Source of the DNA: an uncultured bacterium
Lineage (GTDB): Bacteria > Bacteroidota > Bacteroidia > Chitinophagales > Chitinophagaceae
Reading direction: 5' to 3'
Assembly (NCBI GenBank): GCA_903951405.1
Contig: CAJBBV010000088.1
Location: 1 to 44,119, forward strand
Length of the DNA: 44,119 nucleotides
This document shows positions 1-44,119 of this stretch, in pieces; the stretch's first letter is position 1, and each line of letters opens with the position of its first letter. The notes under the pieces are model-generated. The model made no database searches. It was not told the origin of the DNA and saw only the letters and a program-made list of their open reading frames with translations. A program made the translations under genes and the position numbers.

Positions 1-126
1 GGGTATGGATTTGGAGCACGCAGCACACTTTTAGGATATTTCCTTCGTGTTGATGCTGGTTGGCCCATGGGTGGATTCTTTACAGGAAAACCTGTTTGGT
101 ATTTTTCCTTAGGACTAGATTTTTAA
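1..126 (+). CDS. C-terminal end of an outer-membrane beta-barrel protein (partial)
   Basis: Frame 1 is open from the first base to a TAA at 124-126 and gives 41 residues. They read as the last two strands of an outer-membrane barrel: alternating hydrophobic and polar residues, a Gly-rich turn (FGARSTLLGYFLRVDAGW), then a final strand YFSLGLDF that ends in Phe. A terminal aromatic residue is the usual BAM recognition signal of outer-membrane proteins. The ending resembles the surface-antigen/BamA-like barrels often fused to beta-propeller proteins in Bacteroidota, but 41 residues cannot settle the family. The start lies outside the window. About 220 bases without a gene separate it from comEC. 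Confidence 0.6.
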   Translation, partial: GYGFGARSTLLGYFLRVDAGWPMGGFFTGKPVWYFSLGLDF

Positions 127-316
127 GCTCTCCAAAGAGTATAAGCTCCTGCTATAAATCATGTACAGTAATTAGCCGCAATTGGCATAAGATCTTGCGT
201 ATTGAGAATTTCTATTATACATTCACGCACTTGATTAATTTATGTATTTTAAAAATCGGAAATGTGAAAAATACATGCAATGAAAAAGATTAATACATAG
301 AGATTTCTCTCGATTA

Positions 317-347
317 GCTGAACACTAAATTTATTTTAGAGTTCAGC
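317..347 (+). repeat. Inverted repeat (stem-loop) touching the comEC start codon
   Basis: 317-329 pairs with 335-347 (GCTGAAC.CTAAA against TTTAG.GTTCAGC) with one mismatch and a five-base AT loop. The right arm ends on the base before the ATG of comEC at 348. No T-run follows, so it does not look like a simple intrinsic terminator for the upstream gene. If transcribed, it would bury the region where a ribosome binds. It could instead be a protein-binding palindrome. Confidence 0.6.
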
Positions 348-2384
348 ATGCAAGAAGCACTTAATCACAAAAAAATCCCTTTTTTCAGAATCGGCATCTG
401 CATGGTGGCTGGCATCTTGAGTGACGAATTTATTACACATTGTCTATTCCCTTGGTTTATCCTAGCCACCTCGAGCATCCTCATATTATCGGCATTCTAT
501 TTTTTTACTCCTGCCTTATCTTGGAGGATAGGCTATATCAAAGGAATCGCAATAATACTGCTGCTATGTTCCTTTGGAGGAATATGCAATCAGTTAAGAT
601 CTCCGAAAAACAGAAATCATACAATTGACAACTACACATTCCATGGGCTATTGATAAATGAAGAAGGAAAACATACAAAAACAAATACCCGTTATGAAGT
701 AGATATTTTTAGCATTGATAAAAATAAATTCCACTTTTTATCTAAGGGATATCTATATACCTACCCTACAAAAGGCAAAACCATCAAGCAAGGTGATTTC
801 TTAATTACAAATAATAGAGTAAGAGAAATAGTACAAAAAAATAATCCGGGAGCATACAATTTTTCCAGGCAATCTTCCTTAAAAGGTATTTTCTATACAA
901 TCAACATAAACGACACGTTAGAGTATGAACTTATCAATCATAATAAGGATAGACTGAAGACATTAATAGAAAAATCTCGATTGCATATTATAGCCATTCT
1001 AAGAAGTTCACTCAACAACAAGCAAACAATAGGACTTGCCGAAGCCATGCTCATTGGTTTTCGTGATGACCTAGACAAAGAGCTATTGTCATCTTATATT
1101 AACACCGGCGTTGTTCATATCATCGCCATTTCAGGAATGCACCTCGGTCTAATCTTTTTAATCATCAATTTTTTTACAAAAATTCTAATCGGCAAGAAAA
1201 GAACATCTATTTCAGGCATACTGATTACCATTCCGATTTTATGGTTATTCTCATTGCTTACAGGAGGGTCAGCTTCAGTGATACGAAGTGCGATTATGTT
1301 GTCCCTTATTTTGATTTCAACATTTTTAAAAAAATCGAGTAATGGTTTAAATACACTACTTGCATCAGCATTCATCTTAATCGTTCACAACCCTTCTATT
1401 CTCTACGATCTTGGATTCCTACTTAGTTATGCTGCCGTACTTTCAATACTAATATTTGATCCCCTAATTAAAAAACTAGTTTATGTAAAGAATGGTATTT
1501 TAAAAAAAGGGTGGGAAATGATTTCCATCACCCTAGCTGCACAAATCTTAACAACACCCATTAGTATTTTTTATTTCCATCAATTTCCACTCCTGTTTCT
1601 ATTCACTAACCTAGTCGCTATTCCACTATCAAGTGTAATTCTACTCTCGGAAATAGCTTTATGTGTTTTTTGGCAAATTGGAATCCCCCCTTATGCTATT
1701 GCCAATACAGTTAATACCCTGATTACCTTTCTCAATAATTATATCCACTATATGGAGAAAATACCATTCGGCATGATAAAGCATATCTATATTGACATAT
1801 CATCTATGCTTCTGATTTATGGTGTAATTTTTGCGGCATATGTGTTATGCAAAAAATACAATTCCATCAATTTAAAGTTGTTTTGCTGGTCAATACTCCT
1901 CTTTTCAACAACACACCTTTTAGAAACGTTTATCCATTATCAAAAAAACAGAATTATTGTTTTAGACATCCTTAATCACTCATGCATTGTGGTTCAACAT
2001 GGAAAGAAAGCTGTGATTTTGGGAGACAATACACTATTTCTAAACAGGGATAAATTTGATGAAATCAAAGAGCAAATCGGCTATGCATTTTGGATCAAAA
2101 AGTTCCAGTTGAAAAAATTACCTCAACAGCCTTGTATAATCACACTTCAGGCTAACCAATTAATTGGGCCAAGTAAAGTTCCCCATACACCAATCAGCAT
2201 TCTTTCAGGAAATCCTAGACTCCACCTAAATGATCTGACTCAACTAATCCATGAAAATAATATGCTCATCATTGATCATTCTAACAAAGTGTGGAAAATT
2301 CGACAATGGGAAAAAGAAGCAGATAAACTACTTTTGCGCTTTAATTCCATAGCCGAAAAAGGTCCCTATATTCTTGAGAATTAA
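348..2384 (+). CDS. comEC: ComEC/Rec2-family DNA uptake channel protein
   Basis: A 678-residue polytopic inner-membrane protein. ComEC carries transforming single-stranded DNA across the inner membrane. The N-terminal part has membrane segments and a soluble DUF4131-like domain (about residues 25-190). The Competence domain follows (about 225-500) with its hallmark HIIAISGMHLGL near residue 255 and several hydrophobic helices. The C-terminal tail (about 540-678) has beta-rich pieces such as RIIVLDILNHSCIVVQHG, but none of the HxHxDH metal motif of the metallo-beta-lactamase domain found in longer ComEC proteins. The ATG at 348 fits the family (short polar lead, then PFFRIGICMVAGIL). It sits right after a stem-loop. 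The stop lies 34 bases before purH, so the two are probably co-transcribed. Confidence 0.88.
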   Translation: MQEALNHKKIPFFRIGICMVAGILSDEFITHCLFPWFILATSSILILSAFYFFTPALSWRIGYIKGIAIILLLCSFGGICNQLRSPKNRNHTIDNYTFHGLLINEEGKHTKTNTRYEVDIFSIDKNKFHFLSKGYLYTYPTKGKTIKQGDFLITNNRVREIVQKNNPGAYNFSRQSSLKGIFYTININDTLEYELINHNKDRLKTLIEKSRLHIIAILRSSLNNKQTIGLAEAMLIGFRDDLDKELLSSYINTGVVHIIAISGMHLGLIFLIINFFTKILIGKKRTSISGILITIPILWLFSLLTGGSASVIRSAIMLSLILISTFLKKSSNGLNTLLASAFILIVHNPSILYDLGFLLSYAAVLSILIFDPLIKKLVYVKNGILKKGWEMISITLAAQILTTPISIFYFHQFPLLFLFTNLVAIPLSSVILLSEIALCVFWQIGIPPYAIANTVNTLITFLNNYIHYMEKIPFGMIKHIYIDISSMLLIYGVIFAAYVLCKKYNSINLKLFCWSILLFSTTHLLETFIHYQKNRIIVLDILNHSCIVVQHGKKAVILGDNTLFLNRDKFDEIKEQIGYAFWIKKFQLKKLPQQPCIITLQANQLIGPSKVPHTPISILSGNPRLHLNDLTQLIHENNMLIIDHSNKVWKIRQWEKEADKLLLRFNSIAEKGPYILEN

Positions 2385-2418
2385 ACCGTCCCCCCTATTC
2401 GAGCTAAAAACAACAAAC

Positions 2419-3939
2419 ATGCAAAAAAAGATTAAGGCAGCGCTGATTTCGGTTTTTTACAAAGATGGACTTGAACCCCTTGTTCGTTTATTGAGTGAAC
2501 AACAAGTTGTGATATACTCAACCGGTGGCACCCAAGAGTTTATCGAAAAATTAGGCATCGAATGTGTCCCTGTTGAATCAGTAACCGATTATCCATCAAT
2601 TTTAGGAGGAAGGGTTAAAACACTTCATCCAAAAGTTTTTGGAGGAATTTTGGCAAGAAGAGCTGTAGAACAAGATTTAATCGAAATGAAGGAATATGAA
2701 ATTCCTGAAATTGATTTAGTGGTGGTTGACTTATATCCATTTGAAGAAACGCTGGCCCAAACAAATGAAGAGAAAAAAATTATTGAAAAAATTGATATTG
2801 GAGGTCCCTCTATGATTCGCGCTGCAGCTAAAAACTTCAGCGACTTAGTGGTAGTTGCATCAAAAGTGGACTATCAGCCCATCATAGAATTACTAAAAGC
2901 ACAAGATGGCACAACAACATTAGAACAACGCAAATCATTTGCAGCTAAGGCATTTGGCATTGTTGCACACTATGATATTGCCATTTCAACTTATTTCAAC
3001 CCAGGCTATGCTGCCGAATTCACATACGGAGAAAGTACCATGCAACCTATGCGTTACGGAGAAAACCCGCACCAAAAAGGAGTTTTCTACGGAAAGCTAA
3101 ACGAACTCTTTCATCAGGTGAATGGGAAGGAATTATCGTATAATAATTTAGTTGATGTTGATGCTGCAATACAACTTATCCATGAATTCAACGGTGAAAC
3201 TGATGCAACTTTTGCCATCATTAAACATACCAATGTATGTGGTATTTCCACTAGATCATCTGTTGCAAAAGCCTGGAAAGATGCATTAGCAGGCGATTCC
3301 GAAAGTGCATTTGGCGGTGTTCTTGTATGCAATCAAGCAATAGATAAAGAAACAGCGGAACAAATCAACGAAATATTTTTTGAGGTATTAATTGCTCCGA
3401 CATTTAATCAAGATGCGCTTGAAGTACTTAAATCAAAAAAGAATAGAATCCTGCTTGAACAAAAAAATACATCTTTCTCCCCTAGGCAATTTAAATCGTT
3501 ACTCAATGGAGTACTAGTGCAAGATACAGATGCAGGGAATATTGACAAATGGGAAGAAGTAGGTGGAAGAACAACTTCAGATCAAGAAAAAAACGATCTT
3601 CTTTTTGCTAATAAAGTATGCAAGCACCTTAAATCAAATGCAATAGCATTAGTGAAAGACAAGCAGTTAATCGGAAAAGGTTGTGGCCAAACATCAAGAA
3701 TCGATTCATTAAGGCATGCTATTGAAAAAGCAAGGCAATTTAATTTTAATCTGAACGGATCTGTCATGGCGAGCGATGCCTTTTTCCCTTTTAATGATTG
3801 TGTGCAAATGGGGCATGCGGAAGGCATGAGCGCATTTATTCAACCGGGTGGTTCAATTCGTGATAAAGATTCTATTGAATTTTGTCAACACAATAACTTG
3901 GCAATGGTCATTACAGGGATGCGCCATTTTAGGCATTAA
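2419..3939 (+). CDS. purH: Bifunctional AICAR formyltransferase / IMP cyclohydrolase
   Basis: PurH catalyses the last two steps of de novo IMP synthesis in the cytoplasm. The N-terminal MGS-like cyclohydrolase domain (about 1-150) shows ALISVFYKDGL, YSTGGT, GRVKTLHPKVFGGIL and the IDIGGPSMIRAAAKN block. The transformylase domain shows RYGENPHQKGVFY, IKHTNVCGIS, SAFGGVL and ends in the usual VITGMRHFRH. The frame is open from a TTG at 2374, but the ATG at 2419 matches the family start (MQKKIKAALISV), giving 506 residues, the normal length. It follows comEC by 34 bases and precedes the EamA gene by 24. Nothing in it looks degraded. Confidence 0.97.
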   Translation: MQKKIKAALISVFYKDGLEPLVRLLSEQQVVIYSTGGTQEFIEKLGIECVPVESVTDYPSILGGRVKTLHPKVFGGILARRAVEQDLIEMKEYEIPEIDLVVVDLYPFEETLAQTNEEKKIIEKIDIGGPSMIRAAAKNFSDLVVVASKVDYQPIIELLKAQDGTTTLEQRKSFAAKAFGIVAHYDIAISTYFNPGYAAEFTYGESTMQPMRYGENPHQKGVFYGKLNELFHQVNGKELSYNNLVDVDAAIQLIHEFNGETDATFAIIKHTNVCGISTRSSVAKAWKDALAGDSESAFGGVLVCNQAIDKETAEQINEIFFEVLIAPTFNQDALEVLKSKKNRILLEQKNTSFSPRQFKSLLNGVLVQDTDAGNIDKWEEVGGRTTSDQEKNDLLFANKVCKHLKSNAIALVKDKQLIGKGCGQTSRIDSLRHAIEKARQFNFNLNGSVMASDAFFPFNDCVQMGHAEGMSAFIQPGGSIRDKDSIEFCQHNNLAMVITGMRHFRH

Positions 3940-3963
3940 CCATTTAAGGATCATCCACTAAGA

Positions 3964-4929
3964 ATGAGTACCAAACAAACAAGTCAACCTACCACAAACA
4001 GCGCTGGTGATCATTCCATGATTGGAGCAGACAGGACTAAGGCTCTTTTTGCTGTTTTCATTGTATGCATACTTTGGGGCACCACTTGGTTAGCTTCTAG
4101 CATAGGTGTTAAATATGTTCCACCGCTTGAACTTGCCGGTCTTAGACACCTTATTGGCGGCGGATTATATGTATCACTCTTTTTCATTAAAAAATTTCCA
4201 CTTCCTACACGTACTCAATTCATTCGAATTTTTTGGATGTCAATCATTATGTTTGTTATGAGTAGCGGAAGCAGCGTACTTTCTGTGGTATATATTCCGA
4301 GTGGACTTGGTGCTGTTATTGGCGCTATGACCCCGATTTGGATGGTTCTATTCAGCCTTATAGCTATTCGAGGCGTTAAGTTTAATGCCACCATCATTAT
4401 TGGAATTATACTTGGATTTGGTGGCATCATACTTGTTTTCAATGATTACATGATTGAGATGTTTGATAGTAAATTCGCATTGGGCATTTTTTATGGACTA
4501 ATCGCGAGCATTACATGGGCCATTGGAACATTCTCAACCGGAAGACATGCTAAAAAAATGAACCCATATGTATCTATTGGTTGGCAAATGTTTTTTAGTG
4601 GCGTCATACTGACTATTCTCTCTTTCCTAACAGAGAAACATGTTGATATATTATCAATACCATATCAAGGTTGGTATTCTATATTTTACCTAGTCATTAT
4701 AGGCTCAATTGTGGCATTTACAGCATTTGTGTATGCATTAAAAAGACTTCCTTCAGCACAGGTTTCAATTCATGCTTATGTTAATCCAATTGTAGCCATC
4801 ATAATTGGAAACTTGATTCAAAATGAAAAACTAACGTTTTTTGTAATGACTGGTACAGCCATAACCCTATTTGGCGTCTATCTTGTAAACCTAGGTTTTA
4901 AGCGAAATGCCTCCACAGAGGATGATTAA
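3964..4929 (+). CDS. EamA-family (drug/metabolite transporter) permease
   Basis: A 321-residue inner-membrane protein with about ten hydrophobic helices arranged as two EamA repeats. The first begins after a polar N-terminus of about 25 residues (FAVFIVCILWGTTWLASS) and the second near FYGLIASITWAIGTFS. The paired W-G/W-A motifs and the ending (AYVNPIVAIIIGNLI, then GTAITLFGVYLVN) are typical of the RhaT/YdcZ-like DMT branch that exports amino acids or other small metabolites. The substrate cannot be read from the sequence. It lies 24 bases after purH in the same direction and converges on the lutB-like gene, with no clear terminator hairpin in the 30-base gap. Confidence 0.88.
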   Translation: MSTKQTSQPTTNSAGDHSMIGADRTKALFAVFIVCILWGTTWLASSIGVKYVPPLELAGLRHLIGGGLYVSLFFIKKFPLPTRTQFIRIFWMSIIMFVMSSGSSVLSVVYIPSGLGAVIGAMTPIWMVLFSLIAIRGVKFNATIIIGIILGFGGIILVFNDYMIEMFDSKFALGIFYGLIASITWAIGTFSTGRHAKKMNPYVSIGWQMFFSGVILTILSFLTEKHVDILSIPYQGWYSIFYLVIIGSIVAFTAFVYALKRLPSAQVSIHAYVNPIVAIIIGNLIQNEKLTFFVMTGTAITLFGVYLVNLGFKRNASTEDD

Positions 4930-4959
4930 CCACCCCAAGAATAAGATTGTAATTAAAAT

Positions 4960-6339
4960 TTATTTTGTTGAATTGCGCTCCTTCCAAAGCTGATTAAACG
5001 TTTTTTCTGGAAAAATCAATTCAGCCCTTTGTGAAGCCCACCCCTTGAATGCTTTGTTAACCATCCAATTTTTTATTTTACTATTTCCGAGATTCATCAT
5101 ACTGCGATGAAGCATCCCTTGTTGCCAAATTGTCCAAGCAATTTTTTCAAACATACTTCCTTCACCTGTTCTCACTGCCTCACGTCGGTTATGAAGAAGC
5201 AATTCATGAAGATTAATTTTTACAGCGCACACTTCAGTGCAATTTCCACACAATGATGAAGCATTACTTAAGTGATTCCAATCACCAAGCCCTTTTAGGT
5301 TTGGTGTAATAACGCTACCAATAGGGCCGCTATAGGTTGTACCATAACTATGTCCACCAATGTTCTTGTAAACAGGACATGCATTCAAGCAAGCTCCGCA
5401 ACGTATACAATATAAACTCTCACGGGATACAGGATCCTGCATAACATGAGTTCTTCCGTTATCCAACAGAATAACATACATTTCATCAGGGCCATCTTGC
5501 TCATTTTCCTGACGAGGACCACTAATGATAGAATTGTATACCGTCATTTGCTGTCCTGTTCCATACGTTGCAAGCAAAGGCCAAAATAATGCCAAATCAT
5601 TTAATGATGGAATTACTTTCTCGATACCGGTAATTACAATATGTGTTTTAGGCCAAGCAGAACTTAATCTAGCATTTCCCTCATTTTCTGTGATAGCTAT
5701 ACTTCCTGTATCTGCAATAATAAAATTGGCACCAGTAATACCAACTTTTGCCTGCATATATTTCTCCCTCATCTTTTCTCTAGCAACTAACGTGAGCTGC
5801 TCAGGGCTTAGATTCAATGGTGTATTAAGATGTTCATGAAAAACCCTTGCCACATCCTCTTTGCTTTTGTGCATGGCAGGGGTAACTATATGATATGGAG
5901 GCTCTCCATCCAATTGCTGTATATATTCTCCTAAATCTGTTTCTACACTTTCAATATGATGATGCTCGAGAAAATCATTGAGATGAATTTCTTCGGTCAC
6001 CATGCTTTTGCTCTTGACAATAGCGTTGCAGTTTTTCTCCCGACATATCTTTAATACTGCTTCACATGCTTGCTCTGGATTCTCAGCCCAGATTACTTTA
6101 GCACCTCTCCTTAAAATATTAACCTCAAATTTTTCTAGCTGAACATCTAATGTTTCGAGCGCTTTCCACTTAATATTCTTTGCCTTCTCCCTAACAAAAT
6201 CGATATCATCAAATTGACTTTTACCCATTGGCACAACAGCATCATATTTTCCGATGTTATGATTGATAGTAGCCCTATGACTTAAGTCGGAAGCTTTCTC
6301 AGAACTCTTTTCCTTAAATATGGAGGATACATTAGACAT
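4960..6339 (-). CDS. lutB: LutB-like LUD-domain iron-sulfur protein
   Basis: LutB is the LUD-domain iron-sulfur subunit of the LutABC lactate oxidation system. The LUD domain spans about residues 70-300 (ADTGSIAITENEGNARLSS, GIEKVIPSLNDL). Then come two ferredoxin-type cysteine sets: CIRCGACLNACPVY (about 311-321) and CGNCTEVC (about 364-371). The second set is followed by Ala rather than the usual Pro. I chose the ATG at 6339; one more in-frame TTG lies directly upstream. The DUF3109 gene ends 11 bases before it on the same strand. No lutA or lutC lies nearby, so either the partners are elsewhere or this protein serves another electron-transfer role. Confidence 0.85.
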   Translation of the reverse strand: MSNVSSIFKEKSSEKASDLSHRATINHNIGKYDAVVPMGKSQFDDIDFVREKAKNIKWKALETLDVQLEKFEVNILRRGAKVIWAENPEQACEAVLKICREKNCNAIVKSKSMVTEEIHLNDFLEHHHIESVETDLGEYIQQLDGEPPYHIVTPAMHKSKEDVARVFHEHLNTPLNLSPEQLTLVAREKMREKYMQAKVGITGANFIIADTGSIAITENEGNARLSSAWPKTHIVITGIEKVIPSLNDLALFWPLLATYGTGQQMTVYNSIISGPRQENEQDGPDEMYVILLDNGRTHVMQDPVSRESLYCIRCGACLNACPVYKNIGGHSYGTTYSGPIGSVITPNLKGLGDWNHLSNASSLCGNCTEVCAVKINLHELLLHNRREAVRTGEGSMFEKIAWTIWQQGMLHRSMMNLGNSKIKNWMVNKAFKGWASQRAELIFPEKTFNQLWKERNSTK

Positions 6340-6350
6340 CAATAAAAAAA

Positions 6351-6953
6351 TTATTTTTTATGATTGGGTTTATCGGCTGAATAAAAATCAGATGCAATTT
6401 CATCCAAAACTTGATAAAACTGTTCTCCAAATTCTCGTGTGATGGGTTCTTTGAGAAACTTATAAACAGGTACCTTGAGTTCCTTTCCTAATGAACAGGC
6501 AGGGCTACACATGTCTTCGCGAGGCTCATAATTCAGCAATATATTATTAGAATATCGACTCTTGCTTTTTTTAATTGGATAGAGATGGCATGAGATAGGC
6601 TTCTTCCAAGAAATTTGACCATTGTTATATGCCTCTTCAAAAACACATTTGATAATACCAAGCTGATCACGCTTTCCATAGGCACAAATCTTGTCATCCA
6701 CAGTGGGGGTTACCCAACCAAACTCTCTATCATATCGATACAGCCCATTTTTTTCTACTTCGGCAACGCCATCTTTAGTCATCATACTTTTGACGATCTC
6801 ATAGCTCGACTTCACCTCATCAAGTTCTTTATCCGAAAGAGGTGCACCAGCATCACCATCTTCGCAACAACCGCCTTTGCATTTACTCAAATTACACACG
6901 AATTGAGCTTGTACAATTTCATCGCTAACTAAAACATTATCAATAACAATCAA
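6351..6953 (-). CDS. Cys-rich DUF3109-family protein, probable metal binder
   Basis: About 200 residues with a dense cysteine pattern: CNLSKCKGGCC near the N-terminus, then CAYGK, KCVFEEA, SCHLYPI and a C-terminal CSPAC. The first block resembles the CxxxCxxCC motifs of YkgJ/UPF0153-like proteins, so a zinc or iron-sulfur site is plausible. The function is unknown. The frame is open from 6983, but I set the start at the TTG at 6953 because IVIDNVLVSDEI matches the family N-terminus and a perfect -7 element (6970-6977) lies inside the longer version. An A-rich AAAAAAGG precedes this start. It lies 11 bases upstream of lutB and is probably co-transcribed, hinting at a role with that iron-sulfur protein. 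Confidence 0.75.
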   Translation of the reverse strand: MIVIDNVLVSDEIVQAQFVCNLSKCKGGCCEDGDAGAPLSDKELDEVKSSYEIVKSMMTKDGVAEVEKNGLYRYDREFGWVTPTVDDKICAYGKRDQLGIIKCVFEEAYNNGQISWKKPISCHLYPIKKSKSRYSNNILLNYEPREDMCSPACSLGKELKVPVYKFLKEPITREFGEQFYQVLDEIASDFYSADKPNHKK

Positions 6954-6969
6954 AATAGTCCCTTTTTTA

Positions 6970-6977
6970 CAAAAATA
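6970..6977 (-). promoter_or_regulatory. Bacteroidota -7 element of the DUF3109-lutB operon
   Basis: On the minus strand this reads TATTTTTG, a full match to TAnnTTTG. A TTTC lies 17 bases upstream where the -33 TTTG is expected. Transcription would begin about 10 bases before the TTG start at 6953. Confidence 0.45.
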
Positions 6978-7016
6978 GGACAATATTCTACGTTGAAAGG
7001 GATAAGTTATTAAGGG

Positions 7017-7754
7017 CTATAAGCTCATCATTTCCTTAAATCGGACAGCTTGACGCCTTGATACTTCAATTTTTTCGCCTCCCTTTATTTCCAAAAGCAG
7101 TCCGCCATTAAAAAAAGGTTCAACTTTTTCAATCATTCTGAGATTGACGATATGCTTACGATTTGCTCTAAAAAATATACGCTGATCAAGCCTTTCCTCA
7201 AATGAGTTTAAGGATTTTAAAATCAACGGCTTGTTAGGCCCAAAAAATACCCTGGCATAATTTCCAACAGATTCAAACAACCTAATTTCTGAAAGTTTTA
7301 CAAACCAGCACTTCTCACCATCCTTAACAAATACTTGATCTGACTCACTCAAAAATGACCTCCCTTCTGTTTTATCTTCTGTAACAAGGGCTTCACGCTC
7401 ATCAGTAATCATTAATTTCTGTACCGCATCAGCAAGACGTTGGGGATCAATAGGTTTCAATAAATAATCCAATGCATTTACATCAAACGCCTTTAAAGCA
7501 AATTCATCATGGGCGGTTGTAAATATTACAAGGGGCAATCTATCCAATTCGGCTAGCAAATCGAATCCTGTTTTTGCGGGCATTTGAATGTCAAGAAAAA
7601 TCAAATCAGGACTTAATTCTAAAATAAGTTTATGCGCTTCGTCTGCATTTGCTGCTTCTCCAATTATTTCTATTTCTTGATACTCTTGCAAAAGTCTTTT
7701 TAACTCATTCCGCGCAAGACGTTCATCATCAATAATAAGTGCAGTTCTTTTCAT
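7017..7754 (-). CDS. LytTR-type DNA-binding response regulator
   Basis: A 245-residue response regulator. The receiver domain (about 4-120) has the acidic pair D9/D10, the phospho-acceptor D55 in LIFLDIQMPAKTG, T80 and K100 in YLLKPID. The C-terminal LytTR domain (about 138-243) shows FVKDGEKCWFVKLSEI, FESVGNYARVFF, FFRANRKHIVNL and the final VSRRQAVRFKE. LytTR domains bind direct repeats through beta strands. The gene starts 11 bases after the end of the sensor kinase gene, so the two form a transcribed pair. The target genes are not evident. An imported signal cannot be guessed, since the sensor has no recognisable periplasmic domain. Confidence 0.93.
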   Translation of the reverse strand: MKRTALIIDDERLARNELKRLLQEYQEIEIIGEAANADEAHKLILELSPDLIFLDIQMPAKTGFDLLAELDRLPLVIFTTAHDEFALKAFDVNALDYLLKPIDPQRLADAVQKLMITDEREALVTEDKTEGRSFLSESDQVFVKDGEKCWFVKLSEIRLFESVGNYARVFFGPNKPLILKSLNSFEERLDQRIFFRANRKHIVNLRMIEKVEPFFNGGLLLEIKGGEKIEVSRRQAVRFKEMMSL

Positions 7755-7765
7755 TTCAGGTGTTT

Positions 7766-8815
7766 TTATTTCAGTGGAATAATGACCCTAGCTTCCACAA
7801 TTGAATCCTCTTTTTCAATAATGCTAAAACTTGCTGCCCCTCCAAAAATGAGATTCAATCGATCTTCTGTACTCTGAAGACCAAACCCTTCTTCATTCAA
7901 TCTAGTTTGAAAATGGCCTGTATTTTGCACTATAAGATGAAATTCTGAATTTGTTTTTTGGGATATAATTTTAACTGCTCCCCCCTTAACCGATTTACTA
8001 ATGCCATGCTTTATAGCATTCTCAACCAGCATTTGCAACATCATTGGAGGAACAGGTATTTGCGTACTATCTTCAGCAATGTCATATACAACAACAAGCC
8101 TATCTTCAAATCGTATTTGTTCAAGTGCTAAATAATCTTGTACGATGCTGATTTCCTTTTCAAATGAAATAGTTTCCACTTGGTCAGAGACCATACTACT
8201 TCGAAGGATATTACTCAATGCAGTTATGGCCTGACGGGATCGCGCAGGATCCTCATCGATTAATGCTCGAATACTATTAAGTGCATTAAATATAAAGTGT
8301 GGATTAATATGCGACTTGATTGTTTTTAATTCCAATGATTTAACGAGAGTCTCCAACTTAAGGGTATCCAACTGTTGACGCCGAGACTCAGCAACATAAT
8401 GATAAATAAAATATAAACAGTTCCAGATAAACAAAAATACAAATGCAGAAAAGGAATTGGCAATGATTTGCTGAGTCCGATCTAATTTAATCTCCTCCTT
8501 GTAGCCTAAATTAAACAAAGGTGTTAAATAGGTTTCAATCAAGCCTGCTATACAAGCGAACAAAATGGATATAACTATAAATCCAATAATTTGATACTTC
8601 AATTCACGCTTGAGTAGTTTGATATTCTTTATTAACCCCCGCATCAAATTTGACAACAAAAAACCAACTGTTATAAAAAGCAAAAGACGGCCGGCATAAA
8701 CTCCATCAATTTGGTTAAAGGTGGCGGCAAAAAAAGTATTGATGGCCACAAACGAACCCCATCCGAGGCTCTGAAAAAGCCAATATTGTGGTATTTTTTT
8801 AACGCTGCTCATCAT
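7766..8815 (-). CDS. LytS/YehU-type sensor histidine kinase
   Basis: A 349-residue inner-membrane kinase. Four hydrophobic segments fill about residues 12-140 with only short loops, so the stimulus is probably sensed in or near the membrane. The His_kinase domain (PF06580 type) follows: SHINPHFIFNALN, where H173 is the likely phosphorylated residue; the ATP-binding N-box QMLVENAIKHGISK; and the G-box EEGFGLQSTEDRLNLIFG. Two ATG codons stand in tandem at the start (8815 and 8812). It precedes its LytTR partner by 11 bases. This kinase-regulator pair is common in Bacteroidota and is usually of unknown function. Confidence 0.92.
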   Translation of the reverse strand: MMSSVKKIPQYWLFQSLGWGSFVAINTFFAATFNQIDGVYAGRLLLFITVGFLLSNLMRGLIKNIKLLKRELKYQIIGFIVISILFACIAGLIETYLTPLFNLGYKEEIKLDRTQQIIANSFSAFVFLFIWNCLYFIYHYVAESRRQQLDTLKLETLVKSLELKTIKSHINPHFIFNALNSIRALIDEDPARSRQAITALSNILRSSMVSDQVETISFEKEISIVQDYLALEQIRFEDRLVVVYDIAEDSTQIPVPPMMLQMLVENAIKHGISKSVKGGAVKIISQKTNSEFHLIVQNTGHFQTRLNEEGFGLQSTEDRLNLIFGGAASFSIIEKEDSIVEARVIIPLK

Positions 8816-9123
8816 ATCAAATCAAAGCTAAATAATGCATGAAAAAAAGTCAAGTATACTTTATCAAAGGTAAATCACTAATTCTATTGGTATGTGAACA
8901 AAGAAAATAGATATAATTAGGCCTACTTGATCATAAATCGCCTAAAAGCATGACTTAATTTATACAATTTCATAGTTGTTAATATTCCATATTACCCTGG
9001 TTTTCTTTGATACCTCGACGTAATTTTATTTATCTTTAATAACGAAAACTGTTCATCATAAACAAAATTGGCAAAGAGTTGTTTCTATACGAATAGACTA
9101 AAGTTAAACCTGAAAATCACCAG
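8816..9123. other. Divergent intergenic region between the kinase gene and dxs
   Basis: This 308-base AT-rich gap separates two outward-facing genes. It holds the kinase -7 element at 8865-8872. I find no TAnnTTTG match for dxs, no tRNA-like fold, no strong hairpin and no open frame with a credible start. The dxs promoter must lie here but is not recognisable by eye. Confidence 0.5.
8865..8872 (-). promoter_or_regulatory. -7 element upstream of the LytS-type kinase
   Basis: Reads TACCTTTG on the minus strand, a full TAnnTTTG match about 50 bases before the kinase start. No good -33 TTTG stands at the usual distance, so confidence is limited. Confidence 0.35.
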
Positions 9124-11049
9124 ATGAAGATCGAACCAGGAGCATTGCTAAAACACATAGATTCCCCAGATGACTTAAAAAAGCTTGGGAAGGAAGAGTT
9201 ATATAAAGTATGCGACGAACTTCGCCAATACATCATTGACGTAGTGAGTGTACATGGCGGGCATTTTGCCGCCAGCTTAGGCGTTGTTGAACTAAGTGTT
9301 GCACTTCATTATGTCTACAACACGCCTTACGATCAACTCGTATGGGACGTAGGACACCAAGCTTATGGCCATAAAATACTTACAGGAAGAAGAGATAACT
9401 TCCATACCAACAGAAAATACGGTGGATTAAGTGGCTTCCCTAAGCGAAGTGAAAGCGAATATGATACTTTTGGTGTAGGCCACTCTTCTACTTCTATATC
9501 TGCTGCATTAGGCATGTCTATTGCCGCTCAATACAAAAGGGAGCTCGACAGAAAATCCGTTGCGATTATTGGCGATGGTTCCATGACAGCTGGCATGGTG
9601 TTTGAAGCCATGAATCATGCAGGAGTTACCGATTCAGATATGTTAATAATCCTGAATGATAATTGCATGAGTATAGACCCAAACGTAGGTGCCCTAACTG
9701 AATACCTTACCGATATTTCAACCTCTCATACATACAACAAATTGAAAGATGAAATATGGAAAAGCTTGGGGAAACTACCTAGAGGAGGAAATTTCACTCG
9801 AAAGGTTGCGAGCAGGCTTGAACATAGCATAAAAGGATTCATTAATAAGCATAGCAACTTGTTTGAATCGATGAAGATTCGCTATTTCGGTCCAATTGAC
9901 GGACACAACATCACCAAACTAGTTGACACACTCAACGATTTACGGGATATTCCAGGACCCAAACTATTGCATATCATCACCACAAAAGGAAAAGGATATG
10001 CACTTGCTGAAAAAGACCAAACAACATGGCATGCACCAGGGCTTTTTGATAAAGTAACTGGGGAGATTTACAAAAAAACATTTGACGTTCCGCAGCCACC
10101 CAAATACCAAGATGTATTTGGTAAAACCATTATAGAACTAGCTGAAAAAAATGATAAAATTTTTGGGATAACCCCAGCTATGCCTTCTGGATCATCACTC
10201 AAATACATGATGGATGTGATGCCAAAAAGAGCACTTGATGTTGGCATATGTGAGCAACATGCTGTTACACTTAGCGCTGGAATGGCTACACAAGGGCTCA
10301 AAGTATTCTGCAATATTTACTCTTCATTCATGCAACGCGCCTATGATCAAGTTGTCCATGACGTAGCCATACAAAGCCTTCCTGTCGTTTTCTGTCTTGA
10401 TCGAGCCGGACTTGTTGGTGATGATGGGCCTACACATCATGGCGTTTACGATATCGCTTACATGCGATGCATTCCAAATATGATTGTGAGCTCACCAATG
10501 AATGAAGCTGAGTTAAGAAACCTAATGTATACAGCACAGCTAGATACTATAAAACAACCATTCGTGATCCGCTATCCAAGGGGTGAAGGAATGATGCCAG
10601 AGTGGAAGACTGAAATGCAGGAGATTGAAATAGGGAAGGGTAGAAAACTAAAAGAAGGCAAGGATATAGCTATTTTAACTTTTGGCCATCCAGGTAATTT
10701 TGCTACCGCAGCTATACGAAACCTTAAAGCAGAGGGAGTAAATCCTGGACATTATGATCTCCGATTTGCAAAGCCACTTGATCATGAATTGCTCCACGAA
10801 GTATTCAAGTCGTACAAGAAAATCATTACGGTAGAGGATGGAACTATTGTTGGTGGCATTGGCTCAGCAGTACTCGAATTCATGGCTGAGCATGGATATC
10901 AAGCCGAAGTAAAAATGCTTGGAATCCCAGATAGAATTGTTGAACATGGCTCTCAGAAGCAACTACACCATGAGTGTCATTACGATGCAGATGCCATTGC
11001 AGAAACTATCCGTGAAATGATGAAAGAGAGCTTGCAGGTTACGCAATGA
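9124..11049 (+). CDS. dxs: 1-deoxy-D-xylulose-5-phosphate synthase
   Basis: Dxs condenses pyruvate with glyceraldehyde 3-phosphate, the first step of the MEP isoprenoid pathway, using thiamine diphosphate and Mg2+. At 641 residues it has normal length. Visible motifs are WDVGHQAYGHKILTGRRD, FGVGHSSTSISAALG, the thiamine-diphosphate motif GDGSMTAGMVFEAMNHAG ending in NDNCMSI, and the second-domain Glu in GICEQHAVTLSAGMA. DRAGLVGDDGPTHHG and FVIRYPRGEG follow. The C-terminal transketolase-like domain is complete. The final 11 bases overlap the end of scpA on the opposite strand, so transcription from the two genes collides here without a visible terminator. Confidence 0.97.
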   Translation: MKIEPGALLKHIDSPDDLKKLGKEELYKVCDELRQYIIDVVSVHGGHFAASLGVVELSVALHYVYNTPYDQLVWDVGHQAYGHKILTGRRDNFHTNRKYGGLSGFPKRSESEYDTFGVGHSSTSISAALGMSIAAQYKRELDRKSVAIIGDGSMTAGMVFEAMNHAGVTDSDMLIILNDNCMSIDPNVGALTEYLTDISTSHTYNKLKDEIWKSLGKLPRGGNFTRKVASRLEHSIKGFINKHSNLFESMKIRYFGPIDGHNITKLVDTLNDLRDIPGPKLLHIITTKGKGYALAEKDQTTWHAPGLFDKVTGEIYKKTFDVPQPPKYQDVFGKTIIELAEKNDKIFGITPAMPSGSSLKYMMDVMPKRALDVGICEQHAVTLSAGMATQGLKVFCNIYSSFMQRAYDQVVHDVAIQSLPVVFCLDRAGLVGDDGPTHHGVYDIAYMRCIPNMIVSSPMNEAELRNLMYTAQLDTIKQPFVIRYPRGEGMMPEWKTEMQEIEIGKGRKLKEGKDIAILTFGHPGNFATAAIRNLKAEGVNPGHYDLRFAKPLDHELLHEVFKSYKKIITVEDGTIVGGIGSAVLEFMAEHGYQAEVKMLGIPDRIVEHGSQKQLHHECHYDADAIAETIREMMKESLQVTQ

Positions 11050-11818
11050 TTTCCATAGGCAAATCCTCAGGCCTATTTTCATTAAACTCTATGATGAAAT
11101 TATTCTTTCCTTCACCGATGATGATGGCAAGATAACTTTGTTGAATAAGCTCTAGTATAGTTAGAAAGAAAAAGATAGCATGAAGCCTATCTTGGCATAC
11201 ATCAAATAATTTTTCGAAAGACATCGTTTTCTCTTCACTACTCATTTTCAACACATACTCCCTACTATCTTCCATAGTGTAGTTATAGCGATACACAACA
11301 TGCTGTGGTTTATTTTGACGGTCGTGTAAACGTTGCATGACTTTTTCAAACACTTTCATGAGCTTGAATAAAGACACCGACTGAATCTCTGTTCCCTCAG
11401 ATGCTTCTTCACCTACTACCTGAAGATCGTTATTTAAATTGCCGCGCTTAACCATGAACATCCGCTCTTGCTCTAAATCAGACAACAACTTCGACGCTTC
11501 CTTAAACTTCTTGTACTCCAGAATTTTATCTATCAATTCTTTTCGAGGATCGATTTCATTACCCTGCTCATCCAACTCTTTTCTAGGAAGCAACATCTTT
11601 GCTTTAATCCGCATAAGAGTTGAAATGAATAAAATAAATTCACTACTCAACTCGATATTATCATCCTCCGATAATCGAATAAAATGAAGGAAATCATCAA
11701 TGATATTTTTAATCGGAATATTATAGATATCAAGCTCATCCCGTTCTATAAAAAAAAGGAGAAGATCAAAAGGACCTTCGAATTGAGGCAATTTTATTTG
11801 ATAAGAAACCGTATTCAC
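11039..11818 (-). CDS. scpA: Segregation and condensation protein A (kleisin)
   Basis: ScpA is the kleisin that bridges SMC heads in the bacterial condensin complex with ScpB. The 259-residue protein begins with the family signature LPQFEGPFDLLLFFIERDELDIYNIPI. A helical region with the conserved LRIKAKMLLPRKE-like stretch follows (MRIKAKMLLPRKELDE here), and the C-terminal winged-helix region ends the protein. The start is a GTG at 11818; no closer ATG fits the family start. A perfect -7 element lies about 30 bases upstream. No scpB or smc gene is nearby. It converges on dxs with an 11-base overlap. Confidence 0.92.
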   Translation of the reverse strand: MNTVSYQIKLPQFEGPFDLLLFFIERDELDIYNIPIKNIIDDFLHFIRLSEDDNIELSSEFILFISTLMRIKAKMLLPRKELDEQGNEIDPRKELIDKILEYKKFKEASKLLSDLEQERMFMVKRGNLNNDLQVVGEEASEGTEIQSVSLFKLMKVFEKVMQRLHDRQNKPQHVVYRYNYTMEDSREYVLKMSSEEKTMSFEKLFDVCQDRLHAIFFFLTILELIQQSYLAIIIGEGKNNFIIEFNENRPEDLPMEIIA

Positions 11819-11847
11819 GTGTAATCGATTAGTTTGCTGTAAGGCGA

Positions 11848-11855
11848 CAAATATA
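11848..11855 (-). promoter_or_regulatory. -7 element of scpA
   Basis: TATATTTG on the minus strand, a full TAnnTTTG match, placing the transcript start about 20-25 bases before the scpA GTG. The -33 element is poor. Confidence 0.4.
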
Positions 11856-11991
11856 TGGAATCAATAGAAAAACTGAGGTGTAGGATGCAGATAATTATTG
11901 ACAAATGCGCTAACTTATCAAGAACTCACGCGATTATAGACAAAAAAAGAAAAGTAATCTGGGTATCAAGTAATTAGCTGAATCTCTTGGC

Positions 11992-12555
11992 CTAAACACT
12001 CATGATTTCCTTTTCCTTAGACGCAAGGTGCTTATCTACCAACGCAATGAATTTGTTAGTTATGTCTTGAACTTCAGCTTCTGCATCAGTTGCCATATCC
12101 TCACTTAATCCATTTTTTTGCATCTTTTTTATCCCTTCAATAGCATCTCTACGAATATTTCTGATGGCTACTTTTGACTGTTCCCCCTCTCCTTGAACAC
12201 GCTTAACAATTTCCCTTCTTCGCTCTTCTGTTAAAGGTGGAAGAAATATACGGATAATGCTACCATCATTTTGAGGAGTAACACCAATATTGGCCGCTAT
12301 AATCGAGCGTTCTATAGGCTGCAACATATTCTTCTCCCAAGGCTGTATCGTTAATGTCCTGGCATCCGCCACAGAAATATTGGCTACCTGAGCAATAGCA
12401 GTTGGTGAGCCATAATAATCTACTACAAGTCCGTCAAACATTTGCGGATTGGCACGACCAGCCCTAAGTTTCACAAGCTCTGCTTCAAGATGTGAAATGG
12501 CTTTGGTCATAGATTCTGATGCTATACTGATAGATAATGCTAATTCTTCAGACAT
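11992..12555 (-). CDS. frr: Ribosome recycling factor
   Basis: RRF works with EF-G to split ribosomes after termination. The 187-residue protein has normal length and the family blocks HLEAELVKLRAGRANPQMFDGLVVDYYGS (read as consecutive pieces), IQPWEKNMLQPIE, GVTPQNDGSIIRIFLPPLTEERRRE and the KNIRRDA-like IRNIRRDAIEG. It follows the WecA-like gene by 66 bases, but a perfect -7 element in that gap suggests its own promoter. The pyrH gene, its usual neighbour in many bacteria, is not here. Confidence 0.97.
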   Translation of the reverse strand: MSEELALSISIASESMTKAISHLEAELVKLRAGRANPQMFDGLVVDYYGSPTAIAQVANISVADARTLTIQPWEKNMLQPIERSIIAANIGVTPQNDGSIIRIFLPPLTEERRREIVKRVQGEGEQSKVAIRNIRRDAIEGIKKMQKNGLSEDMATDAEAEVQDITNKFIALVDKHLASKEKEIMSV

Positions 12556-12564
12556 AATTGAGTT

Positions 12565-12582
12565 CTTTGCTAAGCAAAGCTA
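12565..12582 (-). promoter_or_regulatory. frr -7 element overlapped by an inverted repeat
   Basis: 12575-12582 reads TAGCTTTG on the minus strand (full TAnnTTTG match). A perfect palindrome CTTTGCT-A-AGCAAAG occupies 12565-12579 and covers the TTTG half of the element. It sits 9 bases before the frr start, so it may be an operator, a small 5'-end hairpin, or chance. Confidence 0.4.
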
Positions 12583-12621
12583 ATAAATCAAAAGAAAAGG
12601 GGTAGAAAAAATTTATCGATA

Positions 12622-13764
12622 TCAAAAATTGGACTTACGATCAACAATATCTCCTTCGGAGGTTACTACCTTAGATGAAGTCGATAATTTCAATTCGCCA
12701 ATCCCGCCCTTGTAGTCAGCAATAGAAGTTACCTGTTTAGGATCCTTAAGGGTAAACATGATTACTACTAGCGTCAAAAACATAAATAGAAAAAGCATGT
12801 TAATTCCAAGTGGCTGGGCAAGTAAAGTCAAAAGGGAAAGGGCAATCGTGAACAAAGAAAGCACAACTGAAATTTTCATATGACTATACCCTCTTCTAAG
12901 TAGAATATGATGGATATGATTTTTATCGGATTCAAAGGGAGACTTTGCATAATAAATACGCAACAATGAAACTCTAAATGTATCCATCAACGGAACATAC
13001 AAAATGGCAAAACCCAAAGCCGGTGCTGCATTCAATTGGAGTTGAGATGTAGTTGAGGATTCTATATTAATAAAATGTATTACAAGAATAGCATTAACTA
13101 GGCCCACCAACAAGGAACCTGTGTCACCCATAAAAATTTTTGCTGGTGCAAAATTGAAGATCAAAAAGCCTGCCAAAGCTGATGCTAATGAAAAAGACAA
13201 TGCTGCAAAAATTAAATCATTTTCCAACATAAAAAGCACACCAAATGTAACTGAAGAAATTAGGCCGAGCATTCCCGCCAATCCATCTACCCCATCTATC
13301 AAATTAATCGCATTGATAATGACCAACATAGTTAAAAAAGTAAAAGCAATGCACAGTATAGGGTGCATTTGGTCGATGCCTAAAAATCCATGAAATGAAT
13401 TAATCACAAACCCTCCCTTAAAAATTAAAATGAATACGGCAACCGCTTGTCCCATGAATTTTTTCGTAGGAGATAATAGCATGATATCGTCTTTAACTCC
13501 TAGAAAAAAAACAATGATGGAAGACGCTATAAAATACTGAATCCAAGGTGCAGATGAGAATGGCAATAAAGAGGCTAAGGAAAACATCAATGCAATAAAA
13601 ATACCAACACCACCCAAACTAGGAATAGGCACAATGTGTATTTTTCGTGGACTCGGTAAATCAAATAAATTTTTCGCCCTAGAAACTTTAATGACTACTG
13701 GAATAGATACGAAAGCCAACAGGAAAGATAGAAGAGAAATCAAAACGATTAAATCGATTCTCAT
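12622..13764 (-). CDS. WecA/TagO-like undecaprenyl-phosphate sugar-1-phosphate transferase
   Basis: A 380-residue polytopic membrane enzyme of the MraY/WecA family. Such enzymes move a sugar 1-phosphate, commonly GlcNAc-1-P, from a UDP donor to undecaprenyl phosphate to start O-antigen, capsule or teichoic-type glycans. Conserved loops are all present: PSPRKIHIVPIPSLGG, the DD pair in LGVKDDIMLLSPTKKF, INLIDGVDGLAG, FMGDTGSLLVG and HIHHILLRRGYSH. The last loop supports a WecA/TagO-type enzyme over MraY, which has a different signature. The ending is hydrophilic (about 40 residues). No glycosyltransferase cluster is adjacent, so it is probably a housekeeping initiator acting for a remote locus. 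Confidence 0.9.
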   Translation of the reverse strand: MRIDLIVLISLLSFLLAFVSIPVVIKVSRAKNLFDLPSPRKIHIVPIPSLGGVGIFIALMFSLASLLPFSSAPWIQYFIASSIIVFFLGVKDDIMLLSPTKKFMGQAVAVFILIFKGGFVINSFHGFLGIDQMHPILCIAFTFLTMLVIINAINLIDGVDGLAGMLGLISSVTFGVLFMLENDLIFAALSFSLASALAGFLIFNFAPAKIFMGDTGSLLVGLVNAILVIHFINIESSTTSQLQLNAAPALGFAILYVPLMDTFRVSLLRIYYAKSPFESDKNHIHHILLRRGYSHMKISVVLSLFTIALSLLTLLAQPLGINMLFLFMFLTLVVIMFTLKDPKQVTSIADYKGGIGELKLSTSSKVVTSEGDIVDRKSNF

Positions 13765-13825
13765 GATGGGGTGGTTCAGGATAGATAATTGGACTGCTGG
13801 CTATGTTTTATTAAAACTTACTCCA

Positions 13826-13833
13826 CAAAACTA
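13826..13833 (-). promoter_or_regulatory. -7 element of the WecA-like gene
   Basis: TAGTTTTG on the minus strand, a full TAnnTTTG match, about 60 bases before the start at 13764. Confidence 0.4.
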
Positions 13834-14001
13834 ATCAAAAAATAATGTTGTAAAATCAATTTTATTGTTTGGATAAAAATTAAGTAATAATACTTAGTAT
13901 ACTTAAGTACAAATGTATGCTTGAGGATACCGATTATACTTGGTTTTATTTCAGAAGAGTACATTGTTTAATACCAAAAATGGTAATCAAATACATTGAA
14001 A

Positions 14002-14009
14002 TATGTTTG
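14002..14009 (+). promoter_or_regulatory. -7 element of the transketolase gene
   Basis: TATGTTTG, a full TAnnTTTG match. It predicts an untranslated leader of about 115 bases if the ATG at 14130 is used, or about 65 if 14079 is used. Confidence 0.35.
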
Positions 14010-14129
14010 ATGAAAAACCATCGATATAAAATCAATTAAACGGAATACTTACCTATTTAGCACAGATTCATTTAAATTATGATCCAAGAATTCGATAAAA
14101 CAAGTAAATTTGTCTTAAAGCTAATAAGC

Positions 14130-14963
14130 ATGACTTCACTTTCAAATACAGCACAGCAAATAAGAAGAGATATCGTAAGAATGGTACATGGTGTACAAAG
14201 CGGACATCCTGGAGGATCTCTAGGTTGTACGGATTTTTTAACCGCCCTATATTTTAAGGTTATGAAACATAACCCAGCATTCAATATGGATGCTCTACAA
14301 GAAGACGTTTTTGTGCTATCAAATGGTCATATATCACCTGTATTTTATTCATGTCTCGCACGCTCTGGCTACTTTCCAGTGAGCGAACTTGATTCCTTCC
14401 GTAAATTAGGCACCAGGCTACAAGGCCACCCAACCACGCACGAACATCTGCCAGGCGTTAGAATTGCTTCAGGATCACTCGGACAAGGCCTCAGTGTTGC
14501 CATTGGTGCAGCTCTAAGCAAAAAACTCAATCAAGACGATCATCTTGTATACTCACTTCATGGAGATGGAGAACTTCAAGAAGGTCAAATATGGGAAGCA
14601 GTGATGTTTGCTGCACATAACAAAGTCGATAATTTAATTGCGACAATTGACTGGAATGGTCAACAAATTGACGGTCCTACAGAAAAAGTATTAAGCCTTG
14701 GAAATATAAAAGAAAAATTTGATGTCTTTGGTTGGACTACCATTGATATGCAAGGTAATGACATGGATGATGTTGTGGCAAAATTAGAACTTGCCAAAAG
14801 CCTTACCGGACAAGGCAAACCAATTGCTATCATGATGCATACACTCATGGGCAAAGGGGTTGATTTCATGGAAAACGATCACGGTTGGCATGGAATTGCT
14901 CCAAATGATGATCAATTAGCGAAGGCCTTGGGCCAATTAGAAGAAACGCTAGGCGACTATTAA
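14130..14963 (+). CDS. Transketolase, N-terminal (thiamine-diphosphate-binding) subunit
   Basis: This is the first half of a split transketolase, about 277 residues. Transketolase moves two-carbon units between sugar phosphates in the pentose phosphate pathway. It has RRDIVRMVHGVQSGHPGGSLG, SLGQGLSVAIGAALS and the cofactor motif GDGELQEGQIWEA running to DWNGQQIDG, then stops at GKGVDFMENDHGWHG, where the pyrimidine-binding half would continue. The frame opens at 14079, but the ATG at 14130 matches the usual subunit start (short lead, then AQQIRRDIVRM). The C-terminal subunit, commonly the next gene, is absent; a convergent permease gene begins 2 bases after the stop. The partner must be elsewhere. 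Confidence 0.9.
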   Translation: MTSLSNTAQQIRRDIVRMVHGVQSGHPGGSLGCTDFLTALYFKVMKHNPAFNMDALQEDVFVLSNGHISPVFYSCLARSGYFPVSELDSFRKLGTRLQGHPTTHEHLPGVRIASGSLGQGLSVAIGAALSKKLNQDDHLVYSLHGDGELQEGQIWEAVMFAAHNKVDNLIATIDWNGQQIDGPTEKVLSLGNIKEKFDVFGWTTIDMQGNDMDDVVAKLELAKSLTGQGKPIAIMMHTLMGKGVDFMENDHGWHGIAPNDDQLAKALGQLEETLGDY

Positions 14964-14965
14964 TC

Positions 14966-16201
14966 TCAGCTATGCAATTCAATGATTCCTTGTTTCGCTG
15001 CGCGTGCTGCAGGAAACCATGAAGCAGTTATACCGATTAGAAACACCGTACTTACCACGGCAATAAAATCTGTGGCAACTAATTTCACTGGATAATAATC
15101 TATCAAAAATGAAGCGCCCTGCAATGGAACTAATTTATACGTTACTTGTAGGTAATATATAAGTAGTGCTAAAACTATACCACTAGCTGTCCCAATAAAA
15201 GCCAAGAGAACCCCTTCCGCTAAAAATATTTTTCGAATAACCCCACTATCTGCCCCCATCGCTTGTAAGATTTGAATATCCTTTTTCTTTTCAAGCACTA
15301 GCATACTCAGTGCACCAATCATATTGAATGCAGCCACAATTAGGATGAGCGAAAAAATACCATAAATAGCAAACTTCTCTAATCGTATTGTAGCGTACAA
15401 AGTCTTGTTCTGTTCATAACGATCTTCAATAAGATAGCCGGCACCCAAGACATCCCCAATACTCTTTTTTATTTCAGAAACATTATTATAATTGACTACA
15501 CTTAATTCTACATAACTGTATTCATCAGCTGAATAGTTTAAATAGGTTTTCATAAACCCCAAATCTGTAAACACAAATTTATTATCAAACTCACTCTGTA
15601 TTGCAAAACTTCCTCTTGGATAAGCCGAGGCCACGCTCAACGCTTCTAATGGATTCGTAGGAAGTGAAATTCCTTTTTTAGGTAAATAAACTGAAATTGG
15701 AAATAAAGCCCTATCAGATACTATACCCAAGGCCTGCTCTACACCGACACCCAATACTAATCCGGGCTTCTCTGACGTTCCTGTATTAAAACTCCCTCTA
15801 TATAGTTGCCCAGACACTCCAGACACCTTTACATATTGACTGTCTACTCCTTTGAGATTAACAATTGTCTGAAGCGACTCATTTTGCAGCAATGCTTTTT
15901 CTTCAATCCCCAATGAAACAGCCTGAACACCAGGTTTATTTCTAATCAGCTGAAATTGAGCCTCACTCAAAACCAACACTTTCCCTTTAGCTGGCCTGAT
16001 TTTTATATCGGCATAGTAAGATGAGTAAAGAGACTTGACTAACGATTCAAACCCATTGAACGCACTCAAAATAATAATCAATGAAGCAGTGCCCACAATG
16101 ATTGCACTAACACTTACCCAAGAAATTATATTGATGGCATTAGTGGATTTTTTTGCTTTAAAATACCGCCAAGAAAATGTTGAAATCCGGGAAAAGTTCA
16201 T
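14966..16201 (-). CDS. LolC/LolE-like ABC permease (FtsX family)
   Basis: A 411-residue inner-membrane permease of the MacB/FtsX fold. One membrane helix lies near residues 25-50 (IISWVSVSAIIVGTASLIIILSAF in pieces). A large periplasmic domain follows (about 55-275), then three C-terminal helices (about 275-305, 325-355, 375-400) and the short tail WFPAARAAKQGIIELHS. This layout and the ARAAK ending match the LolCE lipoprotein-release permeases; the ATPase LolD is not adjacent. Its ATG directly follows the rbfA stop codon with no gap, so the two are translationally coupled. It converges on the transketolase gene with a 2-base gap. Confidence 0.85.
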   Translation of the reverse strand: MNFSRISTFSWRYFKAKKSTNAINIISWVSVSAIIVGTASLIIILSAFNGFESLVKSLYSSYYADIKIRPAKGKVLVLSEAQFQLIRNKPGVQAVSLGIEEKALLQNESLQTIVNLKGVDSQYVKVSGVSGQLYRGSFNTGTSEKPGLVLGVGVEQALGIVSDRALFPISVYLPKKGISLPTNPLEALSVASAYPRGSFAIQSEFDNKFVFTDLGFMKTYLNYSADEYSYVELSVVNYNNVSEIKKSIGDVLGAGYLIEDRYEQNKTLYATIRLEKFAIYGIFSLILIVAAFNMIGALSMLVLEKKKDIQILQAMGADSGVIRKIFLAEGVLLAFIGTASGIVLALLIYYLQVTYKLVPLQGASFLIDYYPVKLVATDFIAVVSTVFLIGITASWFPAARAAKQGIIELHS

Positions 16202-16561
16202 CTATTTTTTTTCTTCATTAATTTTCTTAAAGAGCTCCTCCATTTTGAACACATAATCCAATGTATCGTCTAAATAAAATTTCAAAACAGGAATACGCCT
16301 TAATTGCTGTTTCACACGAAGCCCCAACAATCGCTTGATCTCTCCTGTTCGATCTTCAATTCGTCCAATCAATGCAGTGGCATCTTTAACTTGAAATAGA
16401 CTTAAGTATATTCTAGCCTCGAGTAGATCTGGAGTAATCTTAACTTTAGAGATGGACACCATGCCCCCATCTACCATATTTAGTCCCATACGCAAAAAGA
16501 TATCATTCATCTCCTCGAGAATAACACCGGCGACCTGTTTCTGTCTTTTACTTTCTTCCAT
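16202..16561 (-). CDS. rbfA: Ribosome-binding factor A
   Basis: RbfA is a small KH-type protein that binds the 30S precursor and helps mature the 16S rRNA 5' end. The 119 residues show the family pattern: SKRQKQVAGVILEEMNDIFLR at the start, MVSISKVKITPDLLEARIYLSLF, and LGLRVKQQLRRIPVLKFYLDDTLDY near the end (each a separate block). The stop codon touches the ATG of the LolC/E-like permease. It is divergent from the ABC exporter, with a 74-base shared promoter region. Confidence 0.93.
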   Translation of the reverse strand: MEESKRQKQVAGVILEEMNDIFLRMGLNMVDGGMVSISKVKITPDLLEARIYLSLFQVKDATALIGRIEDRTGEIKRLLGLRVKQQLRRIPVLKFYLDDTLDYVFKMEELFKKINEEKK

Positions 16562-16572
16562 AATGATTGGGG

Positions 16573-16600
16573 TTGATGGATGTAAAATTAGTTACTTTTG
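16573..16600 (+). promoter_or_regulatory. Promoter of the ABC exporter gene
   Basis: GTTG (ending at 16575), 17 bases, then TACTTTTG at 16593-16600: a full -7 match with a near-consensus -33 at proper spacing. It predicts a leader of about 28 bases. A weaker TAATTTTA for rbfA (16583-16590, minus strand) overlaps it, so the two promoters may compete. Confidence 0.5.
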
Positions 16601-16635
16601 AAGCTAATTAATAAAAAACAGGGTTCTGTTCCGAA

Positions 16636-18456
16636 ATGAAAAGTTTGCGTATTATTTTTTCATACATAAAGAAGTATCCAAAGCTTGTTTTGGGGTACTT
16701 TAGTCTAAACATCCTTTCGGCGATTTTTTCGCTCATTTCCTTGGCTATGTTAACGCCTTTCCTAACCTTGATATTTGGACTTCAAGACCAAGGAGGCTTC
16801 AAAAAGTCGAGCTTCAATTTAGGTGTGCTAACCAATACACTGTATGCTTCGTTAGAAGAAATGACGGTAACTTCAGAAGGAAAAATCAAAGCACTTGCCA
16901 TTATTTGCAGTATAGTTGTTATGGCCATCGTTTTAAAAAACATCTTTCTATACTGCTCATTATATGTATTAACGCCAATTCGAAATAATATCATCAATGA
17001 TATGAGAACAGATATGTTCAGTAAAATACTTGAACTGCCTGTTGGCTTTTTTAACGATCAGCGCAAGGGAGATATTATGAGTAAACTCACCAACGATTTA
17101 CAAGATGTTGAGTTTTCCACCATGAGTTTTCTAGAAAGTTTTTTCAGGGAGCCTATTCTCATCATGTGCTATTTGTTTGGAATGATATCGTATAGTCCGC
17201 AATTATCATTATTTCTTTTACTCTTTTTACCCATAGCAGGTCTTGTTATTGGTAGGATTGGAAGATCCTTAAAAAAAGTTTCAACGGGAGTACAAATTAA
17301 ACTAGGTGAAATACTTAGTACAATTGAGGAAACCATTGGTGGCATTAGGGTTGTAAAGGCTTTTAATGCAGAAGCACAACAACTGAACCGATTTAATAAA
17401 GAGAACAACGAATTGTTGGAAATTAAAAATCGCGCCATTAGAAAACGCGACCTGGCTTCACCTGTTTCAGAAACACTTGGTATTCTTGCCGTATGCTGTG
17501 TATTGTATTACGGAGGCAGACTAGTGATAGAACATAATTTTGCATTGAGTGGACCAGCCTTTTTAACCTTCATTGCAATTTTCACTCAAATCATCAATCC
17601 ACTAAAAGCATTTAGCACTGCCTCTTATAATATAAGAAAAGGTGCGGCTAGTATTGAGCGCATTCAACATCTAATTAAAGAAGAGCAGACCATCAAGGAA
17701 GACCCCAACCCAATACCTATCACTGGTTTCAGTAATTCGATTGAACTTCGGAATGTTGCTTTTTCATACCCTAATCGAAGTGTTCTTAAAACAATAAACT
17801 TAACCATCCAAAAGGGGCAGACCATAGCGCTAGTTGGGTCATCCGGTGCGGGGAAGTCGACCCTTGCTGACCTTATTCCTCGATTCCATGATTCTAGCGA
17901 GGGAGAAGTATTGATTGATGGAGTGAATATTAAGAAATATGCGTTGAAAGACCTTCGCAGCTTGATGGGTATTGTAACCCAAGAACCTATTCTATTTAAT
18001 GATACTGTAATGGCCAATATTTCGCTTGGCAACGATAGTGCATCAGCAGATCAAATAATTGCAGCAGCAAAAATAGCAAACGCACATTCCTTTATTGAAA
18101 AGAAAGAAGGAGGATATTACTCCCTTGTTGGAGATCGTGGTTCAAAACTGAGTGGAGGAGAAAGGCAACGACTAACGATTGCCAGAGCTGTATTAAAAAA
18201 CCCACCTATACTCATACTTGATGAAGCTACTTCATCACTTGATACAGAAAGTGAAAAATGGGTTCAAGAAGCCATCAATAATTTGATGAAAGACAGAACT
18301 AGCATCATTATTGCTCATAGACTTTCCACGGTTAGACATGCAGACGAGATCATTGTATTACACGAGGGTGAAATTGCTGAACGAGGCAAACACGATGATT
18401 TAATAAATCAAAATGGGATCTACAAAAAGCTGGTGACGATGCAAGAGATGAGGTGA
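16636..18456 (+). CDS. MsbA-like ABC exporter, fused membrane and ATPase domains
   Basis: A 606-residue half-transporter that would act as a homodimer. The six-helix exporter membrane domain covers about 1-325 (start KKYPKLVLGYFSLNILSAIFS; coupling region LPVGFFNDQRKGDIMSKLTND). The ATPase domain has Walker A GSSGAGKST, Q-loop VTQEPILFNDTV, signature LSGGERQRL, Walker B ILILDEATSSLD and the switch His in IIIAHRLSTV. The closest functional class is MsbA, which flips lipid A-core, but related lipid and drug exporters look alike. No peptidase domain is present. The stop codon lies within a terminator hairpin. Confidence 0.9.
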   Translation: MKSLRIIFSYIKKYPKLVLGYFSLNILSAIFSLISLAMLTPFLTLIFGLQDQGGFKKSSFNLGVLTNTLYASLEEMTVTSEGKIKALAIICSIVVMAIVLKNIFLYCSLYVLTPIRNNIINDMRTDMFSKILELPVGFFNDQRKGDIMSKLTNDLQDVEFSTMSFLESFFREPILIMCYLFGMISYSPQLSLFLLLFLPIAGLVIGRIGRSLKKVSTGVQIKLGEILSTIEETIGGIRVVKAFNAEAQQLNRFNKENNELLEIKNRAIRKRDLASPVSETLGILAVCCVLYYGGRLVIEHNFALSGPAFLTFIAIFTQIINPLKAFSTASYNIRKGAASIERIQHLIKEEQTIKEDPNPIPITGFSNSIELRNVAFSYPNRSVLKTINLTIQKGQTIALVGSSGAGKSTLADLIPRFHDSSEGEVLIDGVNIKKYALKDLRSLMGIVTQEPILFNDTVMANISLGNDSASADQIIAAAKIANAHSFIEKKEGGYYSLVGDRGSKLSGGERQRLTIARAVLKNPPILILDEATSSLDTESEKWVQEAINNLMKDRTSIIIAHRLSTVRHADEIIVLHEGEIAERGKHDDLINQNGIYKKLVTMQEMR

Positions 18457-18484
18457 GTTTATAAATAAACTCGCCTAGTTTTTT
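18452..18484 (+). terminator. Intrinsic terminator of the ABC exporter gene
   Basis: GGTGAGTTTA (18452-18461), loop TAAA, TAAACTCGCC (18466-18475), one G-T wobble, then TAGTTTTTTC. The left arm contains the exporter stop codon TGA, and the right arm ends at the DksA-like gene's stop codon, read from the other strand. Confidence 0.75.
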
Positions 18485-19581
18485 CGCATATTCATTTTAG
18501 CATCCATGCTTAGGGTTGCATGTGGCACTGCTTTCAAACGAGCTTTATCAATTAGATTACCAGTAACCCTGCAGATGCCATACGTTTTGTTCTCAATACG
18601 CATCATCGCTTTTTCTAATTTTGCGATAAAATCAATCTGTCTGCTAGCCATCTGATTTAATTGTTCGCGCTCCATACTTAAACTACCATCTTCCATAGTC
18701 ATGTATCGATTATCAGAATCTTCGCCACTCATGGTATCCTTTCTTGAAATAAGTCCATTTAAGTAGGTAAGCTCACGCTTTGCAGCACTAAGCTTAGTAT
18801 TAATCAATTCTCGAAATTCTGTAAGTTCAACATCGCTATAACGCATTGTAGGCCCTGATTGAGCTATAACTTCTTTTTGGTCTAACACTGAGCGAGTAAA
18901 TTCAGGCTCATATTTTCTAGCGGACTTTGAATTAATTTTAGGCATTGCAACCACCTTAGTTTCTTTCTGTAATCCTTTTTCTCTTAACGCTTTACGAATT
19001 AAGGCTGGGCTACTAGCTGGTTTGCTTGTCTCAGCAAATCTAGTTTCCGGAGCGATTGCAGGGATTTTCTTTTTGTCCGGCTTCGAGGGTATAGGTTTCT
19101 GTGGAGCCGCAACTGGTTTAGATGGTGACGCCTTAACCGAAGCCTTTGGAGTGGGAGCAGCCTTTTTTGCGGGAACTACTTTCACCGGTGCTGCTTTTGC
19201 TGGTGCTGCTTTTTTCACAGGAGCTGCTTTCACAGGTGCAGCTTTTGCTGGAGCAGCTTTTTTTGCAGGGGCTACGATTACTTTCTTTGCTGGCACTGCT
19301 TTTTTAGGGGTTGCCACTTTCTTTGCTGGAACTGCTTTTTTAGGGGCTGCTTTTTTTATAGGTGCGGCCTTCTTTGCAGGGGCTACTACTTTCTTTACTG
19401 GCGCTGCTTTTTTAGGAGCTGCTTTTTTTATAGGCGCTGCCTTCTTTGCAGGGGCTACTTTCTTTACTGGAGCTGCTTTTTTTACAGGAACTGCTTTTTT
19501 TGCAGGGGCTGATTTCTTTGCAGGAGCTACTTTCTTTGAAGGAGATGCAGCTTTTTTGGGTGCTGGTTTTTTTGTTGCCAT
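18475..19581 (-). CDS. DksA/TraR-like protein with a histone-H1-like basic tail
   Basis: 368 residues in two parts. Residues 1-172 are almost only Lys, Ala, Pro and Val in KKAAP/APAKK repeats, as in histone H1 tails and bacterial H1-like proteins, and should bind nucleic acid without a fixed fold. About 173-244 is a polar linker. Residues 245-362 are the DksA/TraR-type domain: a coiled-coil hairpin, then KTYGICRVTGNLIDKARLKAVPHATLS. The usual zinc finger is reduced to one cysteine (C337); the second pair is replaced by VPHAT. DksA-type proteins enter the RNA polymerase secondary channel; whether this one does is unknown. The gene follows ileS by 5 bases, a conserved neighbourhood for short, tail-less homologues in Bacteroidota. 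Confidence 0.85.
   Translation of the reverse strand: MATKKPAPKKAASPSKKVAPAKKSAPAKKAVPVKKAAPVKKVAPAKKAAPIKKAAPKKAAPVKKVVAPAKKAAPIKKAAPKKAVPAKKVATPKKAVPAKKVIVAPAKKAAPAKAAPVKAAPVKKAAPAKAAPVKVVPAKKAAPTPKASVKASPSKPVAAPQKPIPSKPDKKKIPAIAPETRFAETSKPASSPALIRKALREKGLQKETKVVAMPKINSKSARKYEPEFTRSVLDQKEVIAQSGPTMRYSDVELTEFRELINTKLSAAKRELTYLNGLISRKDTMSGEDSDNRYMTMEDGSLSMEREQLNQMASRQIDFIAKLEKAMMRIENKTYGICRVTGNLIDKARLKAVPHATLSMDAKMNMRKN
19066..19581 (-). repeat. Low-complexity Lys/Ala/Pro-coding repeat region
   Basis: Imperfect tandem units of roughly 24-45 bases, reading GGGGCTACTTTCTTT / GCTGCTTTTTT on the plus strand, encode the KKAAP tail. Such repeats can change length by slippage, so the tail length may vary between strains and could be misassembled. 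Confidence 0.75.
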
Positions 19582-19586
19582 AATGC

Positions 19587-22500
19587 TTACCTGTTTTTTA
19601 TAACATTGATTTTCAACAAGATACCATTTATTTCTGTCTTTTCCCCTTGATTCAATTCATCTAAAAAGAGTATCTGGTCTGCTAGAATTTCGGCGCAAAT
19701 ATAGGCATTAAATTGAGTAAATGCAGCTTCTAGCCCCATTTGGCCTTGAATTTCTACAATTATATGATCTGTTAGATCCAAATTAAGATCTTTTCGTATT
19801 TTCTGAATTCGATTAACAAGTTCCCGAGCTATTCCCTCTTTTTCAAGTGCTGGAGAAATCGAAACATCCAATGCTACAGTTAGGACATTTTTAGATGCCA
19901 CCATCCAACCTTCAACATCTTCGCTTTGAATTTCTACCTCATCAAGTAAAATTTGAACGGCTGAATCATCAACCACGACATCAATGGACCCAACAGATTC
20001 AAGTTGCCTGATTTCTGTTTGAGACAGTGAAGAAATTACCTGTGCCGCCGATTTCATTTTTGCCCCTAATTTCTTCCCTAATATGACAAAGTTTGCTTTC
20101 ACTTTCTTTCGAATAAAATCATTGTCTGCCGGCAAATATTCCATTTCCTTTACATTGACCTCTGCAAGAATGAGCTCTTCTATTTTCTGAAGCTGCTGCT
20201 TCATAGCAATTCCCGATATGGGAACCAACACTTTCTGCAAAGGTTGCCTTACCCGGATATTCACTTTCTTCCTAATGGATAGCACTAGGGAGCAGAGATC
20301 CTGAGCCATTGTCATTCTTTCCTCCAAAGCAAGGTCTATCCAATCCTCGTTGGCTATTGGAAAATCGGCATGATGCACAGAGGCATGTCTTTCCTTTCCT
20401 GTAATAGCATTTAGATTTCTATATAAAGAATCTACAAAAAATGGTGAAATAGGCGCGGCCAATTTAGCAATGGTAACCAAGCAGGTATATAAGGTTTGAT
20501 AAGCACTTATTTTATCCCCCTCATATTCTCCCTTCCAAAACCGCCTTCTAGATAACCTTACATACCAGTTACTTAATAATTCATCCACAAAATTATCAAT
20601 AGCCCGTCCAGCCATAGTAGGTTCAAATTGATCAAAATGACCATTTACCTCTTTAACCAAACTCTGCAAACTGGATAAAATCCATCGGTCAATCTCTGGT
20701 CGTTCATTAAAGGGGATGTCTTTCTGCTTATATGCAAATCCGTCAACGTTAGCATACAAAACAAAAAACTGATAGGTATTGTATAATGTTCCGAAAAATT
20801 TACGCTGCACTTCTTTAATACCTTCAAGATCAAATTTCAAATTATCCCAAGGGGAAGCGTTTGTAATGAGGTACCATCTAGTGGCGTCGGCACCATAGGT
20901 GTCAATTGTCGTGAATGGATCAATAACATTTCCGAGTCTTTTGCTCATTTTATTACCGCTCTTGTCCAACACTAACCCATTTGAAACAACCGTTTTGTAA
21001 GCTACTTTATCGAAAAGCAACACACCTAATGCATGCAACGTATAAAACCAACCTCTTGTCTGATCAACCCCTTCAGCAATGAAATCAGCAGGAAATGCAG
21101 CCCCGCTTTCAATCAATTCCTTATTCTCAAAAGGATAATGCCATTGTGCATAAGGCATAGCACCACTATCAAACCACACATCAACTAAATCAGGCACGCG
21201 CTTCATGGGCAACCCTGAATTACTCACCAATATTATCTCATCAACATATGGCTTATGCAAGTCAGTGATCCCTTTACCAATGAATCCACTATTAACCTCT
21301 CCACCAAGCTGACTAGTAGCTTTTATAATTTCAGCATTCAACTCTTCTACTGAACCAATGCAACGTTCTTCTGCGCCATCCTCAGTTTTCCAAATAGGCA
21401 AAGGAGTACCCCAAAACCTACTGCGGCTTAGATTCCAATCAACCATGTTTTCTAACCAATTGCCAAAACGCCCTTCTCCAGTTGACTTTGGTTTCCACTG
21501 AATTGTTTTATTCAATTCAACCATTCGGTCCTTCAAGGCAGTTGTTTTAATAAACCAAGCATCTAAAGGATAGTATAAAATCGGCTTATCAGTCCTCCAA
21601 CAATGAGGATAATTGTGTTCATATTTTTCAACCTTAAATGCCTTGCCTTCTTTTTTTAGTTGAACACAGATGTCTATATTAACATCTACATAATTCTCTT
21701 CACTTTTGTAATTCTTTACATAACGGTTACTGAATTCTCCTACACCCTCGATAAACTTTCCTTGACGATCAACTAAAATCAAAATACCAAGCTTGTTTTT
21801 CTTTCCAATCCTAAAATCATCGGCACCAAAAGCTGGCGCAGTGTGCACGATACCTGTACCATCTTCGGTAGTAACAAAGTCTCCCACTATTACTCTAAAT
21901 GGATCTGCCTCAGGAGTTAACTCATGAATTTTATCCAACGTATTTGCCGACATCGGCATCAACTGATGATAATAAAGTCCTTCGAGTTGTGAGCCTTTAT
22001 ATGTAGCCAGTACCTTCCAAGGAATCAATTTATCTCCAGCTTGATAAGCCTCTAATGAAATTTCTGCAGCTTCGGTTTTAAAGAAGCTAGGAACCAATTG
22101 ACTTGCCAAAATCACGAGACAGGGCTCATGGGTATAGGGATTGAATGTATCTACTACTGAATATTCGATGTTCGGTCCCAATGTTAAACCAAGGTTTGAT
22201 GGTAAGGTCCAAGGCGTAGTAGTCCAGGCCATCAACGAAATAGCACGACCCTTAGCTATTGTAGTAGCAAGTTCTTGGTACGTAGTATGGTTGATGTTTT
22301 TGAGGTCATCAAGGGTAAACATCGCCACCGCTGAGGTATCTTTTACATCTTTGTATGTGCCCGGTTGATTAAGTTCATGTGAACTGAGTCCCGTTCCAGC
22401 AGCTGGAGAATATGGTTGGATGCTCAAGCTTTGATAAAGAAGCCCTTTGTCGTATAAGGTCTTTAGACACCACCAAAGGGATTCAATATAATCATTTTCA

Positions 22501-22958
22501 AAGGTGACATATGGGTTTTCAAGATCGACCCAATAACCCATTTTCGTGGTAATCTCATCCCACTTGTCTTTATACCTTAATACGGCCTCACGGCATTTTT
22601 GATTATATTCTGCAACAGTAATTTTTTTTCCAATATCTTCTTTTGTAATCCCAAGTTCCTTCTCCACACCCAGTTCTACGGGCAACCCATGTGTATCCCA
22701 TCCACCTTTACGCTTTACCTGAAAGCCCTTCATGGTTTTATAGCGACACACTAAATCTTTTAAGGTTCTTGAAATGACATGGTGAATCCCAGGCATACCA
22801 TTCGCACTTGGTGGTCCTTCGAAAAAGACAAATGGTGTTGCCCCTTCCCGAATACGAATGCTTTCTTTAAAAGCGTCTTCATTTTTCCAATTAGAAAGTA
22901 TTTCCCGCTCAAACGACGGCAAATCTAGCTGTTGATATTCCTTATAACTCCCTTGCAT
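19587..22958 (-). CDS. ileS: Isoleucyl-tRNA synthetase, type 2-like, with altered HIGH motif
   Basis: A 1123-residue class I synthetase that charges tRNA-Ile with isoleucine. The nucleotide-binding block GPPSANGMPGIHHVISR has GIHH (residues 57-60; 22779-22790) where the canonical motif reads HxGH, so the first His and the Gly are exchanged. KMSKR (670-674; 20937-20951) is intact. The CP1 editing domain has MAWTTTPWTLPSNLGL. LYYPLDAWFIKTT and the VDVWFDSG block are present. The long anticodon-side region lacks the C-terminal cysteine zinc site of IleRS1, which with the length fits the eukaryote-like IleRS2 class. The promoter is at 22976-22983. The DksA-like gene follows by 5 bases. Confidence 0.96.
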   Translation of the reverse strand: MQGSYKEYQQLDLPSFEREILSNWKNEDAFKESIRIREGATPFVFFEGPPSANGMPGIHHVISRTLKDLVCRYKTMKGFQVKRKGGWDTHGLPVELGVEKELGITKEDIGKKITVAEYNQKCREAVLRYKDKWDEITTKMGYWVDLENPYVTFENDYIESLWWCLKTLYDKGLLYQSLSIQPYSPAAGTGLSSHELNQPGTYKDVKDTSAVAMFTLDDLKNINHTTYQELATTIAKGRAISLMAWTTTPWTLPSNLGLTLGPNIEYSVVDTFNPYTHEPCLVILASQLVPSFFKTEAAEISLEAYQAGDKLIPWKVLATYKGSQLEGLYYHQLMPMSANTLDKIHELTPEADPFRVIVGDFVTTEDGTGIVHTAPAFGADDFRIGKKNKLGILILVDRQGKFIEGVGEFSNRYVKNYKSEENYVDVNIDICVQLKKEGKAFKVEKYEHNYPHCWRTDKPILYYPLDAWFIKTTALKDRMVELNKTIQWKPKSTGEGRFGNWLENMVDWNLSRSRFWGTPLPIWKTEDGAEERCIGSVEELNAEIIKATSQLGGEVNSGFIGKGITDLHKPYVDEIILVSNSGLPMKRVPDLVDVWFDSGAMPYAQWHYPFENKELIESGAAFPADFIAEGVDQTRGWFYTLHALGVLLFDKVAYKTVVSNGLVLDKSGNKMSKRLGNVIDPFTTIDTYGADATRWYLITNASPWDNLKFDLEGIKEVQRKFFGTLYNTYQFFVLYANVDGFAYKQKDIPFNERPEIDRWILSSLQSLVKEVNGHFDQFEPTMAGRAIDNFVDELLSNWYVRLSRRRFWKGEYEGDKISAYQTLYTCLVTIAKLAAPISPFFVDSLYRNLNAITGKERHASVHHADFPIANEDWIDLALEERMTMAQDLCSLVLSIRKKVNIRVRQPLQKVLVPISGIAMKQQLQKIEELILAEVNVKEMEYLPADNDFIRKKVKANFVILGKKLGAKMKSAAQVISSLSQTEIRQLESVGSIDVVVDDSAVQILLDEVEIQSEDVEGWMVASKNVLTVALDVSISPALEKEGIARELVNRIQKIRKDLNLDLTDHIIVEIQGQMGLEAAFTQFNAYICAEILADQILFLDELNQGEKTEINGILLKINVIKNR

Positions 22959-22975
22959 ACACTAGTAAAAGTGGG

Positions 22976-22983
22976 CAAAGGTA
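22976..22983 (-). promoter_or_regulatory. -7 element of ileS
   Basis: TACCTTTG on the minus strand, a full TAnnTTTG match. It directly follows the T-run of the hmuY terminator, so the -33 region falls inside that hairpin. Predicted leader about 10-15 bases. Confidence 0.45.
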
Positions 22984-23014
22984 AAAAATAAAATGGGACC
23001 GAAGTCCCATTTTA
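22981..23014 (-). terminator. Intrinsic terminator of the hmu operon
   Basis: An 11-base perfect stem: 22989-22999 pairs with 23004-23014 (TAAAATGGGAC / GTCCCATTTTA). On the minus strand the loop is TTCG closed by C-G, the very stable cUUCGg tetraloop. The T-run TTTTATTTTTTAC follows. It lies 22 bases after the hmuY stop. Confidence 0.9.
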
Positions 23015-23036
23015 CACGAAGATCATATAGATAAGG

Positions 23037-23675
23037 CTAAAAGACTTTTGATCCGTCGGACTGATAGGTATACCTGAAGGTATAAAAACGTTGCCTAGCA
23101 AGTTTTTCATCATCCGAAACATTTGCTGAAGGAGTACCCCCTTTGTAATAACTGTAAATTTCCAACTTAGCATAATTGCCATTGGCAGTTCTGATGACCA
23201 ACACCCTGCCTGGAATCGGATTAATCAAATTTGTAGGGAAATCATACACGTACCACCCTTTGTTGCTGCCGGTAGGAATTGCATAGGCAGTTGGCGCATT
23301 ATCAACCTTAAATATGGAATCTGCCGAAATAGACGTAAGCTCATCAAAGGTGCCATTATAAATAAAAGCACCACCAAAGCCTGGTCCGCTATTACCACTA
23401 TTTGTAATTATTGTGGTACCCCTAAACCCAATATCCCACTTAGTTGAATTAGAATCTGCGTCAGATATTACCGATTTGCTTTCGATACTATAAAAAGTGA
23501 ACTTACCTACCCCTACTGGTTGTCCATTAGACAATCCAATAATGGTATCGGCAACAAGTTCGAAGACGGTATCTGTCCTTACTGAATTGACTACTAAAGG
23601 AGTTTCATTTTTCTGACATGACATGAAAAAAAGCACACTAGCCAACACGATGAATGAAATTTTTAAGGCTCTCAT
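23037..23675 (-). CDS. hmuY: HmuY-family (heme-binding) lipoprotein
   Basis: 212 residues with a lipoprotein signal: LASVLFFMSC with the lipidated Cys at residue 20. HmuY-type lipoproteins capture heme at the cell surface and pass it to a TonB receptor. Family blocks seen are KWDIGFRGTTI, GGAFIYNGTFDEL, GRVLVIRTANGNYAKLEIYSYY (read as two blocks) and TFRYTYQSDGS at the end. The gene lies 18 bases after the receptor gene and before a strong terminator, so the two form a short operon. Whether the ligand is heme or another iron chelate is inferred from the family; the heme-ligating residues of the Porphyromonas protein cannot be placed by eye. Confidence 0.82.
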   Translation of the reverse strand: MRALKISFIVLASVLFFMSCQKNETPLVVNSVRTDTVFELVADTIIGLSNGQPVGVGKFTFYSIESKSVISDADSNSTKWDIGFRGTTIITNSGNSGPGFGGAFIYNGTFDELTSISADSIFKVDNAPTAYAIPTGSNKGWYVYDFPTNLINPIPGRVLVIRTANGNYAKLEIYSYYKGGTPSANVSDDEKLARQRFYTFRYTYQSDGSKVF

Positions 23676-23693
23676 TGTTTTTGAAATTTATGT

Positions 23694-25772
23694 TTAAAAG
23701 TGAAGTTGAAAATTTATGTAACCGGTTCTTCCTGGATTTCCGGGTAAGAAAAGCAGGTCTTTATAATTAAATAGATTGTCTACGCCAAGCATAATATCCC
23801 AATGTTTAGACGCACTATATCCAATGCTAGAATTAGCCTGCATGTAGCCCTTAGCAAATTCATCTTCGCGGTTGATTAACCCATTGCCATCGATATCATA
23901 TGTGCCCCATCGACCCCGATAGATAAGTCGGATTGTTGTAAAAAACCCTGACTTGTTTTCATAATTAAGCTTCATGTTAGCGCTATGTTTAGATCTAAAT
24001 GGCAATCCGCCATAATCCGAAACGCTCATTCGTGTAGCAGCACCGTTTTCAATGCTTCGCTGATATACTTCACCATGCTTAATCGTACGAAGCACTTGCT
24101 TATCAGCAGTGTATAGGTATTGATAGCCAACCTTGATGTTAATTGACTTACGTAAACGCTTGCTCGCTTCGAGTTCTACGCCCTGTGTCAATGCTTGTTT
24201 TAAATTGAAATAACTATAGATCTGTCCACCACTTTTTTTAAAGGCAATGACATCAGTAACAATCATGTTGCTGATGTCATTTCTAAAAAAATTAACCTGC
24301 GCATTCAACTCATGCGGAAATTTAACTTTAACACCTGCGTTAAATCCGCCAGACACTTCCGGCTTTAAAACAGAAACGGTATTTAGCATCGAAGTAGTTT
24401 GATCTATTGAATTAAGATCAGACAATCTCTTTACTTCATCTTGAGCAACTGACGCGCCAAAAACAGAATAAGAACCAGCAGCAACGTTAGTGAAGTTCAA
24501 ATACAATTGGCGAAAATCTGGAGCTTTAAACCCTTTGCCATAAGAAACATTAAAAGAAATAAACTCATTATAGGCATATTGAAAAGCCGCCTTGGGGCTC
24601 AATACAGAGGAATACGCTTTATTTGCATCATAACGAAGTCCAGCAATAAAGGTGAGTTTCTTTGTGACCTTTTCTTCATGTTGAGTAAAAATATAACCAA
24701 TCTGATTTTCTCTTTTTGTAGAAAGTGAGTCATACCGATTAGAACGTACATTTTCTTGTATAAATCCTGCACCTGCAATAAAATTTGATTGCTCCCTGAT
24801 GTGCCAATCCGTTTGATTTTCAATTCGATTAAACTGCTGTTTAAATTGATCATCATAACCCCCTAAGGCATCTTTTACGCTAAGCTCTTGAATGGCAGTG
24901 AACCCCGTAAAATAGCCACGAAACGTTGTGCTGACATTAGGGCTGATAGTACGCCGAATAAATGGGTTAATATTATATTCATTGCTTTTTTCAAATCCTT
25001 TTGAAACAATAGTATTGCCACCATTTAAAACAGAAATGGTATTATCAACATATGTATTATTATGCCTTGCCGTTATACCAAACTTCCATTTATCAGCTAT
25101 GGGCAAACTCAATGATATTTGTTGAGTTGAACGCCAGAATGGCTCAACCGTTTGTTGCAAAGCATTTGGTTTAAGGCTATACCCTTCAGAACGATTATAA
25201 TCAGAAGAAATCTGAACATCTAATTTATGAATTCTACGCGCTATATCAAACGAACCATCCACTGTATTAAACCTACCATATCTTAAATTAAGGTCTGATT
25301 TTCTGATGCCGGGTTGGTCTGTAATAATATTGATAACACCCCCCATGGCTTCAGAGCCATACAAACTTGACGAGGGGCCTTTGATGATTTCAATTTTTTT
25401 AATCCCTTTTATGGTGATGCGCGAAAGATCGAGCACTCCCCCAGTACGACCAATTAAAGGCTCGCCATTCAATAAAATCAAGGTGTATTCAGAGGATAAG
25501 CCCTGCATCTGAATTCCTTTGCCAAAATTATCAATGACAGCAATGCCAGTTTGTTCAGCCAAAATATCACTCAGTCTAAGCGACCCACTCTGATAAAGAG
25601 TTTTTGCAGAAACAATGGATGCGGGAATAGCTATATTACTGAGTAAGCGCGGTGATCGTGTTGCTGTAACAATAACCTCATCCATCGACTTGCTCGAAAT
25701 GGAATCAGTATTGGTTTGGGCCACCACCCCACTGCATAGTACAATAAAATAAAATAGCACCAGACTCTTCAT
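23694..25772 (-). CDS. TonB-dependent outer-membrane receptor, heme/iron type
   Basis: 692 residues. The signal peptide ends near VVAQ (residue 19). A BtuB/HmuR-type plug follows (about 28-145): MDEVIVTATRSPRL, QMQGLSSEYTLILLNGEPL, IEIIKGPSSSLYGSEAMGGVINII. The 22-stranded barrel then carries the receptor hallmark YGKGFKAPDFRQLY near residue 415 and ends in INFQLHF, with the terminal Phe. There is no carboxypeptidase-like N-terminal extension, which argues against a SusC-type glycan receptor. The HmuY gene follows by 18 bases. A promoter-like element with two operator-like repeats precedes it, downstream of the AraC gene. Confidence 0.9.
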   Translation of the reverse strand: MKSLVLFYFIVLCSGVVAQTNTDSISSKSMDEVIVTATRSPRLLSNIAIPASIVSAKTLYQSGSLRLSDILAEQTGIAVIDNFGKGIQMQGLSSEYTLILLNGEPLIGRTGGVLDLSRITIKGIKKIEIIKGPSSSLYGSEAMGGVINIITDQPGIRKSDLNLRYGRFNTVDGSFDIARRIHKLDVQISSDYNRSEGYSLKPNALQQTVEPFWRSTQQISLSLPIADKWKFGITARHNNTYVDNTISVLNGGNTIVSKGFEKSNEYNINPFIRRTISPNVSTTFRGYFTGFTAIQELSVKDALGGYDDQFKQQFNRIENQTDWHIREQSNFIAGAGFIQENVRSNRYDSLSTKRENQIGYIFTQHEEKVTKKLTFIAGLRYDANKAYSSVLSPKAAFQYAYNEFISFNVSYGKGFKAPDFRQLYLNFTNVAAGSYSVFGASVAQDEVKRLSDLNSIDQTTSMLNTVSVLKPEVSGGFNAGVKVKFPHELNAQVNFFRNDISNMIVTDVIAFKKSGGQIYSYFNLKQALTQGVELEASKRLRKSINIKVGYQYLYTADKQVLRTIKHGEVYQRSIENGAATRMSVSDYGGLPFRSKHSANMKLNYENKSGFFTTIRLIYRGRWGTYDIDGNGLINREDEFAKGYMQANSSIGYSASKHWDIMLGVDNLFNYKDLLFLPGNPGRTGYINFQLHF

Positions 25773-25825
25773 TGCTTAAATTCTGGCACAATAGTACTTG
25801 AACCAATACCTAATTACATCATAGA

Positions 25826-25873
25826 ATTGTCAGTTCTTAAATTCAAAAGCTATTATGACAATCCCATGACAAT
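25826..25873 (-). promoter_or_regulatory. Promoter/operator region of the TonB receptor-hmuY operon
   Basis: On the minus strand two copies of ATTGTCAT (25866-25873 and 25855-25862) are separated by GGG, an 11-base period that puts both on one face of the helix. Two bases further lies TAGCTTTTG (25844-25852), a -7-like element with one extra T. A third, inverted ATTGTCA sits at 25826-25832. The arrangement fits direct-repeat binding by an AraC-family activator next to the -33 position; the weak -7 agrees with a need for activation. Confidence 0.55.
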
Positions 25874-25892
25874 AAAAATGCAGAAAAATAAA

Positions 25893-26837
25893 TTATGGGT
25901 TTGAAACCCTCAACAACTCACATGGCTTAAGTCCTGTATGCTTTTTGAAAGCAGTTGAGAAATGTGAAATGGAAGAATACCCTAGTTGTGCAGAAACCTC
26001 TGAAACAGAAAGTCCTTTTTCATACAATAGAAAACGGGCATGTTCCATTCGTTGATCCTGATAGAAATCAAATATGGTGGTACTGAACATAACCTTAAAC
26101 CCTTTTTTCAAATAGCACTCATTGATGGCTACCTTTCTACTTAACTCTCTAATGGTTATAGGATCGCCAATATGCTTTAATAAAATTTCTCTTGCTTTAA
26201 TTATTTTTTCTCTTTCATCTTGATGTGCAAGAAACTTACAAGCCGGTATCTCATCTTCTTTTAATGCATTCATGGTTTCAAGACAATACAGAAGTAAGAT
26301 TTGTGTTTGTGCGTTGACAAAAATATTTTCAACAGCATCAGTATATTGATTATTAAGAATGTTATCGAGGGTATGCCTGATTCGTCCAGACATCTGAATT
26401 GAACGGGTAAATGTGTGGTTGTAGCGAAAATTTAGGATTGCATCAGTTTCCGGTTGCGTATCGTCGGTCTTTATTAAGTTTGTGAGGTGCAAAGGGTCAA
26501 ACCTAAATCGTAATAAATCTACCGTTTGGGTTTGTTCTACACAGGCAGCATCTTTATTAAACTTACAATCTTCGCAATTAACCTCTGAATGCTTGCAATA
26601 TGTCTGACCAGAAATGCAAAATCTCAATTCTATAAATCGATTTTCTTGACTTTCCTCAACATGGTATAATAATGACCCCTCATCTTCAATCATCGCATGT
26701 GGGTCTTTTTGGTAACGTTGAATATGAAATTGCCAAGAACCTGGTATTTTCTTCTCCTTGGAAAATACCATGGGCATGCTGGAGGGAATCACCCAACCTG
26801 GTACCTGACTAACTTCCATTTTGCCAATAAATTGCAT
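25893..26837 (-). CDS. AraC-family regulator with a cysteine cluster (PchR-like)
   Basis: 314 residues. The C-terminal AraC domain (about 215-312) has two helix-turn-helix units: TIRELSRKVAINECYLKKGFK and LSVSEVSAQLGYSSISHFSTAFKKHTGLKP (each read as separate blocks). The N-terminal half resembles the PchR group, which regulates siderophore and iron uptake genes. It carries five cysteines in 26 residues: C74, C81, C88, C91 and C99 (26541-26618), with the core CxxC at 88-91. These could bind iron, an iron-sulfur cluster or zinc. The gene lies 120 bases upstream of the receptor it probably controls, same strand. A -7 element almost touches the start codon. The internal ATG at residue 7 is a possible alternative start. 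Confidence 0.85.
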   Translation of the reverse strand: MQFIGKMEVSQVPGWVIPSSMPMVFSKEKKIPGSWQFHIQRYQKDPHAMIEDEGSLLYHVEESQENRFIELRFCISGQTYCKHSEVNCEDCKFNKDAACVEQTQTVDLLRFRFDPLHLTNLIKTDDTQPETDAILNFRYNHTFTRSIQMSGRIRHTLDNILNNQYTDAVENIFVNAQTQILLLYCLETMNALKEDEIPACKFLAHQDEREKIIKAREILLKHIGDPITIRELSRKVAINECYLKKGFKVMFSTTIFDFYQDQRMEHARFLLYEKGLSVSEVSAQLGYSSISHFSTAFKKHTGLKPCELLRVSNP

Positions 26838-26844
26838 ATAAGTG

Positions 26845-26852
26845 CAAAGTTA
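26845..26852 (-). promoter_or_regulatory. -7 element of the araC-type gene
   Basis: TAACTTTG on the minus strand, a full match, only 7 bases before the ATG. The transcript would begin at or within one or two bases of the start codon. Confidence 0.45.
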
Positions 26853-26937
26853 ACCCCATTAAATGAGGGCGTTTACTAAAAAAGATGAAAAAGTGCATTT
26901 TTATGTGGAAATTATCTTTAAAAAGAAATGATTTTAG

Positions 26938-29001
<2,064 letters not shown>

Positions 29002-29030
29002 TTTATTTATTTACATTTAAAACAACCAAC

Positions 29031-29237
29031 ATGTCAACCGCAAACATGCTCACAGCCTACAACGTTAAAACAAAAGAGAAAAATGTACCAATTCATGATG
29101 CAGTAGTTAGCCGCACTACAAAAGGTGGATACATTGCAAAAGGAAACGATGGTAAAGGAAACAAACTTACCGCCTTATTGGGTGAAGCGAAAGCGCTAGA
29201 AGCCATTAAAGCGGGTGTTGCCAAACAAGATTGGTAG
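29031..29237 (+). CDS. Small hypothetical protein downstream of gyrB
   Basis: 68 residues, soluble, no signal peptide. It reads MSTANMLTAYNVKTKEK, then a basic, glycine-rich middle (TTKGGYIAKGNDGKGNK) and a helical end (LLGEAKALEAIKAGVAKQDW). I do not recognise the family. The start is a good ATG 29 bases after gyrB, and a strong terminator follows 24 bases after the stop, so it is likely the second gene of the gyrB transcript. Even codon use and no frame-shift support a real gene. The basic stretch could bind nucleic acid, but this is only a guess. Confidence 0.65.
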   Translation: MSTANMLTAYNVKTKEKNVPIHDAVVSRTTKGGYIAKGNDGKGNKLTALLGEAKALEAIKAGVAKQDW

Positions 29238-29261
29238 ACTCTATTATTTGTTATATCAGCG

Positions 29262-29294
29262 AAGACAGGCCCCTAGAGGCCTGTCTTTTATTTT
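29262..29294 (+). terminator. Intrinsic terminator between gyrB unit and SUI1 gene
   Basis: A perfect 10-base stem, AAGACAGGCC (29262-29271) with GGCCTGTCTT (29278-29287), loop CCTAGA, followed by TTATTTT on the plus strand. Its right arm ends at the stop codon of the convergent gene. Confidence 0.85.
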
Positions 29295-29620
29295 ACCTTA
29301 TACTGATTCTTGGTTAACCAACCACGTGCTTTTTCACGATGATCGCCTTGGAGAATAATTTCTCCATCTTTTGCCGCTCCTCCTGTTCCACAAAAATTCT
29401 TTAACTTTTTCCCCAACTCAACCATATCCTCTTCAGTACCTACAAATCCTACGAGCAGCGTAACCTTTTTACCCGCTCGATGCTTGGTTTCTAGGGTCAT
29501 TCGCAGAATTTGTCGCTCAGGAGGCAACGTTTGAATCACTTCATCATCAGAAGCAGACTTAAAATTAGGGTCGGTACTAAATACAATTAAAGGAGTTTCA
29601 CTATTATTTTTCTTCTTCAT
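29288..29620 (-). CDS. SUI1/YciH-like translation initiation factor
   Basis: 110 residues: a polar N-terminal lead of about 40, then an eIF1/SUI1 domain with LRMTLETKHRAGKKVTLLVGF, LGKKLKNFCGTGGAAKDGEIILQGDHRE and the final ARGWLTKNQYKVK (separate blocks). The GTGGAAKDGEI motif is the family hallmark. In bacteria YciH resembles eIF1 and is thought to affect start-codon fidelity under stress. It faces the gyrB unit and is transcribed from the 203-base gap before gpmI, in which I see no clear minus-strand -7 element. Confidence 0.9.
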   Translation of the reverse strand: MKKKNNSETPLIVFSTDPNFKSASDDEVIQTLPPERQILRMTLETKHRAGKKVTLLVGFVGTEEDMVELGKKLKNFCGTGGAAKDGEIILQGDHREKARGWLTKNQYKVK

Positions 29621-29811
29621 TCAAAAACCTTTTGCCGTCGTATATGATCTTGAAATATTAAAAACCACGTTTGTAAGACAAGCCTAAAATTAATAGGTTA
29701 ATTCCAAAGTTGAGTGAATTTTATGCAGCGAGAAATCCAGGAGGACTATAAATTATTGATAATTCATATTCTATCCTTGCTGCGACAAAAGCCTTTTTGA
29801 ATGAAATAAAG

Positions 29812-29819
29812 TAAATTTG
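29812..29819 (+). promoter_or_regulatory. -7 element of gpmI
   Basis: TAAATTTG, a full TAnnTTTG match, with only four bases (TACT) before the ATG. The transcript start would fall on or next to the start codon, suggesting a leaderless message. Confidence 0.5.
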
Positions 29820-29823
29820 TACT

Positions 29824-31350
29824 ATGGAAAATAAAAAATGCATCTTAGTAATCATGGATGGATGGGGACTTGGCGCAGTACCGGAAAACGATGCCATCCA
29901 ACATGCGAATACACCATTTGTTTCCTCTTTGTACCAGAAATACCCAAACTCTACATTAACAACCTGTGGAGAGTTGGTGGGGCTGCCTGATGGCCAAATG
30001 GGCAACAGTGAAGTAGGACATCTAAATCTTGGCGCAGGAAGAATAGTTTACCAAGAATTGCAACGCATCAATGTTGCTATTCGAAATCATTCTTTTCAAC
30101 AGAATGAAACATTACTGCGATCACTACATTATGCAAAAAAGAATAATAAAAAACTACACCTGATCGGATTGGTAAGTGATGGTGGTGTCCATTCACACAT
30201 TAGCCATCTCGAAGCCATTACTGATTTATGTAAATCAGAAGGACTTGAGCAAGTCTTTATTCATGCATTTACAGATGGCAGGGATACAGATCCGAAAAGT
30301 GGATTAGGATTCATTAAGCAATTAGAAAGCCATTTAAAAACCTCTACTGGAAAGATTGCAACAATCACTGGAAGGTATTATGCAATGGATAGAGATAAGC
30401 GTTGGGAAAGAGTAAAACTAGCTTATGATGCATTAGTTCATAACGAAGGGTCACTAGCAAAAGACGCTTCATTAGCCATTGAGGAATGCTACAAGAATAA
30501 TCTAACAGACGAATTCATCAAGCCAATTATCATAACGGGAGAAGATAATATACCATTGGCAAAAATAGAAGAGGGAGATGCAGTACTTTGTTTTAATTTC
30601 AGAACAGATAGATGCCGCGAGATTACTGAGGTACTAACACAAAAAGATTTTCAAGAATTCGGAATGCATAAGCTTGCATTGGAATACACTACCATGACCG
30701 AATATGATAATACATTTAATCATGTACATGTTGTATTCAATAATGATAACCTTACTCATACATTAGGGGAAACACTTGAGAAATATGGCAAGACCCAAAT
30801 TCGCATAGCAGAAACAGAAAAATACCCCCATGTTACATTCTTTTTTAATGGTGGCAGGGAACTGCCATTTGAAGGCGAAAAACGCATCATGGCGCAATCA
30901 CCAAAAGTAGCAACCTATGACCTTCAACCAGAAATGAGTGCAGCAGAATTAACTGATAAAATTCTTCCAGAAATAAAAAACAAAACGGCCGACTTCATTT
31001 GCTTAAACTATGCTAATGCAGATATGGTTGGGCATACCGGTATTTGGGATGCTGTTATCAAAGCAGTTGAAACGGTAGATAATTGCGTTCAGCAAGTGGT
31101 TGAAGCAGCACTTGAAAGTGGCTATACTATTTTTCTTACCGCCGATCATGGTAATGCAGATTACATGAGAAATGAGGATGGAAGTCCAAACACAGCCCAT
31201 ACACTAAACCCTGTTCCACTGTTCATTATAGACAAAGAATGGGCTGGTAATCTAAAAGCTGGAAAACTAGGAGACATCGCTCCAACCATACTTCACTTTA
31301 TGAAAGTGCCCATACCTATTGAAATGACTGGCGATATTTTAGTTTACTAA
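29824..31350 (+). CDS. gpmI: Phosphoglycerate mutase, cofactor-independent
   Basis: iPGM interconverts 3- and 2-phosphoglycerate in glycolysis using two metal ions and a phosphoserine intermediate. The 508-residue protein has the start VIMDGWGLG, the catalytic Ser62 in GQMGNSEVGHLNLGAGRI, the DGRDTDPKSG loop, GRYYAMDRDKRWERV, and metal ligands in LNYANADMVGHTG and TADHGNADYM. It is complete and ordinary. The stop overlaps the next start by one base (TAATG), so the small membrane protein that follows is translationally coupled to it. Confidence 0.97.
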   Translation: MENKKCILVIMDGWGLGAVPENDAIQHANTPFVSSLYQKYPNSTLTTCGELVGLPDGQMGNSEVGHLNLGAGRIVYQELQRINVAIRNHSFQQNETLLRSLHYAKKNNKKLHLIGLVSDGGVHSHISHLEAITDLCKSEGLEQVFIHAFTDGRDTDPKSGLGFIKQLESHLKTSTGKIATITGRYYAMDRDKRWERVKLAYDALVHNEGSLAKDASLAIEECYKNNLTDEFIKPIIITGEDNIPLAKIEEGDAVLCFNFRTDRCREITEVLTQKDFQEFGMHKLALEYTTMTEYDNTFNHVHVVFNNDNLTHTLGETLEKYGKTQIRIAETEKYPHVTFFFNGGRELPFEGEKRIMAQSPKVATYDLQPEMSAAELTDKILPEIKNKTADFICLNYANADMVGHTGIWDAVIKAVETVDNCVQQVVEAALESGYTIFLTADHGNADYMRNEDGSPNTAHTLNPVPLFIIDKEWAGNLKAGKLGDIAPTILHFMKVPIPIEMTGDILVY

Positions 31351-31868
31351 TGTTAAAAAACAGAAAACCAATAAGCATAGTTCTATTAATGCTATTAGCG
31401 ACTCCCATGCTAGTGTCATTATGTATGGTAGGGTATGGAAAATGGATACAGCATGAGATGATGGAAAAATTAGAAGAAGGCCACCTTCAAGTGGTTTCTA
31501 TCTCTCTAGAAAATATCAAGTGGAAAACAAAGGATAAAGAACTCATCATTGGTGATGCATTTTTTGATATAAAATACATGATCAGAAAAGAAAACACCAT
31601 TGAATTTCATGGACTATTTGATCATGCAGAAAAGAAGCTTGAAGCACAACTAGAGAAGTCTCTTTCAGGAAATGAATCCAACAAAGGGCTCTTTCAAGTA
31701 TCGCAATTCATGCATCAATTACAATATATATTTAATTCAAAGGAGACTAATAACAGCTACAACGATGCTATAATAGTATCTTATTATGAATTTGACACCC
31801 ATTTTTACTCCACCGCAAATCTAGATCTAGATACTCCACCGCCAGACAGGAGTTTTTTGAACAGTTAA
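31350..31868 (+). CDS. Hypothetical membrane-anchored protein coupled to gpmI and a TonB receptor
   Basis: 172 residues. A short basic start is followed by one hydrophobic helix (about 8-28, ISIVLLMLLATPMLVSLCMV), which may be an uncleaved anchor or signal peptide. The rest is soluble, polar and alpha/beta mixed (EGHLQVVSISLENIKW, KELIIGDAFFDIKY, YNDAIIVSYYEFD), ending in a proline patch TPPPDRS. The layout suggests a periplasmic domain. I do not recognise it. It shares one base with gpmI and ends 26 bases before the TonB receptor. Placement suggests a role with that receptor rather than with glycolysis. Confidence 0.75.
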   Translation: MLKNRKPISIVLLMLLATPMLVSLCMVGYGKWIQHEMMEKLEEGHLQVVSISLENIKWKTKDKELIIGDAFFDIKYMIRKENTIEFHGLFDHAEKKLEAQLEKSLSGNESNKGLFQVSQFMHQLQYIFNSKETNNSYNDAIIVSYYEFDTHFYSTANLDLDTPPPDRSFLNS

Positions 31869-31894
31869 CAGTAATTAACCAACAAAAAACGTTT

Positions 31895-34192
31895 ATGAAA
31901 AGTAAAATAACAGCATGGCTGTTACTGTCTTTTTGTGCGCAGCATTTTTTATCAGCACAAGAAAAAGTAAGTACCCTCGATAGCACCAAAGACTTAACTG
32001 AAATCATCGTATCAGGAAATAAGTTTGCAGAAAAGAAAAAAAACATTGTTCAAAAAATAGATATTATCTCAGCAGGATATATTAATAAGGCAAATACCCA
32101 AAACATAGGCGACCTGCTTATGAACACAGGTAATATATTTGTACAAAAGAGTCAACAAGGTGGCAGCAGTCCTGTTATTCGTGGATTTGAAGCCAGTAGA
32201 ATTTTATTAATTGTTGACGGTGTAAGAATGAATAATGCTATTTATCGATCTGGGCATTTGCAAAATGCCATCACAGTTGATCAAAATATGTTAGCAAGTG
32301 TTGAAGTGCTTCAAGGCCCTTCTTCTACTTTATATGGAAGTGACGCGTTAGGTGGGGCAATTCATATGCTCACTAAAAAACCAATTCTATCTCACAAAAC
32401 CGGAAAGACTTTCGTAAATAGCAATGCGTTCGCAAGGTATTCATCAGCAAACAATGAAAAGACAATACACGCAGATGTTAATATTGGATTAGCAAAATTT
32501 GGTATTCTTACTAGCGTTACGCAGAGTGATTTTGGGGATGTAACGATTGGGAAAAATGACAAGTCAGGTTTTGCTGGATTTGGAACGCGTCCATTTTATA
32601 TTCAACCCTACGATGGCGTGCACGGTGATACCATTATGCAAAATAAAAACGATAGAGTTCAACGATTTTCAGGATACTCCCAAATTGACCTAATGCAAAA
32701 GGTCCTTTTTAAGGCCAGTGATAACATCACACATGAACTAAACCTTCAGTATTCAACAACTTCAAATGTGCCGAGGTATGACCGTTTACAGGATATCACA
32801 AATGGAGCGCTGCGCTATGCCTCTTGGTATTATGGACCACAAGACAGATCTCTAATTGCGTATACCCTTAGCGCTAAAAATCAGCGTGGGTTTTTTTCTG
32901 AATACAACGCAATATTAAATTATCAAGGGATTGAAGAAAGTCGGATAACAAGGGAATATAAAAAATATGATCGCTTTGACAAACGTGTTGAAAAGGTAGG
33001 TGTTACCGGTTTAGTTATCGATGCTAGAAAAAAATGGCAGCATGACGAAATAACATCTGGAATTGACATCCAACTGAACAATGTAAAATCAGTAGCATCA
33101 AGAACAAATCTGCTAAATCAATCTGTAACAAAATTAGATACAAGATATCCTGATGGGAAAAACAACATGAATTATGCTGCAGTATATACTGAGCACATCC
33201 ATAAATTCAAAAACTCAAAATGGATATTGAATGATGGAGTTCGGGTGCAATACATTTCATTACGTTCAACCATAGAGGACAATTCATTTTTATCCCTCCC
33301 AGTAACCCATGTAGTACAAAACAATACATCGTTGACAGGAAATATTGGGTTAGCATATCAGCCAACGAGCTCGACCAGAATTTCTATAAGTTATTCTTCA
33401 GGCTTTAGAGCTCCAAACATAGATGATCTTTCAAAAATATTTGAATCAAGCACTTCAGCCCAGCAAGTTGTCATTCCAAATTCAAATCTTAAGCCTGAGT
33501 ATACTAACAGTTTTGACCTCGGACTGAAACATATCATAGCGAGTAAAGTGGAATTTGAGATTGGTCTGTTCTATACAAACTTCAGTAATGCCATCATAAA
33601 AGCCCCCTATACATTAAATGGGCAGGATTCAATACTGTACAATAATGTAAAATCTCAAGTATTAGCGAGTCAAAATGCAAACAATGCATACCTATATGGA
33701 GGAAACTTGAGCACAAATATACATTTTGATGAGCATTGGAAATTTTCGGGGAGTGTGAACCTTACAAAAGGCAGATTTCTTACTGATGTAAATTCCAAAT
33801 CAACTATTTACCAAAAACAGGAAGATGGTTCATACTCTTTAGCGAAGGCAAATGTATCGTCAAAGCCACTAGATCACATTCCGCCAATATTTGGCAAGCT
33901 AAGTTTAGGATATGAGCGTAAAAAAAGATACGCCGAACTATATATGCTATATAACGGATGGAAAACCCTGAATCAATACAATGCAGATGGGGAAGATAAT
34001 GCTCAATATGCTACAGCAAAAGGGAGTCCATCATGGCAAACACTTAACATAAAAGCAGGAACATCGGTAGGGGAAAAATTGACCATACAGGCAGGTATTG
34101 AAAATATATTGGATATTAACTACCGCTACTTTGCATCTGGCTTTTCGGCCCCTGGAAGAAGTTTCATCATAAGCCTGCGTGCACATTTTTAA
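31895..34192 (+). CDS. TonB-dependent receptor, hemoglobin/transferrin-receptor-like
   Basis: 765 residues. The signal peptide ends near FLSAQ (residue 22). The plug (about 33-155) shows PVIRGFEASRILLIVDGVRM, NNAIYRSGHLQNAI and VLQGPSSTLYGSDALGGAI, close to the hemoglobin/transferrin receptor group. The barrel carries FRAPN near residue 504 and NSNLKPEY shortly after, resembling the FRAP and NPNL motifs of heme receptors, and ends in FIISLRAHF. There is no carboxypeptidase-like extension and no SusD partner. The ligand is inferred, not shown. It is third in the gpmI operon, starting 26 bases after the unknown membrane-anchored gene. Confidence 0.9.
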   Translation: MKSKITAWLLLSFCAQHFLSAQEKVSTLDSTKDLTEIIVSGNKFAEKKKNIVQKIDIISAGYINKANTQNIGDLLMNTGNIFVQKSQQGGSSPVIRGFEASRILLIVDGVRMNNAIYRSGHLQNAITVDQNMLASVEVLQGPSSTLYGSDALGGAIHMLTKKPILSHKTGKTFVNSNAFARYSSANNEKTIHADVNIGLAKFGILTSVTQSDFGDVTIGKNDKSGFAGFGTRPFYIQPYDGVHGDTIMQNKNDRVQRFSGYSQIDLMQKVLFKASDNITHELNLQYSTTSNVPRYDRLQDITNGALRYASWYYGPQDRSLIAYTLSAKNQRGFFSEYNAILNYQGIEESRITREYKKYDRFDKRVEKVGVTGLVIDARKKWQHDEITSGIDIQLNNVKSVASRTNLLNQSVTKLDTRYPDGKNNMNYAAVYTEHIHKFKNSKWILNDGVRVQYISLRSTIEDNSFLSLPVTHVVQNNTSLTGNIGLAYQPTSSTRISISYSSGFRAPNIDDLSKIFESSTSAQQVVIPNSNLKPEYTNSFDLGLKHIIASKVEFEIGLFYTNFSNAIIKAPYTLNGQDSILYNNVKSQVLASQNANNAYLYGGNLSTNIHFDEHWKFSGSVNLTKGRFLTDVNSKSTIYQKQEDGSYSLAKANVSSKPLDHIPPIFGKLSLGYERKKRYAELYMLYNGWKTLNQYNADGEDNAQYATAKGSPSWQTLNIKAGTSVGEKLTIQAGIENILDINYRYFASGFSAPGRSFIISLRAHF

Positions 34193-34282
34193 AAAAAATA
34201 ACAAATATCATCAAAAGTTTACCCTGAAGCAGCGGCTCTAATCCAAAAATTGTCTTAAATTCAGAAATCAATACATGATTTC

Positions 34283-34864
34283 ATGACAGAAGAGTTGCTT
34301 CTTCAGGGTTGCTTACAAAACGATGCTACGGCACATCAAGAGCTATACAATAGGTATAGCCCAAGGATGTTGTCAGTATGTTACCGGTATGCAAAGACCC
34401 GTGAAGATGCAGAGGATATGTTACAGGAGGGGTTTATTAAGGTATTCACCCAAATTGGTCAATTTGAGGCAAGAGGTTCTTTTGAAGGTTGGATGTTAAG
34501 GATTATGGTACATACCTGTATCAATCACCTTAAAAAAAATAAACGCTTCAACGAAAATGTCGACATTATTCAAGCTGCTAACATCAGCATTAAAGACGAC
34601 AACATACCATCGACGCTTCAAGCAAAGCAAGTTGTTGAGTGCATAAGAACATTGCCAACAGGCTACCGAACTGTCTTGAACTTATATGCTATTGAAGGGT
34701 ACTCTCACAAAGAAATCGGCGCACTGCTAGATATTGAAGAAAGTACAAGTAGATCACAATATACTAGAGCAAAAAATATGCTTGAAAATATTTTGATCAA
34801 ACGAAAAATACTCCTGCATGAAAAAGAAAAAAGGAGTTGGTTTTCGCCAGTTAAAACAAATTGA
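34283..34864 (+). CDS. ECF sigma factor paired with a membrane-spanning anti-sigma
   Basis: 193 residues. Region 2 spans about 20-85 (ELYNRYSPRMLSVCYRYAKT, EDAEDMLQEGFIKVF, GWMLRIMVHTCINHLKK). Region 4 spans about 115-165 (LPTGYRTVLNLYAIEGYSHKEIGALLDI, ESTSRSQYTRAK, given as separate blocks). Architecture and the next gene fit the ECF21-like sigma factors of Bacteroidota. It starts 90 bases after the TonB receptor; that gap lacks a TAnnTTTG match, so it may be driven by its own sigma factor or by readthrough. The anti-sigma gene follows by 29 bases. Confidence 0.92.
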   Translation: MTEELLLQGCLQNDATAHQELYNRYSPRMLSVCYRYAKTREDAEDMLQEGFIKVFTQIGQFEARGSFEGWMLRIMVHTCINHLKKNKRFNENVDIIQAANISIKDDNIPSTLQAKQVVECIRTLPTGYRTVLNLYAIEGYSHKEIGALLDIEESTSRSQYTRAKNMLENILIKRKILLHEKEKRSWFSPVKTN

Positions 34865-34893
34865 AATAACGTATAGATATTTAGATAAGGGAA

Positions 34894-36186
34894 ATGGAAA
34901 AATATACACCTGAGGAGCTAGAAGACTTTTTAAAAGAGAGGGCAGATCAATACTTGATGTACCCTTCCGACCATGTATGGGATGCAATTCAAAAGAAATT
35001 GTATCCAAACAAGGCTTGGATGTATTTTTCATTGATTTTACTTCTTGTTGGTATTTCAGGAAGCCTTGTACTAATGAATGTAACCGAACAAAAAGAAATT
35101 CCTGCCAAAACAGGGCAAATCGCTTACCAATTTATCCCACATGATATCATAAAAGATAAATACAAGAACCTCACTTCAATAACTGTTTCAATGAAGCAGA
35201 AAACAGGCTCTAGTGTAAAAAACTTAAATGAAATCACTTCCGCGTTTTCGGAAATAAACAATTCTAGTCAAGAGCAAAATTTGAATATAGAAAAGTTCTC
35301 TTTCAGTGAAAAAGTACTCATCCCTGAAAGTATTTTAAATTTATCCGCACTTAGTGCTCAAAAATCATTCTCAACGGGCAAATTAGAGAAGAAAAATTTT
35401 ATTGCCTCTACACTTGATCATGTGATGGCCAAGGCAAAAAGCATTGGTAAAAAAGCAGTATGGCAATATTATCTAACGCCAACAATTAGCTATAGAAAAT
35501 TAACTGGTCAAGCTAGTAACACTTCATATCAATATACTTCATCCGGATATCAAACCAATTCAATCTTTGCAAAAGACGTTAATGATGCAGTAAGGCATAG
35601 GCCAGGGATTGGACTTGAACTTGGAACAGCCATGCTTTATCCATTAACTAAAAAGCTTTCCTTAAAAACAGGCTTCCAACTTAATTATAACCAATACCAA
35701 ATTGAGGCATTTAATGGCAAACCAGAAATCGCAAGCTATGGAATGAACAACTTTGGGTACGGTGGGAGAATCCCCATTAATACCATTTCCTACTATAGAA
35801 ATGCTGACGGATATACCCCAACCTTATTACGCAATGAACATTACATGTTCTCCATCCCTATCGGGCTTGATTACATAGTAGCAGGCAATAAGAAAATTAA
35901 TTTTTCAATTGCATCAACGATACAACCTACTTATTTAATTACTAATCATGCCTACTTGATTTCAACTAACTTAAAGAATTATGCACAAGAGCCGACACTA
36001 AATAGAAGATGGAACTTAAATTCATCAATTGAGGCCAGTTTGAATGTTCAAATGGGCAACTTTAAATGGAGTGTTGCCCCACAATATCGGTATCAGTTAA
36101 TCTCAAGCTTTAAAAATAAATATCCAATCAAAGAAAACTTGATGGACCTAGGGCTCAAGCTATCTTTAATTAGAACCATTCGTTAA
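34894..36186 (+). CDS. Probable dual membrane-spanning anti-sigma factor (Dma-like)
   Basis: 430 residues in four parts. Residues 1-42 are a cytoplasmic acidic helix pair (EELEDFLKERADQYLMYPSD, VWDAIQKKLYP). Residues 43-61 are one hydrophobic inner-membrane helix. About 62-190 is a polar, Ser/Asn/Lys-rich, low-complexity linker. About 191-430 looks like an outer-membrane barrel: alternating strands, GIGLELGTAMLYPLTKKL, HYMFSIPIGLDYI, FSIASTIQPTYLI and a last strand ending near LKLSLIRTIR. This is the architecture described for Dma anti-sigma factors in Bacteroides, which reach from cytoplasm to outer membrane and pair with an ECF sigma. Position just after the sigma gene supports this. The sensed signal is unknown. 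Confidence 0.8.
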   Translation: MEKYTPEELEDFLKERADQYLMYPSDHVWDAIQKKLYPNKAWMYFSLILLLVGISGSLVLMNVTEQKEIPAKTGQIAYQFIPHDIIKDKYKNLTSITVSMKQKTGSSVKNLNEITSAFSEINNSSQEQNLNIEKFSFSEKVLIPESILNLSALSAQKSFSTGKLEKKNFIASTLDHVMAKAKSIGKKAVWQYYLTPTISYRKLTGQASNTSYQYTSSGYQTNSIFAKDVNDAVRHRPGIGLELGTAMLYPLTKKLSLKTGFQLNYNQYQIEAFNGKPEIASYGMNNFGYGGRIPINTISYYRNADGYTPTLLRNEHYMFSIPIGLDYIVAGNKKINFSIASTIQPTYLITNHAYLISTNLKNYAQEPTLNRRWNLNSSIEASLNVQMGNFKWSVAPQYRYQLISSFKNKYPIKENLMDLGLKLSLIRTIR

Positions 36187-36247
36187 TTTACGTCCCCTTA
36201 GCAGGATAAAATTTTTCTACCGCTTGTCAGTAGTGTAATTTTACATC

Positions 36248-36790
36248 ATGACCAAGAACCTGCTCATTCTACTGTTACTTATAACCATTCAATTTTCCTG
36301 TAAAGAGAATACCCATACAAAAAAACAGTATTATCCAGTATATGCCTTTCTCCAACAAGAACTCAATACAATTGATTCGCTTCCACTTGCAGTAACACGT
36401 ATTCAAGAGGAAGATAATAAGATTGATACAGCCATCATTACAAAAGCTGATTTTAGAAAAATTGCAGATGGATTGATTGGAAATGACGTGAAAGACGCAG
36501 AAGCAATCAACGAATACACCGAAACCGTTTATGAAGACCTTGACTTAAAAGACATTACAATTACATACACAACTGACCAGAAAAGAGTTGCCATCTCAAA
36601 AATAGAGATACATGTTGACCCTATAACAGCATTAGTAAAAAGCTTTTATGCAGAAAGAACGGATCAAATGAATACCACCCAGATTGTACGTAAAATATTA
36701 TGGACAAGAGGAAAACAACTGCTCATATCCTCAACGCATTATAGTAAGTCGGAAGCACCAAAAAATATGGTAACTCGATTTAATTGGTAA
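36248..36790 (+). CDS. Hypothetical lipoprotein downstream of the sigma/anti-sigma pair
   Basis: 180 residues with a lipoprotein signal (LLITIQFSC, lipidated Cys at 18). The mature part is polar and alpha/beta mixed: YYPVYAFLQQELNTIDSLP, AIITKADFRKIADGLIG, DLKDITITYT, IEIHVDPITALVKSFYAER. It reads like a small, single-domain periplasmic lipoprotein. I do not recognise the family. It follows the anti-sigma by 61 bases, where a TAATTTTA (one mismatch to TAnnTTTG) ends 5 bases before the ATG. It precedes uvrC by 21 bases. It may belong to the sigma factor's regulon, but that is inferred from position alone. Confidence 0.75.
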   Translation: MTKNLLILLLLITIQFSCKENTHTKKQYYPVYAFLQQELNTIDSLPLAVTRIQEEDNKIDTAIITKADFRKIADGLIGNDVKDAEAINEYTETVYEDLDLKDITITYTTDQKRVAISKIEIHVDPITALVKSFYAERTDQMNTTQIVRKILWTRGKQLLISSTHYSKSEAPKNMVTRFNW

Positions 36791-36811
36791 GGCCAAAAAA
36801 AAATCAATTAA

Positions 36812-38611
36812 ATGGAGCAAACCGAATTCTATAGCATTCAAAAGACATTACCTAATTCTCCAGGTATCTACAAATACTTCGGAGCAAATAAACAATTGCT
36901 CTATATTGGGAAAGCTAAAAATATCAGAAAAAGAGTAAGCTCCTACTTCAACAAGAATAATCACTCCTATAAAACAAATGAACTCGTTAGGCAGATCATA
37001 CAAATTGAATTTACCATTGTTGAATCTGAACACGACGCACTACTGCTTGAAAACTCACTGATAAAAGAATTTAAACCAAAATATAATATTGTACTAAAAG
37101 ACGATAAAACATATCCATATATCGCCATCAAAAAAGAAGCCTTTTCGCGTGTTTTCTTAACAAGAAGAAAGATAAATGACCAATCAGAATATATCGGCCC
37201 GTTCACCTCTACCCTCAAAGTAAGAGACCTGATTACCTTTATCAAAACACATATTCCGCTTAGGACATGTAATCTTGCATTAAATCAAACTAACATTCAG
37301 AAAAATAAATTTAAAGTTTGCCTAGAATATCATCTCGGTAATTGCAAAGCACCCTGTGTAGGGCTTCAATCCATCGAAGACTATAACAAAGGATTGGATA
37401 ACATTAGGCATATTCTTAAAGGAAATTTTAATGAGATCATCACAGAATATAAAACAAAACAGAAAGAATTTATTACAAGCTTAGCTTTTGAAAAAGCAGA
37501 GCACCTTCAGCAAAAAATAAACAATCTAAAAGACTACCAAGCGAAATCAATTATTGTAAGTCCACGACTAGGTGATATGGATGTATTTGGGATGGCCACC
37601 TTTGAAGATAATATCGTAATCAGTTTCTTGGCTGTGCGAAATGGAACCATCACAAATTCAAAAATTTCTTCTTTCAGCACAAAAATTGAGGAAACAAATG
37701 AAGATCTGCTATCCCAATCTATTATACATTTTCAAACATTGGTTGGAAGTAATGCCAAGGAGCTTATCATCCCCTTCCCGATTGAATTTGGATTAGATTC
37801 TTTTAAAATGACTATCCCGAAAAATGGAGAAAAGAAAAAATTGCTAACACTTGCAGAAACTAACGCCAACTATTTCATTGAAGAAATGCGTAAGAAAAAA
37901 ATGCTTCACCTTAATGACAAAAATGCTGATAAAAAGTTGTTGTTAAAAAACGTGAAAGCTGCCCTATCGTTAAAAAATATACCTACTCATATTGAGTGTT
38001 TCGATAATTCAAACTTTCAAGGAGCATACCCGGTTTCTGCTATGGTATGCTTTAAAAATGGAATTCCCAGTAAATCAGACTACAGGCATTTTAATGTTCA
38101 AACGGTTCAGGGAATCAATGATTTTGCAACCATGAAGGAGGCTGTAACTAGAAGATACAAACGCTTGAAAGCAGAAGATACTGCGCTACCACAACTGGTT
38201 ATTATAGATGGAGGAAAAGGACAACTTAGTGCTGCTGCTGAAGCGATTGAAGCACTTGATCTAACAGGACAAATGACCTTAGTTGGTCTAGCTAAAAATC
38301 AAGAAGAACTATTTTTTGTAGGTGATCAAGAATCACTAAAACTTGGCTATGATAGCGAAGTCCTCCGATTTATAAGAAGTATACGAGATGAAGTACACAA
38401 TTATGGAGTAACCTTCCATCGACAACAACGAAGCAAGGGCACATTTGTAAATGAACTGGAAAGCATACATGGAATTGGGCCACAAACAGCTAGGGAGTTG
38501 TTAACCCATTTTCGTTCGGTCAAAAAAATAAAAGAGGCTAGAGTAGAAGACATTGCAGCAGTTGTTGGAAAAACAAAAGCCAATCTAATTCACACTTACT
38601 TTGAGCAATAA
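36812..38611 (+). CDS. uvrC: UvrABC excinuclease subunit C
   Basis: UvrC makes both cuts around bulky DNA damage. The 599-residue protein has the GIY-YIG nuclease domain first (about 13-95, NSPGIYKYFGANKQLLYIGKA, EFKPKYNIVLKDDKTYPYI). A four-cysteine set (CNLAL, VCLEYH, NCKAPC; about 150-190) matches the UvrC iron-sulfur cluster. A UVR motif follows near 225 and the RNase H-like C-terminal nuclease (CFDNSNFQGAYPVSAMV, VIIDGGKGQLSAA, SIRDEVHNYGVTFHRQQR). Helix-hairpin-helix motifs close it (LESIHGIGPQTARELL). It follows the lipoprotein gene by 21 bases and ends in a strong terminator. Confidence 0.97.
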   Translation: MEQTEFYSIQKTLPNSPGIYKYFGANKQLLYIGKAKNIRKRVSSYFNKNNHSYKTNELVRQIIQIEFTIVESEHDALLLENSLIKEFKPKYNIVLKDDKTYPYIAIKKEAFSRVFLTRRKINDQSEYIGPFTSTLKVRDLITFIKTHIPLRTCNLALNQTNIQKNKFKVCLEYHLGNCKAPCVGLQSIEDYNKGLDNIRHILKGNFNEIITEYKTKQKEFITSLAFEKAEHLQQKINNLKDYQAKSIIVSPRLGDMDVFGMATFEDNIVISFLAVRNGTITNSKISSFSTKIEETNEDLLSQSIIHFQTLVGSNAKELIIPFPIEFGLDSFKMTIPKNGEKKKLLTLAETNANYFIEEMRKKKMLHLNDKNADKKLLLKNVKAALSLKNIPTHIECFDNSNFQGAYPVSAMVCFKNGIPSKSDYRHFNVQTVQGINDFATMKEAVTRRYKRLKAEDTALPQLVIIDGGKGQLSAAAEAIEALDLTGQMTLVGLAKNQEELFFVGDQESLKLGYDSEVLRFIRSIRDEVHNYGVTFHRQQRSKGTFVNELESIHGIGPQTARELLTHFRSVKKIKEARVEDIAAVVGKTKANLIHTYFEQ

Positions 38612-38643
38612 AAAAAGGCTGTCGAAAACTGACAGCCTTTTTT
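38611..38643. terminator. Bidirectional terminator between uvrC and gldN
   Basis: A perfect 13-base stem, AAAAAAGGCTGTC (38611-38623) with GACAGCCTTTTTT (38631-38643), loop GAAAACT. It has a T-run in both directions and so can end uvrC (plus) and the gld operon (minus). The left arm begins at the last base of the uvrC stop codon. Confidence 0.92.
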
Positions 38644-38658
38644 ATAAGATTCTTTTTC

Positions 38659-39729
38659 TTAGTATGACCAGAGGTCTTGTTCGAAATTGAATATTTTATT
38701 TTTGATGTTTTCCCCTTCATATAATCTGAGGATATCATCTTTTATGTATTGCTTAATGTATAAATCGTATGGATTTTCAATACTCGATTTAACGATGGTA
38801 CTTGAAAAGTATCTGCTCTCAAAGAGTTCTTCCCAACTCATTTTTGCCCCGAAATTTTTACTGTTATACACTTCATATGTTGAGAGAATAGGACGCAAAT
38901 CAGGATAATAAACCCAGAACAAAGGAGACTCACCTTGAACAGTACCGGTGTTTTCGTCTATATAAGTTTTAATTGGTGCGATGCCTAAAATACGTACAAA
39001 CATCCTAGAAGATTCTTTGTCAAAAACCCATTCCTCTTTTAAGCGAAACTTAACGATCTCTTCTGGGTTAAACTCTTTACAAACTACAGAATCCTTAAAA
39101 ATGCCTTTAGAACCTGAAGGGTCTTTTATCCAATCTATAACTGATACTGAATCACATTTTCCTGATATCACTTCTCCAACCTTGGCAATGGTCATCGGTG
39201 TAGTAAACCTATCATCTACGGTAGGATCAAACACCGTAATGTCGCCCTTTTTAATAGCGTGAAGAATGATATTCAAAAACCGTTGGCTTCCATTATCGTC
39301 GTCTGCTTTATATCTAAAGGGAAGATTCATTTTTTCCCTAATATCTATCTCCCTCCATACACGCTCACGATACCAGGCATCATCTTCACGGATATGCTCA
39401 TAATCCAGCGGAGTACGAGTCTTAACCAACTCCCTATCTATTATTGCATCTGGGCGTAGTGATACCTTGACAGAATCAAATGCAAATGGATCCTTAGGTG
39501 GTGGCGGTGGTGGTGCAACAACGGTATCCGCTTTTGCAGCAGCCAAGTTTGCATCCAACAGCTGAGAATTTGTATTCTTGGAAGTAACCTTCTTTGTTGT
39601 CTTTTTAGCGCTAGTAGATTTTCTCTTAGTCTGCGAGTTTGCATCTAACGTGAAAACACCTAGTAAACACATGACCAAAAGACATTTGGACCAGTTAAAT
39701 TTCATACTATGTTTTTTATACTGAATCAT
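38659..39729 (-). CDS. gldN: Type IX secretion ring protein GldN/PorN
   Basis: GldN forms a periplasmic ring with the lipoprotein GldK at the outer membrane. 356 residues: a signal peptide (MKFNWSKCLLVMCLLGVFTLDANSQ in two parts), a Lys/Thr/Ser-rich stretch, a polyproline VVAPPPPPPKDPF near 72-84, then the GldN domain (EHIREDDAWYRERVWREIDIRE, GDITVFDP, KFRLKEEWVFDKESSRMFVRILGIAP, as blocks). The first ATG (39729) overlaps the gldM stop by one base (TAATG). A second ATG at 39705 (residue 9) begins directly at the signal peptide and may be the true start. It is the last gene of the operon, before a two-way terminator. Confidence 0.93.
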   Translation of the reverse strand: MIQYKKHSMKFNWSKCLLVMCLLGVFTLDANSQTKRKSTSAKKTTKKVTSKNTNSQLLDANLAAAKADTVVAPPPPPPKDPFAFDSVKVSLRPDAIIDRELVKTRTPLDYEHIREDDAWYRERVWREIDIREKMNLPFRYKADDDNGSQRFLNIILHAIKKGDITVFDPTVDDRFTTPMTIAKVGEVISGKCDSVSVIDWIKDPSGSKGIFKDSVVCKEFNPEEIVKFRLKEEWVFDKESSRMFVRILGIAPIKTYIDENTGTVQGESPLFWVYYPDLRPILSTYEVYNSKNFGAKMSWEELFESRYFSSTIVKSSIENPYDLYIKQYIKDDILRLYEGENIKNKIFNFEQDLWSY

Positions 39730-41273
39730 TATTTCAAATTATAAGATAGACTTCCAGACAATGTTCTGCTTCGCCCACCAGGATCTCTAACTACAATATC
39801 TGTAATAGCAACTAAGGCACCAGGCTTTAACTTATTAATTAAGGCTGCAGCAGCACCTGTCCATCTTGCCCCTTTATTTTCCACTGGAGAATAATCAGGA
39901 ATATCAAGGCTAACAGCACCAACTCTGTAACTTATCACTTCGAAGGGAGCATCAAACTCAGCATCTTCTAGTTTTGCAATAACTCCACCCATGGCCTTAA
40001 AAGAAGCAGAAGGAACAGATCCTTGCTTTAAATTACCTACAAAGGCTGATGGGCTAGGTAACTGCTTTACACGAAACATGATTTTACCTACAGCCTTCCC
40101 TTGCACCAATACTGTTACACTTTGTTCGCCTGATGCGTCTTGTGTTGGCTTAGCGATATATTTGTTACCACCTACTTTTGTAATGGCTCCACCACTAAAC
40201 TGAGCAGTTACTTTTTCACTTCCTGCGCCCGCTGTTATAGTTAATGGATTTTCAACTCCTATATATAATACATTCATCTTATCCGGTGAAACAGCAACAC
40301 CAGCAGGTGCCCCAATTGTATAATCTATCTTTTTAGAGATTGTTTTTTGCTCTCCTGTATTAGGATCAATAAAGCTTACACTAACATTCATGCTACGAGC
40401 ACCTGTGCCTCCAACATTAAACTTAGATTCTGCTACACCATTCGCATTTACAGAAATACTTCTGCCATCAATTGTAACAGTTGGCTTCACATTAGAGTTA
40501 AACGCACCTAAGCCAGCAGTTACGGTCATTTCTTCGCCAGGCATTAAGTAGGTTGAACTAGTTCCAACCAACGGTTCGAATTTATCCATAATCAATTTAA
40601 CTGAACCCACTTGATTTATACAAAAGGTTGCAGCTAAATTTTCGGAATTTTTAATGTCATTCTGAAATTTGCTTAACATAGTTAATGCAGCTACTGTTGG
40701 TGTCATGTGAAAATAAGTTGTCACCCAATCTTGAATTTTATCACCAGTCTTTAGATTACCAGCTGTAGATTGAGGAACTTCCAAATTCAATGGCAATTTT
40801 GCACTGATTTGAGCAGCCATATCTTTGTCAATAGCCAACAACTTAGATTTAAAATTTTCGAGCTTACTGTATAAATTTTTGCCTTCTCCTTTAGTATCAA
40901 ATAATCGTGTTGCAGCATCGATATTATCTTCTCTAAATGTGCCATCCTCTGCCAAATCAGCCTCCACTTTTAGGTCTTGCTTATATTTATCTATGAGTAC
41001 AGAAACCTCATCTGCCAATACTTTTACTTGGTCAGCTTTGGGTTTCCATATTGCTGCCTTTTGAGCTGACTTAGGATCGTTAAGGAGTTCTTCAAAACTG
41101 CTATATATACCAGAAGTTGAATTTGAAAGTACGCCATTCGATTCCTTAAGGCTGTTATCCACTACCTTGAATGCGTTAAGAATCTCGGCAGACACGTTCA
41201 ATGCAAGTAAGGCGGTCAATACCAAATACATGATATTGATCATCTTCTGCCGCGGGTCTTTAGGAAGTGCCAT
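39729..41273 (-). CDS. gldM: Type IX secretion / gliding motor protein GldM/PorM
   Basis: GldM pairs with GldL in the proton-driven motor of type IX secretion, and its rod-like domains reach across the periplasm. 514 residues: a short cytoplasmic lead with PRQKMINIMYLVLTALLALN, one membrane helix (about 13-33), a helical first domain (about 35-220) and three beta-rich domains after it (GTSSTYLMPGEEMTVTAGLG, DPNTGEQKTISKKIDYTIG, and the C-terminal GDLSL-like FEVISYRVGAVSLDIPDYSP). It ends in VRDPGGRSRTLSGSLSYNLK. The gap to gldL is 43 bases; the stop overlaps the gldN start. Confidence 0.96.
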   Translation of the reverse strand: MALPKDPRQKMINIMYLVLTALLALNVSAEILNAFKVVDNSLKESNGVLSNSTSGIYSSFEELLNDPKSAQKAAIWKPKADQVKVLADEVSVLIDKYKQDLKVEADLAEDGTFREDNIDAATRLFDTKGEGKNLYSKLENFKSKLLAIDKDMAAQISAKLPLNLEVPQSTAGNLKTGDKIQDWVTTYFHMTPTVAALTMLSKFQNDIKNSENLAATFCINQVGSVKLIMDKFEPLVGTSSTYLMPGEEMTVTAGLGAFNSNVKPTVTIDGRSISVNANGVAESKFNVGGTGARSMNVSVSFIDPNTGEQKTISKKIDYTIGAPAGVAVSPDKMNVLYIGVENPLTITAGAGSEKVTAQFSGGAITKVGGNKYIAKPTQDASGEQSVTVLVQGKAVGKIMFRVKQLPSPSAFVGNLKQGSVPSASFKAMGGVIAKLEDAEFDAPFEVISYRVGAVSLDIPDYSPVENKGARWTGAAAALINKLKPGALVAITDIVVRDPGGRSRTLSGSLSYNLK

Positions 41274-41316
41274 ATTTCAGATTAATTTAAATATTGTTTG
41301 ATCAGGTGTTTTACAA

Positions 41317-42084
41317 CTATGCACGGCCTTGCATTGCAGCAAGCATATTACCGTATACACTATTCAAGCTTCCAAGATTCTTAGCCAATAATGCAATTTG
41401 TTCTTGCGTCTTTTTAGCATCATCAACACTACCCTGCATGGTTTGTGCTACTTTAACCAAGTTGTCATAGAATGAATTCATCGCTTTAATATGGTTCCCT
41501 GAATCTTGGAGTTCCAATTCATACATCTTGTTAAGCGAACCTAGATTGCGAGTAAGATTTTGAACTTGCTCATGGAAAGACTTAGAGCCTTCTGCTGCTT
41601 GATTGAAAGACTGAACAGAGCCTGCCGCAGTTGTGTATGCATCTTTCACACTGTTAAGTGCCGCTGTAGCCTCTTTTGTTTTGGTTGCATAATCAGCAGT
41701 AGCTGAAGTAACATCAGCCATAACTGACATATTCTGTATAGTATTATTAAACTTTGCAAAGTTTTCGTTCAACTTCTTAAGGTTATCAGGATTAATTTCC
41801 TTTTCGATTAATTTTTTTAATTCATCATTTGCTGGCGAAGCACCACCTCCACCAATACCACCTTTAAGCGCATCAGCAACAGCATCCATTTTATCTACTG
41901 GATGATAAAATGCATAAATAATGAATATGAGGGCCTCTGTAAGTAAACCAACAGTTAACATTACATCTGCAAATGATTTATGCAATATTTTAGCCCATGC
42001 CCCGAAAATAACTACGGCAGCACCAATACTAACAACTGCATTTACAATTTTATCCCAATCCAAATTTTGTTTCTGTTCTGCCAT
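41317..42084 (-). CDS. gldL: Type IX secretion / gliding motor protein GldL/PorL
   Basis: GldL is the inner-membrane stator-like motor subunit that works with GldM. 255 residues. Two helices near the N-terminus (about 13-33 and 38-60: IVNAVVSIGAAVVIFGAWAKI, FADVMLTVGLLTEALIFIIYAFYHP, as blocks) carry an Glu inside the second helix (LLTEALIF), the residue position expected for proton coupling. A long coiled-coil-like cytoplasmic region follows (FNQAAEGSKSFHEQVQNLTR, NLGSLNKMYELELQDS), with the repeated NLGSLNxxY motif near the end. It lies between gldK and gldM at 60 and 43 bases. Confidence 0.95.
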   Translation of the reverse strand: MAEQKQNLDWDKIVNAVVSIGAAVVIFGAWAKILHKSFADVMLTVGLLTEALIFIIYAFYHPVDKMDAVADALKGGIGGGGASPANDELKKLIEKEINPDNLKKLNENFAKFNNTIQNMSVMADVTSATADYATKTKEATAALNSVKDAYTTAAGSVQSFNQAAEGSKSFHEQVQNLTRNLGSLNKMYELELQDSGNHIKAMNSFYDNLVKVAQTMQGSVDDAKKTQEQIALLAKNLGSLNSVYGNMLAAMQGRA

Positions 42085-42144
42085 AAAAAGGAGTTTAGTG
42101 TATTCTTGATTTAAGGTTTTTATTTGATATCTAACTTTGAAAAT

Positions 42145-43428
42145 TTATTTTTTTGATGCCATCGGTGGAAGATCGACCACACACCTAAATCCGATATATG
42201 ATTTTGTTGTATCCTGGTATTCATAACTGCGTGCGCTATTTTGAAGGAAATATCCAACATCTTTCCAACTTCCCCCACGAACAACCTTACGTTTCATACG
42301 AGGAGGTTGTTTGTCCTTAGCATTCAAACGAATATCTGGATTCATGTCATGTTGGAAATTATATGCTCCTTCATAAAACAATGATGATGTCCATTCTGCT
42401 ACATTACCTGCCATATTATATAAGCCAAAGTCATTTGGCCAATACGCATCCGCCCTTACAGTGTACATTGCTCCATCTTCAGGATAATTACCTCTGCCAG
42501 GTTTAAAGTTAGCAAGCAAACAACCTTTTTTATTTCTTAAGTATGGACCACCCCAAGGGAAAGGAACTTGAGAACGACCGCCTCGTGCAGCATATTCCCA
42601 CTCTGCTTCTGTTGGCAACCTAAAGTCTGATTCAGGCATTCTTTTCTTAGACTCTAAGAATGAATTTAAGTAAGCAGATCTCCATTCGCAAAATGCAGTG
42701 GCTTGTTTCCAATTCACACCCACAACTGGATAATTACCATATGCAGGGTGCGCAAAATATTTTTTAGACATTGGCTCATTATACGAATACGTGAAATCAC
42801 GAATCCACACCAAGGTGTCTGGATAAATAGGTACGTCTTTTTTCTCAATAAATTGGCTTCTTTGCTTGCTAGCATTTTCCCTTTTAGCTCCCTCTTTATA
42901 ATCAAACACCTCAGAGTGGAAAATAATTTTTTGTGCATCTATTTCTTTTCTTCCATTGATACGATTGTCTGGGGTAACAATCATTGCACTAAGCTGCTCT
43001 TGGATCTTTGGATCAGCCCATTTGATTTGCTTTGCTTTAACCCAATCAATTGGACTAGTGCCATCAGTAGCTTGCTTCTTTAGATTTAAAATGGTTGCTC
43101 CAATAGAATCTCTTACCCAGTATACGAATTGACGGTATTCATTATTGGTGATTTCGGTAGCATCCATCCAAAAGCCATTAATAGAAACTTGCTTGTTTCT
43201 TGCTGTAAATGAATAACTTATGTCCTCATCACTTGGGCCCATATGAAAAGTACCAGAAGGAACATATACCATCCCTGGAGGTTTTGGCATAACATACTTT
43301 CCACCAATCGCAGCGCCGTGAAGCTGACCATCCGATACACTTGATTTTGAGCCATTTGACTTACTACAACCCGCTAAAATTGAACCGAAAATCACAGGCC
43401 CAAGAAGATATAAAAAAATGTGTTTCAT
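42145..43428 (-). CDS. gldK: Type IX secretion lipoprotein GldK/PorK
   Basis: GldK is an outer-membrane lipoprotein that forms the periplasmic ring with GldN. 427 residues: a lipoprotein signal (ILAGC, Cys at 21), then a formylglycine-generating-enzyme-like (FGE-sulfatase) fold. The blocks are PPGMVYVPSGTFHMGPSDED, GFWMDATEITNNEYRQFVYW, NYPVVGVNWKQATAFCEWRS, DFRLPTEAEWEYAARGGR, NDFGLYNMAGNVAEWTSS and KVVRGGSWKD. Catalytic FGE activity is not expected in this family. It is the first gene of gldKLMN, preceded by a -7 element at 43458-43465 and a 36-base leader. Confidence 0.96.
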   Translation of the reverse strand: MKHIFLYLLGPVIFGSILAGCSKSNGSKSSVSDGQLHGAAIGGKYVMPKPPGMVYVPSGTFHMGPSDEDISYSFTARNKQVSINGFWMDATEITNNEYRQFVYWVRDSIGATILNLKKQATDGTSPIDWVKAKQIKWADPKIQEQLSAMIVTPDNRINGRKEIDAQKIIFHSEVFDYKEGAKRENASKQRSQFIEKKDVPIYPDTLVWIRDFTYSYNEPMSKKYFAHPAYGNYPVVGVNWKQATAFCEWRSAYLNSFLESKKRMPESDFRLPTEAEWEYAARGGRSQVPFPWGGPYLRNKKGCLLANFKPGRGNYPEDGAMYTVRADAYWPNDFGLYNMAGNVAEWTSSLFYEGAYNFQHDMNPDIRLNAKDKQPPRMKRKVVRGGSWKDVGYFLQNSARSYEYQDTTKSYIGFRCVVDLPPMASKK

Positions 43429-43457
43429 CTCTGAATCGTATTTATTGAGAACGTAGA

Positions 43458-43465
43458 CAAATATA
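43458..43465 (-). promoter_or_regulatory. -7 element of the gldKLMN operon
   Basis: TATATTTG on the minus strand, a full TAnnTTTG match, 29 bases before the gldK ATG. No consensus -33 TTTG stands at normal spacing. The remainder of the 171-base gap to the next gene shows nothing else recognisable. Confidence 0.4.
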
Positions 43466-43599
43466 AACGAAAAATTCTTATGTTATTTTAACCTAATCAG
43501 TTAATAATCTAAATTTTAACAAGCCTCAAACACACATTATCATGGCTTGGGAAAACGCCATTTTCTGTTTGTTATTGCACCTGAACCCCTATCATTTTG

Positions 43600-44119
43600 T
43601 TAATACCTTAACATTTTAATAAATTCTTCCGTAGACATTACTGGCAAACTGCATGTATAATCAGCACACAAGTAGTACGTAAGTATGGATTCTGGCTGTT
43701 TGCCCTCCATCAAGGGATATGATTTATGGGGTAAATCAGATGCCATCAAGACCCGATTAGGGAAGTAATGTTGTTGAAGATTAAAGGACGCTTCCTTCGA
43801 CCTTTCACCAAGAATTAACACTTCTTTAGTGCCTTCTGTGAATTCGAGTAGCAAATTGGCCCATACTGCATATGAATTAGTATACTGCACAATAGTATCT
43901 TTTTGGATTTCGAGCATGTAGGTTGCCCTTTTCTTCCAAGATTGATTTCCCGACAAAATACTCAGCCGAAGTAAATTAAACGCCATCACAGCGTTACCAG
44001 AAGGAGTTGCGCCATCATAAAGATCTTTCTTTCGAACTATCGTATCTTGTTGAAAATCAGGAGTATAGTAGAAATATATCCCTTCCTCGTCATCGAAATG
44101 CTTTAGGAGGTAGTCGAGA
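43600..44119 (-). CDS. C-terminal part of a DUF255/YyaL (SPATA20-like) protein (partial)
   Basis: The minus-strand frame is open from the window edge to the stop at 43600, beyond the apparent GTG at 43989, which is internal. The extra residues upstream read DDEEGIYFYYTP...IVRKKDLYDGATPSGN, and the visible part continues MAFNLLRLSILSG. The RxKDxxDGATPSGNS-type block is the hallmark of the alpha/alpha-barrel half of DUF255 (YyaL / spermatogenesis-associated protein 20) proteins, which start with a thioredoxin-like domain. About 173 residues of the C-terminal end are visible. The function of the family is not settled. It lies upstream of gldK on the same strand, 171 bases away. Confidence 0.85.
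   Translation of the reverse strand, partial: LDYLLKHFDDEEGIYFYYTPDFQQDTIVRKKDLYDGATPSGNAVMAFNLLRLSILSGNQSWKKRATYMLEIQKDTIVQYTNSYAVWANLLLEFTEGTKEVLILGERSKEASFNLQQHYFPNRVLMASDLPHKSYPLMEGKQPESILTYYLCADYTCSLPVMSTEEFIKMLRY

Follow-up and report, generated by a model that had tools for sequence, protein, structure and literature searches.

The closest described counterparts of the locus considered here are the Das-Dma and EcfO-Reo pairs of sigma and anti-sigma factors, with published genetic studies of Dma1, Dma2 and Reo in Bacteroides and Phocaeicola (PMC13088901, PMC9308784, PMC13114119). As described in PMC13088901, the Dma plan comprises an N-terminal sigma-binding domain, one helix, a long disordered tether and a C-terminal barrel, with an ECF21 sigma gene adjoining, and the family is presented there as Bacteroidota-wide. 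In the Dma family, loss of the anti-sigma factor is expected to derepress the sigma factor and to raise vesicle output. Reo, which is related to Dma, was described in P. vulgatus (PMC9308784, PMC13114119), and in the accounts given of the EcfO-Reo pair of Bacteroides fragilis and Phocaeicola vulgatus the anti-sigma factor spans all five compartments, ends in a barrel and is encoded beside an ECF sigma gene. As these sources present it, work on Dma and Reo covers a few gut Bacteroides and Phocaeicola (PMC13088901, PMC9308784, PMC13114119). The comparisons reported below support the view that a gene pair of the Chitinophagaceae is a form of this known kind.

The window, that is, the whole stretch of 44,119 nucleotides that was analyzed, is contig 88 of an uncultured Chitinophagaceae genome of 2.46 Mb in 204 contigs, and the genes from gpmI to uvrC follow one another on its plus strand in the order given in Table 1. 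The initial annotation had described two of these genes, separated by 29 bases from stop to start, as encoding an ECF sigma factor (193 residues) and an anti-sigma factor of 430 residues that appeared to cross both membranes. Both open reading frames lie where they had been placed, and the identity of the ECF sigma factor is borne out by its matches to Sigma70_r2 and Sigma70_r4_2 in Pfam (Table 1) and to TIGR02937 at 97 bits (cut-off 42.9). In its nearest named relatives, from four metagenome-assembled genomes of which three are labelled Chitinophagaceae and one Chitinophaga pinensis, the 430-residue protein has identities of 86, 87, 96 (partial) and 48%. Beyond uvrC, on the minus strand, the window carries the type IX secretion genes gldN and gldM (38659-41273).

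Table 1. Features of the sigma/anti-sigma locus and its surroundings (window coordinates)
Feature	Position	Strand	Basis or remark
gpmI	29824-31350	+	TIGR01307 above cut-off
172-aa ORF	between gpmI and TonB-dependent receptor	+	
TonB-dependent receptor, a neighbour probably outside the unit	31895..34192	+	TonB_dep_Rec_b-barrel 2.4e-34
Promoter-like site GCAGC-N18-GTCTTA	34229..34257	+	25 nt before sigma start codon; putative autoregulated promoter
ECF sigma factor	34283..34864	+	Sigma70_r2 1.2e-19, Sigma70_r4_2 6.8e-14
Predicted Dma/Reo-type anti-sigma factor, 430 aa	34894..36186	+	architecture, conservation, sigma gene directly upstream
N-terminal module, residues 1-38, proposed to be cytoplasmic and sigma-binding	34894..35007	+	conservation in family alignment (A2); profile match
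Predicted inner-membrane helix, residues 43-61	35020..35076	+	hydrophobic segment; model helix 40-62
Predicted periplasmic linker, residues 64-187	35083..35454	+	varies in sequence and length
Predicted C-terminal outer-membrane beta-barrel domain, residues 188-430	35455..36183	+	PF13568 in relatives, alternation, low-confidence model
Lipoprotein-like protein	36248..36790	+	without Pfam/NCBIfam family; linked to uvrC
uvrC, excinuclease subunit C	36812..38611	+	TIGR00194 499 bits, cut-off 285

The association between the two genes is constant: among 63 loci, the window being one (L005) and some genomes contributing two (L002/L006, L004/L014, L015/L035, L008/L036), the sigma gene lies directly upstream of the anti-sigma gene in all 57 with room for it, the other six ending at a contig edge. 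In a quick tree of 64 chosen sigma factors, from which the own-genome loci L123, L124 and L131 were omitted for want of a sigma-profile match, a branch with SH-aLRT 93 separates all 41 partner-associated sigma factors, together with L083, L109, L116 and L125, from the rest, and the partner label requires three changes against a mean of 18.4 after shuffling. Many forks of this tree are open and its branches are long, and the grouping is support, not proof, for a single clade of sigma factors residing beside such anti-sigma factors.

A search with the single window sequence at E <= 0.001 in 60 genomes matched 36, namely its own and 35 of 36 of the same genus, and so the observation is not a matter of chance; none of 23 genomes of other genera was matched at this threshold. 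Two of the matches (G029 and G030) are confined to the N-terminal part, and in one same-genus genome (G015) the matched region is interrupted by a stop codon. A search of the class added 28 loci, six of them from the same family, and in 24 of the 28 a relative occurs together with this type of sigma gene; in one other (L083) the sigma gene is present and the relative was not recovered by the ORF search. In the last three (L072, L086 and L089) no sigma gene was found and the N-terminal module is not matched; that the two are missing together supports the module as the part that would hold the sigma factor.

The window protein gave no significant match in Pfam or NCBIfam, nor was the FecR family among its matches in these collections up to E 1, and its anatomy was read from an alignment of 27 family members (A2) with mean identities computed against the window row. 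These amount to 58% for residues 1-38, 29% for 39-63, 22% for 64-187 and 60% for 188-430; that is, the N-terminal module and the C-terminal domain are conserved, and the helix and linker are free to vary. All of the parts occur in a single open frame in each of the 27 rows. The first 38 residues contain nine D/E and five K/R. Every row has a single hydrophobic segment, weakly conserved in sequence, for which the best 19-residue window starts at positions 41-46 (1.65-2.55), all other windows reaching 1.35 at most. The linker, of about 124 residues in the window protein and 114-164 in relatives, is prone to insertions and deletions and consists to 35% of P, S, T, N and Q, as would befit a long disordered tether; its alternation of hydrophobicity does not exceed that of its shuffles. 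The plan originally proposed for the protein, an acidic N-terminus, one helix, a polar linker (put at about 130 residues) and a C-terminal region, is upheld by these data.

Residues 188-430 very probably form an outer-membrane beta-barrel. The family PF13568 (OMP_b-brl_2) is matched at E <= 0.1 by eight of the 27 aligned members, the best at 6.3e-9, and the other 19 have no Pfam match. When ten of the 27 were rescanned, an ortholog of 44% identity (L023) scored 36.6 bits over residues 223-390 (cut-off 27), L018, L030 and L032 matched below the cut-off and six gave no match. Among more remote relatives that share the N-terminal module, L077, L078 and L080 exceed the PF13568 cut-off, others score below it or do not match, and no PF13568 match was found in L070 or L072. 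The alternation of hydrophobicity over residues 188-430 is 1.98 compared with 1.34 +- 0.16 in 1000 shuffles, none of which reached as high a value. The barrel character that had been suggested for this region is thus seen in its alternation and in the Pfam matches of its relatives, the window protein itself being without one. Structural modelling was of very low confidence: AlphaFold2 reached a pLDDT of 30 with the single sequence, and with five rows it placed eight long strands in residues 188-429 and a helix at 40-62 (pLDDT 34.8, pTM 0.31), both models being too weak to carry a claim about structure. Foldseek searches with the five-row model returned no match at E <= 0.001, the best being to a secretin at 1.3e-3; several low-ranked matches were outer-membrane barrels and the top ones secretins, and Foldseek was set aside as evidence for a barrel. 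Profile searches of solved structures gave nothing useful. The invariant polar and aromatic residues of the domain, which include Q344-P345, Y400-Q401 and Y410-P411-I412 (A2), are many, suggesting either a recognition role for the barrel or tight constraints on its assembly. At L089 (1135-1863) a homologue of the barrel stands alone, begins with what resembles a signal peptide and matches PF13568 at 5e-14.

Kinship with the Dma family was judged not against the named Bacteroides proteins but via genomes bearing nigD, a reported target of Das1 and EcfO that served as a marker. The NigD_N domain was found in eight of 247 class genomes. In these eight genomes the sigma profile (A4) identified, within the examined part of the matches listed, at least 30 loci, sixteen scoring 116-237 bits and fourteen 68-84; the weakest of the eight genomes (G423) has none of the sixteen. 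At twelve of the sixteen, the sigma gene is followed by a protein of 357-458 residues (open-frame length) that starts like Dma and has a membrane segment; the rest are two fused proteins and two loci (L109 and L116) whose partners are shorter or of another sort. Of the nine NigD_N matches, five are found no more than 1 kb away from one of the sixteen sigma genes (L094, L096, L098, L103 and the short-partner locus L116). The window sigma factor falls on the same side of the tree as the Dma-associated sigma factors of these genomes, which stand here as a proxy for an ECF21 model.

The anti-sigma factors can be compared in the same manner. All twelve nigD-genome partners match PF13568 at E <= 0.1, and the full-profile comparison of the window family with these partners (A2 against A6) gave an E value of 8.3e-7 and a probability of 91.6 over the barrel region. 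The N-terminal modules alone match at 1.7e-5 over 35 columns, against 0.16 for the module of the window family with a control of other anti-sigma factors; the nigD-genome partners' module weakly matches that control (0.0013). Barrel profiles taken alone match weakly (E 0.007, probability 5.5). The comparison with Dma that was made at the outset is supported by these results, in that the plan agrees feature by feature and the sequences of both the sigma factor and the N-terminal module show kinship with those of the nigD-genome pairs. The likeness comprises the four-part architecture, the adjoining ECF sigma gene and, via the nigD-genome relatives, a homologous N-terminal module and barrel family; the differences are the Chitinophagaceae host, an own genome in which no NigD_N match was found, and the neighbours gpmI, lipoprotein gene and uvrC. 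Similarly, for Reo's nigD regulon and its triggers, oxygen exposure and toxins, as the published accounts give them, no counterpart is seen for the window pair. The further suggestion that the architecture occurs here in a different branch is correct as to its occurrence in Chitinophagaceae, but this is less surprising than it appeared, same-plan relatives being widespread in the class and the family having been described as Bacteroidota-wide.

Taken together, these data indicate that the two genes probably encode a sigma factor and its anti-sigma factor of the Dma/Reo kind, working as follows. The first 38 or so residues of the anti-sigma factor would keep the ECF sigma factor on the cytoplasmic side of the inner membrane, the one helix would anchor the protein there, and the flexible linker would cross the periplasm to a C-terminal barrel, probably of eight strands, seated in the outer membrane. 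The sigma factor would be freed when the outer membrane is disturbed, when the barrel fails to insert or when a ligand binds to the barrel; using GCAGC-N17/18-GTCTWA, it would then transcribe its own operon, amplifying the response. Overlapping with this proposal is a possible, if rather doubtful, reading in which the barrel is a sacrificial sensor of assembly: when insertion stalls, periplasmic proteases would cut the unfolded domain and the sigma factor would be released. In this reading the domain, anchored in the inner membrane, would be a standing client of the barrel-insertion machine, for which a seat in the outer membrane at rest is unnecessary. The variable linker and highly conserved barrel agree with an assembly sensor, as do the reports that ecfO-reo is among the most upregulated P. 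vulgatus genes under BcpT or Bd-A (PMC13114119) and that BamA is bound and inhibited by bacteroidetocin A (PMC9308784). Yet the present data are equal for an inserted and a stalled barrel, and the published authors describe, in the accounts cited, an anti-sigma factor spanning to the surface.

The proposed autoregulation finds its basis in the promoter-like site, which occurs as GCAGC-N17/18-GTCTWA, ending 23-27 nt ahead of the sigma start codon, in 36 of the 55 loci of the family that were counted, among them the window. A reversed-pattern control was found in 0 of 55, and 200 mononucleotide shuffles of each yielded none; the strict form is absent from 19 of the 55, and looser GCAAC or GCAGC forms are present upstream in eight of 20 further loci scanned. 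The count of 55 omits L004, L014, L035, L036, L025 and L031 as same-genome copies, truncated upstream or a near copy (dropping both L004 and L014 took genome G018 out of it), and a further six loci, without a sigma gene, are at contig ends. An AAC- or AGC-type -35 element and a GTC-type -10 element are usual for ECF promoters, and the simplest reading of the site is that it would serve autoregulation of its own operon. A wide regulon was rejected: across 41 genomes of the genus the strict pattern occurs 190 times and the reversed control 165 times, an excess of roughly the number of sigma sites, and the other two of the three sites in the own genome (spacer 15-19) lie inside long opposite-strand ORFs. 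It is conceivable, albeit unlikely, that in Chitinophagaceae a small operon of sigma factor, anti-sigma factor, lipoprotein and uvrC is governed, with almost no other targets, by an outer-membrane barrel to which a sigma factor is tethered; were this true, the state of the outer membrane would directly determine how much of a DNA excision-repair nuclease is supplied, forming an envelope-to-DNA-repair circuit.

Of the neighbours highlighted by the initial annotation, a TonB receptor, a lipoprotein and uvrC, the latter two are conserved. uvrC lies downstream in 62 of the 63 loci, the exception being a contig end, and 55 of the 63 contain a member of the lipoprotein family; so do ten of 17 uvrC loci from Chitinophagaceae genomes without a Dma match, and gpmI occurs farther upstream in 15 loci that have the pair and in three that do not. 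The neighbourhood of gpmI and lipoprotein-uvrC exists, that is, with or without the sigma pair, insertion and loss of the pair both being possible, and the linkage of lipoprotein and uvrC is independent of it. The two may nevertheless be co-transcribed with the sigma pair; the candidacy of uvrC as a dedicated output is weakened by the persistence of the lipoprotein-uvrC pairing without the sigma pair.

The TonB receptor fared differently. A hemin-type TonB receptor is directly upstream in many same-genus loci, and the locus thereby resembles FecI-FecR systems, in which an ECF sigma factor and a one-helix anti-sigma factor have a TonB receptor nearby. Unlike FecR, however, the window anti-sigma factor has a predicted barrel of its own, and the receptor is found mainly within the genus and before the sigma promoter: other loci of the family have one in only four of 26 cases (partial, 34-49% identity, these loci reaching about 0.8 kb above the sigma gene), and the promoter-like site sits between receptor and sigma gene. 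On both grounds the receptor probably does not belong to the unit, and its role as a third component was rejected as a general rule. The same observations bear on the idea that the membrane segment is routinely cut, as in some FecR-like anti-sigma factors, leaving barrel and stub separate and the signal arriving via, for example, the TonB receptor. The upstream receptors of the genus, the barrel-less stub of 135 residues beside a same-group sigma factor (L125) and the stand-alone barrel of L089 speak for it, but the single open frame of all aligned members and the rarity and separation of the receptor elsewhere make routine cutting distinctly improbable. That the C-terminal domain is a soluble, beta-rich periplasmic sensor is very improbable indeed, for although the window protein is without a Pfam match and the models are of low confidence, the above-cut-off match of L023, the alternation and the twelve nigD-genome partners all argue for a membrane barrel.

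What the locus adds to the Dma/Reo work is a plan conserved in environmental Chitinophagaceae, with a conserved neighbourhood of gpmI, sigma-dma, lipoprotein and uvrC and a promoter motif; no description of this family-wide context and motif was found in the open-access literature searched. In a search of the same family, own genus included, 68 of 85 genomes matched at E <= 0.001 (hand count), four of them (G070, G279, G267 and G317) in the barrel part only. The other 17 of the 85 gave no match, and the pair is therefore dispensable; uvrC is present in all 17, and neither a sigma gene nor a Dma-like ORF was detected upstream of it (within about 1.5 kb at most). A divergent Dma barrel precedes lipoprotein and uvrC in G060, G267 and G317. 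The search of the class matched 57 of 345 genomes at E <= 0.01, and for the 49 matches outside the family the best match was to the N-terminal part or linker in 40 and to the C-terminal part in nine (hand count). A draw from the phylum matched 23 of 247 at E <= 0.001, all labelled as the same class or closer. Copies per genome are lower bounds, scoring having covered the first 5-7 candidates in many genomes. The resulting set of orthologs, with its strongly conserved barrel and free linker, renders sensing by the barrel and, with the motif, the targets of the sigma factor testable outside the gut.

Natural experiments are also at hand among the relatives, which include proteins with repeated N-terminal modules, a stub that has no barrel, C-terminal domains free of the module, and sigma fusions. 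Firstly, L070 (1186-3060), L073 and L084 carry four tandem modules resembling the N-terminal sigma-binding one before the helix, and L088 carries two; no barrel family was matched above cut-off in these four. Perhaps such tandem modules would let one anti-sigma factor hold several sigma molecules. Secondly, the own genome encodes a second sigma factor on the same side of the tree (L125, G000:C151; ORFs 1225-1794(-) and 810-1217(-)), whose partner, the 135-residue stub, has by eye a similar start and a helix. Thirdly, L072 and L086 combine a hydrophobic segment with a Dma-like C-terminal domain. Lastly, the fused loci of the nigD-bearing genomes (L104 and L105) encode single proteins of 553 and 574 residues that unite an ECF sigma factor with a PF13568 barrel, both barrel matches exceeding the cut-off; the sigma factor is likewise fused to the Dma protein in Dma3, and the window genes are separate. 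In both of these loci the next ORF carries a CxxxCxxC motif resembling that of radical-SAM enzymes.
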